Below are positions 1 through 46,267 of a stretch of 46,267 bases of DNA, piece after piece (position 1 is the first letter of the stretch; every line of letters begins with the position of its first letter). A model generated the notes under the pieces. The model was not told the DNA's origin and did not search any database. It saw only the letters and a list, made by a program, of their open reading frames with translations. Origin of the DNA: Acidimicrobiaceae bacterium (GTDB taxonomy: Bacteria; Actinomycetota; Acidimicrobiia; Acidimicrobiales; RAAP-2); assembly GCA_003133685.1 (NCBI GenBank), contig PKYQ01000015.1, positions 1,737 to 48,003 on the forward strand, written 5' to 3'. Position numbers and translations under genes: made by a program.

Positions 1-141
1 GGTCGCATCATGTTCGAGCTCGGTGGCGTCGACGAGGCCTTGGCCCGCGCCGCCATGGAGCGCGCCATCCAGAAGTTGCCGATCAAGGCCAAGTTCGTTA
101 TTCGTCCCGGCACGCACGGGACTCCGGAAGTGAGCATCTAA
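1..141 (+). CDS. rplP: Ribosomal protein L16, C-terminal end (partial)
   Basis: Open from the first base of the window in frame 1 to TAA. The last 46 residues are visible, including [16 protein letters not shown] and the ending [16 protein letters not shown], typical of the L16 C-terminus. L16 sits near the peptidyl-transferase centre and the central protuberance of the 50S subunit. The stop overlaps the rpmC start by one base (TAATG), as expected in the S10 operon order rplP-rpmC-rpsQ. The start lies outside the window. Identity is well supported by the sequence and the neighbours. Confidence 0.93.
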
Positions 142-374
142 TGGCGAAGACCCGTGACCGAATTGCCGAGATGCGCCTGCTGGGCGACCGCGAACTGCTC
201 GAGCGGCTGACCGAGTCCCGTCGCGAACTGTTCAACATGCGTTTCCAACTGGCGACCGGGCAGCTCGACAACTCGGCGCGACTGAACGAAGTGCGTCGCG
301 ACATCGCGCGCCTCTCGACGTTTGCGCGTGAGCGAGAGATCGCGGCCGCTGAGGCGCAAGGAAAAGGTGAGTAG
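141..374 (+). CDS. rpmC: Ribosomal protein L29
   Basis: 77-residue protein of the large subunit, located at the peptide exit tunnel. It is slightly longer than the usual 60-70 because of a short charged C-terminal tail. The core [19 protein letters not shown] followed by LATGQL and [12 protein letters not shown] is the standard two-helix L29 signature. The ATG overlaps the rplP stop by one base, and rpsQ begins two bases after its stop. Gene order and motif leave little doubt. Confidence 0.96.
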
Positions 375-376
375 TC

Positions 377-652
377 ATGACTGACTCGAACGAAACAACC
401 AGGTCGAATCCCCGCAAGGTCCGTGAGGGCATTGTCGTCTCGGACAAGATGAACTCGACGTTGGTCGTCGCGGTGAATGAGCGTGTCTCGCACCCGCGCT
501 ACGGCAAGACGGTCCAGCGCACCAAGAAGCTCTACGTGCACGACGAGAAGAACGAAGCGAAGATCGGCGACAAGGTCCGCGTCCAAGAGACGCGCCCGCT
601 GTCGAAGCTGAAGCGTTGGCGCCTCACCGAAGTCGTGGAGCGTGCGCGATGA
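377..652 (+). CDS. rpsQ: Ribosomal protein S17
   Basis: 91-residue primary 16S rRNA-binding protein of the small subunit with an OB fold. The motifs [35 protein letters not shown] and the [16 protein letters not shown] ending are classic S17. The N-terminal extension of about 12 residues before RKVREG is common in actinobacteria. The TGA stop shares ATGA with the rplN start, so translation is probably coupled. A GGTGAG stretch lies just before the ATG. Confidence 0.96.
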
Positions 653-1017
653 TTCAACAAGAGAGTCGACTGAAGGTCGCTGACAACAGCGGGGCGAAGG
701 AAGTCCTTTGCATTCGCGTGCTCGGCGGTTCGCGTCGTCGCTACGCCTCGATCGGTGACGTCTTCATCGGCACCGTCAAGCAAGCGATCCCTGGCGCCGC
801 CGTGAAGAAGGGCGACGTGGTTCGCTGCGTCGTCGTGCGCACGGCCAAGGAGAAGCGTCGTCCCGACGGTTCCTACATCAAGTTTGACGAGAACGCCGCG
901 GTGCTGATCAACGACCAGCTCCAGCCGCGCGGTACGCGCATCTTCGGGCCCGTGGGTCGCGAACTGCGTGACAAGAAGTTCATGCGCATTATTTCCCTGG
1001 CACCGGAGGTGCTGTAA
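649..1017 (+). CDS. rplN: Ribosomal protein L14
   Basis: 122 residues, exactly the usual L14 length, which decides the ATG at 649 inside the ATGA overlap with rpsQ rather than a longer in-frame GTG. It starts [18 protein letters not shown] and ends EVL. The [18 protein letters not shown] and [18 protein letters not shown] blocks are diagnostic. L14 contacts the 30S subunit at an intersubunit bridge and is the binding site of the silencing factor RsfS. The stop overlaps rplX by one base (TAATG). Confidence 0.97.
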
Positions 1018-1322
1018 TGAAAATTCGTAAAGGTGACGAAGTGTACGTTCTCGCGGGCAAGTTCCGCGGCGAGCGCGCCAACGTCGAAGAGGCGTTGCCG
1101 GGTGCCAACAAGGTGATCCTCGACGGCCTCAACATCGCCAAGCGCCACACCAAGCAGGCCGGCGCCACCATGCAGGCCGGCATCATCGACAAGTTGATGC
1201 CGCTCGACGCGAGCAATGTCGCGCTGTGGTGCGACGGTCACAAGGGACCGGCCAGGGTTGGCTACCGCACCGAAGACGGCGTGAAGCACCGCGTCTGTCG
1301 CAAATGTGGAGAGGCACTATGA
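1017..1322 (+). CDS. rplX: Ribosomal protein L24
   Basis: 101 residues with an N-terminal KOW motif ([20 protein letters not shown]), then the RNA-contacting loop KRHTKQAG. The C-terminal segment [20 protein letters not shown] contains a CxxC, common in bacterial L24. L24 initiates 50S assembly by binding the 5' part of 23S rRNA. It overlaps rplN by one base and rplE by four (ATGA at 1319-1322), so the three genes are translated as a coupled block. Confidence 0.96.
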
Positions 1323-1882
1323 CCACCGCTACTCGCCCTCGTCTCAAGGTGCGCTTCGACGAAGAGATCCGTCAATCGCTCAAAGAGGAGCTCGGCCTCG
1401 ACAACATCATGCAGGTGCCGCGCCTCACGAAGGTCGTCCTCAACTCCGGGGTCGGTCGCGCCACCCAACAGGCGTCACTGCTCGAGGGCGCCCAGCGCGA
1501 TCTGGAGCTCATCACCGGTCAAAAGCCGGTCGTGACGCGCGCGAAGAAGTCGATCGCGAGTTTCAAGCTTCGTGAAGAGCAGCCCATCGGCGTGAAGGTG
1601 ACACTGCGCGGTGACCGCGCCTGGGAGTTCTTCGACCGACTGCTCAGCATCGCCATCCCGCGTATCCGCGACTTCCGAGGTCTGTCGCCGAAGTCCTTCG
1701 ACGGACACGGCAACTACACGTTCGGCGTCAATGACCAGTTGATCTTCCCCGAGGTCGACTACGACAAGATCGACGCGCCGCGTGGTTTCGACATCACGAT
1801 CGTCACCACGGCCGCGAACGACGAGCAGGGCCGAGCGTTTTTACGCGCGTACGGCTTCCCCTTCAAGCAGGAGATCAAGTAA
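1319..1882 (+). CDS. rplE: Ribosomal protein L5
   Basis: 187 residues starting [20 protein letters not shown]. The start at 1319 is preferred because it forms the ATGA overlap with rplX and gives a normal L5 length; a longer in-frame GTG at 1226 would run through rplX. L5 binds 5S rRNA and lies at the central protuberance. Hallmarks are [14 protein letters not shown], the [20 protein letters not shown] block, and [17 protein letters not shown] with the late GFPFK ending. Confidence 0.97.
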
Positions 1883-1884
1883 AT

Positions 1885-2070
1885 ATGGCGAAGAAAGCTC
1901 TTCGAATCAAGCAGAAGAAGACCCCGAAGTTCTCGACGCGTGCCTACACGCGCTGTGAGCGATGTGGTCGACCCCGCTCGGTGTACCGCAAGTTCGGCCT
2001 ATGCCGTATCTGCTTGCGACAGATGGTGCACGCCGGCGAGATCCCCGGCGTGACCAAGGCGAGTTGGTAG
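1885..2070 (+). CDS. rpsN: Ribosomal protein S14, type Z (zinc-binding)
   Basis: 61-residue short form of S14 of the 30S head. Four cysteines in two CxxC pairs (residues 24/27 and 40/43: [10 protein letters not shown] and LCRICLRQ) make the zinc ribbon that defines the Zn-dependent form. It ends in the conserved [11 protein letters not shown]. It follows rplE by two bases and is in the canonical spc-operon position between L5 and S8. Confidence 0.97.
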
Positions 2071-2077
2071 GTAGATC

Positions 2078-2482
2078 ATGACAATGACCGACCCCATCGC
2101 CGACATGCTCACGCGAATTCGCAACGCCAACTCCGCGATGTTCGACACCGTGAAGATGCCCAGTTCGAAGTTGAAGGAGAACCTCGCGAAGGTCCTCGAG
2201 CGCGAGGGCTTTATCGCCGGCTTCACCGTCTCCAAGGTCGACGGCAAGCCCGGCAACCAGCTCGAGATCGCGCTCAAGTACTCCGAAGACCGCAAGAAGA
2301 CGATCATCGGTATCAAGCGCGTCTCCAAGCCCGGCCTTCGTATCTACAAGAAGTCCGACCAGATGCCCAAGGTGCTCGGCGGCGTCGGCGTGGCCGTCGT
2401 CTCGACGAGTCACGGCCTGATGACCGACCGCGAAGCCCGCAAGGCCAAGCTCGGTGGCGAGGTGCTCTGTTATGTCTGGTAG
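2078..2482 (+). CDS. rpsH: Ribosomal protein S8
   Basis: 134 residues, starting [20 protein letters not shown]. The C-terminal block [20 protein letters not shown], then [16 protein letters not shown], is the S8 signature. S8 binds the central domain of 16S rRNA and in E. coli is the translational repressor of the spc operon. A GGTAGGT stretch 5-11 bases before the ATG is a plausible ribosome binding site. A second ATG two codons in is possible but the first matches the family. Confidence 0.96.
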
Positions 2483-2506
2483 TCCCCGTCACCCGGAGGT
2501 TCGCTG

Positions 2507-3046
2507 ATGTCACGAATCGGAAATAACCCCATCACCGTGCCCGCCTCGGTCACGATCAGCGTCGCCGACGGCGTCGCGACGGTGAAGGGACCGAACGGCA
2601 CCATGAGCCGCGTCATTCCTGAGGGCATCACGCTCGAGCAGAACGGTGACGTCTTGACGGTCTCGCGCGTCAATGACGAGACGCGCTACCGCTCATTGCA
2701 CGGACTGACGCGCACGTTGATCGCCAACATGGTCGTTGGCGTGACCGACGGCTGGTCCAAGGAGCTCGAGATCATCGGCGTCGGCTATCGCGCCGCCAAC
2801 GGGGGACCGGGCGTGCTCGACCTCGCCCTGGGCTTCTCGCACCCCGTCAAGTTCACCGCGCCCGACGGGATCACCTTCGAGGTGCCGTTGCCCACGCGCG
2901 TCATCGTGAAGGGTGCCGACAAGGAGGTCGTCGGTCAAGTGGCCGCGTCGATCCGCAAGATCCGTAAGCCCGAGCCCTACAAGGGCAAGGGCGTTCGCTA
3001 CCTCGGAGAACGAGTAGTGCGCAAGGCTGGAAAGGCTGCGAAGTAA
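2507..3046 (+). CDS. rplF: Ribosomal protein L6
   Basis: 179 residues, the normal L6 length, with the duplicated alpha-beta fold. It opens [19 protein letters not shown] and ends with the diagnostic [23 protein letters not shown]6 lies near the sarcin-ricin loop and supports elongation factor binding. A GGAGG ribosome binding site precedes the ATG. The TAA overlaps the rplR start by one base (TAATG). Confidence 0.97.
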
Positions 3047-3402
3047 TGGCACGAACCACACTGGAGTTACGCAAGCGTCGTCACGCGCGCATCCGCCGTC
3101 GTCTCTCGGGCACGGCCGAGCGTCCGCGCGTGGCGGTCTCGCGTACCAACAAGCACATCTCGGCCCAGATCATCGATGACGTGGCCGGCCGTACGCTCGC
3201 CTCCGCGTCCTCGGTCGAGGCCGACCTCAAGAAGAGCAGCGGTGGCAACGTCGCCGGTGCCAAGGCCGTCGCCGAACTGCTCGCCACGCGCGCCAAAGAG
3301 GCCCACATCACCACCGTCGTGTTCGACCGTGGCGGATTCGATTATCACGGCCGGGTCGCGGCGTTCGCCGACACCCTTCGCGCCGCCGGACTGGAGTTTT
3401 AA
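3046..3402 (+). CDS. rplR: Ribosomal protein L18
   Basis: 118 residues. The N-terminal [20 protein letters not shown] and [18 protein letters not shown] motifs, with [20 protein letters not shown] near the end, identify L18, a 5S rRNA-binding protein of the central protuberance working with L5 and L25. Both ends overlap neighbours by one base (rplF and rpsE). Confidence 0.97.
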
Positions 3403-3956
3403 TGGCTGACCTGGAACAGTACGAAGAGCGCACCATCAAGGTGAATCGCGTCTCGAAGGTCGTGAAGGGTGGACGTCGGTTCTCCTTCACCGCGTTGATG
3501 GTGATCGGTGACGGCAACGGCCGCGTCGGTCTCGGCTACGGCAAGGCCAAGGAAGCCGGTCTCGCCGTGCAAAAGGGCATCGAAGAGGCGCGCAAGAACC
3601 TCTTCGACGTACCCCTCGCCGGTACGACGATCGTCTATCCGGTCCTCGGCGCCTCGGGCGCCGGACGAGTTTTGATGAAGCCGGCCGCTCCCGGTACCGG
3701 CGTGATCGCCGGTGGGGCCGCGCGCGCGATCCTCGAGATGGCCGGAGTGAAGGACATCATCGCGAAGTCACTCGGTTCATCGAATGGCATCAACGTGGCG
3801 CACGCCACGATCGAGGGTCTCAAGCAGCTTCGTCGACCCGAGGAGATCGCCGCCTCGCGTGACAAGCCGGCCGACCACGTCATCCCGAGCGGGACACTTC
3901 GCGCCTACCGCGAACGTCAGCGCGAAGGCGACCTGTTCAAGACGACGGAGGGCTGA
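3402..3956 (+). CDS. rpsE: Ribosomal protein S5
   Basis: 184 residues. The S5 N-terminal double-stranded RNA-binding domain is seen in [20 protein letters not shown] and [16 protein letters not shown], and the C-terminal domain in [16 protein letters not shown] and [21 protein letters not shown]5 helps set decoding accuracy and mRNA unwinding at the entry channel. It overlaps rplR by one base and is followed after one base by rpmD. Confidence 0.97.
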
Positions 3957-3957
3957 G

Positions 3958-4140
3958 ATGCAGTTGAAAGTCACCCAAATTCGTTCCGGCATCGCCACCA
4001 AGCCCAAGCACCGCGGGACACTGCGCGCGCTCGGACTTCGCGGCATCGGCCAATCCAACGTGCTGCCTGATCGTCCCGAGATCCACGGGATGATCGCTCG
4101 AGTGCCGCACCTCGTGAAAGTAGAAGAGGTCAACGAATGA
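3958..4140 (+). CDS. rpmD: Ribosomal protein L30
   Basis: 60 residues, typical of the short bacterial L30. The true start is ATG 3958 (MQLKVTQIRSGIATKPKHRG); longer in-frame extensions run inside rpsE. The motif RALGLRGIGQSNVLPDRPEI and the ending VPHLVKVEEV match the family. The stop shares ATGA with rplO, so the pair is likely coupled. Confidence 0.95.
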   Translation: MQLKVTQIRSGIATKPKHRGTLRALGLRGIGQSNVLPDRPEIHGMIARVPHLVKVEEVNE

Positions 4141-4622
4141 AGTTGCACGATCTCAAGTCACCCGAAGGCTCGATCAAGCGCAAGAAGATCGTCGGTCGTG
4201 GTATCGGTGGTCGCGGCGGCAAGACCGCCGGTCGTGGCACCAAGGGTCAGAAGGCCCGTCGCCAGATCCCGGCCGGCTTCGAGGGCGGCCAGTTGCCGCT
4301 CCTCCAGCGCATCCCGAAGCTGAAGGGCTTCACCAACCCGTTCCGCGTCGAGTACACCCCGGTGAACCTCGACGCCCTCGCGGCACTCGGCCTCAGCGAT
4401 ATAACGCTCGACGTGCTCGTCGAGCGCGGGCTCGCGCGAAAGAAGGACTTCGTGAAGGTCCTCGGTCGCGGAGAGCTCACCGCGACGTTGAACGTAACGG
4501 CGCACCGTTTCTCGGCGTCGGCCAAGGCCGCCATCGAGGCGGCGGGCGGTACGACGACCGAAGTGGCGCTGCCCTTCGCGGTTCGTCCTCCCGCTTCGGG
4601 CAACCAACACCAGAACCGCTAA
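4137..4622 (+). CDS. rplO: Ribosomal protein L15
   Basis: 161 residues. The N-terminal glycine- and arginine-rich segment KRKKIVGRGIGGRGGKTAGR followed by GTKGQKARRQIPAGFEGGQ is the unmistakable L15 tail that threads into 23S rRNA. It starts four bases inside rpmD (ATGA). The C-terminal half has the usual small alpha-beta fold (VTAHRFSASAKAAIEAAGG). The next gene is secY after nine bases. Confidence 0.96.
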   Translation: MKLHDLKSPEGSIKRKKIVGRGIGGRGGKTAGRGTKGQKARRQIPAGFEGGQLPLLQRIPKLKGFTNPFRVEYTPVNLDALAALGLSDITLDVLVERGLARKKDFVKVLGRGELTATLNVTAHRFSASAKAAIEAAGGTTTEVALPFAVRPPASGNQHQNR

Positions 4623-4631
4623 GGTCCACCA

Positions 4632-5921
4632 ATGCTTCGGCGACTCGGGAACATCTTTCGCGTACCAGACCTTCGTAACAAGGTGCTGTTCACGATTGGC
4701 GTCATCTGCCTGTACCAGGCGGGCGCCAACATCCCGATTCCCGGGGTGAGCTGGAGCCAGGTCCAGGATTTGCAGGCGAAGGCCGGCGCCAGCGGCGTGC
4801 TCGGTTTCTTGAACCTCTTCTCCGGAGGGGCGTTGACCCGACTGGCGGTCTTCGGACTCGGTGTCATGCCCTACATCACGAGCTCGATCGTCATCCAGTT
4901 GCTGACGACCGTCATCCCCAAGCTCACGCAGTGGCGCGACCAGGGTGCCGTCGGTCAAAAGAAGATCACCCAGACGACGCGCTATCTCACCATCGGCCTC
5001 GCGCTGCTGCAGTCGACCGGTCTGATCTACGCCTTCCACGGTCACGACCAGGCCCTGCTCGGATTCAACATCGACCTCATCCCCAAGTTCAACCTGTCGC
5101 TCGGCCTCTTCATGGTCGCGATCATGACCGCCGGAACGGCCTTCGTCATGTGGCTCGCTGAGCTCATCACCCAGCGCGGCATCGGCCAGGGTATGAGCCT
5201 CTTGATCTTCGCCAACGTCGTGGCGGGCATCCCCTCCGGCGGACACGCCGTCCTCGACGAGGGTGGCCCGGTCAAGTTCGTGGTGCTCCTCCTGGTCTCG
5301 ATCGCGTTGTTGGTCCTCATCGTCTTCATGGACAACGGACAACGGCGCATCCCGGTCACCTTCGCGCGAAGAGTCGTCGGGCGCAAGGAGATGGGCGGCA
5401 ACTCGACGTATATCCCGCTGAAGGTCAACCAGTCCGGCGTTATCCCGATCATCTTCGCCTCGTCGGTGCTCTACATCCCGATTTTGCTGAGCAACATCGT
5501 TCCGTGGGCGAGCTTCACCAACTTCGTGAACTCCTCGCTGCACCCGACGAGTTTCTTCTACATCTTCTCGGACTTCGTCTTGATCGTCGCGTTCACCTTC
5601 TTCTACGTCTACATCGCCTTCGAGCCGCACCAGCAGGCCGAGATGCTGCGCCAGCAGGGTGGCTTCGTGCCGGGGATCCGACCGGGCATGCCGACCGAGA
5701 AGTACTTCGCCAAGATGCTCTCGCGTATCACCGTCGTCGGCGCGTTCTTCCTCGCGTCGGTCGCCGTCGTGCCGAGCATCCTCATGGCCCTGTGGAACAT
5801 CAACCGCTTCCCGTACTACGGCACGACGTTGCTGATCGCCGTGGGTGTCGCCTTGGAGACGATGCGCCAGATCGACAGCCAACTCATGATGCGTAACTAC
5901 GAAGGCTTCCTGAAGCGGTAG
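4632..5921 (+). CDS. secY: Protein translocase subunit SecY
   Basis: 429-residue membrane channel of the Sec translocon. Ten hydrophobic segments can be followed, beginning VLFTIGVICLYQAGANIPIP. Typical SecY blocks are present: NLFSGGALTRLAVFGLGVMP, YITSSIVIQLLTTVIP, the cytosolic loop RRIPVTFARR and SGVIPIIFASS, and the late GFVPGIRPGMPTEKY. It works with SecE/SecG (not in this window) and SecA to export proteins such as the predicted surface proteins at 39.9-45.4 kb. Position after rplO and before adk is canonical. Confidence 0.97.
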   Translation: MLRRLGNIFRVPDLRNKVLFTIGVICLYQAGANIPIPGVSWSQVQDLQAKAGASGVLGFLNLFSGGALTRLAVFGLGVMPYITSSIVIQLLTTVIPKLTQWRDQGAVGQKKITQTTRYLTIGLALLQSTGLIYAFHGHDQALLGFNIDLIPKFNLSLGLFMVAIMTAGTAFVMWLAELITQRGIGQGMSLLIFANVVAGIPSGGHAVLDEGGPVKFVVLLLVSIALLVLIVFMDNGQRRIPVTFARRVVGRKEMGGNSTYIPLKVNQSGVIPIIFASSVLYIPILLSNIVPWASFTNFVNSSLHPTSFFYIFSDFVLIVAFTFFYVYIAFEPHQQAEMLRQQGGFVPGIRPGMPTEKYFAKMLSRITVVGAFFLASVAVVPSILMALWNINRFPYYGTTLLIAVGVALETMRQIDSQLMMRNYEGFLKR

Positions 5922-5923
5922 CC

Positions 5924-6583
5924 ATGACGGCACGTCTAAATCTGATTGTCCTAGGAAAACAGGGCGCGGGCAAGGGAACCCAGTCCACGGCGCTCTCCGA
6001 GAAGTACGCCATCCCGCACGTGTCGACCGGGGACATGCTGCGCAACGCCGTCAAGGCCGGCAGCGAACTCGGCAAGCAAGTCGCCTCGATCCTCCAAGCC
6101 GGTGACCTCGTTTCGGACGACATCGTCAACCAACTCGTGAGTGAACGCTTCAAAGAGCCCGACGCGCAGCGCGGCGTCCTGCTCGACGGCTTCCCGCGCA
6201 CGATCGGTCAGGCCGAAGCCCTCGAGGCGATGCTCGGCGAGGAGGGCATCAAGCTCTGCATCAACCTCGACGTGCCGATCGAACTCGTCACCCAGCGGCT
6301 CTCGTCGCGCCGGGTCTGTCAGGAGTGCGGCACGACCTATAAGGACACCGACGTCGAAGCGATCTCGGGCACGTGCTCGAACTGCGGCGGCGACGTCATC
6401 CAGCGCGCCGACGACCACCCCGAGGCGATCCGCACCCGATTGATGAACTACGAACGCGACACCGAGCCGCTCCTCTCGTTCTACGGGAACCGCGGACTGC
6501 TGGTTATCGTCGACGGCGATCAGAGTCCCGGGGCCGTGACCGACGAGATCATCAAGGTGGTCCACGAACGAGGCCTCGCGTGA
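5924..6583 (+). CDS. adk: Adenylate kinase
   Basis: 219-residue cytoplasmic enzyme converting AMP + ATP to 2 ADP. The P-loop GKQGAGKGTQ lies at residues 11-20, and the AMP-binding segment VSTGDMLRNAV and the DGFPRT motif are present. The LID is the long, zinc-binding type, with cysteines in VCQECGTTYK and TCSNCGGD. The gene follows secY by two bases and ends within the GTGA overlap with map. Confidence 0.97.
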   Translation: MTARLNLIVLGKQGAGKGTQSTALSEKYAIPHVSTGDMLRNAVKAGSELGKQVASILQAGDLVSDDIVNQLVSERFKEPDAQRGVLLDGFPRTIGQAEALEAMLGEEGIKLCINLDVPIELVTQRLSSRRVCQECGTTYKDTDVEAISGTCSNCGGDVIQRADDHPEAIRTRLMNYERDTEPLLSFYGNRGLLVIVDGDQSPGAVTDEIIKVVHERGLA

Positions 6584-7320
6584 GACGCTCGGCCGAGGAA
6601 CTGAACAAGATGCGAAAGGCTGGCAAGGTCGTCGCCGAGATGCACGAGGCGACGCGCGCGGCGATTCGACCGGGCGTGACGACGATGCAGCTCAACGAGA
6701 TCGCCGCCGAGGTGCTCGCCAAGCGCGGGGCCCGATCGAACTTTCTGAACTACCACGGCTTCCCGGCCGTGATCTGCACCAGTCCCAACGACATGATCGT
6801 GCACGGCATTCCCGGGAACATCACCTTGCGCGAGGGTGACATCATCTCGGTCGACTGTGGGGCGATCATCGAGGGCTATCACGGCGACGCCGCCTACACC
6901 GCGGGGGTCGGTGAGATCAGTGACGAGGCGAAGCGACTGATCGAAGTGACCGAGCGCTCGCTGTGGGCCGGCATCGATCAATTAACCAAGGGCAATCGAC
7001 TCAACGAAGTCGGGCGCGCCGTGCAGAACGTCGCCGAGGCGGCCGGGTACTCGGTCGTTCGCGAGTACGTCGGCCACGCCATCGGTACCGCGATGCACGA
7101 GAGTCCTCAGGTGCCGAACTACTGGCCCGGTACGCCGGGACCGACGTTGAAAGAAGGCATGGTCTTCGCGATCGAGCCGATGGTGAACGTCGGCAGCTAC
7201 GAGACCTACGTCCTGGACGACGGTTGGGGAGTGATGACCCAGGACGGCCAACTCTCGGCTCACTTCGAACACACGATCGCGGTCACCGACCACGGTCCGG
7301 AAGTCTTTACCGCCGCCTAA
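6580..7320 (+). CDS. map: Methionine aminopeptidase, type I
   Basis: 246 residues from the GTG at 6580, which lies in a GTGA overlap with adk; the protein then begins MRRSAEELNKMRKAGKVVAE, the family-typical N-terminus. It removes the initiator methionine from nascent proteins. Metal-binding residues of the pita-bread fold are visible in ISVDCGAIIEGYHGDAAYT (two Asp), GHAIGTAMHESP (His) and MVFAIEPMVNVG (Glu), with the final Glu in SAHFEHTIAVT. In many genomes infA follows immediately; here it is about 9.1 kb away. The stop overlaps the convergent response-regulator gene by four bases. Confidence 0.96.
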   Translation: MRRSAEELNKMRKAGKVVAEMHEATRAAIRPGVTTMQLNEIAAEVLAKRGARSNFLNYHGFPAVICTSPNDMIVHGIPGNITLREGDIISVDCGAIIEGYHGDAAYTAGVGEISDEAKRLIEVTERSLWAGIDQLTKGNRLNEVGRAVQNVAEAAGYSVVREYVGHAIGTAMHESPQVPNYWPGTPGPTLKEGMVFAIEPMVNVGSYETYVLDDGWGVMTQDGQLSAHFEHTIAVTDHGPEVFTAA

Positions 7321-7961
7321 TCCTTCGGATGCGCGCGGTCCTGCTGGCGCTGGGCGAAGAGCGCCGCTTCGGTGCGACGTTGGAAGCCCAGTTTGGCGAG
7401 CAAGTTCGACACGTAATTCTTGACGGTCTTCTCGGCGAGGAACATGACGTCGGCGATCTCTCGGTTGCTGAGACCCTCGCTGAGCAGATCGAGTATCCGG
7501 CGCTCTTGAGGACTGAGGCTCTCGAGGCGGACGTCTTCTCTGATCTGACGAAGGAGTCGCTCTTTCGCTCGTCCGATCTGTTCGGGGGTGAGCAGCATCT
7601 CACCGTTGGCGACTCGACGAATCGACGTGATCAGTTCATCGCCGCGGACGTTCTTCAAGACGTAACCGCGCGCGCCCGCGAGGAACGACGCGTTCAGCGC
7701 GTCGTTGTCGGCGAAGGACGTCAGCATTAGACACCCGAGTTCGGGATGGACCGCGCGCAACTGTCGACAGAGGTCGACGCCGCTGCCGTCGGGCAGGCGC
7801 ACGTCGAGCACCGCGACGTCAACGCCGACGAGATCCAGTGCGAGTGCTTCATCCAGCGATCCCGCTTGCGCGACGACTTCGAGGTCGCCCTCGGCTTCGA
7901 AGAGTTCGCGAAGCCCCCGGCGAACAATTTCGTGGTCGTCAACCAGTAATAGTCCGATCAT
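7317..7961 (-). CDS. NarL/LuxR-family response regulator (DevR-like)
   Basis: 214 residues. An N-terminal receiver (about 1-115) has the acidic pair LLLVDDHE, phospho-acceptor Asp53 in VAVLDVRLPDGSG, Thr81 and Lys103 (GYVLKNV). The C-terminal LuxR-type helix-turn-helix (about 148-205) shows LSPQERRILDLLSEGLSNRE and FLAEKTVKNYVSNLLAKLGF. The kinase gene ends one base before this ATG, so the two form a cognate pair. Receiver and HTH spacing resembles actinobacterial DevR/DosR regulators, but the regulon cannot be read from this window. Confidence 0.9.
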   Translation of the reverse strand: MIGLLLVDDHEIVRRGLRELFEAEGDLEVVAQAGSLDEALALDLVGVDVAVLDVRLPDGSGVDLCRQLRAVHPELGCLMLTSFADNDALNASFLAGARGYVLKNVRGDELITSIRRVANGEMLLTPEQIGRAKERLLRQIREDVRLESLSPQERRILDLLSEGLSNREIADVMFLAEKTVKNYVSNLLAKLGFQRRTEAALFAQRQQDRAHPKD

Positions 7962-7962
7962 C

Positions 7963-9099
7963 TCAAACCCTTCGCATCGCGGTCCAGCGCACCGTGGTGC
8001 CGCCGCCGATTATTGACTTGATCGTACAGTTGCCGCCGAGTTCGCGAGCGCGTGACGAAAGGTTGCGCACGCCGCGTCCCGATCCGACGTTGGGAATAAA
8101 GCCGATGCCGTTATCACGCACGATGATTTCGATGAGTTCATTGCTCGTGTCCACTTTGACTTCTACCGCCGAGGCTTGGGAGTGGCGCACGACGTTGGAG
8201 AGGATCTCGCGCAGCGCCTGCACGCAGTGCTGGGCGCACTGTGGGCCGACGTCATTGCTGATGCCCGACGCGATCTTCACGTCGACGTGTACGCCCAAGC
8301 GAGACTCCACTTCGGCCGAGAGGGCGTAGACCCGCTCCTCGAGTGTCTGACTTTCCGTTCGGTCCTGGTCGATTTCAAAGATCGTCGTGCGAATCTCGTG
8401 GATAGTGGTGTCGAGTTCGTCCAGCACACTATCGATTCGACTGCGCACGTGTTCATCGACAATGGCGGGGAGCGAGGTCTGCAACGCGAGTCCGACGCCG
8501 AAGAGACGCTGGATGACCGTGTCGTGGAGGTCGCGCGCCAATCGTTCGCGCTCTTCTGAGAGCGTCAACTCGCGCATGTTCGCGCGCAACATCTCTTGAT
8601 CGATGACGAGGCCCGCGGCGCGACCGAAGGCTTCGGTGAGTTGTTGGTCCTCTTCACTGAACGGCTCTCCGTTCAGGGGATCGGTGAGATAGAGGTTGCC
8701 GAAGATATGCCCGTCGCTAATCGCCACCGGCACGCCCAGGAATCGATGCATCGGGGGATGGTTCATGGGGAACCCCGAGGACCGGGGGTGCTCGGCCAAT
8801 TCGTCGATGCGCAGCGTCCTCCGTTGGCGGATGATCTCGCCTAAGAGTCCGTGACCGCGAGGTTCCGGTCCGATGGCGGCGCGTTGCGCGGCGTCCACGC
8901 CGTAGGTTATGAAGCGCGAGAGCGAGGTGCCGTCCGGGGCGATGACGCCGAGCGCGCCATATTGTGCGCCGACCAGCCGGCTCGCCGTTTCAATGATGAG
9001 TGAGAGCAGACCGTCTAAGTCCGCGTCGGTCTCAATGAGGAGGATCGCGTCGATCAGAGCGTGGAGTCGCTCCGGATCGTTGATTTTATGAAACGCCAC
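7963..9099 (-). CDS. GAF-domain histidine kinase (DevS/DosS-like)
   Basis: 378 residues from a GTG start. One GAF domain (about 18-165) contains RFLGVPVAISDGHIFGNLYL, then a HisKA_3 dimerisation/phospho-acceptor region ERERLARDLHDTVIQRLFGV with His192. The C-terminal HATPase shows NVVRHSQAS, VRDNGIGF and GRGVRNLSSRARELGG. No membrane segment is seen, so it is probably cytoplasmic. The GAF resembles the sensory GAF of DevS-type kinases, which have two GAF domains; here there is only one. Whether it binds haem cannot be decided by eye. Confidence 0.88.
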   Translation of the reverse strand: MAFHKINDPERLHALIDAILLIETDADLDGLLSLIIETASRLVGAQYGALGVIAPDGTSLSRFITYGVDAAQRAAIGPEPRGHGLLGEIIRQRRTLRIDELAEHPRSSGFPMNHPPMHRFLGVPVAISDGHIFGNLYLTDPLNGEPFSEEDQQLTEAFGRAAGLVIDQEMLRANMRELTLSEERERLARDLHDTVIQRLFGVGLALQTSLPAIVDEHVRSRIDSVLDELDTTIHEIRTTIFEIDQDRTESQTLEERVYALSAEVESRLGVHVDVKIASGISNDVGPQCAQHCVQALREILSNVVRHSQASAVEVKVDTSNELIEIIVRDNGIGFIPNVGSGRGVRNLSSRARELGGNCTIKSIIGGGTTVRWTAMRRV

Positions 9100-9139
9100 T
9101 ACGGAATCTTTCCACAGTCCAAGAGACCCGCCGAAGGAT

Positions 9140-9535
9140 TTAAGGTGCGCGTTGCCCCGTCACGACCGACAGAGGCATGATCGCCAGCACGGCGCCGCAG
9201 TCCGTTATTCGCTTGAATCGTCCGGCTTCAAACCCCTCGGGGGAGGCGCCGGCGGCGATGCCCGTGGCCGTGACCGACCACGTGTTGTTGTTCGCGTCGA
9301 GGCCGTCGATCTGAACCGAGATCACGTCGCCACGCCGTGCGGCCAGCAAGACAGCGTTTTCTCGGCTCGAAATGACCAATTGGTCCTGTTCGACGAGCTC
9401 TATTCGGGCCGGCAGGGCGGCCGGGAGGCCTCGCAGCGACAGCAGCACCCGTGCGGCGGTGGCACTTTCGAGATGACGTTGACATTCGTCACGGGAAAGT
9501 GGTTCACTCCACAGTGAGGAACTCGTTGCGGTCAT
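9140..9535 (-). CDS. Pyridoxamine 5'-phosphate oxidase-like flavin-binding protein
   Basis: 131 residues with the split-barrel pattern of small PNPOx-like proteins: LSRDECQRHLESATAARVLL, LPARIELVEQDQLVISSREN, then VISVQIDGLDANNNTWSVTA. Such proteins usually bind FMN, F420 or haem and are often encoded beside DevR/DevS-type systems in actinobacteria. It is the first gene of a leftward run with the kinase and regulator (40-base gap). No catalytic residue is specific enough to name a substrate. It is distinct from the true pdxH at 32469. Confidence 0.72.
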   Translation of the reverse strand: MTATSSSLWSEPLSRDECQRHLESATAARVLLSLRGLPAALPARIELVEQDQLVISSRENAVLLAARRGDVISVQIDGLDANNNTWSVTATGIAAGASPEGFEAGRFKRITDCGAVLAIMPLSVVTGQRAP

Positions 9536-9561
9536 GGAACCATCTTGGACCCATTTTCCGT

Positions 9562-9580
9562 ATAGGGACTAGGGTCGCGG
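9562..9580. promoter_or_regulatory. Possible DevR/DosR-type half site upstream of the flavoprotein operon
   Basis: About 30 bases upstream of the leftward PNPOx-like gene, the sequence GGGACTAGGGTC (9565-9576) resembles half of the GGGACTTTAGTCCC type operator known for DosR. Only one half matches well, so this is suggestive. It would fit autoregulation of the PNPOx-kinase-regulator operon. Confidence 0.25.
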
Positions 9581-9641
9581 GTCACATTCTCGGCAACTAT
9601 GATGGATAGACCAGTTCGTCTCGACGGGACGAAATTGGCGT

Positions 9642-9670
9642 GACTTTTGGGTAGTGGCCTAGTTTGAATT
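9642..9670 (+). repeat. Target duplication copy 1 plus left inverted repeat of transposon A
   Basis: GACTTTTG (9642-9649) followed directly by GGTAGTGGCCTAGTTTGAA and TT (9650-9670). The 21 bases are an exact inverse of 16302-16322, the right end of transposon B, so the whole A+B block is also framed by perfect inverted repeats and direct GACTTTTG copies. Confidence 0.9.
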
Positions 9671-9677
9671 TCTTCTG

Positions 9678-9689
9678 AGGGGCAAGCAT
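9678..9689 (+). promoter_or_regulatory. Third copy of the AGGGGCAAG motif, before the 72-aa gene
   Basis: AGGGGCAAGCAT matches the operator arms at 11616-11629 and 11663-11677 (AAGGGGCAAGTATTA and relatives). It lies just inside the left end of transposon A and 25 bases before the 72-aa gene start. This suggests one regulator, plausibly the XRE protein of this element, acts at both places. Inference from motif repetition only. Confidence 0.35.
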
Positions 9690-9714
9690 GCTCCCACGCG
9701 ATTAGCCTTTCATC

Positions 9715-9933
9715 GTGAAGAAATCTCCGAAAAAGGGCGACTCAGCGCAACGTGCTTGGGCGGTAGTTCAACAAGCCACGGACGGCTCAGAGCCGACACC
9801 AGAGATAGACCCCCGCATTATCGAGGGCGCCAGCAAGGGCGGTAAGGCTAGAGCGTCCAAACTCACGGCTGAACAACGTTCACAGATCGCGAAGAATGCA
9901 GCCGCCACTAGGTGGCGTAAGAAGACTCACTGA
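9715..9933 (+). CDS. 72-aa basic protein conserved in both transposons (copy A)
   Basis: GTG start; protein opens MKKSPKKGDSAQRAWAVVQQ. It is homologous to the 72-aa protein at 14513 in transposon B: both have KGD(S/A)(A/S)QRAW(A/S)VVQ(Q/E)AT, then a GGKARASKLTAEQRSQIAKN-type segment. The C-terminal GGxARAxxLTxxxRxxIAxxAAxxRW pattern is seen in many small uncharacterised bacterial proteins. No catalytic residues are visible; the charge suggests nucleic-acid binding. In both elements it is the first gene after the left terminal repeat. Function unknown; an accessory transposition or regulatory role is inference from position. Its stop abuts the convergent ImmA-like gene. Confidence 0.7.
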   Translation: MKKSPKKGDSAQRAWAVVQQATDGSEPTPEIDPRIIEGASKGGKARASKLTAEQRSQIAKNAAATRWRKKTH

Positions 9934-11016
9934 TTAACTCGATATTCGGAGAGCAGGGCGCGCGGATGTTGCCCCAATAATCCGCAGATGGCGCTCCTCT
10001 TGACCCAGATACCGTGCTTTCACCGTTCTTTCAAGTGAACCCATGAGTTGCGCTACTTCCGCGAGAGAGTATCCCTCGCTGTTAATCAAGTAGTTAATCG
10101 CCCCCTGAACCAAGGTTGGCTGTTCATGTGCGAACTCTCCCGGCTCTCGCTTTCTCCCTTGTGGCAGTTTGTTCAATTGGATGTTCAGCGTCGTGTACAT
10201 CCGGTCCGATATTGCGCTCAAGTCGTGTGCGCGGTGGATCAATGCGGCAAACGACACCTTCCAGTTGTGCTTCAATGGCCCCAAGTCGTTGAATCGCAAA
10301 TGGGCGAGTTGATGGCGAATATCACGTTCTGGCATTAAGAATTCTGAAGCGAAACGATCTGCTTCTTCTTCGATGGACTCTGTGGTGTCACCAGTGTGCA
10401 ACACGAGATGCCCCATCTCATGCGCAACTGCAAAGCGTAGATGTGAGGCTGGCATTCTTTCGTTGAGCAGCACAACATGTCTTCCATCGATGTGCGGCAT
10501 GGTCATGGCAGAAATCTTTTCGTGGAACAAATCTGCGCGTACGACTGGCGAGCCGGTCGATTCAATTAGGCCCACAAGGTCCGGTGCCGGACCGGGCGTG
10601 AGACGCCACGCAGCGCGGAGGGCTCGGGCCGCTTCTTCGGGTTCGTAGCCGCCAAGATGCGGCCAACCCTGCACGTCTTCCAACTCGACCGATACGAAAA
10701 GACGTGACAATTCAAGACGAACGATGTTGGCAAATGCGTGGGCCCGTTGCAATGGTTTTGCTGGGAGTGTGCGCCGTCGCCTGTGGAAAAAATCAACCAA
10801 TCCTTCTGGCACGACAGTTCCAACGCGATCGAAGAATTCGACGGGAACCCCAAGCTCTCGCACGAAGATTTCGACCTGTTCGGGAGATGGCGTCTTAAAT
10901 CCATTCTCGATTTGCGAGTAGTGGGGCTGCGACATTCCACTGGCCTTCGCGAGAGCAATTTGGGTGTATCCCTCAGACTCGCGAGCCACCGTAAGCATCA
11001 CGTGATTGAACGTCAT
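9934..11016 (-). CDS. XRE-family regulator fused to ImmA/IrrE-type metallopeptidase
   Basis: 360 residues. The N-terminal helix-turn-helix (about 6-60) reads YTQIALAKASGMSQPHYSQI then ENGFKTPS. The central to C-terminal ImmA/IrrE (COG2856-type) domain carries the zinc motif HEMGH at residues 199-203, followed by EEEADRFASEFLMPE, which supplies the third ligand. Such proteins act as repressors that are cleaved or inactivated under stress, or as antitoxins. A 192-aa gene ends three bases upstream, so the two are probably one operon. It is cargo of transposon A and convergent with the 72-aa gene. It is the best candidate to bind the repeated AAGGGGCAAG motif. Confidence 0.86.
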   Translation of the reverse strand: MTFNHVMLTVARESEGYTQIALAKASGMSQPHYSQIENGFKTPSPEQVEIFVRELGVPVEFFDRVGTVVPEGLVDFFHRRRRTLPAKPLQRAHAFANIVRLELSRLFVSVELEDVQGWPHLGGYEPEEAARALRAAWRLTPGPAPDLVGLIESTGSPVVRADLFHEKISAMTMPHIDGRHVVLLNERMPASHLRFAVAHEMGHLVLHTGDTTESIEEEADRFASEFLMPERDIRHQLAHLRFNDLGPLKHNWKVSFAALIHRAHDLSAISDRMYTTLNIQLNKLPQGRKREPGEFAHEQPTLVQGAINYLINSEGYSLAEVAQLMGSLERTVKARYLGQEERHLRIIGATSARPALRISS

Positions 11017-11019
11017 CGC

Positions 11020-11598
11020 CTACTTCTCGCCTTTCTTTTTCGCCGGACGGAATGGGAGGATAGTCGCACCCGTTGGAGCGTCCTTTGGAGTGATGGGAAG
11101 CGGCGAGGTGAAGGGCATGGTGTCACCTTCGGCAAGTTGGTCAAGATCAATTGCCCATTCATTCTTTTTGCCAATTCGCTTGGTTAAGAGTATCTGAGAA
11201 ATTGAAGATTCTGTGCGATCGAGTACGGGGCCGCAAGAAAGGAAAATTAGGTCTTCAGGTAGGCCCGGGAGTGGCTTCTGATCCTCAATTAGTGATTGCG
11301 CACCCGATGAATGGTTCGTTGTCAATCCGTCGGCGCGATGATGTTTGAATCGAATGGCTGCGGTGTCACGCCACACAAACCAGTGAGTCGTGTCTTTCAA
11401 ATACAGATGAACGAACTCCAAATCAAGGAGAATTTGGTTGGCACCTTGCACCATGAGTTCGTTCATATCCGTTCGGCGCGTGAGGGTAAACACCCCCACT
11501 CGCCCGGTGTGCAGATCACTCCAGGCGTCCCGTACGATGCCGGCAAGTAGTTGCGCGCCATCTTGACCAATCAGATCAATGCCATCTTGTTCGAACAT
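11020..11598 (-). CDS. Hypothetical protein, partner of the XRE/ImmA protein
   Basis: 192 residues from ATG 11598 (MFEQDGIDLIGQDGAQLLAG). This start is preferred over longer in-frame ones because it has an AGAGG ribosome binding site and sits just downstream of a TATAAT box on the same strand. The body is mixed (VHLYLKDTTHWFVWRDTAAI) and the C-terminus is basic (FRPAKKKGEK). No family is recognised. Its place directly upstream of an XRE/ImmA protein is that of a toxin or the protein whose activity ImmA controls, but that is inference from context. Confidence 0.7.
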   Translation of the reverse strand: MFEQDGIDLIGQDGAQLLAGIVRDAWSDLHTGRVGVFTLTRRTDMNELMVQGANQILLDLEFVHLYLKDTTHWFVWRDTAAIRFKHHRADGLTTNHSSGAQSLIEDQKPLPGLPEDLIFLSCGPVLDRTESSISQILLTKRIGKKNEWAIDLDQLAEGDTMPFTSPLPITPKDAPTGATILPFRPAKKKGEK

Positions 11599-11615
11599 CC
11601 GTTCGCCTCTCGGTG

Positions 11616-11678
11616 TAATATTTGCCCTTGAAATATTATAACCGAAAACTTGACAGTACCGTAAGGGGCAAGTATTAT
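11616..11678. promoter_or_regulatory. Divergent promoters with inverted-repeat operator (transposase / ImmA operon)
   Basis: Arms TAATATTTGCCCTT (11616-11629) and AAGGGGCAAGTATTA (11663-11677) form an inverted repeat, with one inserted base and one mismatch. Rightward promoter: TTGACA (11650-11655), 17-base spacer, TATTAT (11673-11678). Leftward: a perfect TATAAT on the minus strand (plus-strand ATTATA at 11635-11640) without a clear -35. The right arm overlaps the rightward -10 and the left arm falls near the leftward start, the layout of a self-repressing switch that would also silence the transposase. Confidence 0.6.
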
Positions 11679-11685
11679 GGCTAGT

Positions 11686-12552
11686 ATGAACAAACTGACC
11701 ACAGCGAAAAGGGCCGAAGTCATTGGACTTCTCTGCGAGGGAATGTCCATGAGGGCAATCTGCCGAACAACCGGGGTCGCCCGTCAGACAATCAGCGACC
11801 TGCTGGAAAAGGTCGGTATCGCCGCCAGTGACTATCAAGCCAACGCCTTCGTAGACTTGCCCTGCAAGGTCATTGAGTGTGACGAAATCTGGTCATTCTG
11901 CTATTCCAAGGAAAAGAACGTTCCGGCTGACAAGCAAGATGAGTATGGCTTTGGCGATGTGTGGACATGGACGGCGATCGACGCCGACACAAAATTGGTC
12001 CCTTCGTGGCTGGTGGGCGAGCGCACAATTTCAGACGCTTGGGTGTTTCTCTCCGATCTAAAGAGCCGTTTGAAGGACACCCGAATTCAACTGACGACTG
12101 ACGGACTCAGGAACTACATGACCGTCGTAGATGGACTCTGGGCAGACGAAATCGACTTTGCAATGCTTCACAAGATCTACGGACGCCCTGTTGCCAAGCC
12201 CAGCCCGGAGCGCAAGTACAGCCCTGACATTTGCACTGGCATTGATGTTCGGGTGATCGCAGGCAACCCTGACCCTTCCCGAATCTCAACTTCCTATGTA
12301 GAGCGAAACAACTTGACCATGCGAATGGGTATGCGCCGCTTCACGCGCTTGACCAACGGTTTCTCAAAGAAAGTCGAGTTTCACGCTCACGCGGTCAGCC
12401 TCAATTTCCTCTACTACAACTTCGCTCGCGCCCGCCAGAGTTTGCGAGTTAAGAACGCCGACGGCACATTCACGAAGCGTTCACCGGCGATGGCCGCTGG
12501 AAAGGCCGATCACATATGGTCAACGCGGGAGATAGCGAAGTTACTGGACTAG
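11686..12552 (+). CDS. IS1-family-like DDE transposase, copy A
   Basis: 288 residues from ATG 11686 (MNKLTTAKRAEVIGLLCEGM). The in-frame ATG at 11677 is rejected because it lies in the predicted -10; with the start of transcription near 11685 the mRNA would be leaderless. An N-terminal helix-turn-helix (about 15-45, MRAICRTTGVARQTISDLL) precedes the catalytic domain with Asp66 (IECDEIWSF), Asp139 (TTDGLRNY) and Glu206 (STSYVERNNLTMRM). The downstream MRRFTRLTNGFSKK and HAHAVSLNF blocks are typical of transposases annotated as IS1 family. About 28 of 288 residues differ from copy B, and many third codon positions differ, so the copies are not a recent duplication. Confidence 0.9.
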   Translation: MNKLTTAKRAEVIGLLCEGMSMRAICRTTGVARQTISDLLEKVGIAASDYQANAFVDLPCKVIECDEIWSFCYSKEKNVPADKQDEYGFGDVWTWTAIDADTKLVPSWLVGERTISDAWVFLSDLKSRLKDTRIQLTTDGLRNYMTVVDGLWADEIDFAMLHKIYGRPVAKPSPERKYSPDICTGIDVRVIAGNPDPSRISTSYVERNNLTMRMGMRRFTRLTNGFSKKVEFHAHAVSLNFLYYNFARARQSLRVKNADGTFTKRSPAMAAGKADHIWSTREIAKLLD

Positions 12553-12712
12553 GCCAGCGGTGTCTTTGCTCACCAATAGTTGCATGTCATCCACTGTTCA
12601 TGCGCCTATGAGCCGTTTTTTCGGTCGATCTAGCGGAAATGGAAATGGTGGGAAAAGTCCCGATTTAGCGTCTGTTTAGTTTTCTATTGCTTTTAGCGCA
12701 TACCATGAGGGA

Positions 12713-13462
12713 ATGACCATTTGGGTTGACTCAACGTCGCTCCGATGGAGGACTGAACTCCGATTCTTCGAACAGCGAGCTGGACTCCTACGGCATTTTG
12801 ACGATCAGAATATTCTCCAAGCGTTTCTTTGGAACGAGCAAAGCGTAGAGTTGCGGATTGGTGACTTCACGACAATCGTGATTGAGCCGACGGGAATGAG
12901 CATCACGGTTAGTACTCCTAAGAAGCCAAGCAGCGAGTGTGACATCGTGCTGAATTCGACCATGGAGTATTTGAAGCCTAAGGATGTTGCAATGGGCCCC
13001 ACTCAGTACAGAGTCTTGGTGGAGTTAGAGGACGAAGGCGTGGCTGCTCAACGGCGGTCTGCAGAGTTGTTTCCCGGATCGAAAGTAACTGAATCAAACT
13101 ATTTAGATTGGGCACTTTTGGTGGATGGACAATCCTTGTCGATTGAAAAGAGTTACCAGGTCGAGTTTGGCATTATGAGCCCCGGGGAAGCAGAGAGGAG
13201 ACTGAACGGAACTCGCCAATCTCTTCGAATGAACCATAACGATGGCATGAAGCCAGTTGACGTTGGGAATCTCCCAGAGAATTCGCTTTATCTCAATTGG
13301 TGGTGGCAGAGCCTTGAACGGCTCCCGGATGAGGGTGTCCTCACGAGGGCTCACGAGCACTGGAATGGCATGGAAGCAGAAACCATACGGGTTTCAGCAT
13401 CGATATGCGATCAGTTGGGACTTCACGCTAGGATCAACTCTCCAATGGAGGACGGCAAATGA
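12713..13462 (+). CDS. Hypothetical protein, first gene of transposon A cargo cassette
   Basis: 249 residues starting MTIWVDSTSLRWRTELRFFE with a GAGGGA ribosome binding site. It has no transmembrane segment or signal peptide. The first part looks like beta strands (VELRIGDFTTIVIEPTGMSI), the rest mixed (SLYLNWWWQSLERLPDEG). I do not recognise a family. It overlaps the 60-aa gene by four bases (ATGA), so the two are translationally coupled and belong to one cassette with the 174-aa gene. The base composition is more A+T-rich than the ribosomal genes. A defence or toxin-type role is possible for such cargo but nothing in the sequence proves it. Confidence 0.68.
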   Translation: MTIWVDSTSLRWRTELRFFEQRAGLLRHFDDQNILQAFLWNEQSVELRIGDFTTIVIEPTGMSITVSTPKKPSSECDIVLNSTMEYLKPKDVAMGPTQYRVLVELEDEGVAAQRRSAELFPGSKVTESNYLDWALLVDGQSLSIEKSYQVEFGIMSPGEAERRLNGTRQSLRMNHNDGMKPVDVGNLPENSLYLNWWWQSLERLPDEGVLTRAHEHWNGMEAETIRVSASICDQLGLHARINSPMEDGK

Positions 13463-13641
13463 CAGCACTAGCAGTTTTAGAATCTGTGCGCCCAAGTACG
13501 GGTTGGATCGACATGTCGACGCCATCTCAGCTTCCTCAGCGTCGCAGAGGACTCGTTACCTCTTACGCCCCTTACCTGGGAGATGATCCCCTTTTGCCCT
13601 CGGTCGACTTTGGTCCAGTTGAAGCGGACATCGAGTACTAG
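13459..13641 (+). CDS. Small hypothetical protein of the cargo cassette
   Basis: 60 residues (MTALAVLESVRPSTGWIDMS) whose ATG overlaps the preceding stop (ATGA). It is proline-rich in the middle and acidic at the end (LPSVDFGPVEADIEY). No family is recognised. Coupled translation and tight packing support it being real despite its size. Confidence 0.6.
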   Translation: MTALAVLESVRPSTGWIDMSTPSQLPQRRRGLVTSYAPYLGDDPLLPSVDFGPVEADIEY

Positions 13642-13658
13642 ACGTATTCGTCTAACTC

Positions 13659-14183
13659 ATGGAACATCATGCGGCTTGGCTAAGCCAAGGTGATGTTTTT
13701 GAGCAGCTTCCAATATTTCGGTGTGTCGTTGCCGGAAATGGAATTGACATCGAACGCACGCGAGATATCGGGGCGGCAATCCTACTTACGGAGGGGTGTC
13801 AGCTAGATAAGAAATCTCAAGGGATCTCCACTGTTGAGACCCTTTCATTCGCACCGATCTACGCCCTCGACGAGAGCAATATCCCCGATATTGACCACCA
13901 GAAAATGTTAAGGAGTGGTCAAAAGAAACTTTATGGAGTCACATACGTTTCGAACACCAGCGATGGTGGCGAAGGCGTAGCTTTCTTTAGGGATACGTAC
14001 GGATTACCAGCTTCATATTTCGATATTCAGCTGAAACAGTTTGAAGACGACGGTAAATCAGAACTCCGGGCCGTTGCCGTGTCAAATGACCGCAGAAGCG
14101 GGACCCTTGACGCTGATGAACGGGATTTCATGAAGTGGAAACTTGCCGCCTTTTGGAGTGGGAGCACGCCGAAACTCGTTTGA
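13659..14183 (+). CDS. Hypothetical protein, third gene of the cargo cassette
   Basis: 174 residues opening MEHHAAWLSQGDVFEQLPIF, with AAILLTEGCQLDKKSQG and a late DADERDFMKWKLAAFWSG. The QGDVF...LP start followed by a hydrophobic strand and a (T/S)xxCxLDK segment recalls uncharacterised small proteins found on mobile elements, but I cannot name the family. It starts 17 bases after the 60-aa gene and is the last gene before the right end of transposon A. Confidence 0.65.
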   Translation: MEHHAAWLSQGDVFEQLPIFRCVVAGNGIDIERTRDIGAAILLTEGCQLDKKSQGISTVETLSFAPIYALDESNIPDIDHQKMLRSGQKKLYGVTYVSNTSDGGEGVAFFRDTYGLPASYFDIQLKQFEDDGKSELRAVAVSNDRRSGTLDADERDFMKWKLAAFWSGSTPKLV

Positions 14184-14302
14184 CTTCGCCTCTCATGCCA
14201 CTTATGAGTCGAAAGTTTGCAACGGGCTTGGATTTCAAACTGAAGGGACTGAGACTTCGGGCCATATACTGGGATGGCTTCAAGTGGCCGAAAAGTTGTG
14301 AT

Positions 14303-14349
14303 TTCAAACTAGGCCACTACCGACTTTTGGGTATTGGCCTAGTTTGAAA
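14303..14349. repeat. A/B junction: right end of A, GACTTTTG, left end of B
   Basis: TTCAAACTAGGCCACTACC (ending at 14321) is the right inverted repeat of A. GACTTTTG (14322-14329) follows, then GGTATTGGCCTAGTTTGAA (14330-14348), the left repeat of B with one mismatch (T for G at position 5). The two elements share this single copy of the target duplication, so one inserted at the duplicated site beside the other, or the pair arose by recombination between copies. Confidence 0.88.
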
Positions 14350-14512
14350 GGTACCCAAAAGTAATGAAAGTAGTACTTGACTTTCATCCCGGTTCTAAGG
14401 GATTTGTAATAGACACCCCTCTAGTAATTTGCAAAAACCTCTGTATGCTCGGGGTAACACAGGCGTGACTAAGAGTCAAGCCCGTGCTACTAAGTGGACC
14501 AAGGACGAAGCG

Positions 14513-14731
14513 ATGCCAACGGACAGGACTCCCCGAAAGGGTGACGCCTCACAACGCGCATGGAGCGTTGTTCAGGAAGCAACTGGTCAGGCAGAACGCC
14601 GTCCCGAAAAGAGCCCTGAAGCCGTTGCGCGAGGTCGCGCCGGTGGGCTCAAAAGAGCTGATAATTTAACTGCCGCGAGGCGTCTAGAGATTGCAAAAAT
14701 CGCAAGGGCATCGAGAAAGGAGTCGGCATGA
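14513..14731 (+). CDS. 72-aa basic protein conserved in both transposons (copy B)
   Basis: Start chosen at ATG 14513 (MPTDRTPRKGDASQRAWSVV) because AAGGA lies seven bases upstream and the length then equals copy A; a longer in-frame ATG at 14429 is less likely. The N-terminal KGDxxQRAWxVVQxAT block matches copy A. The C-terminal GRAGGLKRADNLTAARRLEI keeps the GG..RA..LT...R..IA spacing. Strongly basic. The stop overlaps a 44-codon ORF by ATGA. Function unknown; its retention at the same place in two elements with different cargo suggests it belongs to the transposon core. Confidence 0.7.
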   Translation: MPTDRTPRKGDASQRAWSVVQEATGQAERRPEKSPEAVARGRAGGLKRADNLTAARRLEIAKIARASRKESA

Positions 14732-14862
14732 AAAGCAAGATGACAAAAAATTCAAAGAAGTCGAGTCTCCTCGACTCACCGGCCCGACGCGCCGTCATTG
14801 CGGACATGTCGGCTCACGCGAAAACGATCAAAATAAATATCGCGCTGCGCCCTTCTCGGTAA
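14728..14862 (+). CDS. 44-codon basic ORF coupled to the 72-aa gene
   Basis: ATG 14728 overlaps the 72-aa stop (ATGA) and the frame stays open to TAA 14862. The peptide MKSKMTKNSKKSSLLDSPAR followed by RAVIADMSAHAKTIKINIAL is lysine- and serine-rich at the start. No homologue is apparent in transposon A. Coupling is the only support; it could be chance. Confidence 0.35.
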   Translation: MKSKMTKNSKKSSLLDSPARRAVIADMSAHAKTIKINIALRPSR

Positions 14863-14874
14863 CTCCTAAATCAC

Positions 14875-15382
14875 ATGTCGGGCAACGGGCATCTCGCTGT
14901 CCCAATCCGGCCCTATGAGCAGGGTGATCGTAGTCAGATTGAATGCTTCGTTTGTGTGCAACCGTGGCACCGATGGCGGCTAGTGGCCCAAGCGATCATC
15001 AGAGAGTCCCCGGACGAATGTGAAAGCGGCGGTTGAAGTGGTTTCCGTTGCCTATGAAGGTGCGAGCATCACCGGCGTTATCGTTTATCGCGAAGAACCT
15101 TCCGACACTTCGAAATGGGAAATTTGCTCGATAGGCGTCTTAATTCCTCGCCAAGACGAAGGGATTGGGACGAGTCTCAAAGAAGCTGCCTTGGCTGAAA
15201 TTGTGGTCAGGAAGGGGACTTGGGACGTAATTTCAACCGTAAATAAGAGGAATGCGCCGATGCTTGCTATAAATAGAAAACTGGGAGCTGAAATGCGCGA
15301 TGACCCCGATGACAGCAAGCACATCCTTACCCTGATTAAGGCAGTACCGCACGACCCAGGGGATGTCACGCCCTCTAAGTAA
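14875..15382 (+). pseudogene. GNAT acetyltransferase interrupted by a frameshift
   Basis: Two overlapping frames read as one GNAT-type protein. Frame 1 from ATG 14875 gives MSGNGHLAVPIRPYEQGDRS, then WHRWRLVAQAIIRESPDECE and stops at TGA 15034-15036. Skipping one base near 15030 joins frame 2, which continues VEVVSVAYEGASITGVIVYR, IGVLIPRQDEGIGTSLKEAA (acetyl-CoA loop region) and NAPMLAINRKLGAEMR to 15382. A GTG at 15020 would give only the C-terminal 120 residues. Alternatives are a sequencing error or programmed +1 frameshifting. It is cargo of transposon B; the substrate is unknown. Confidence 0.6.
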
Positions 15383-15392
15383 AGTGGCTAGT

Positions 15393-16313
15393 ATGAACAG
15401 ACTGACCACTGCGAAGAGGGCTGAAGTTATTGGGCTGCTCTGCGAGGGCATGTCGATGCGAGCCATCTGTCGCACGACTGGCGTTGCCCGTCAGACAATT
15501 AGTGATCTACTGGAAAACGTCGGTAAAGCCACCTCTGACTATCAGGCAAACGCATTTGTAAACCTGCCCTGCAAGGTCATCGAATGTGACGAAATCTGGT
15601 CATTCTGCTACTCAAAGGAAAAGAATGTACCGGCTGAAAAGGCTGGTGAGTACGGCTTTGGCGATGTGTGGACTTGGACCGCAATTGACGCCGACACAAA
15701 GTTGGTCCCGTCGTGGCTGGTCGGTGAGCGCACCATTTCGGACGCTTTTGTGTTCCTTTCCGATCTCAAAAGCCGTCTGAAGGACACCCGAATCCAGTTG
15801 ACTACTGACGGACTTCGTAACTATCTCACGGTTGTTGACGGCCTTTGGGCTGACGACATTGACTTTGCAATGCTGCACAAGGTTTACGGTCGCCCCGTTG
15901 GCGAGCACAGCCCAGAGCGCAAGTACAGTCCAGATGTCTGCACGGGTATTGACGTTCGGGTAATTGCCGGAAACCCTGACCCGGGCCGGATTTCGACCTC
16001 CTACGTTGAGCGAAACAACCTCACCATGCGAATGGGAATGCGTCGTTTCACACGTCTGACGAATGGATTTTCAAAGAAGATCGAGTTTCATGCCCACGCT
16101 GTCAGCCTCAATTTCATGTATTACAACTTCGCCCGTGCCCACCAAAGCCTCCGGGTCAAGAACACTGATGGAACCTTTAGCAAGCGGTCTCCGGCTATGG
16201 CCGCCGGTCTCGCTGACCATGTGTGGACCACGTGGGAGATTGCCGAACTTCTAGACCAAACCAGTAGAATGGAAAGGCTTCAGGTGGCCCAGAAAATTGT
16301 GAATTCAAACTAG
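15393..16313 (+). CDS. IS1-family-like DDE transposase, copy B
   Basis: 306 residues from ATG 15393 (MNRLTTAKRAEVIGLLCEGM); a start at 15363 adds ten residues lacking in the homologue. The catalytic triad is Asp66 (IECDEIWSF), Asp139 (TTDGLRNY) and Glu206 (SYVERNNLTMRM), with the same N-terminal helix-turn-helix as copy A. The C-terminus is 18 residues longer than copy A and runs to a TAG inside the right terminal repeat. Unlike copy A there is no obvious promoter directly upstream; it may be read from further upstream in the element. Confidence 0.9.
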   Translation: MNRLTTAKRAEVIGLLCEGMSMRAICRTTGVARQTISDLLENVGKATSDYQANAFVNLPCKVIECDEIWSFCYSKEKNVPAEKAGEYGFGDVWTWTAIDADTKLVPSWLVGERTISDAFVFLSDLKSRLKDTRIQLTTDGLRNYLTVVDGLWADDIDFAMLHKVYGRPVGEHSPERKYSPDVCTGIDVRVIAGNPDPGRISTSYVERNNLTMRMGMRRFTRLTNGFSKKIEFHAHAVSLNFMYYNFARAHQSLRVKNTDGTFSKRSPAMAAGLADHVWTTWEIAELLDQTSRMERLQVAQKIVNSN

Positions 16314-16330
16314 GCCACTACCGACTTTTG
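16302..16330 (-). repeat. Right inverted repeat of transposon B plus target duplication copy 3
   Basis: TTCAAACTAGGCCACTACC (ending at 16322) is the inverse of the left ends, followed by GACTTTTG (16323-16330). The last bases of this duplication are also the start of the predicted infA -35 box. Confidence 0.9.
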
Positions 16331-16355
16331 CGTTTTGCCGAAATTTTGGTAGAAT
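16327..16355 (+). promoter_or_regulatory. Predicted infA promoter touching the transposon target site
   Basis: TAGAAT (16350-16355) is a good -10, with TTTGCG (16327-16332) at 17-base spacing as a weak -35. The first four bases of that -35 belong to GACTTTTG, so transposition duplicated the target without destroying the hexamer. Anything upstream of the -35 was replaced by transposon sequence. Confidence 0.5.
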
Positions 16356-16363
16356 TGTCAGCC

Positions 16364-16416
16364 GACCTCTTGGCGTGCCTCGAGGTCCATCCGTGAAGGA
16401 GTTTTTGCTCTTTCAC
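16364..16416 (+). promoter_or_regulatory. Two hairpins in the infA leader
   Basis: GACCTC (16364-16369) pairs with GAGGTC (16382-16387) over a 12-base loop. GTGAAGGAG (16393-16401) pairs with CTCTTTCAC (16408-16416) with one G-U pair and a TTTTTG loop. Both precede the AAGGAG ribosome binding site (16435-16440). They may influence infA translation; no known leader family is recognised. Confidence 0.4.
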
Positions 16417-16447
16417 GTCCCGCCGTGCCGTTACAAGGAGAAAGAAC

Positions 16448-16672
16448 CTGAGCAAGCCAAAGGAAGACGCGTTTACCGTTGAGGGGACCGTCGTCGAGCC
16501 ATTACCGAACGCCATGTTTCGCGTGGAATTAGAGAACGGGTACACCGTCCTCGCGCACAGCTCAGGAAAGATGCGCATGCACCGCATTCGCATCCTTCCC
16601 GGGGACAAGGTCCAGGTAGAGATCACTCCGTACGACATGTCCCGCGGTCGCATCACCTACCGCTACAAATAG
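16448..16672 (+). CDS. infA: Translation initiation factor IF-1 (CTG start)
   Basis: 74 residues: (M)[20 protein letters not shown], then [35 protein letters not shown] and [10 protein letters not shown], the S1-fold IF-1 that occupies the ribosomal A site during initiation. Upstream in the same frame there is no ATG, GTG or TTG before a TGA at 16394; CTG 16448 lies seven bases after AAGGAG and aligns with the usual Met of MSKPKED-type N-termini, so CTG is the apparent start. The first internal ATG would remove about 22 residues of the fold. rpmJ follows 31 bases later. Confidence 0.9.
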
Positions 16673-16703
16673 CTCCAGTTCTAGAAGATCGAGAAAGAGA
16701 AAC

Positions 16704-16817
16704 ATGAAGGTTCGCGCAAGCGTCAAGCCCATGTGTGAGAAGTGCAAGGTCATTCGCAGGGCCGGTGTCGTCCGTGTGATCTGCGAGCAGCCTCGCCACA
16801 AGCAGCGCCAGGGCTAG
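16704..16817 (+). CDS. rpmJ: Ribosomal protein L36 (zinc form)
   Basis: 37 residues: [20 protein letters not shown] then [17 protein letters not shown]. Zinc ligands Cys11, Cys14, Cys27 and His32 make it the C+ form. It lies between infA and rpsM as in the standard alpha-operon order, nine bases before rpsM. Confidence 0.96.
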
Positions 16818-16826
16818 GAGAAGAAC

Positions 16827-17204
16827 ATGGCCCGTATTGTTGGAGTAGACATCCCGCGCGACAAGCGCACCGTCATCTCGCTCACCTACATCTTTGGCGT
16901 TGGTCCGACCATCGCCCAACAGATCTGCGCCGCGACCGGCGTCGATGAATCGACGCGCGTCAAAGACCTCAGCGAAGCCGACGTCAACAAGCTTCGCGCC
17001 TACATCGACCAGAACGTCACCGTCGAAGGTGACCTTCGACGTGACGTCGCTCAAGACATCAAGCGCAAGATGGAGATCAACTGCCTGCAGGGGATCCGTC
17101 ACCGCAAGGGCCTGCCCGTCCGCGGTCAGCGCACCCGTACGAACGCTCGCACCCGTAAGGGACCGAAGCGCACTGTCGCCGGCAAGAAGAAGGTAACGAA
17201 GTAA
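16827..17204 (+). CDS. rpsM: Ribosomal protein S13
   Basis: 125 residues. [20 protein letters not shown], the helix-two-turns-helix region, and the C-terminal [20 protein letters not shown] followed by [14 protein letters not shown] identify S13 of the 30S head, which contacts the P-site tRNA and L5. A GGAG stretch precedes the ATG. The stop overlaps rpsK by one base. Confidence 0.97.
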
Positions 17205-17599
17205 TGGCTAAGCCGAATACGGTTCGCAAGGGTCGCAAGAAGGAGCGCAAGAACGTCGCCTTCGGCGTCGCGCACATCAAGAGTTCGTTCAACAACACGA
17301 TCGTGTCGATCTCGGACCCCGAGGGCAACGTGCTCTCCTGGGCCAGTTCGGGACAGGTCGGTTTCAAGGGATCACGCAAGTCCACGCCGTACGCCGCGCA
17401 GCTCGCCGCCGAGAAGTGCGCGCGCGCCGCGATGGAACACGGTGTCAAGAAGGTCGACGTGCTCGTGCGCGGACCGGGATCGGGTCGCGAGACCGCGATT
17501 CGTTCAATCGCCGCGGCCGGCATCGAAGTCGTCGCCATCAAAGACGTCACGCCACTGCCGCACAACGGGTGTCGCCCCAAGAAGCGTCGTAGGGGTTAG
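17204..17599 (+). CDS. rpsK: Ribosomal protein S11
   Basis: 131 residues of the 30S platform protein. Motifs include [57 protein letters not shown] and the terminal [18 protein letters not shown]. It overlaps rpsM by one base and precedes rpsD by two. Confidence 0.97.
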
Positions 17600-17601
17600 T
17601 C

Positions 17602-18246
17602 ATGGCTCGTTATACCGGACCCGTCTGTCGACTCTGTCGACGTGAGCGCACGAAGTTGTACCTCAAGGGTGAGCGCTGCTTCACCATGAAGTGCCCCGTC
17701 TCTGAGAACTCGGACCGCCAGATGCGCGCGTTCCCGCCGGGCATGCACGGTCGTGACCGTCAGCGCCAGGGCTCGGAGTACCTGACCCAGTTGCGCGAGA
17801 AGCAGAAGGCCCGTCGTATCTACGGACTTTTGGAGAAGCAGTTCCGCAACCTCTACGAAGAGGCCAGCCGCCGTCCCGGCATGACCGGTACGAACCTGCT
17901 GCAGTTCTTAGAACTCCGTCTCGACAACATCGCGTACCGCGCCGGTTGGGGAGCGTCGCGCGCCCAGGCCCGCCAGTTCGTGCGCCACGGTCACGTGACC
18001 ATCGACGGCAAGCGCGTCAACATCCCGTCGTATCGCGTTCGCCCCGGCGAAGTCATCGCCCTGAAGAACGTCACGCGCGAGAACTTCAACGTCAAGCGCA
18101 ACCTCGACGTGCTGGATCGCAGCGTCCCCGGCTGGCTCGAGACCGGCGACGGTGGCTTCAGTGTCACCGTGCGCATCGTCCCGCAACGCGAACAGATCGA
18201 CGAGTCGATCAAGGAGCAGCTCATCGTCGAGCTGTACTCCAAGTAA
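17602..18246 (+). CDS. rpsD: Ribosomal protein S4 (zinc form)
   Basis: 214 residues. The N-terminus carries a Cys cluster (C9, C12, C26, C31: GPVCRLCRRE and ERCFTMKC), the C+ zinc-binding form. The S4 RNA-binding domain shows FLELRLDNIAYRAGW and ARQFVRHGHVTIDGKRVNIP. S4 is a 16S rRNA primary binder and the translational repressor of the alpha operon in E. coli. Position between S11 and RpoA is canonical. Confidence 0.97.
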   Translation: MARYTGPVCRLCRRERTKLYLKGERCFTMKCPVSENSDRQMRAFPPGMHGRDRQRQGSEYLTQLREKQKARRIYGLLEKQFRNLYEEASRRPGMTGTNLLQFLELRLDNIAYRAGWGASRAQARQFVRHGHVTIDGKRVNIPSYRVRPGEVIALKNVTRENFNVKRNLDVLDRSVPGWLETGDGGFSVTVRIVPQREQIDESIKEQLIVELYSK

Positions 18247-18277
18247 CCGAACCTTTCACAGAACTCAAGGAGTCCCC

Positions 18278-19219
18278 ATGTTGATCATCCAGCGCCCCAC
18301 TATTGAAGCCCTCGGCGACGAGGTAAACAACCGCCAGTCCTTCGGCATCGGTCCGCTCGACCCCGGCTTCGGCCACACGCTCGGCAACTCGCTTCGTCGC
18401 ACGCTGCTCTCGTCGATACCCGGCGCCGCCGCCACGCGCGTCAAATTCGACGCGGTGTTGCACGAGTTCGGTGTCATCGAAGGCGTGAAAGAAGACGTCC
18501 AGGACATCTGCTTGAACTTAAAGGACCTCCTGCTGCAGGTCCACAGTGACGAGCCGGTCATTCTGCGCCTAGACAAGCGCGGCGAAGGCCCCGTCACCGC
18601 GAGGGACCTTTCGACGACGGCCGACGTGGAGATCTTGAATGGCGACCTGCACCTCGCGTACCTGACCAACGCCAAGAGCGTGTTGACCTTCGAGCTCACG
18701 GTTGAGCGCGGCAAGGGTTACGTCGGTGCCGAAGGCAACAAGGGATCGTCCACCATCGGCGTCATTCCCCTCGACGCCATCTTCACCCCGGTTCGTCGCG
18801 TCAGCTTCGAGATCGAGCCCGTGCGTGTCGAGCAGTCCAAGGACTTCGACCGACTGGTGATCGAGATCGAGACTGACGGATCGATCAGCCCCCGCGAGGC
18901 GCTGGCCTCCGCCGGTAAGACCCTCGGTTCACTCGTTGAACTGATCGGCAACTTCGACGACGAGGCCCCGGCCCTGGAGTTGGGCGACGTCGGCACGGCT
19001 CAGGCCGCCGCCAGCGAGCTCGACATCCGCATCGAGGAGCTCGGTCTCACCGAGCGCTCGCGCAACTGCCTGAAGCGCGCCGGCATCAACACCATCGCGC
19101 AGTTGGTCAACGCCACCGAGCGTGACCTCACGTCGATCACCAACTTTGGCGCCACGTCGCTGAAGGACGTCAATGACCGCCTCGAAGAGCGCGGTCTGTC
19201 GCTTCGAGTCGAGGACTAA
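18278..19219 (+). CDS. rpoA: RNA polymerase alpha subunit
   Basis: 313 residues from ATG 18278, preceded by AAGGAG; a longer in-frame ATG lies inside rpsD and is rejected. The N-terminal dimerisation domain has DPGFGHTLGNSLRRTLLSSI and VKEDVQDICLNLKDLLL. The C-terminal DNA/activator-contact domain has GLTERSRNCLKRAGINTIAQ followed by NFGATSLKDVNDRLEERGL. It assembles the core RNA polymerase with beta and beta'. rplQ follows by two bases. Confidence 0.97.
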   Translation: MLIIQRPTIEALGDEVNNRQSFGIGPLDPGFGHTLGNSLRRTLLSSIPGAAATRVKFDAVLHEFGVIEGVKEDVQDICLNLKDLLLQVHSDEPVILRLDKRGEGPVTARDLSTTADVEILNGDLHLAYLTNAKSVLTFELTVERGKGYVGAEGNKGSSTIGVIPLDAIFTPVRRVSFEIEPVRVEQSKDFDRLVIEIETDGSISPREALASAGKTLGSLVELIGNFDDEAPALELGDVGTAQAAASELDIRIEELGLTERSRNCLKRAGINTIAQLVNATERDLTSITNFGATSLKDVNDRLEERGLSLRVED

Positions 19220-19221
19220 TC

Positions 19222-19584
19222 ATGCGCGGCACTCCTACGAAGGGTAAGCGATTCGGTGGCGACTCCGCGCACCAGAAGGCGATGATGGGCAACCTCGTCG
19301 CTTCGATGATCGCGGCCGAGTCGATCGTGACGACCGAGGCCAAGGCCAAGGCGCTGCGTCCTATCGTCGAGAAGGTCGTCACGGCGGCGAAGAACTCACC
19401 CGAGGGTTCAGTTCACGCCAACCGACGCGTCGTCGCGTTCATTCGCGACAAGGACATGACGCACAAGCTCTTTACCGAGATCGCTCCGCGTTACACTGAT
19501 CGCCCCGGTGGCTACACGCGAATCCTGAAGCTCGGGCCGCGCCAAGGTGACAACGCCCCGATGGCGCGCATTGAGTTCGTCTGA
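19222..19584 (+). CDS. rplQ: Ribosomal protein L17
   Basis: 120 residues: MRGTPTKGKRFGGDSAHQKA, NLVASMIAAESIVTTEAKAK and the C-terminal YTRILKLGPRQGDNAPMARI. L17 lies at the exit tunnel. The start replaces the usual MRHRxxGxRL by a longer actinobacterial variant. Its 3' end overlaps the truA frame. Confidence 0.95.
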   Translation: MRGTPTKGKRFGGDSAHQKAMMGNLVASMIAAESIVTTEAKAKALRPIVEKVVTAAKNSPEGSVHANRRVVAFIRDKDMTHKLFTEIAPRYTDRPGGYTRILKLGPRQGDNAPMARIEFV

Positions 19585-20422
19585 TCCACCCCTAGACGTC
19601 CAGCGTTGGCGTCTGGATATCGCCTATGACGGCAACGCGTTTTCTGGTTTCGCCTATCAACCTGAGTTCACGACGGTGGTCGGCGTGTTGCGCGAAACGC
19701 TCGCCAGCACGTTGAGTATCGAAGAGCCGATGATCGTGGGCGCTGGTCGCACTGACAGTGGCGTGCACGCCTTCGCCCAAGTCGTCCACGTTGATCTACC
19801 GATCTCTCTGTTCGCGAAGCAACGCGGTCCCGACGCGGAGCGCCTGAGGCGCTCGCTGAACCAACAGTTGCGAGGTCGGATCAAAGTACTCGCCGCGCGT
19901 CCGGTCGGCCAGAGCTTTCACGCGCGCTATTCGGCGACCTGGCGCGAATACCGTTACCTGGTCCTCGAGACGTCGCCACCGGCACTCGATCTCACCGACG
20001 TGTGGTCGTGGTCGGTACAGGGTCCGCTGGACCTCGACGTGATGAACCGAGTGAGCGAAGAGACGCTCGGCCTGCACGATTTTCGTGCGTTCTGTCGTCG
20101 GCCAACGAACTCCGATGCGGATGAGCCGCTCCTGCGCCGCGTCATTCACGCGCGATGGGAACGACTCGCCGACGAGTGGGCCCTCACGCCTGATCATTCA
20201 CCAACACTGAAATTCACGATTCGTGCCGAGTCGTTCTGTCACAACATGGTGCGTTGCCTCACGTCCACAGTTGTCGCGATTGGTCAGGGAAAACTTCCCG
20301 AGACCACGATTTCGGAACGATTCGAAAGTCTGAGTCGCGACCACCTGCCGTCGCTGGCTCCCGCGAGCGGACTGTCGCTGGTCGCCGTGGGCTACGAAGA
20401 GGATGACGAATCCGCTCGTTAG
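19547..20422 (+). CDS. truA: tRNA pseudouridine(38-40) synthase
   Basis: Up to 291 residues from GTG 19547, which overlaps rplQ by 38 bases; a TTG at 19571 (SSSDPPLDVQRWRLDIAYDG) is an equally possible start, and neither has a clear ribosome binding site. The enzyme isomerises uridines 38-40 of the tRNA anticodon arm. The catalytic Asp lies in GAGRTDSGVHAFAQ (Asp70 from the longer start), with RYLVLETSPP and FCHNMVRCL typical of TruA. Placement after rplQ is common in actinobacteria. The stop overlaps the earliest possible start of the M13 peptidase. Confidence 0.92.
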   Translation: MTTPRWRALSSSDPPLDVQRWRLDIAYDGNAFSGFAYQPEFTTVVGVLRETLASTLSIEEPMIVGAGRTDSGVHAFAQVVHVDLPISLFAKQRGPDAERLRRSLNQQLRGRIKVLAARPVGQSFHARYSATWREYRYLVLETSPPALDLTDVWSWSVQGPLDLDVMNRVSEETLGLHDFRAFCRRPTNSDADEPLLRRVIHARWERLADEWALTPDHSPTLKFTIRAESFCHNMVRCLTSTVVAIGQGKLPETTISERFESLSRDHLPSLAPASGLSLVAVGYEEDDESAR

Positions 20423-20447
20423 GCTTTCGCGGGTGACAACCCAACCA

Positions 20448-22397
20448 ATGACGTCCGGCTTTGACCTCGCTGATCTCTCCAAGACCGTACGACCCCAGGA
20501 CGATCTCTACCAGTACGTCAACAGTGAGTGGATTGAACGAACCACCATGCCCCAGGACAAGGCTCGCTACGGCACGTTCGACATACTGGCCGACGGCGCC
20601 GAACTGGCGATCCGCGCAATTCTCGACGAGGCACGAACCGCGCCAGAGGGCGGCGAGGCCCGCAAGGTCGGCGATCTGTACTCGAGCTTCCTCGACGAGG
20701 AGCGGATCCGCGCCCGCGGCGTGCGCCCGCTCATCGATCGTCTCGCGCAGGTCGATGCGCTGTCGTCGATCGACGAACTGTTGGCCCTCATCGGCCGGCT
20801 GCAGCGCCGTGGCGTTGGTGGCTTTTACGCGGTCTTCGTTGACAACGACCCGGGTGACCCCGAGCGTTACGTCGTGTTGCTCGAACAGGGCGGACTCTCG
20901 CTCCCCGATGAGAGCTACTACCGCGAAGAACACTTCGCGACGATTCGCGACGCCTTCGTCGCGCATGTGCAGCGCATGCTCGAACTGGCCGGAGTGAGTG
21001 ACGCCGCGGCGCGCGCGCGAAGAATCTTTGAACTGGAGACCAAGATTGCCGCCGGTCACTGGAACAACGTTGAATCGCGTGACAGCGAAAAGACGTACAA
21101 CTTGAAGCCGTGGGCCGAGGCGTCGGAACTTTTTGGCGAAGTGCGCCTCGAGGTGTGGCACAACGCTCTGGAGGCGCCCGTTGGATCTTTCGACGACGTT
21201 GTCCTTCGCCAACCAAGTTTCGCGAGCGCCGTCGGCGCTCTCTTCACGGACTCCAACCTTGACGTCTGGAAAGACTGGTTGTCGTGGCAGATCATCGCCG
21301 GTGACGCACCGTTCCTCTCCCAGGAGTTCGTCGACGAGCACTTCGACTTCTACGGTCGCACGCTCACCGGCGCCGAATCGATTCGCCCGCGATGGAAGCG
21401 TGGTGTCGCCCTCGTCGAAGGCGCCATGGGTGAAGCGATTGGCAAGATCTACGTGGAACGCAACTACCCGCCCGAAGTGAAAGCGCGTATGGATGAACTC
21501 GTCGTGAACCTCATCGAGGCGTACCGACAGAGCATCACCGATCTGGAGTGGATGGGGGAGGCGACTCGTCGTCGGGCCCTCGAGAAGCTCGACGCGTTCA
21601 CGCCGAAGATCGGTTACCCGGTGCGCTGGCGCGACTATTCGACATTGCGGGTCGACGCGAATGATGTTCTCGCCAACGTTCGTGCGGCTACGGAGTTCGA
21701 GTTCCAGCGAAATCTGACGAAGATCGGCAAGCCGGTCGACCGCGACGAGTGGTTCATGACGCCCCAGATGGTCAACGCCTACTACAACCCCGGATTCAAC
21801 GAGGTCGTCTTCCCGGCCTCGATCCTCCAGCCGCCATTCTTCGACGCGCAGCGCGACGAGGCCGCCAACTATGGCGCCATCGGCGCGGTGATCGGTCACG
21901 AGATCGGTCACGGTTTCGATGACCAAGGTTCGAAGTTCGACGGAACGGGCAAACTCGCCGATTGGTGGGAACCGTCTGACCGCGCCGCCTTCGAGGAGCG
22001 CACGAAGGCGCTGATCGATCAGTTCGACGCGCTCGCACCCAAGTTGACCCCCGAACTGCACGTCAACGGTGCACTAACCGTTGGTGAGAACATCGGAGAC
22101 CTCGGCGGTCTCTCGATTGCCTGGAAGGCCTACTTGATTTCGTTGAACGGCGAGGAGCCGCCGGTGATTGATGGACTCACTGGCGCTCAGCGGTTCTTCT
22201 TCGCCTGGGCCCAGACCTGGCGTCTCAAGATCCGCAAGGAGGAAGTCGAACGGCTCCTGGCTCTGGATCCGCATTCACCTGACGAATTCCGGGGCAACCA
22301 GATCGTTCGCAACATCGACGAGTTCTACAGAGCCTTCGACGTGACGGAGAACGACGCGATGTGGCTGGTGCCGACGTCGCGCGTCACGATCTGGTGA
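20448..22397 (+). CDS. M13-family zinc metallopeptidase (neprilysin/PepO-like)
   Basis: 649 residues from ATG 20448, chosen because MTSGFDLADLSKTVRPQDDL aligns with the usual bacterial M13 start; ATG 20403 is in frame but overlaps truA. The catalytic motif VIGHEIGHGFDDQGSKFDG gives His484, Glu485 and His488, and the third zinc ligand Glu547 is in ENIGDLGGLS. VNAYYNPGFNEVVFPASILQ and the C-terminal SPDEFRGN...VRNIDEFYRAFDV are family blocks. No signal peptide is seen, so it is probably cytoplasmic, cutting oligopeptides. The physiological substrate is unknown. Confidence 0.92.
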   Translation: MTSGFDLADLSKTVRPQDDLYQYVNSEWIERTTMPQDKARYGTFDILADGAELAIRAILDEARTAPEGGEARKVGDLYSSFLDEERIRARGVRPLIDRLAQVDALSSIDELLALIGRLQRRGVGGFYAVFVDNDPGDPERYVVLLEQGGLSLPDESYYREEHFATIRDAFVAHVQRMLELAGVSDAAARARRIFELETKIAAGHWNNVESRDSEKTYNLKPWAEASELFGEVRLEVWHNALEAPVGSFDDVVLRQPSFASAVGALFTDSNLDVWKDWLSWQIIAGDAPFLSQEFVDEHFDFYGRTLTGAESIRPRWKRGVALVEGAMGEAIGKIYVERNYPPEVKARMDELVVNLIEAYRQSITDLEWMGEATRRRALEKLDAFTPKIGYPVRWRDYSTLRVDANDVLANVRAATEFEFQRNLTKIGKPVDRDEWFMTPQMVNAYYNPGFNEVVFPASILQPPFFDAQRDEAANYGAIGAVIGHEIGHGFDDQGSKFDGTGKLADWWEPSDRAAFEERTKALIDQFDALAPKLTPELHVNGALTVGENIGDLGGLSIAWKAYLISLNGEEPPVIDGLTGAQRFFFAWAQTWRLKIRKEEVERLLALDPHSPDEFRGNQIVRNIDEFYRAFDVTENDAMWLVPTSRVTIW

Positions 22398-22495
22398 CGC
22401 GGTCGCTCGAGGTGCCTTCGATGCTCGGCGGTGGTGTCGAGGCTTCGAGCGCGAAATGTGGAAGCAAGTGAGTGAGCCAAGCAACTCGGTATTTC

Positions 22496-22930
22496 TCAGG
22501 TCGGCGGTTGCGCCCAGTGCTCGGCCATCAATTTCACTGCCTCTTCGAGCGTGAGTGACGCTATCGCCTCATTTGTCAGATTCAGTGTGTGAACGAGTTG
22601 ATACGCCAGTTGGGCAGGGAGTGTTGTCGAGTCAGGTCTTGCGGTGAAAGGCGTTCGGTCCGGCGGAATCTTGTTGTCCACGCATTCCCAGAACTCGGCC
22701 TGAGTGACATGGAGTTGGTCGTCGAGGATGTGGGACCAGAGGCTCTTGCCGTACGCATCGGTGTTCGCCGGGCGAGAGATGCGGGTACGAAGAATACTCC
22801 CATCGGCTAACAGGAGCTCGTAGGTGATGTGGTGCCGGGTCGGCTTACCCCTCGAGTTAAGTACCTCATCCCACCCTTCGATCGCACAGAACCGCTGGTG
22901 CTCACGCCGACTGGCGGCGCGCAAGGTCAT
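22496..22930 (-). CDS. Toxin-like protein of a toxin-antitoxin pair
   Basis: 144 residues: MTLRAASRREHQRFCAIEGW, HHITYELLLADGSILRTRIS, YGKSLWSHILDDQLHVTQAE. The HHITYEL...LRTRIS and LW.HIL.DQL patterns recall a small actinobacterial family often annotated as cytotoxic translational repressor of a toxin-antitoxin system. Its ATG overlaps the stop of the upstream antitoxin-like gene (ATGA), as in classic TA operons. Toxicity is inferred from family annotation and layout. Confidence 0.68.
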   Translation of the reverse strand: MTLRAASRREHQRFCAIEGWDEVLNSRGKPTRHHITYELLLADGSILRTRISRPANTDAYGKSLWSHILDDQLHVTQAEFWECVDNKIPPDRTPFTARPDSTTLPAQLAYQLVHTLNLTNEAIASLTLEEAVKLMAEHWAQPPT

Positions 22931-23364
22931 TGTGCTGCAGAGAGATCATCGTTTAGGAGCCACGCCTTGAGCTCTGCGTCATCGCTCAACTCGATGAGGT
23001 TCACGATCGCCCAGTTTCCGCGATGGTTTGGAGCGTTCAGTAGTCGCTCGTTCCAATCCACCGCGTACTCGCGCAGCGCCTCGATCAGATCATCGAACGC
23101 TGCGTCGAGATCGTCACCTTCGCCCGACAAAGGGAGTCCCGGAAGAAACGCGGCCCAGCCGCCGCCCTCGGCGGCGACGACAGCGCGAGACGGAAGCAGC
23201 GCGGCGAGCTGAGCACGAAGCACGTCGCCGTCGACCACTGCGTAGCGCTCGCGGCCCCGCTCGACAGTGGTGACGCGGCCAGTGTGCGCCACGTCCAGCA
23301 GGTCGCGAAAGTTTGTCCGCGCTGCTGTGTACGAATCGAAGTGTCGTGTTGTCACAGAGACCAC
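22927..23364 (-). CDS. Phd-like antitoxin with HicB-like C-terminal part
   Basis: 145 residues from GTG 23364, preceded by AAGG. Longer in-frame starts (23442, 23421) would place the TACGTACG palindrome inside the gene and are less likely. The N-terminal half (FDSYTAARTNFRDLLDVAHT, RGRERYAVVDGDVLRAQLAA) looks like a Phd/YefM-type DNA-binding antitoxin. The second half (GGWAAFLPGLPLSGEGDDLD, DDLIEALREYAVDW) looks like a HicB-type fold. It likely neutralises the protein encoded just downstream and represses the operon. Confidence 0.68.
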   Translation of the reverse strand: MVSVTTRHFDSYTAARTNFRDLLDVAHTGRVTTVERGRERYAVVDGDVLRAQLAALLPSRAVVAAEGGGWAAFLPGLPLSGEGDDLDAAFDDLIEALREYAVDWNERLLNAPNHRGNWAIVNLIELSDDAELKAWLLNDDLSAAQ

Positions 23365-23378
23365 TGTACCAGCCTTTT

Positions 23379-23406
23379 TACGTACGGTAGGTACTTCACG
23401 TACGTA
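23379..23406. promoter_or_regulatory. TACGTACG palindrome upstream of the toxin-antitoxin operon
   Basis: TACGTACG (23379-23386) and CGTACGTA (23399-23406) form a perfect 8-bp inverted repeat with a 12-base spacer (centres about two helical turns apart), 15 bases before the antitoxin GTG. This is the size and place of an autorepression operator for the Phd-like protein. Confidence 0.5.
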
Positions 23407-23639
23407 ATTGTGCTCCCTCATCACGATGCTGGCTAAGCACAAAGGCGCACTCGATCAAAATGTGTGCTCGCTCCGGCGGACCTCTCAAATTCATATTCCA
23501 CAACTGTCCCAGGCGCACGCCAGAATCTGTACAGCACGGACGGTGAAGGTTTATTGATACAGGGAATGGAGAACTGAGGCGACGGGACTCGACGATCGCA
23601 TGCGCGAAATCGTGAAGTCAAACGGGGCCGCGACCTGAT

Positions 23640-23668
23640 TTGCCATGAAGCCTGATTTTTCCTAGACT
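23640..23668 (+). promoter_or_regulatory. Predicted promoter of rplM-rpsI
   Basis: TTGCCA (23640-23645), 17-base spacer, TAGACT (23663-23668). Transcription would begin about 23675, giving a ~50-base leader before rplM. The 358 bases between the antitoxin start and rplM otherwise hold only the palindrome described separately and no gene I can support. Confidence 0.5.
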
Positions 23669-23722
23669 TAAGAGTCCTTCGGACCCGGTTCGGGCCGTCA
23701 ACAATCGTTTATGGGAAGTTCC

Positions 23723-24169
23723 GTGCGCACATTTTCGCCAAAAGTCAGTGAGATCACCCGCGAGTGGCTCGTGATCGACGCCGAGGGTCTCGTCCTTGGC
23801 CGAGTCGCCACGGTCGCCGCCTCATTGCTGCGTGGCAAGCACCGTGTCTATTTCGCCCCTCACGTCGACTGTGGTGACAACGTCATCATCGTGAACGCCG
23901 ACAAAGTGGTCCTCACGGCCAACAAGGCCGCGCAGAAGTTCGCGTATCACCACTCGGGTTATCCGGGCGGTCTGCGCGCGACGTCCTGGCAGACGCTGCT
24001 CGACGAAGACCCCGTCAAGCTGGTCTTCGACGCGGTGAAGGGCATGGTTCCCAAGAATCGCCTGGGTCGCGAGATCATGGGCAAGCTGTTCGTTTACGCC
24101 GGCCCCGAGCACCCGCACGCCGCGCAAACACCTACGAAGTACGACACCTCGGCGATTCGCCGCGGTTAA
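23723..24169 (+). CDS. rplM: Ribosomal protein L13
   Basis: 148 residues from GTG 23723 ([20 protein letters not shown]), which matches the family start MxTxxPK; GGGAAG lies just upstream. An ATG at 23711 would add four residues. Motifs [20 protein letters not shown], the [11 protein letters not shown] block and [16 protein letters not shown] are diagnostic. L13 is an early 50S assembly protein. It pairs with rpsI ten bases downstream. Confidence 0.95.
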
Positions 24170-24179
24170 GGAGAACGAC

Positions 24180-24572
24180 GTGTCATCACCTCTTACCCAG
24201 ACGACCGGACGGCGCAAAGAGGCCGTCGCGCGTGTGCGCCTTCGCCCCGGCACCGGCACCATCACGATCAACCGCCGGGCCTTCGACAACTACTTCACGT
24301 CGGCGACGCACCGTCAGATGGTGATGGAGCCACTTCGTCTTATCGACGCGCAGCAGACCTACGACATCGACGCCACCATCGAAGGTGGCGGCATTGCCGG
24401 CCAGGCCGGCGCCCTTCGTCTCGGCATTTCGCGTTCGCTCCTCGAAATCGACGAGGCCGTTCGACCGGCCCTGAAGAAGGCCGGTCTCCTCACTCGTGAC
24501 TCGCGCAAGAAAGAGACCAAGAAGTACGGTCTCAAGAAGGCGCGTAAGGCTCCGCAGTACTCGAAGAGGTAG
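24180..24572 (+). CDS. rpsI: Ribosomal protein S9
   Basis: 130 residues from GTG after a GGAG ribosome binding site. [20 protein letters not shown], the central [20 protein letters not shown] and the C-terminal [17 protein letters not shown] identify S9, whose last residues reach the P-site tRNA. glmM follows five bases later, linking ribosome and wall-precursor genes as in many actinobacteria. Confidence 0.97.
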
Positions 24573-24577
24573 TTGTC

Positions 24578-25873
24578 ATGGCCGTGCAATTCGGCACGGA
24601 TGGCATTCGTGGGCGAGCCTCCGACGAAATCACGAACGACCTGGCCTACCGGCTGGGACGCGCCGTCGCTTCGGTCTTCACCGCCGACGTCTTCGTCGGG
24701 TACGACACGCGCGAGAGTTCACCACACTTGGCCCGGGCCGTCCTCGCCGGACTTCGCGACGGTGGCGCGCGCGGCGTCAACCTCGGGTACTTCACGACGC
24801 CCGGCGTCGCGGTCATCGCCCAACAACGTGGCGGCGTTGGTGTCGTCGTATCGGCCTCGCACAATCCGTATTACGACAATGGTCTCAAGGTCCTTGGTGT
24901 CGGGGGCGGAAAACTCGACTACGCGACGGAACTCGCCGTCGCCGAGGCGTTGAACGCAGCCGCGCCGGCTCTGAGCAACGACTTCGAAGAGTTCGAGATC
25001 GACGAATCGGCCGAGCACGACTACGCGCACCACCTTCGCTCACTGGTGCCGGCGGACTTCTCGTCACTTCATATCGTGCTCGACTGCGCCAACGGAGCGG
25101 CCAGTCACGTCGCGCACGAGATCTTTGAATCGACCGGCGCGCGGATCACGACGATTCACGACCAGCCGAACGGTCGCAACATCAACGAGAACAGCGGCTC
25201 GACCCATATCGAAGACCTCGTGGCCCAAGTGCTCGAACTACACGCCGACCTCGGCCTCGCCTTCGACGGCGACGCCGATCGTCTCATCGCGGTTGACGCG
25301 GGAGGACAGGTCCGCGACGGTGATGACCTCATGATCCTCTTCGCGCGCGACTTCTTTGAACGCAATGAACTCGGCGGGGGACTGGTCGTCACGTCGATGA
25401 GTAATCTCGGTCTCCATCGTTCAATGGCCGACGCGGGGATCGCCATCGTCGAGACCGACGTCGGTGACCGCAACGTACTGATCGAACTCGAGGAGAAGGC
25501 GTGGCCGTTCGGCGGCGAACAGTCCGGGCATTTGATCTTCCGCTCGCTCGCGCCGACCGGTGACGGTCAGCTGACCGGACTGATGCTCGCCGATCTCATC
25601 GTGCGTCGCGGACCGCTCGCCGAACAAGCGGACGCGGTATGGCAGCGTGTGCCGCAACGACTGATCAATGTTGCGCGCGAGGATTACAACGACGAAGCGG
25701 TGCGCGATATTTTCGAAGAGATTCGAAAGAACTACGGCATCGAGATCGACGACGTGCGGCTACTTATTCGTCCGTCGGGCACCGAGCCGGTCGTACGCGT
25801 GATGATCGAAGCGCTGGACGAAGGCTTCGTGAATGATTTCTCGCAACGGATTCAAAACTTCTTCCTCACGTAA
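24578..25873 (+). CDS. glmM: Phosphoglucosamine mutase
   Basis: 431 residues. It converts glucosamine-6-phosphate to glucosamine-1-phosphate on the way to UDP-GlcNAc for peptidoglycan. The phosphoserine loop VSASHNPYYDNG puts the active Ser at 94, the metal loop is LAFDGDADRLIAVD, the sugar loop GGEQSGHLIF, and the phosphate-binding loop RPSGTEPVVRVM. It starts FGTDGIRGRA as usual. It works with glmS, 44 bases downstream. Confidence 0.96.
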   Translation: MAVQFGTDGIRGRASDEITNDLAYRLGRAVASVFTADVFVGYDTRESSPHLARAVLAGLRDGGARGVNLGYFTTPGVAVIAQQRGGVGVVVSASHNPYYDNGLKVLGVGGGKLDYATELAVAEALNAAAPALSNDFEEFEIDESAEHDYAHHLRSLVPADFSSLHIVLDCANGAASHVAHEIFESTGARITTIHDQPNGRNINENSGSTHIEDLVAQVLELHADLGLAFDGDADRLIAVDAGGQVRDGDDLMILFARDFFERNELGGGLVVTSMSNLGLHRSMADAGIAIVETDVGDRNVLIELEEKAWPFGGEQSGHLIFRSLAPTGDGQLTGLMLADLIVRRGPLAEQADAVWQRVPQRLINVAREDYNDEAVRDIFEEIRKNYGIEIDDVRLLIRPSGTEPVVRVMIEALDEGFVNDFSQRIQNFFLT

Positions 25874-25917
25874 CTCACGCTCGGAGAACCCCAAAATCGC
25901 CCGAGTAGACTGGTGCG

Positions 25918-27759
25918 ATGTGCGGCATTATCGGGGTCGTAGGATCCGACGACACGCTGGCGACACTCCTCGAGGGCCTGACGCGCCTTGAGTACCGCGG
26001 CTATGACTCAGCGGGAATCGCCCTCGTGCGCGCGGGCGAAACCTGGCGGGCCCGCACCGCGTCGGGCACTGAATCGGTCGCCGCCCTCAAAGAAGAGTGC
26101 CTCGCCGCCCCGAAAGGTTTCACGGCCGGCATTGGCCACACCCGTTGGGCCACCCACGGGGCGCCCGATGCGGTCAACGCGCACCCGCATTTGGACTGTT
26201 CGGGCAATATCGCGATCATTCACAACGGCATCATCGAGAACCACGCGGAACTGAGAGAGGGCCTCGAGACGCGAGGACACGTCTTCACGTCGGTCACCGA
26301 CTCCGAAGTGGTGGCGCACTTGATCGAAGAGTTCCGGGCCCAAGGACTCGAACTCATGGAGGCCGTTCGCCAAGGTCTTTTGGTCGTCCGAGGTGCCTTC
26401 GCCGTCGCGGTCATGGACGCGACCGAACCGAACGTCATCGTCGCGGCCCGACGTATCTCACCCCTCGTTGTGGGCACCGCACCCGGTGAGACCTATCTCG
26501 CCAGTGACGTTCCCGCGATTCTCGACAGAGCTTCGGCCTTCTACGCCGTGAACGACGACGAGATCGTGCGCCTGGGACCGGAGGGTTTTCGCGCGATCGA
26601 CTTAGAGGGTGCGCCGGTTCGCCTTCACCAGCTCTCGATTGATTGGGATTTGGAAACCGCCCAGAAGGGCGGCCACGACGACTTCATGTCCAAGGAGATC
26701 AACGAACAGCCCGGCGCGATTCGTTCGACACTTCTGGATCGTCGTCGCAAGGACGGCACGATCACGTTCGACGAGATGCGCATCAGTGACGACGAACTGC
26801 GCGACGTCAAGCGCGTGTGTCTGGTCGCGGCCGGTACGTCGTACCACTCGGCGTTGATCGCGAAATACGCGATAGAGAAATGGGCGCGTATCGGGGTGGA
26901 CGTCGACATCTCGAGTGAGTATCGCTACCGCGACCCCATCGTCGAAGTCGGCACGCTGGTGATCGGGGTCTCCCAGAGTGGCGAGACGATCGACACCATC
27001 CAGGCCACTCGAGAGGCGCAGCGTCGCGGGGCCCACGTGGTCGCCATCTCCAACATCGTCGACTCCTCGATGGCGCGCGAAGCCGACGCCGTCATCTACA
27101 CGCGCGCCGGTCTCGAAGTCTCGGTCGCGTCGACCAAGGCCTTCGTCGCGCAGGTCGCGGCCTTGGAACTCCTGGCGTTGCGGCTCGCGCAACTGCGCGG
27201 CACGTTGCCCGAATCGGAGATCGACGGTCTGTTCAAGGGTCTGGGCGCGGTGAGTGCGCAGGTGCAGACCGTGCTCGATCGTCGCGAGAGCGTGGAACTC
27301 GTGGCGAAAGAACTCATGGGTTTGCACGACTTCTTCTTCATCGGCCGTCACGTCGGATTTCCCACGGCGCTCGAGGGTGCCTTGAAACTTAAGGAGCTGA
27401 CGTACCTCCACGCCGAGGGCTATCCCGGTGGCGAATTGAAGCACGGTCCGCTGGCCCTGATTGAACCGGGCGTCGTCGTCATCGCGATCGCCACCGACCC
27501 GGCCATGCACGAAAAGATGCTCTCGAACCTCTCCGAAGTGAAGGCGCGCGGCGCCAGCGTCGTCGCGGTCGCGACCGACGACGACGAGACGATCGAATCG
27601 GTCGCCGACTTCGTCTTGCGCGTCCCGGCGACCGAGCCGATGTTCACGCCGATGGTCGACGTCGTCGCATTGCAGATGTTCGCCTACGCCGTGGCGCGCG
27701 GACTTGGTCGAAACGTCGACCGACCGCGCAACCTCGCCAAGACGGTGACGGTCGAGTAG
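25918..27759 (+). CDS. glmS: Glutamine-fructose-6-phosphate aminotransferase
   Basis: 613 residues. It makes glucosamine-6-phosphate from fructose-6-phosphate and glutamine. MCGIIGVVG exposes the nucleophile Cys after Met removal; GIGHTRWATHG and HNGIIENH belong to the class II glutaminase domain. Two SIS sugar-isomerase domains follow (SQSGETIDTIQATREAQRRG and GRHVGFPTALEGALKLKELT). It ends LAKTVTVE. There is no ribosome binding site, and TAGACT (25906-25911) lies seven bases before the ATG, so a leaderless transcript is plausible. A glmS ribozyme is not seen. Its stop overlaps the acpS GTG. Confidence 0.96.
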   Translation: MCGIIGVVGSDDTLATLLEGLTRLEYRGYDSAGIALVRAGETWRARTASGTESVAALKEECLAAPKGFTAGIGHTRWATHGAPDAVNAHPHLDCSGNIAIIHNGIIENHAELREGLETRGHVFTSVTDSEVVAHLIEEFRAQGLELMEAVRQGLLVVRGAFAVAVMDATEPNVIVAARRISPLVVGTAPGETYLASDVPAILDRASAFYAVNDDEIVRLGPEGFRAIDLEGAPVRLHQLSIDWDLETAQKGGHDDFMSKEINEQPGAIRSTLLDRRRKDGTITFDEMRISDDELRDVKRVCLVAAGTSYHSALIAKYAIEKWARIGVDVDISSEYRYRDPIVEVGTLVIGVSQSGETIDTIQATREAQRRGAHVVAISNIVDSSMAREADAVIYTRAGLEVSVASTKAFVAQVAALELLALRLAQLRGTLPESEIDGLFKGLGAVSAQVQTVLDRRESVELVAKELMGLHDFFFIGRHVGFPTALEGALKLKELTYLHAEGYPGGELKHGPLALIEPGVVVIAIATDPAMHEKMLSNLSEVKARGASVVAVATDDDETIESVADFVLRVPATEPMFTPMVDVVALQMFAYAVARGLGRNVDRPRNLAKTVTVE

Positions 27760-28142
27760 TGGCGATAGTCGGCGTCGGCATCGACGTCGTCGACGTGCCG
27801 CGATTCGAAATCGTCCTCGGACGTCGACCGCGAATCGTCGATCGACTCTTCACCGAGGGCGAGCAGCGCGACGCCCGCGGCAAAGCCGAACGACTGGCCG
27901 CGCGTTTCGCCGCCAAGGAAGCGGTCATGAAGTCAATGGGCGTCGGTGCCGGCTCGGTGCCGTGGAAGTCGATTGAAGTGAAGCGCGCACCGAGCGGTGC
28001 GCCGTCGGTGCTGTTGCACGGAGCGGCCGCGCAACTCGCCACCCAGCGCGGCGCCGACGAATTCAGTATCTCCCTTACGCACACGGCGATGACCGCGGCC
28101 GCCTTCGTCGTCGCCAGCTCGAAAGATTCGCGTGCAGGTTGA
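27759..28142 (+). CDS. acpS: Holo-[acyl-carrier-protein] synthase
   Basis: 127 residues from GTG overlapping the glmS stop. It transfers 4'-phosphopantetheine from CoA to acyl carrier protein. Magnesium ligands are Asp9 (VGVGIDVVDVPRF) and Glu54 (ARFAAKEAVMKSMGVG). SWK-like VPWKSIEVKR and SISLTHTAMTAAAFVVA are the usual later blocks. Its end overlaps alr by 11 bases. Confidence 0.93.
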   Translation: MAIVGVGIDVVDVPRFEIVLGRRPRIVDRLFTEGEQRDARGKAERLAARFAAKEAVMKSMGVGAGSVPWKSIEVKRAPSGAPSVLLHGAAAQLATQRGADEFSISLTHTAMTAAAFVVASSKDSRAG

Positions 28143-29283
28143 GGGCGTCCACCGGCCAGCGCGCGCGGAGATCTCGGCCTCGGTGATCGCGCACAACGTA
28201 CGCGCACTCAAGTCGGTGGTCGGAGAGTCTCTATTCTGCGCCGTGGTGAAGGCCAATGGCTACGGACACGACGCCGAACTCGCGGCGAAGGCGGCACTCG
28301 TCGGCGGCGCCGACATGCTCGCCGTCGCGATCATCGACGAAGGGATCGAACTTCGAGAGAGCGGCGTCACGGCGCCGATACTCCTGCTGGCCGAGGTCCC
28401 GCCGGACACCATCGCGGCCGCCCTGGAAAACACGCTCACCCTCACGATCGGCTCCCTCGAAGGCGCCCACGCCGCGGTCACCAACGCCGAGGCGCTCGGT
28501 GGACGTCACCGTGTGCACGTGAAAGTCGACACCGGCATGCACCGGATGGGCGTCGGGCCATCAAACGTCGGCGAAGTCGTCGACGTCCTCACGGCGAGCG
28601 CGGCCATCGACCTCGAAGGTATCTACACGCATTTCAGCGTGGCCGACGGATCCAGTGCCGCCGACCGCGCCTTCACTCGAGGACAGATTGAGCGCTTGGG
28701 GGACGTCGTCGCGACGCTTGTCCAGCGCGGCGTGGCGCCTCGAATCGTGCACGCCGCCAACAGCGCCGGTGCCCTCGGCTACCCCGAGGCTCGCCAAGGA
28801 ATGGTTCGCGTGGGCCTCGCGCTCTACGGCTACCTGCCTAGCGCATGGCTGGCGTCCGCGCTCGAAGAGGTCGGCGAGCACCTCGTGCCCGCCCTGACGC
28901 TTCGCGCCAACGTCGTCGCCGTTCGCCGCGTCGAGGTCGGGGAGCGCCCGAGCTACGGGCGTCGTCGAGCCTTGGCGAGCGCCGCCACGATCGCCACGGT
29001 CCCCTTTGGCTACGCCGACGGCTATCCCCGTCGACTGTTCGACGCGGGCGCCGAGGTCTTGATCAACGCCACGCGCTACCCCTTGGCGGGGATGGTCACG
29101 ATGGACATGTTGGTCGTCGACTGCGGCGCTGACGCCGTCGAGCCCGGCGACGAGGTGGTCCTCCTCGGACGCCAGGGTGACGAGGAGATTACGGCCGACG
29201 AGTGGGCCGAGCGCGCGGGGACCATTTCCTGGGAGATCCTTTGCGGTATTGGGGGGCGCGTGCCCCGTATTCTCGTGGACTGA
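28132..29283 (+). CDS. alr: Alanine racemase
   Basis: 383 residues from GTG 28132. PLP-dependent interconversion of L- and D-alanine for peptidoglycan. The PLP lysine is Lys40 in CAVVKANGYGHD, the second catalytic residue is about Tyr275 in RPSYGRRRALAS, and VKVDTGMHRMG, VPFGYADGYPR and AGMVTMDMLVVD are characteristic. It follows acpS directly; a NAD(P)HX epimerase/dehydratase often found between them is absent here. Confidence 0.95.
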   Translation: MQVEGVHRPARAEISASVIAHNVRALKSVVGESLFCAVVKANGYGHDAELAAKAALVGGADMLAVAIIDEGIELRESGVTAPILLLAEVPPDTIAAALENTLTLTIGSLEGAHAAVTNAEALGGRHRVHVKVDTGMHRMGVGPSNVGEVVDVLTASAAIDLEGIYTHFSVADGSSAADRAFTRGQIERLGDVVATLVQRGVAPRIVHAANSAGALGYPEARQGMVRVGLALYGYLPSAWLASALEEVGEHLVPALTLRANVVAVRRVEVGERPSYGRRRALASAATIATVPFGYADGYPRRLFDAGAEVLINATRYPLAGMVTMDMLVVDCGADAVEPGDEVVLLGRQGDEEITADEWAERAGTISWEILCGIGGRVPRILVD

Positions 29284-29284
29284 G

Positions 29285-29833
29285 ATGAGTCGTGACTTAG
29301 CCGAACTCCCGACGTGCACGCGCTGCGTGCTCTCCCAAACCCGTCAACGGGTCGTCGTTGGCTCGGGACCGATCAATCCGGTGCTGATGGTGATCGGTGA
29401 GGCGCCCGGTCGAGACGAGGACGAGGGTGGGGAACCGTTCATCGGCCGCAGCGGACGACTGCTGTTCCAACTCATTGAAGAAGAGGTCGGACTAACGCGC
29501 GCCGAATGCTTCGTCACCAACGTGGTGAAGTGCCGTCCTCCGGCGAATCGAACGCCGACGCGCGATGAACTCACGGCCTGTCGTCCGTGGTTGAGCGAAC
29601 AGTTTCAGTTGGTTCGATCGCCCTTGGTGCTCGCCCTCGGGAACACGGCGGCGAGGTCGGTGTTCGGATTCGAGCAGGGGATCGGCGTGACGCACGGACG
29701 AATCGTGACCCTCGGGGGAGGGCGGGGCATGGCGACGTACCATCCCGCCGCCGCTCTGCGCGGAGGTGCGAGCGTCGTGGACGTGATGCGCGCGGACCTG
29801 CGCATTCTCAAGACGCTGGTGGTGACCAGGTGA
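29285..29833 (+). CDS. Uracil-DNA glycosylase, family 4-like (Fe-S)
   Basis: 182 residues from ATG 29285. It removes uracil from DNA. Motif A is VIGEAPGRDEDEGGEPF and motif B YHPAAALRGG; four cysteines (11, 14, 83, 99: TCTRC, VVKCRPP, TACRPW) fit the 4Fe-4S cluster of family 4/5 enzymes. The sequence VTNVVKCRPPANRTPTRDEL is typical. It begins one base after the alr stop and ends in a GTGA overlap with tsaE. Confidence 0.9.
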   Translation: MSRDLAELPTCTRCVLSQTRQRVVVGSGPINPVLMVIGEAPGRDEDEGGEPFIGRSGRLLFQLIEEEVGLTRAECFVTNVVKCRPPANRTPTRDELTACRPWLSEQFQLVRSPLVLALGNTAARSVFGFEQGIGVTHGRIVTLGGGRGMATYHPAAALRGGASVVDVMRADLRILKTLVVTR

Positions 29834-30306
29834 GCTGGCAACGATACTGTGCGACGGCCGAGGACACGATCGTGGCCGGTGAGGCGTTTTCCGCGGTCCT
29901 CTCGAGCGGTGACATCGTGTTGCTCACTGGAACACTGGGCGCCGGGAAGACGACCTTCGTGAAGGGCGTCGCCAAGGGGTTGGGCGTGCACGAACGGGTG
30001 ACGAGTCCGACGTTCACCATGGTGCGAGAGCACCGATGCGCGAATGGTCTCGGCATCGAGACGCTGCATCACTGCGACGTGTACCGGGTGGAGTCCCTCG
30101 ACGAGGTGGTGGATCTGGCGCTGGGAGAATTGGTCGAAGACGGCGCGGTCGCACTCGTGGAGTGGGGGGAGCTCGCGGCTTCGGTCTTCGGTCGAGACGT
30201 GATGACGATTGATTTCCACGTTGAGGACAATGATGGTCGGATGCTCAGCGTCGACGGGGAGCTCGCCGCAGCTCGCGCGGCCCGGTTGGACGAGTGGGCG
30301 TCGTGA
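29830..30306 (+). CDS. tsaE: tRNA threonylcarbamoyladenosine ATPase subunit TsaE
   Basis: 158 residues from the GTG within GTGA (29830-29833); longer in-frame starts lie inside the glycosylase gene. The Walker A loop TGTLGAGKTTFVKGVAKGLG (Lys40), the VTSPTFTMVREH switch region and LVEWGELAA are typical of TsaE, which drives the TsaB-TsaD complex making t6A37 in ANN-decoding tRNAs. It overlaps tsaB by GTGA. Confidence 0.95.
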   Translation: MSWQRYCATAEDTIVAGEAFSAVLSSGDIVLLTGTLGAGKTTFVKGVAKGLGVHERVTSPTFTMVREHRCANGLGIETLHHCDVYRVESLDEVVDLALGELVEDGAVALVEWGELAASVFGRDVMTIDFHVEDNDGRMLSVDGELAAARAARLDEWAS

Positions 30307-30983
30307 ACATCCTCGCCATTGAAACGGCCACCCCCGCCTGTGCCGTCGGCGTTCGCACGACGGCCGGCCTCGAAGTGACGCGCGTCGTCGATGACGGAAG
30401 GCGCCACACCGAGGCGTTGACCGGCGCCATGCAGACCTTGCTCGAAGAGGTCGGGTTGCGCCCTCGCGACGTCGATCGGGTCGTGGTTGACCGCGGCCCG
30501 GGACTCTTCACGGGTCTGCGCGTCGGTATCGCCACGGCGATCGGGTTCTCCCAAGCACTCGGTTGTGCGTTGGTCGGTGTCACGTCGCTCGAAATGCTCG
30601 CGGGTGGCGCGTTCGATGCGGGAGTGCGCGGCACGCTGGTCGCGTGCGTCGACGCGCGACGAGGTGAGATTTTCGCCCAGGCCTTCCTTCTGAAGGACGA
30701 GGTCACGGTCCTCGACGAGGCTCGAGTGACCACGGCGCTCGAGATCGTGGCGAGCACAGAAGCGAAGGGGGCGCCGGCAATTTTTACCGGCGACGGCGTG
30801 GAGCGCTACCGCATCGATTTCCAAGACCGGTCGTTCGCGACGATCTTCGATCAGGTCGTTCCGTCGGTGCACGCCGGGCTTTCGATTGGCTCGAGCCGAA
30901 TGCCCGACGAGGTCGTTTCGCCGCTCTACCTGCGCGAGGCCGACGCGGTCGCCAATTTCACGACTCGCGAGCGTCCGAAGTGA
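30303..30983 (+). CDS. tsaB: tRNA threonylcarbamoyladenosine protein TsaB
   Basis: 226 residues from GTG 30303 in the GTGA overlap; the protein then begins MNILAIETATPACAVGVRTT as expected. VDRGPGLFTGLRVGIATAIG is the conserved ASKHA-type block. TsaB is the inactive partner that forms the core heterodimer with TsaD. It is overlapped by rimI (GTGA). Confidence 0.94.
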   Translation: MNILAIETATPACAVGVRTTAGLEVTRVVDDGRRHTEALTGAMQTLLEEVGLRPRDVDRVVVDRGPGLFTGLRVGIATAIGFSQALGCALVGVTSLEMLAGGAFDAGVRGTLVACVDARRGEIFAQAFLLKDEVTVLDEARVTTALEIVASTEAKGAPAIFTGDGVERYRIDFQDRSFATIFDQVVPSVHAGLSIGSSRMPDEVVSPLYLREADAVANFTTRERPK

Positions 30984-31465
30984 AGACCGGGTGGGATATC
31001 CGACTCGCCGAGCGCCGCGACATCGGCGAATTGCTGGTGATCGAAGAGGCGCAGTTCCCCGAGCCGTGGACGAAGCGAATACTGCTCGATGAGATTGAGA
31101 ACACCGAAACCCGTCGCTACACGGTCGCCTACGAAAAGAAGCGAATCGTGGGCTACCTAGGGGTCATGTTCGTTCTCGAAGAACTCCACGTCAATACGAT
31201 CGGAACCGTGCCCCAAGAAGAAGGTCGAGGAATCGCGACCTCGTTGCTGGATGATGCCTGGGCCGACGCCAAAGAGCGCGGCATCACGCGCGCGACGCTG
31301 GAGGTCGCCGTGTCCAACCAACGCGCCATCGACCTCTATTACCGCTACGGGTTTCGACCGGTGGGTGTTCGGAAGAACTACTACGAGAAGACCAACGAAG
31401 ACGCGCTCGTTCTTTGGGCCGACCTCCAGTCCGACCCCGAAGAGCCGCCCTCTACGCTGGGCTGA
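30980..31465 (+). CDS. rimI: Ribosomal-protein-alanine N-acetyltransferase RimI
   Basis: 161 residues from GTG 30980 in a GTGA overlap. GNAT fold with EEAQFPEPWTKRILLDEIEN, the acetyl-CoA loop VPQEEGRGIATSLLDDAW and the NQRAIDLYYRYGFRPVGVRK block with YYEKTNEDALVL near the end. It acetylates N-termini, classically S18. Its usual place is between tsaB and tsaD. Confidence 0.93.
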   Translation: MKTGWDIRLAERRDIGELLVIEEAQFPEPWTKRILLDEIENTETRRYTVAYEKKRIVGYLGVMFVLEELHVNTIGTVPQEEGRGIATSLLDDAWADAKERGITRATLEVAVSNQRAIDLYYRYGFRPVGVRKNYYEKTNEDALVLWADLQSDPEEPPSTLG

Positions 31466-32472
31466 TGGCTCTTGTCCTGGGAATCGAGACCAGTTGTGAC
31501 GAGACGGCGGCGTCCGTCGTCGACGAGCAGTTCCACGTGCATTCCTCGGTGATCGAGTCCTCGATCGACCAACACCGGGCCTTTGGCGGGGTCGTGCCCG
31601 AATTAGCCGGTCGCGCGCACGTCGCCACCATCGGCCCGGTCGTTCGCCGGGCCCTCACCGAGGCCGGTCTGGACCCGCTCGATCCACAGATCCTCGGGAT
31701 CGCGGTGACGAGTGGCCCGGGTCTCATTGGATCGTTGCTGGTCGGACTGTCGGCCGCCAAGGCCTACGCACTCGCCTGGGGCGTCCCCTTCGTCGGGATA
31801 AACCATCTCGAGGGCCATCTCTTCGCACCTCTTCTGGAGCGCTCGGATTTGGAGTGGCCACTCATGACCTTGCTCGTGTCCGGTGGCCACAGTCTGATCG
31901 TGCTCCAAGGCGGACCGGGCGAGCACGTGGTACTCGGTGAAACGATCGACGACGCGGCCGGCGAAGCGTACGACAAGGTGGCGAGGTGGCTCGGGCTCGG
32001 CTATCCCGGCGGTCCAGAGATCGACCGCTTGGCCCAGTCGGGCACGTCCGGTGCACTGAAGTTGCCCCGGTCGATGACCGGCGACGACTACGACCTCTCC
32101 TTTTCGGGGCTCAAGACGGCGGTCGTTCGTGCGACCGAGAAGCAACACGGACTCCCAGTCGCCGACGTCGCGGCCTCCTTCCAGGCCGCGGTCGCCGAAC
32201 AGCTTCTTCGCAAGCTCCGCAGTGCACTCGAGCATCACCCGGTGAAAGGGCTGGCCCTCGCCGGGGGCGTCGCGGCCAATTCCGCGCTTCGTGCGGGCGT
32301 CACCGAATTGGCCCAGGAGTTCGGCATCGAGGCACACCTCCCGACGCTGGCCATGTGTACCGACAACGCCGCGATGATCGCGGCCGCCGGGACGTACCGA
32401 CTTCGCCACGACGCTGCGAGCTCGTTCGATCTCTCGGCCAGTCCGAACTGGCAGCTGGCGGACGTCTCGTGA
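31465..32472 (+). CDS. tsaD: tRNA N6-threonylcarbamoyltransferase TsaD
   Basis: 335 residues from ATG 31465, which shares one base with the rimI stop. MALVLGIETSCDETAASVVD opens the ASKHA fold; the metal-binding HLEGH gives His114 and His118; LLVSGGHSLIVL and the late LAGGVAANSALR and MCTDNAAMIAAAG follow. It transfers the threonylcarbamoyl group to A37. Its stop forms GTGA with pdxH. Confidence 0.96.
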   Translation: MALVLGIETSCDETAASVVDEQFHVHSSVIESSIDQHRAFGGVVPELAGRAHVATIGPVVRRALTEAGLDPLDPQILGIAVTSGPGLIGSLLVGLSAAKAYALAWGVPFVGINHLEGHLFAPLLERSDLEWPLMTLLVSGGHSLIVLQGGPGEHVVLGETIDDAAGEAYDKVARWLGLGYPGGPEIDRLAQSGTSGALKLPRSMTGDDYDLSFSGLKTAVVRATEKQHGLPVADVAASFQAAVAEQLLRKLRSALEHHPVKGLALAGGVAANSALRAGVTELAQEFGIEAHLPTLAMCTDNAAMIAAAGTYRLRHDAASSFDLSASPNWQLADVS

Positions 32473-33080
32473 ACGAGTTCTGGATTCCACTCGAACTTTC
32501 TGACTGCGACCCGAATCCCTTCGTCCAGTTCCGACGGTGGTTCGACGAGGCCAAGGGAGAGATGCTCGAACGCGACGCCATCTCGGTCGCGACGTCAACG
32601 CCCGATGGCCAGCCGAGCACACGAATGGTCCTACTTCGTCACGTTGATGATCACTCCGTCGGTTGGTTCACGAACTACGAGTCGCGAAAGGGTCGAGAGC
32701 TCACTGAGAATCCCTTCGCTTCGATCCTCTGGTACTGCGAACCGCGCGGTCGACAGATTCGTATGGAAGGGGCGGTCGAGAAGATGACGTCGGGCGAATC
32801 CGACGCCTACTTCGCGACTCGTGGGCGCGGTAGTCAACTCGGCGCGCACGCCAGTTCCCAGAGCAGCGTGATCGCGAGTCGTGAAGAACTCGAACAACGC
32901 GTGCGCGAGTTCGACGCCGAGTTCGCCGGCCGTGAGGTTCCCCGACCGCAGTTCTGGGGCGGCTTTCGTCTGACGCCGAATCGATTCGAGTTCTGGCAGC
33001 ATCGTGAGGACCGTTTGCACGACCGCATTGTCTACCTGCCGTCAGCTAACGGTTGGTCGTTAGAGCGTCAGGCGCCCTGA
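32469..33080 (+). CDS. pdxH: Pyridoxine/pyridoxamine 5'-phosphate oxidase
   Basis: 203 residues from GTG 32469 in GTGA. FMN enzyme making pyridoxal phosphate, the cofactor of the nearby alanine racemase. Blocks PNPFVQFRRWFDEAK, STRMVLLRHVD, WFTNYESRKGRELTENPFAS, QIRMEGAVEK, PRPQFWGGFRLTPNRFEFWQ and HDRIVY are those of PdxH. The 3' end overlaps the convergent MFS gene by 13 bases. Confidence 0.93.
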   Translation: MNEFWIPLELSDCDPNPFVQFRRWFDEAKGEMLERDAISVATSTPDGQPSTRMVLLRHVDDHSVGWFTNYESRKGRELTENPFASILWYCEPRGRQIRMEGAVEKMTSGESDAYFATRGRGSQLGAHASSQSSVIASREELEQRVREFDAEFAGREVPRPQFWGGFRLTPNRFEFWQHREDRLHDRIVYLPSANGWSLERQAP

Positions 33081-34294
33081 GTTCCGAGCTCCGTGTATTT
33101 CGCAGATCGTGTGGCGCGCAGCGCAATCGGACCGAAGAGCAACGCAACGATCGTGGTGACGACGCCGGCGATCTGAAAGACCGTGCGCGGAGCCACGAGG
33201 GTGAGGATGAGTCCGCCAAAGACGGTGCCCAGTATTTCGGCGCTCGTGAAGGCCGCGTTGCTCGCGGCGAACATCCGTCCTCGTTGGGCTTCGGGCGTGC
33301 GCACGGTCATGAGCGTCGTGAAGGCGACGTTCAAGAGGCCGACCGCGATGCCCATGACTACGAGAATCGGATAGAGGTAGCCCACGTGTTCGACGAGGCC
33401 GATGAGTCCTACGAAGATACTGACGACGATCAGCGCGACGAGCGACGCCTTGGCGAGGGCGACGTCGTCCTGTTTGAGCTTGCTCGAGGCCACCGCGCCC
33501 ACCACGTTGCCGGCCCCGAAACTCGCCCCGACGAGTCCGTACATCAGGGCCGAAGAGTGCAGCGTCTCGGTGATGAAGAAGACCTCGGCGACGTTGATCA
33601 TTACCAGGGTCAACAAAAAGACCACGAACGTGATCACGAGCGGTCGAAGCACCCCGTCCTTGAAGAGGATCCGCATCCCCGCACCCAAGTCCCGTTCGCC
33701 CTTTTTGGGACGCTCGGCCCCGGGGTGGGGTCGGCGATCGGTGACGAGCATCACGGTCCCGAGGGCTCCGAGGCCGAAACTGATGGCGTCGAAGTACAAC
33801 GGCCAACTCTGACCGAGCAGTCCCACGAGGAGACCCCCCAGACCGGGACCTGCCACCGCCGCGATCCCTTGCACCGACTGCATCGTCGAGTTCGCCGCCG
33901 TGAGGTTGTCCTCCCCGGCGATCGTGGGCACGAGGGCCGAGTACCCGGGGAAGGAAAAGGCCACGAAGCAACTGAGCAGGGCCATCAGCCCAACGGTGAC
34001 AACTCTCCCGTGCCAGAGGCCGATGCCAATACAGACCACTCCCTCGAAAAGACAAAGGATGACCAAGAGGCGCTTGACCGGGGTGTGGTCGATGATGAAG
34101 CCGGAGATCGGTGACAGCACGACGAGCGGCAGTGCGGCCGCGACCGAGAGCGAGGCAATAGCCCAACTTGCGTGGGCGCCGTGGGCCAGACGAAGATAGA
34201 GGGCGACCAGCGCAATGGCGTCGCCGAGGTACGAGACACCGCGAAGAATTGCGACCAGGGTGAGGTCACGTTTTTGCACGGATGACAACGTCAC
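33068..34294 (-). CDS. MFS transporter (multidrug-efflux-like)
   Basis: 408 residues with about twelve hydrophobic segments. The N-terminal [20 protein letters not shown], the loop [17 protein letters not shown] and the later [20 protein letters not shown] resemble the MFS_3 drug-efflux/secretion-effector group. The central cytosolic loop ([18 protein letters not shown]) is basic. No substrate can be read. It is divergent from groES, 104 bases away, and the groES CIRCE operators lie in that gap. Confidence 0.85.
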
Positions 34295-34324
34295 CGGGTC
34301 AGGCTAACAACGCCGTGATCTCTG

Positions 34325-34379
34325 TTGGCACTCATACCCGTAGGCTGCTAAATTGGCAGTCGGAAGATTCGAGTGCCAA
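34325..34379. promoter_or_regulatory. Two abutting CIRCE (HrcA) operators before groES
   Basis: First: TTGGCACTC-N9-GGCTGCTAA (34325-34351), the right arm imperfect. Second: TTGGCAGTC-N9-GAGTGCCAA (34353-34379), one mismatch. CIRCE consensus is TTAGCACTC-N9-GAGTGCTAA. The outer arms TTGGCACTC and GAGTGCCAA are perfect inverses of each other. They imply heat-shock control by HrcA, whose gene is not in the window. groES starts 19 bases further on. Confidence 0.75.
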
Positions 34380-34398
34380 AAGCACAGGAGGCAAGAAA

Positions 34399-34704
34399 AT
34401 GAAGTTGCACCCATTGGAAGACCGCATCGTGGTCCGTCCGGACGTCGCCGAAGCAACTACGGCGTCAGGCCTGGTCATTCCCGACACCGCGAAGGAGAAG
34501 CCGCAACAGGGTGAAGTGTTAGCCGCCGGTCCCGGTCGTCGCAGTGACACCACCGGTGAAGTGATTCCCTCCGGCGTCAAGGTCGGCGACACGGTCGTCT
34601 ACTCGAAGTACGGCGGCACCGAGATCACCGTCGACGGTGAGGACCTGTTGATCCTGTCCGGTCGCGACGTGCTGGCGACCATCGCCAAGAGCTCCAAGAA
34701 GTAG
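34399..34704 (+). CDS. groES: Co-chaperonin GroES
   Basis: 101 residues from ATG 34399 with an AGGAGG ribosome binding site; longer in-frame frames cross the operator and are rejected. [20 protein letters not shown], the mobile-loop region [20 protein letters not shown] and [15 protein letters not shown] are diagnostic. It caps GroEL during protein folding. groEL follows 45 bases later. Confidence 0.97.
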
Positions 34705-36387
<1,683 letters not shown>

Positions 36388-36417
36388 CCCACCCCCCCCG
36401 GGTAGGACTTTTGAAGA

Positions 36418-36445
36418 GCCGAGTCGGAGACGACTCGGCTTCTTC
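36418..36445 (+). terminator. Rho-independent-type terminator after groEL
   Basis: GCCGAGTCG (36418-36426), GAGA loop, CGACTCGGC (36431-36439): a perfect 9-bp stem, followed by TTCTTC. The T tract is short but the place, 30 bases after the groEL stop, fits. Confidence 0.75.
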
Positions 36446-36654
36446 ATTGGTTACTGAATCTGGTCGTTTGGTTGGCGGCGTTCGTGTTTGGCGCCGTTTG
36501 GCAGTTCCGCCGGGACACAGCGAGAGTGTGATGTCAAGAACGCAAGACTGATGGAACTCACGAAGAACTCTCCACGAAGAAGTCTCCCAATACTGTGTAG
36601 GCGCAAACATTGGGAGCGGCGCGCCAATCCTGAAGAGATCCATTTGCGGCTTAG

Positions 36655-36694
36655 GGAGCGGGCAACGAGAATCGAATTCGCGTTCTCAACTTGG
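36655..36694 (-). repeat. Degenerate tRNA-Gly 3'-end fragment, left of mazEF
   Basis: Read on the minus strand it gives CCAAGTTGAGAACGCG, then AATTCGATTCTCGTTGCCCGCTCC, which follows the last ~40 bases of a tRNA-Gly (anticodon-stem 3' side, T arm, acceptor 3' strand). The 5' half of a tRNA is absent. It is a direct-orientation partner of 37355-37394. The rest of 36440-36725 holds no gene I can support, only a weak CCCAAT/ATTGGG hairpin (36586-36614). Confidence 0.6.
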
Positions 36695-36710
36695 CATACG
36701 GGCATGATTA

Positions 36711-36725
36711 TGCTATAGTTGTGGC
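36711..36725 (+). promoter_or_regulatory. Extended -10 promoter giving leaderless mazE mRNA
   Basis: TGCTATAGT (36711-36719) is an extended -10. Transcription about seven bases downstream would begin at the A of the mazE ATG (36726). No ribosome binding site precedes that ATG, so a leaderless message is likely. Confidence 0.5.
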
Positions 36726-36962
36726 ATGAGTAGGGTACGAGTAAGCACTACGGTCGATGGAGACCTATTAGATGCAGTTCGGCGACTGCGCCCCACTGCA
36801 AATGACGCCACGCTGCTTGACGAGGCGCTCGGCACGCTCGTCGCTCGCAACCGTGCGAGTGAGATTGACGCTGCTTACCTCGCATACGACGAATTCCCGA
36901 TCGAGGAATCCGATGAGTGGGGCAGCCTTGCTGCGTTTCGCGCTGGTGTTGCTGCCTCGTGA
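36726..36962 (+). CDS. MazE-like antitoxin
   Basis: 78 residues: MSRVRVSTTVDGDLLDAVRR, LLDEALGTLVARNRASEIDA, then an acidic tail EFPIEESDEWGSLAAFRAG. A ribbon-helix-helix-like N-terminus plus a toxin-binding tail is the pattern of actinobacterial antitoxins paired with MazF. The toxin gene follows within six bases. The pair is enclosed by tRNA-Gly fragments. Confidence 0.8.
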   Translation: MSRVRVSTTVDGDLLDAVRRLRPTANDATLLDEALGTLVARNRASEIDAAYLAYDEFPIEESDEWGSLAAFRAGVAAS

Positions 36963-36967
36963 CCCCG

Positions 36968-37288
36968 ATGCCGCTGCGAGGAGAAATCTGGTGGTGCGAG
37001 TTGCCCGAGATCCAAAGACGACCCGTGGTAGTGATTTCTCGCGACGCGGCCATCCCAAGATTACGGCGAACGTTGATTGCACCGTGCACAACGACGATTC
37101 GTAATCTTCCAAGCGAAGTCGTCCTTGAGCCAGGAGACGATCCGATTAGTCGCCGGTGCGTGGTCAACCTTGATTCGGTTGAGAGTGTTTCGATTTCGAT
37201 TTTGGTAGAAAGGATTGGACGTCTCAGCGACGGGCGAATGCGCCAGATTTGCTCTGCACTTGATGTTGCGGTCAGTTGTGGAGATTAG
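36968..37288 (+). CDS. MazF-like mRNA interferase toxin
   Basis: 106 residues from ATG 36968 (MPLRGEIWWCELPEIQRRPV). GTG 36959 is in frame and forms GTGA with the antitoxin stop, adding three residues, so it is an alternative. RGEIWW..LP....RPVVVISRDA, LIAPCTTTIRNLPSEVVL and VVNLDSVESVSISILVERIG then LSDGRMRQICSAL are PemK/MazF family blocks. MazF toxins cut single-stranded mRNA at short sequence sites; the specificity here is unknown. Confidence 0.85.
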   Translation: MPLRGEIWWCELPEIQRRPVVVISRDAAIPRLRRTLIAPCTTTIRNLPSEVVLEPGDDPISRRCVVNLDSVESVSISILVERIGRLSDGRMRQICSALDVAVSCGD

Positions 37289-37354
37289 ACCACTCACCGC
37301 ATCGAGGATGAGAAACTCGAATGAACTGATTTGGAATTGAAGTTCAGAAGTTCT

Positions 37355-37394
37355 TGGAGCATGCGACGAGAATCGAACTCACGTTCTCAGCTTG
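37355..37394 (-). repeat. tRNA-Gly 3'-end fragment with CCA, right of mazEF
   Basis: On the minus strand: CAAGCTGAGAACGTGAG, then TTCGATTCTCGTCGCATGCTCCA. This keeps the T arm, a 7-base acceptor strand CGCATGC, a discriminator base and an encoded CCA. No matching 5' half lies within the next 80 bases, so it is not a functional tRNA. It matches 36655-36694 in the same orientation and looks like an attachment-site remnant. Between 37395 and 37560 I see no gene. Confidence 0.62.
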
Positions 37395-37560
37395 TGGTCG
37401 TCGTTCACGACTGGAACAGAGGAGGCGCGCAACGGTCGCGGTGGTAATCGTGGCGAGTTCGTCGTCGCGTTTAGGCGCTCTAACCGCGACCGTGTTGGCC
37501 GAGAGCCCGACCGCACGGCGCAGGTACCAAGGAACGGGCTCTCCTTAGCGAGAGCGAATC

Positions 37561-38763
37561 TCAATCTGACGGCGCGGTGACGCTGGGTGGGGTGGTTCGG
37601 CTTAACGGTCGCAGACCGGCCTCTAACAAAAGCAGTCGTTCGTCGAGTTTGTTTGACTTGTTGAGGGGAAACGCCTTCACCAGTTCTATTCGATTGGGCA
37701 TCATGTTTTCCGGGATGCGTTCTAGGGCCGCGCGACGCAGGTCGAGGGCTGAGGCGCCCCCGTTGGTGACCACGAAGGCGATGATGCCGAGTTCGCCTTC
37801 ACTATCGAAGGTCATACACACGGCGCTGGTGACGCCGGCCAAACTGCCGATTATTTCACTCAGCTCGACGAGCGATATCCGAACCCCGCTGCGCTTAATC
37901 ACGCGGTCGGCGCGGTCCACGTAGACGTAACTGCCGTTCTTATCCCGGTAGACGAGATCGCCCGTGCGGTAGACGGTCTCGCCGGGCACCACGTCGGTGC
38001 GCATGACCTCTTTCGTGAGCGCCGGCGCCCCCCAGTATCCGTCCATTAGTTGATTCCCCCCGATGTACAGTTCGCCGACTCGGTCTGACTCTTCAATGAC
38101 GATTCCCTCTTCGTCCAAGAGGTGAAAGAACACACCGGGATGGGGGTAACCCATCGGCACCGTTCCCTCTTCGATCATGTCTGGTGTCAACTCGAAGTTT
38201 GTGACGGCAATGGTGGTCTCCGTCGGTCCGTAGCGATTGAACGATCGGATCTCTGGCACATAGGACCACAACGGCCGGAGGTCGGCGACGGGAAGGGCTT
38301 TAGCACCCAGTGCGATGATCTCGAGCGCAGAGTCGCCGAGTTCGGCCATCTGTGGGCTAGCGAGCAGAAGACGTAGATAGCTCGGTGTGAAGCCCGAAAA
38401 GTTGATCTTCTCGCGAGCGACCGTGTTGAAGAACGTCGGGGGAAACAACAATGCGTCACGGGGTCGGATGACGACCGCTCCACCGGCGTACAAGGTCGGA
38501 AACAGATTGGCGTAGGAACCGTCGAAGTGGAACGCGGACACACACAGCGTTCGGGTGGCTCGATCGAGGCCGAGCGCGCTTGTCGTCGACTGCACCGCGG
38601 CACCGAAAGCGGCGGTGCCGATCTGCACCCCTTTTGGAGTTTCGGTGGTACCCGATGTGTAAATCATGTAGGCCACTCGCGTTGAAGTATCGACCGGCGC
38701 GGCCAAAGCCGGTTCTTCTGTCCGGAGCGCCGAGATCGGCACCAGCGTGAGTCCGCCGAGCAT
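37561..38763 (-). CDS. AMP-binding adenylation enzyme, N-terminally short
   Basis: 400 residues resembling the larger part of an amino-acid adenylation domain. Present: YMIYTSGTTETPKG (core A3), NRYGPTETTI (A5), ELYIGGNQLMDGYWG (A6), YRTGDLVY (A7), DRADRVIKRSGVRISLVEL (A8) and PLNKSNKLDE (A10 lysine region). Normal enzymes have about 100 more residues before A3. Upstream the frame is open only about 30 codons to a TGA, so the start is either the CAT at 38761-38763 or lost. No carrier or condensation domain adjoins. It may be a decayed NRPS/DltA-type gene or a stand-alone variant. Confidence 0.7.
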   Translation of the reverse strand: MLGGLTLVPISALRTEEPALAAPVDTSTRVAYMIYTSGTTETPKGVQIGTAAFGAAVQSTTSALGLDRATRTLCVSAFHFDGSYANLFPTLYAGGAVVIRPRDALLFPPTFFNTVAREKINFSGFTPSYLRLLLASPQMAELGDSALEIIALGAKALPVADLRPLWSYVPEIRSFNRYGPTETTIAVTNFELTPDMIEEGTVPMGYPHPGVFFHLLDEEGIVIEESDRVGELYIGGNQLMDGYWGAPALTKEVMRTDVVPGETVYRTGDLVYRDKNGSYVYVDRADRVIKRSGVRISLVELSEIIGSLAGVTSAVCMTFDSEGELGIIAFVVTNGGASALDLRRAALERIPENMMPNRIELVKAFPLNKSNKLDERLLLLEAGLRPLSRTTPPSVTAPSD

Positions 38764-39027
38764 CCTAGGAGGCGCAGCATCGTCGCCGCCGGCGTCGGAG
38801 GTGAAAGCTGAAACTTCAGTTGGGCAGTTTCTGGCGTCCGTATGACGACTTCGTGATCATTTAGGTTGCCGGAGCAATATTCGCGGATGGCCCTCGAAAA
38901 GTTGATAGTCGCTTACCGCTAATCCAAGAGTCAGACCCTGAATCGCACCGATGAAACGAGGGTTGTACTTGCTTCGGAAGGGGCGTACCTTGCGCTTAGG
39001 TGCGCTTTTAAACCTCGGGTTTTGAGT

Positions 39028-39091
39028 GGTTGCCTACCCCGGGGTTAGCGAATGGTGAAACCGACGCCTGTTCGCAGTTCGCCTAACCAAG
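39028..39091 (+). repeat. Structured motif copy 1 (AGCGAATGG...CCGACGCC)
   Basis: The ~51 bases at 39028-39078 align without gaps to 39794-39844 (about three quarters identical); the core is AGCGAATGGTGAAACCGACG. In this copy GGTTAGCGAA (39043-39052) can pair with TTCGCCTAACC (39079-39089) with one bulged base. It may be a regulatory RNA element; no known class is recognised. Confidence 0.45.
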
Positions 39092-39688
39092 GGGCGTTGA
39101 TGACACAGTGCTTCACCCGCGGTCGGACCGGAGGAATCCTCACGGGTTCGTCCGTCGGGGATGCCTCGGACCTCCTGCGGGGTTGTCCGCCCTCGGAAAT
39201 TGACTTTCGAAGCGTTGCCTTGCACGACTCGCTTTGGGACGTCGCCAACGTATCGGGTGGAGAACCGCTGAGCGGGAGTTTCTCAGTGCTTTGGCGTCCC
39301 CATCAGGAGTGGAATCGATGACTGAACCTGAGTTAGACGCGCGTAACCACAACACCCGCACTACCGCAACACTCCGATTTGACAACCGTCTTGATTCGTG
39401 TAATCATCCTCATCCGCAGGGGCGGATAGGGAAGTGACGATGACAGGCTCAATACTCGCCACGCGTTGCACCAATCATCGTGCAACGGCGGGGGCCCTTC
39501 GCGATTCAGTCTATTCGAGCGGTTCTTCGTTCGTGGGGATACCCACCGCCCTTCGACAACGACTCTCCAACTTTGCGGCCTCGGCTCGTCACGCTTCGGT
39601 CCTGAGCCGATCGGTGAGTGAAATGCGTGCCAGCGGCGATGCGCCTGACCACCAAATATTTCTGATTCAAAAGGTGTTGCGGTTCTGG

Positions 39689-39718
39689 CAGAAGGGGCGA
39701 AGCAGTTCGCCCCTTCTG
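39689..39718. other. Strong 13-bp hairpin
   Basis: CAGAAGGGGCGAA (39689-39701), GCAG loop, TTCGCCCCTTCTG (39706-39718): perfect 13-bp stem, with no T tract after it. It could be a regulatory or protective RNA structure in the leader of the exported-protein genes. Confidence 0.6.
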
Positions 39719-39780
39719 GTCCGCATCAACAGCGGCTTCCTATCTGGGAACTCGCTGGCAGTAAAGGGTGATGCTTTGAT

Positions 39781-39850
39781 CCACGGGCTACGTATGGTCG
39801 CCCGGCCCGTGGGGAGCGAATGGCGAACCCGACGCCCCTATCAGGGAAAC
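39781..39850 (+). repeat. Structured motif copy 2, just upstream of the exported-protein gene
   Basis: CCACGGGC (39781-39788) pairs with GCCCGTGG (39805-39812). The core AGCGAATGGCGAACCCGACG then lies inside GGGG...CCCC, followed by CCCTATCAGGG. Same core as the copy at 39028. It ends about 35 bases before the ATG at 39884, the position of a cis-regulatory RNA. Confidence 0.45.
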
Positions 39851-39883
39851 ATCCAAACCAACTAAACAGGGAGACCGAACAAA

Positions 39884-40852
39884 ATGAAATTATTCAGTTC
39901 AAAACGGAGAATGGCAGTCGTGGGATTGACTGTCGGACTCATCGCAGGGGCAAGCGGGCTCGCAGTGGCCTACTTCACCGCTCAAGGGACGGGCAGCGGA
40001 ACGGGAGTCGTCGGCAATGGTGGGGCTTTCGTCATCACCGCCAACTCTCCAAGTGGCTACTTGTACCCAGACACGGCGGGAACCAACCAAAATGTTGAAA
40101 GTACCGACTATACGGTGACCAACTCGGGTGGCGGAAACGCAGTACTCGACCAGGTGACCATCTCTGTCGCTACTAGCACCGGAGCCGCGTACACGTACAC
40201 GGACAGTGCGGGCGACCCTGCGTGCACCGCGGCCGACTTCTCGATCGATAGCGCCACTCCGGGCACCGCGTTCGTGGACACGTCGCAGGCTGGGACCTAC
40301 ACCGGGGGCCAGGCAAAAACTGGCTCGTTCACGCTCGAGATGATCGACAATGGGCAGAACCAGGACAGCTGTGAAGGACAGACCATTCCGATTTACTTCA
40401 CTACTGGACTTCCGTCAGTTCCGCCCGTAACCGGCGTCATCACCGGCAACAACCTGGGCACCACCACGCTGTACGGGGTAGAGCCGGGCGACACGGGTGG
40501 GTTCTTCCCGAACCCCACCTATTTGACGATTCCGACAGTGTCGAGTAGTACACCCGTAAACCTCAACGTCGGGATATACAACAACTCATATCAACCCAAC
40601 GGATCGATTTCCGTGTCCTACGACAACGCATTTTTGACATTCACGGGAACGTCGGCTGACGGCACCTGTGGGACGCCAACTACGTCGGGGACTAACTCGA
40701 GCGTCACATGCACGTTCACCGACCTGAGCCACAGTACGGTGTCGAAGCCCTTCAACTTCAACACGGCGGGTTCCGGGACGACGACAGCAACCGCGACGGT
40801 AACGCTTGGAACGGACACGGCAACAGAGACATTCGGACTTACCATTAGCTAA
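39884..40852 (+). CDS. Exported protein with SipW-type-like signal region (TasA/CalY-like candidate)
   Basis: 322 residues after an AGGGAGA ribosome binding site. The N-terminal MKLFSSKRRMAVVGLTVGLI, AGASGLAVAYFTAQGTGSGT looks like the signal regions of TasA/CalY-like proteins processed by SipW-type peptidases (hydrophobic stretch ending just before A-Y-F-T). The rest is Thr/Ser/Gly-rich beta-type sequence with paired cysteines (DPACTAADF and QDSCEGQTIP; DGTCGTPTT and VTCTFTD). It is the first of three exported-protein genes reading the same way. Matrix or fibre function is inferred from signal type. Confidence 0.65.
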   Translation: MKLFSSKRRMAVVGLTVGLIAGASGLAVAYFTAQGTGSGTGVVGNGGAFVITANSPSGYLYPDTAGTNQNVESTDYTVTNSGGGNAVLDQVTISVATSTGAAYTYTDSAGDPACTAADFSIDSATPGTAFVDTSQAGTYTGGQAKTGSFTLEMIDNGQNQDSCEGQTIPIYFTTGLPSVPPVTGVITGNNLGTTTLYGVEPGDTGGFFPNPTYLTIPTVSSSTPVNLNVGIYNNSYQPNGSISVSYDNAFLTFTGTSADGTCGTPTTSGTNSSVTCTFTDLSHSTVSKPFNFNTAGSGTTTATATVTLGTDTATETFGLTIS

Positions 40853-40861
40853 TTGCGCGAC

Positions 40862-40946
40862 GCGAGAGTCCAGATATGGACCCTCGCATTGAGCAAGATG
40901 TTTCGGTCGAGGGCCGGATCGTGGAGATGTTCTTCGCGATCCGGCC
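40862..40946 (+). terminator. Two hairpins between exported-protein genes
   Basis: Nine bases after the stop, GCGAGaGTCCA (40862-40872) pairs with TGGACcCTCGC (40877-40887) around GATA with one mismatch. A second stem, GGCCGGATCG (40912-40921) with CGATCCGGCC (40937-40946), is perfect. Neither is followed by a T run, so either attenuation or an RNA-stability role is possible. Confidence 0.5.
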
Positions 40947-41030
40947 GTCAGCCGCCGGTTTATTAGTTTGTTTCTCGAAGTATCCCGAAATACTCGTTCC
41001 GAGATCGCACAGTGACCAAGGGTAGGTGAA

Positions 41031-42815
41031 GTGATTCCATTTAGGGAGGTGAGGAAAATCATCACGGCCAGCGTGGCTGCTCTCGTCCTTGCCAGCCTGT
41101 CGTTCACCACCGCCTACGCATGGGGCGACCATTGGCATCACCACCGTGCTGCCCCCGCCAGCGCGCCGTTCACGATCTCGAGCGCTATCTACACGGCGCC
41201 TCCGGGCGCGTTTCCCGCTTCATCCTGCACGGGGTCGCCCGCACTTCTCTACCCTGGCGTGACTCGCTGCATGGTTTTCAGTGTCCACAATGATTTGAGT
41301 CGACCGATCACCGTCGAGAACATCGCAAGTGGCCTCAGTTCTGCTTTTCCAACTCCTCCGGCGGTATGTTCCGGGTCGAACCTCAGTCTCCCAGCGTTTT
41401 CTGGCACCCTTGTCGTGCCCGGCGGCGCGACCATCGTCGGGCCAGGACTACCAATTTCCCTGAAGGAGAGCCACTCCAACCAGGACGCGTGTAAAAACCT
41501 GACGTATCACTTCTCATTTACCGGTACGGCGCTCTATACCGATGCCACGTCGACCGTGCTGACGTCGTCGCCTGACCCCTCCACGTTCGATAAGCCGGTG
41601 ACATTCACGGCCGTGATCACGGCGGCCAGCGCTAGCACGGATTCGAGCCTCCCAACGGGATCGGTTACCTTCTCTCAGTGTTCGACGTCCGCGTGCGTCA
41701 CGTCTACCCCGCTCGGGACCGGAATTATCGGGAATAGCGGGCAGGCCTCCTTCACCACTACAGGTCTTCCCGCGGGTACGACCTACGTCGAGGCGGTCTA
41801 CGCCGGGGCGAGTACTAACTTCACCGGCTCGACGTCCAACGTGGTCACCCAAGTCGTTCGCTCGACGCTGACGGGCACCTCGACAGCCCTCACCACGTCG
41901 CCCAACCCTTCGTTTGTGGGTGATTCGGTGTCGTTGACCGCGACGGTGGCGAGTCTCGCCAATCCATTGCCTCATCCCGCTCCCGTCACGGGAACGGTCG
42001 ACTTCTTCACGGGAACGCCGACCGGGACACACACGCTCCTCGGCAGCGGCCCGCTCAACACGGGAGAGAAGGTCATCATCTCTACCTCGTCGCTGCCGCT
42101 TGGCACGACGAATCTCTATGCCGTGTACGTCGGTACCACCACGTTCGCCTCAAGCACGTCGCCCGCGGTGGCCCAGCAGGTGATTGCTCGAGTGTCAGAC
42201 TGTCGCGGGAGTTACTCTCGGTGGTGGGTGGGGGGACCTGGCTGGTCGTCCTATCGCGGCTCGAACGTGAACAACTTCTTCTACGCCCCAAATGGCTCAT
42301 ACCACGTCAACGGTCAAAATGGGAACGACTGTTTCGATGGCGGAGACGGTGACAACTGGTTCAACGACGGCAACGGTTCGGTCGATGTGTACGGCGGGAA
42401 CGGCAGCAACCACATCACTCTGGGCGACGGTGACGACAGCGTGAACGTGGGAAACGGCTCGAACACGATTTGGGCTGGCAACGGCGATGACGGAGTGAAC
42501 GTCGGGAGCGGTAGCCATAATCAGCTCACGTTCGGCAACGGCAACGACAATGTGACTCTCGGGAGCGGATCTCAGAATCAGATCACGCTAGGGAGCGGCC
42601 CCGACACCGTAACCATCCAAGGCGGCAGTCAGGACTTCATCACCGGCGGACATGGCAACGAAAAGGTCTACCTCGGTGCGGGCACCAATCAGACGTACGT
42701 CGGCGCTAGCCATCAAACCGATATCTGCTATCTCCCGGCACCGCCCTCATCGTGGCACGGAACGGCCGCCGCGTACTACCACGACACGCTAACGAACTGC
42801 TCGGTGGTGAGCTAA
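41031..42815 (+). CDS. Secreted protein: Ig-like repeats plus RTX-like Gly/Asn repeats
   Basis: 594 residues from GTG 41031 after GGTAGG. A classical signal peptide (KIITASVAALVLASLSFTTAYA) ends at Ala-Tyr-Ala. Two Ig-like domains of the Big_3_5 type follow (STVLTSSPDPSTFDKPVTFT and STALTTSPNPSFVGDSVSLT, each with TGSVTF/TGTVDFF). The C-terminal ~140 residues are short Gly/Asn/Asp repeats (GNGSNHITLGDGDDSVNVG, GNGNDNVTLGSGSQNQITLG) like a calcium-binding or ice-binding-type beta-roll or solenoid. Cysteines flank this region. Likely cell-surface. The TAA overlaps the next ATG by one base. Confidence 0.72.
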   Translation: MIPFREVRKIITASVAALVLASLSFTTAYAWGDHWHHHRAAPASAPFTISSAIYTAPPGAFPASSCTGSPALLYPGVTRCMVFSVHNDLSRPITVENIASGLSSAFPTPPAVCSGSNLSLPAFSGTLVVPGGATIVGPGLPISLKESHSNQDACKNLTYHFSFTGTALYTDATSTVLTSSPDPSTFDKPVTFTAVITAASASTDSSLPTGSVTFSQCSTSACVTSTPLGTGIIGNSGQASFTTTGLPAGTTYVEAVYAGASTNFTGSTSNVVTQVVRSTLTGTSTALTTSPNPSFVGDSVSLTATVASLANPLPHPAPVTGTVDFFTGTPTGTHTLLGSGPLNTGEKVIISTSSLPLGTTNLYAVYVGTTTFASSTSPAVAQQVIARVSDCRGSYSRWWVGGPGWSSYRGSNVNNFFYAPNGSYHVNGQNGNDCFDGGDGDNWFNDGNGSVDVYGGNGSNHITLGDGDDSVNVGNGSNTIWAGNGDDGVNVGSGSHNQLTFGNGNDNVTLGSGSQNQITLGSGPDTVTIQGGSQDFITGGHGNEKVYLGAGTNQTYVGASHQTDICYLPAPPSSWHGTAAAYYHDTLTNCSVVS

Positions 42816-45385
42816 TGAGCAAGAAAGACGAGAAGGTGCCTCGGAGTAAGGGCTCAAGATTCGCGAAATTCGTTGTCGGGACTTGTGCTGTCGTTGTGAC
42901 TCTCGGCGTCGGTGTCGCAGCGTGGAGCTACTTCACGTCCACGGCCCACGGCGTCGCGAATGTCCCAGTGAGCACACTCAATCCTCCCACGAACGTGGCG
43001 GCGACGTTTCCGAATCCCGACGTGCGTACGGTGGACGTTTCGTGGAGTGCCGCCAGCCAAGTCCCCGGCCTCAACGTCGATGGCTACTATGTGCAACGCG
43101 AACTAGGGAGCTCCAAGCAAGCAGTCTGCGGATCGTCCCCTTCGTCATTGATTACCACGCTTTCCTGCCAGGACTCGAAGGTCGATTCCAGTGCCTACAC
43201 GTACGTGGTCACGGCCGTCTTCCGGACGTGGCACGCGAGCAGCACGAGCAACTCCGTCACAGTGCCGGCTCCCGTGTTGGCCACTCTCGTCGTGTCGCCA
43301 ATTACCTCGTCGCCAACCGCTGGGGTTTCCTTTGGCGTCGGGCTCAGCGGTTACGACCAGTACGGCGCTATCGACGCCAACTACACGGGCACTCAATGCG
43401 TGACATTCGGCGGCGCGAGCAACGCGCCGGGTGGTCGCGCACCGAGCTATCCGACGAACGGCTCTTGTTCGGGCGGTTCGGCAGTCGCATTCGCGCATGG
43501 TGTCGCCACCGGCGTGAACGCGGCTTCGGTGACGCTGTACGACGCGCGAAGCACGGAACTCACGGCAACCGACGCCGTAACCAGCATCTCCGGCGAGGCG
43601 AGTTTCCTGGTCGCGCCCCATTCTCTCAATTCCTTTACGGTCACCAGCACGAACTCCACGCCGATCGCCGGCGGCTCTTTCAGCGTGGGCATCACTGCTT
43701 ACGATGCCTACGGCAACGTCGACACGAGTTACACCGGCAATCAATGTCTCACGTTCTCCGGCGCTTCCAATGCGCCTGGCGGAGCGGCGCCGACGTATCC
43801 TTCTGTCTATTCATGCGGCGCGGGCAACTCGTCAGTGACGTTCACGAATGGTCTCGCGAACGTACCCGTACAGTTGTACGACGCCCAGGACGTCACGCTT
43901 AGCGCAACCGACGTCGCGAGCGGCCACTACGGCTGGATCAGCCTCAGTGTGGTTCCCGCCGCGCTCGGCACCTTTCACGTCATGGCCAATGCGCCCGCGA
44001 CGGCGGGCAACTCGTTCGGACTGGCCCTCACCGGCTATGACCAATATGGCAACCTGGACACCAACTACACGGGCAGCCACTGTGTCGTCTTTAGCGGTCC
44101 CGGCGATGCACCTGATGGCACCACGCCGACCTATCCGGGCGGGGCCGGGTGTTCGAAGGGCTCAGCGCTCACCTTCAACAACGGCGCCGCCAACGGCTCG
44201 CACATCGTGCCGGTGACGCTCTACGACGCCGAGACGGTCCCGCTCGTCGCGACCGATGTCGCGACGTCCTCCTCGGGATCGGTCGACGTCACGGTGGCTC
44301 CCGCCATTCTCGATCACCTTGGCGTCAACGCTCCGGCGACGCCCACTGCCGGTGTCCCCTTCAGTGTTGGACTCACGGCCTACGACCAGTACAACAACGT
44401 GGACACGAACTACACAGGAAGTCAGTGCGTGGCCTTTAGCGGACCGTCGAGCTCGCCCGGTCGTACGGCACCTACCTATCCAGGGGGGTGTTCAAGTGGT
44501 TCGAGTGTCAACTTTGCGAATGGTCTCGCCACCGATGCCAACGCCCCGAGTATCACTCTTTACGACTCCCAGAGTGTGAATTTGGCGGCGACGGACGTGC
44601 CAAGCGGTAGTGCTGGATCCGCGAGTGTCGAGGTTGGTTCGAGCACGCTGAGCTCCTTCAACCTCTCATCTACCACCACGCCGACCGCGGGCACGGTCTT
44701 CAAGGTCGTCCTCACCGCCGATGACCAGTACGGCAATGTGGCCACGAACTACTCGGGTAACAAATGCATCATCTTCTCTGGTCCAGATAACGCGCCCAAC
44801 GGCAGCGTGCCGCTCTATCCGGCCAATGGTTCGTGTTCGAGTGCGAACGCGTCGCAGATGACCTTTGTCGCAGGTGTGGCGTCGGGTTCCAACGCCGCGA
44901 ACGTTTCGCTCTATGACGCTGAGAACACGACGCTCACCGCGACCGATCAGTCGACGAGTGACGTTGGCACGCAGGCACTGACCGTGAGCGTTGGCGCCAA
45001 CGTCGGGGGTATTCAGTTGGCGCAAATTTCACAAAACGCGTCGCCATCCGTCGCGTGCGTGGGCCCGGCCGACGCGGCGAGTTGCACGTCATCGGGCGAG
45101 GGTGCGACGGTCGGCGAAACGCTGACCGCATCCTTGCAACTGGTCGACGCGTTCGGCAACACATTCGTAAACCAGACGGGCGCTGCGGTGACCGTCGATC
45201 TTGCCGCGACCGGTCAGGGGACCGTGTCGCCGACGGTACCCGGAACGCTGTCAGTTTCGAACGGTCAGTCAACGACGACGAATTCCTTCACCTTGGTTCC
45301 CAATGACGGTGTCGGCAATAGCGTCACGATGACCGCGACATTGGATGCGACGGGCCAGACGCTCACGATCACTCTGAATAGTTGA
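42815..45385 (+). CDS. Large exported protein with five ~115-aa repeats
   Basis: 856 residues from ATG 42815 (TAATG overlap with the upstream gene). The N-terminus MSKKDEKVPRSKGSRFAKFV then a hydrophobic segment ending AAWSYFTSTAHG resembles SipW-type signals, as at 39884. A fibronectin-III-like domain follows (NPPTNVAATFPNPDVRTVDV, VDGYYVQRE). Then come five tandem domains, each with SFGVGL.GYDQYGN.D.NYTG, a C..FSG...APGG..P.YP block and VTLYDA....L.ATD, and a final Ig-like domain. Each repeat has paired cysteines. Probably an extracellular adhesin or matrix component. Confidence 0.72.
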   Translation: MSKKDEKVPRSKGSRFAKFVVGTCAVVVTLGVGVAAWSYFTSTAHGVANVPVSTLNPPTNVAATFPNPDVRTVDVSWSAASQVPGLNVDGYYVQRELGSSKQAVCGSSPSSLITTLSCQDSKVDSSAYTYVVTAVFRTWHASSTSNSVTVPAPVLATLVVSPITSSPTAGVSFGVGLSGYDQYGAIDANYTGTQCVTFGGASNAPGGRAPSYPTNGSCSGGSAVAFAHGVATGVNAASVTLYDARSTELTATDAVTSISGEASFLVAPHSLNSFTVTSTNSTPIAGGSFSVGITAYDAYGNVDTSYTGNQCLTFSGASNAPGGAAPTYPSVYSCGAGNSSVTFTNGLANVPVQLYDAQDVTLSATDVASGHYGWISLSVVPAALGTFHVMANAPATAGNSFGLALTGYDQYGNLDTNYTGSHCVVFSGPGDAPDGTTPTYPGGAGCSKGSALTFNNGAANGSHIVPVTLYDAETVPLVATDVATSSSGSVDVTVAPAILDHLGVNAPATPTAGVPFSVGLTAYDQYNNVDTNYTGSQCVAFSGPSSSPGRTAPTYPGGCSSGSSVNFANGLATDANAPSITLYDSQSVNLAATDVPSGSAGSASVEVGSSTLSSFNLSSTTTPTAGTVFKVVLTADDQYGNVATNYSGNKCIIFSGPDNAPNGSVPLYPANGSCSSANASQMTFVAGVASGSNAANVSLYDAENTTLTATDQSTSDVGTQALTVSVGANVGGIQLAQISQNASPSVACVGPADAASCTSSGEGATVGETLTASLQLVDAFGNTFVNQTGAAVTVDLAATGQGTVSPTVPGTLSVSNGQSTTTNSFTLVPNDGVGNSVTMTATLDATGQTLTITLNS
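43286..45010 (+). repeat. Five tandem ~340-bp coding repeats
   Basis: Repeat starts near 43286, 43637, 43976, 44321 and 44660 (lengths 351, 339, 345, 339 and about 350). They are clear at protein level (YDQYGN, NYTG, YPGG..C, TLYDA, ATD) but diverged in DNA, so the array is old rather than freshly duplicated. Confidence 0.75.
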
Positions 45386-45995
45386 GAACGTCCGCGCCGG
45401 CCAATTTTGGCTGAACGACAGGGCTGGGCCGCATGGGAACCTGGCGACGTGCACGATTCGACCCCCCTCCAAAGTGGCGCAGGGCTCGAGTGACTGAGCT
45501 GGACCGGTCTTTCGACCCCTAGCCAGCCAGCGACTTAGGGCCCGCCGAGGGCTCGCCGGGTAATCGGAAGATTGTGCGGGTCACCCGTCGTGTCAGCACT
45601 AGCGCTGCGGCGTTGCGACACCCTCGAACCAACGGCGGCTTAACGGAGAACAATCTTCGCATCAGACGACGGGAAATCTTGGTCCCCCCTCGTCGCTCTG
45701 GCAGTGGCCGCTCGAACGGGCTCGGGTTCGCCCACCAAGGTGGCGACTCCTCGCACCGCGGCGTCGCCAGCCGGTCATCCCGTTCCTCCCGATAGAAGCC
45801 ACGTGCAGAGAAAATTTATCAGTACGTACAAGAGTCCTGGCCGGCACCGCCGTCAGAGCGGAGAGTGCCGGGTCTCAACCCAAAGCCCTCCGAAAACTCA
45901 TCTCTACGATTTAACTCGCCAATCACAACGATTTGACAACGGGTCGGCTTTTATTGTAGAAATTACTCCTGCAGGGGCAGAACGGGGGACCGGAA
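45386..45995. other. 610-bp stretch without a supported gene
   Basis: No open frame here has a good start and recognisable protein. GAAGATTGT (45567-45575) and ACAATCTTC (45650-45658) are perfect inverses 74 bases apart, and the interval is GC-rich with small stems, so a structured RNA is possible. The last bases before 45996 supply a GGGGGAC ribosome binding site for the next frame. Confidence 0.4.
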
Positions 45996-46267
45996 GTGTC
46001 AACCAACGAAGGTTCGCCGAATCTCGGCGAGTTAGTTTCTGCCTCGAGTGATGTCGTATCTGATTTGCCGTTCACCCTGCGTGACTTGTACGTGCGCGCC
46101 AGCATCTCTGGCAACTCCTTGGCCGCCGAACTTGGGCGCTACCTCACTATCGACGACACCACTTTTTCGTCATCTTCCAAAGGGAACTCCCAATCCGACA
46201 TCTCAAATGACGAGCACAGTGTCCACGAACGGGCGCTCGCCGCAATCCTCGAAGTAGTCACTTCGAA
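45996..46267 (+). CDS. Unidentified open frame running off the right edge (partial)
   Basis: From GTG 45996, open to the last base (90 codons): MSTNEGSPNLGELVSASSDV, then LPFTLRDLYVRASISGNSLA, AAELGRYLTIDDTTF and HERALAAILEVVTS. No stop is seen and a ribosome binding site candidate (GGGGGAC) lies ten bases upstream. No family is recognised; it is not obviously exported. Confidence 0.5.
   Translation, partial: MSTNEGSPNLGELVSASSDVVSDLPFTLRDLYVRASISGNSLAAELGRYLTIDDTTFSSSSKGNSQSDISNDEHSVHERALAAILEVVTS

Follow-up and report, generated by a model that had tools for sequence, protein, structure and literature searches.

A mazEF-only block between tRNA-Gly(CCC) 3' remnants is probably a decayed, non-autonomous cassette from a tRNA-Gly insertion array

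A small toxin-antitoxin (TA) block lies beside groEL in the genome of an Acidimicrobiaceae bacterium (GCA_003133685.1, contig PKYQ01000015.1, positions 1,737 to 48,003 of the forward strand). Within this stretch of 46,267 nucleotides, hereafter the window, the block occupies positions 36655-37394 and is probably, at a chance that we put at roughly 0.78, a decayed, non-autonomous (cis-mobilizable) cassette that carries mazEF only and derives from an insertion array at tRNA-Gly(CCC). Each of the two terminal tRNA remnants would be a copy of an attachment site, used by tyrosine recombinases whose insertion target is the 3' half of tRNA-Gly(CCC). Such a recombinase would cut in the anticodon region, the incoming element would supply a new 3' half and so restore the tRNA gene, and the displaced old 3' half would end up at the far end of the element. 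Repeated insertion would then line cassettes up in a tandem array, with a 3' half between one and the next. Elements in it that had lost, or never had, an integrase could persist as cassettes and leave only with help. The mazEF unit would once have stood in such an array and later have been separated from the tRNA gene, coming to lie beside groEL. A mobile cargo could hardly be smaller than a single TA pair, and this one is bounded as a cassette made by a recombinase would be. The case suggests that cassettes, alongside large elements, can be vehicles for TA pairs.

The identity of the remnants was established against the tRNAs of the same genome (G000), where 48 tRNA hits were listed and 28 distinct tRNAs were used for the comparison. 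tRNA-Gly(CCC) was the sole match at E 1e-4. The remnant at the distal end of the mazEF unit (36655-36693, minus strand) matched positions 34-73 of this tRNA at 92.5%, and the remnant at the proximal end (37356-37394, minus strand) matched positions 35-66 at 96.9%. Both span the anticodon to the acceptor end, with the tRNA sense on the minus strand; the proximal copy has an encoded CCA, and in the distal copy the terminal CCA is degraded to CCC. They form direct repeats of 39 bp each, 85% alike, on the same strand and 701 bp apart. No 5' tRNA half was matched at either remnant among the 28 tRNAs. A preliminary description, made from the letters of the window, had proposed two same-orientation tRNA-Gly 3' ends about 700 bp apart, one with an encoded CCA and neither with a 5' half; each of these points held when the fragments were aligned, as it had suggested, with the intact tRNA-Gly of the genome, which lies on a different contig (G000:C26:10995-11068). 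Neither ARAGORN nor Rfam reported an intact tRNA in the block, as expected because the remnants are tRNA halves.

A 23-bp core of the proximal remnant, searched with up to 3 mismatches, matched only the two remnants in the window and gave 0 matches in 100 dinucleotide shuffles. A pattern search of the whole own genome returned six matches, namely the intact gene and five remnants (0 in the reversed control), and the three remnants outside the window (C26:2986-3032, C26:7557-7599 and C11:22993-23030) likewise have no 5' half. Chance similarity or an assembly artefact might be suspected because the genome is a draft and many of the relatives' remnants fall near contig ends, but the shuffles and reversed controls gave no matches, the block lies inside a 146 kb contig and the unit is present in other genomes, so that we consider this explanation practically negligible. 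No empty site was found for the C11 remnant. On the same contig, in L037, a second tRNA type suspected from a translated open reading frame was unconfirmed against the 28 own tRNAs, and a gene pair (L037 6267-6963), one member with a PIN domain and the other weakly MazE/AbrB-like, stands about 2 kb from a solitary tRNA-Gly(CCC) remnant. On C26, a 796-residue open frame that adjoins a tRNA-Gly remnant (L036 460-2850) resembles, by eye, parts of a recombinase and of a transposase and matched no Pfam family at E 0.001.

Between the remnants there is room for mazEF alone. The predicted antitoxin gene, in the mazE position (36726-36962, plus strand, 78 aa), has a weak similarity to VapB (E 0.07, below the cut-off) and no NCBIfam match. 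It is overlapped by a predicted mazF/PemK-type toxin gene (36917-37288, plus strand, 123 aa, GTG start) that matches PF02452 (PemK/MazF) above the cut-off at E 5e-17 and MazF3 in the PDB at E 2e-7, while its match to the NCBIfam MazF equivalog was below the cut-off. As in MazEF/PemIK type II systems, a PF02452 toxin overlaps a small upstream gene; unlike them, the antitoxin has a weak family match, and the pair is bounded by tRNA remnants with a promoter-like site reaching into one of them. G+C content is 54% in the block vs 63% in groEL. Between genomes, dN/dS lay at 0.11-0.18 in 8 comparisons of the antitoxin gene. For the toxin gene 7 comparisons gave 0.08-0.14 and one more, which covered 27 codons, gave 0.27; all are values without a significance test and for genes that overlap. 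These ratios indicate purifying selection on both genes, and with a dN/dS of about 0.1 it is plausible that the block is kept by its addiction module, as had been supposed. Further downstream in the window (39884-45385) there is a run of large open frames whose products have, by eye, the look of exported, repeat-rich proteins.

The mazEF unit is present in 12 of the 99 genomes of the genus, the own genome included. The relatives are drafts, mostly metagenome-assembled, in which array ends often fall at contig ends. In six of the 12 a remnant or tRNA-Gly end adjoins the unit (G000, G015, G009, G070, G083 and G008), G028 has a strongly decayed one with 12 mismatches in 36, and five (G007, G036, G078, G081 and G027) have none in the stretch examined. 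We counted G007 among the last after rejecting a remnant cut by a gap, since its sequence has no gap and just a short tRNA-end-like stretch. In G009 the homology stops exactly at the remnants on both sides (36655-37107 and 37217-37394, at 89 and 86%), while the interior has two Ns and lacks about 109 bp, and the unit sits in a row of same-strand remnants 17.8 kb from the intact gene on the same contig. In G015 the match covers 36655-37299 and an intact tRNA-Gly(CCC) gene follows 14 bp further, occupying the position of the proximal remnant; the other end is a remnant, and no other unit stands between mazEF and the intact gene. In G070 the unit is bounded by a remnant on either side, the second of which lies where a contig starts, and G083 and G008 have one adjacent remnant each. 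Start-to-start spacing is 701 bp in G000, 660 in G015, 594 in G009 and 1043 in G070.

The boundaries of the unit thus coincide with remnants although the surroundings do not match between genomes, and the tRNA gene itself is absent beside the unit in the window, directly adjoining in G015 and 17.8 kb off in G009. That the fragments mark the ends of a unit, as the preliminary description had it, is borne out by these copies with the same ends elsewhere in the genus, including the one behind intact tRNA-Gly(CCC) in G015. Because the same block with the same ends recurs in relatives, it is most likely the remnant of a tiny mobile cassette. In G028 a PIN/Phd pair adjoins mazEF, and a similar PIN/Phd-like pair can be read from the sequence beside mazEF in G007.

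Remnants of this kind are common in the genus. In 61 genomes drawn from it, a 26-base 3'-half pattern matched 120 times, in 47 genomes (0 in the reversed control), and a 5'-half pattern matched 47 times, in 43 genomes. In the stretches examined, which were chosen among the 120 matches in favour of sites with neighbours, 80 sites comprised 23 intact genes, 53 remnants and 4 sites at contig edges; all 23 of the 5' halves had their own 3' half, and all 32 neighbouring pairs of sites were on the same strand. Viral contigs held no exact match to the one remnant pattern searched. The longest array, in G028 (L120 7233-12257, G028:C59), starts at an intact tRNA-Gly(CCC) gene and has remnants after 1828, 981, 1278 and 901 bp, which delimit four cassettes of 0.9-1.8 kb. 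The first encodes a DUF4143 ATPase; the small proteins of the other three had no Pfam or NCBIfam match above the cut-off. AlphaFold2 single-sequence models of two of them had pLDDT values of 58 (L120:10322-10615, with 0 Foldseek matches at E 0.001) and 50 (L120:9646-9918), and we therefore do not call these proteins TA pairs.

TA genes were recognised in at least 10 of 32 intervals between sites, by Pfam or by homology to mazEF, in hand-picked open reading frames and without control intervals. They are the mazEF intervals of the window, L077, L078, L080, L127 and L128, the interval of L121 with PIN/Phd and mazEF, L036 and L145 (Gp49 or HigB with HTH) and L131 (Phd/ParE). The mazEF unit is the smallest of the cassettes seen here.

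Conserved repeats, hereafter arms, flank the tRNA-Gly sites on the CCA side at 39 of 81 sites. The CCA-side flanks fell into groups of 21 and 18 sites, followed by groups of 3, 2, 2 and 2 and 33 single sites, under single-linkage BLAST grouping that takes in some weakly similar members; by the same grouping the anticodon-side flanks formed sets of 23 intact genes, 6 mazEF units and 3, 2, 2, 2 and 2 others, with 37 single. The first CCA-side group has iterated AGTGGCGAA-like repeats and the second has TGGGCAC- and TGGTCACT-like repeats. Iterated repeats are expected of the arm sites in attachment sites of tyrosine recombinases. Both arm classes are common to unrelated cargo in several genomes (L036, L037, L120, L124, L127, L145 and others), and the second includes stretches with the integrase family described below (L129, L130, L134 and L144). 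With three recombinase queries, matches were found in 2 of 15 armed intervals and in none of 17 unarmed ones, one of the two positives, L121, being itself the source of two of the queries. Between its two tRNA-Gly remnants this interval (L121 5145-9968, G028:C58) has two tyrosine recombinases, of 825 aa and 409 aa, along with a third gene, and all three lie beside genes that look istB-like by eye.

These arms bear on whether the 0.7 kb block is a minimal integrative island that moves by itself. Its precise boundaries and its place directly behind intact tRNA-Gly(CCC) in G015 would suit such an island, but no integrase, recombinase or transfer gene was found in the block by its open reading frames, by family search or with the three recombinase queries, the space fits mazEF alone, and its CCA-side flank belongs to neither of the arm classes found at 39 of the 81 sites. 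We therefore judge self-mobility very unlikely. The "minimal or decayed integrative island" of the preliminary description accordingly stands as to its tRNA-Gly-end boundaries; without an integrase or arm repeats "integrative island" is too strong, and the block is at best mobilizable by others. As a decayed cassette, the window copy, with its mismatched remnants and no arm repeats, probably no longer moves.

A candidate source of mobility exists in the genus. The preliminary description had invoked integrases that use tRNA 3' ends, and a PF00589 tyrosine recombinase family, present in 39 of the 99 genomes including the own one, does adjoin tRNA-Gly genes: in 12 of 30 loci a tRNA-Gly (4 CCC, 8 TCC) lies within about 1.5 kb of the integrase, and no other tRNA type was found near it in the 30 loci. 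In G081 an intact tRNA-Gly(CCC) is followed by 12.3 kb with the integrase and then by a 3' remnant. The own-genome member (C10:75613-76695, 57% identity) has no tRNA within 1.5 kb. Matches of the genus integrase to XerA, XerC and integron-integrase models were far below the cut-offs. At E 1e-30 four of the 12 mazEF genomes lack the family (G015, G027, G028 and G078), G028 being the one with the longest array, so that a simple picture with one integrase is disfavoured. In G007 the integrase is split in two and lies about 0.8 kb from mazEF, and no mazEF-carrying parent element with an intact integrase was found. Excision and insertion would on our reading both take place, with an integrase acting in trans or on a composite array. 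Mobility in trans is an assumption, given that no recombinase was detected in the unit, in 13 of the 15 armed intervals or in any of the 17 unarmed ones.

The distal remnant may also have a second use. A promoter-like site (TTGGCA-17-TATAGT, 36691-36719, plus strand) precedes the antitoxin gene, and the first three bases of its -35 box are the last three of the tRNA remnant. It is the sole promoter-like match in the block, vs a mean of 0.5 in shuffles, and is weak by itself because of that expectation. Between the -35 and -10 boxes an imperfect palindrome, GCATGATTATGC (36702-36713, read from the sequence), is a possible autoregulatory operator. In a comparison of nine mazEF units, TTGGNA or TGGGAA stood at -35 in six of the seven with an adjacent remnant (the decayed one of G028 counted, G070 being the exception). 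G007, which has no remnant, scored 8 of 12, equal to G070, G009 and G008; a similar promoter score can thus be reached without the tRNA part. The site may serve as the mazEF promoter.

This overlap could be taken to mean that the tRNA 3' halves are recruited functional repeats, parts of promoters or terminators, that spread without site-specific recombination. The remnants, however, bound many unrelated genes and keep to one strand per array; they start at the anticodon region and carry the conserved CCA-side arms at the 39 sites; and no terminator-like hairpin was found in the block. Such an origin has, in our estimation, only a slim chance of being right. An origin as cassette boundaries remains the preferred reading, and a bolder form of it would make tRNA-Gly(CCC) the entry site of an integron-like system, in which unrelated, integrase-less cassettes, often TA pairs, would have in common one of two conserved recombination sites (a tRNA 3' half with an arm of iterated repeats), be moved in trans by a few tyrosine recombinases, and be able to use the tRNA-derived core within their promoters. 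In integrons, small cassettes, some of them TA pairs, stand in arrays on which one recombinase acts in trans, and attC sites define these cassettes. The arrays here resemble them in consisting of small cassettes that include TA pairs; they differ in that a tRNA 3' half with arm repeats takes the place of attC and no integron integrase was identified. We hold this extension to be rather doubtful; if it were true, the tRNA 3' half would double as attachment site and -35 box.

How the unit came to lie beside groEL is a separate step, which may have been an insertion at a secondary site or the carriage of a piece of an array by rearrangement. The own block adjoins no tRNA gene. In 21 loci of relatives (18 of the same genus, 3 of the same order), where 0.8-1.6 kb downstream of groEL was covered in 19 and about 10 kb in 2, there was no remnant downstream of groEL and no window-like DNA beyond 36392; positions 36410-36654 have no cover among the matches listed. 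Neither an empty site beside groEL nor an excised circle was seen. Two loci of the same genus, L061 and L068, share a groEL-downstream neighbour that differs from that of the window.

On the other side, the unit is adjoined by an AMP-binding (adenylation) gene (37561-38763, minus strand) that is truncated, lacking 117 N-terminal residues that its homologue in G028 has. It is 94% identical to that homologue over 1251 bp, and the contig that carries the homologue also has mazEF and a tRNA-Gly remnant. This identity exceeds that of groEL to G028 (79.5% over 889 bp), which suggests that the AMP-binding gene was recently transferred and truncated. A larger tRNA-Gly array could have been broken by insertion sequences or rearrangement, and this piece of it, remnants included, carried passively to groEL. 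The missing tRNA gene beside groEL and the truncated AMP-binding gene fit this account, as does G028, where mazEF is followed by genes that are istB-like by eye, with an insertion-sequence look, in place of a second remnant; no direct trace of breakage was found in the window. We rate passive carriage as having somewhat less than an even chance. It concerns the last step alone and is compatible with an origin of the block as a cassette.

Seen as a cassette from a tRNA-Gly(CCC) array, the block belongs to an already known kind that includes cassettes with tRNA-end repeats, tandem islands and CIMEs. CIMEs, according to PMC5704250, are decayed ICEs or IMEs with two attachment sites and no integration or transfer genes, and form tandem structures where a target gene, for example one for a tRNA, has its 3' end. 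The block is alike in being flanked by attL/attR-like target-gene sites without integration or transfer genes, and unlike in holding a single TA pair of about 0.66 kb with no parent element identified. Judged from its letters, it has the structural features of a cis-mobilizable element, and it differs from an ICE, an IME or an autonomous island in encoding no integrase. Additive-island cassettes with tRNA-end direct repeats are described in 'Candidatus Actinomarinales' (PMC7771536) and in Methylophilaceae (PMC10872708), the latter measuring 330 bp to 42 kb; the cargo named in the available parts of both papers is envelope, transport and metabolic. The former paper states that no TA systems could be identified, and the latter's main text makes no mention of toxin (PMC7771536, PMC10872708), in contrast to the at least 10 of 32 intervals with TA genes here. 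The window block, unlike those cassettes and unlike the G015 unit, is also not at a tRNA gene. The ssrA islands of Dehalococcoides, according to the available text of PMC3146451, stand in tandem behind one RNA gene and are separated by 3'-end repeats, and 15 of them without an integration module are discussed there as possible cis-mobilizable elements. They differ in their serine recombinases, tmRNA target and reductive dehalogenase cargo, as against tyrosine recombinases and tRNA-Gly here.

Among titles and abstract openings of the open-licence literature, no TA-only cassette bounded by tRNA remnants was described. What is unusual is the TA-only size of about 0.66 kb, the row of cassettes of 0.9-1.8 kb each that follows a single tRNA gene, the two arm classes on unrelated cargo with no recombinase detected in 13 of 15 such intervals, and the mazEF promoter-like site whose -35 box overlaps a tRNA remnant. 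With a tRNA-Gly(CCC) locus at which unrelated cassettes have common conserved arms and mostly no detected recombinase of their own, the movement of integrase-less additive-island cassettes becomes open to direct test.

Similar neighbourhoods occur at other tRNA genes. Of 50 loci with a MazF relative, 10 in the genus and 40 outside it, a T-arm scan found a remnant of another tRNA at 3 of the 40 and no such remnant at the remaining 37 (reversed control 0). In a metagenome-assembled Acidimicrobiaceae genome (L178 2865-4687) a tRNA-Glu(CTC) gene is followed by mazF and a 41-bp tRNA-Glu 3' remnant at 97.6%. The isolate genome of Geodermatophilus sabuli DSM 46844 (L187 1258-6707) has tRNA-Gly(TCC), a stretch of 4.7 kb, mazF and a remnant of 46 bp at 87%, and in L217 (5191-6312) a remnant of tRNA-Glu, 33 bp long, stands between the tRNA-Glu gene and mazF. 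Two further MazF relatives were observed a few hundred bases from a tmRNA gene (L184 5257-5617) and a tRNA-Val gene (L201 5564-5638), respectively.
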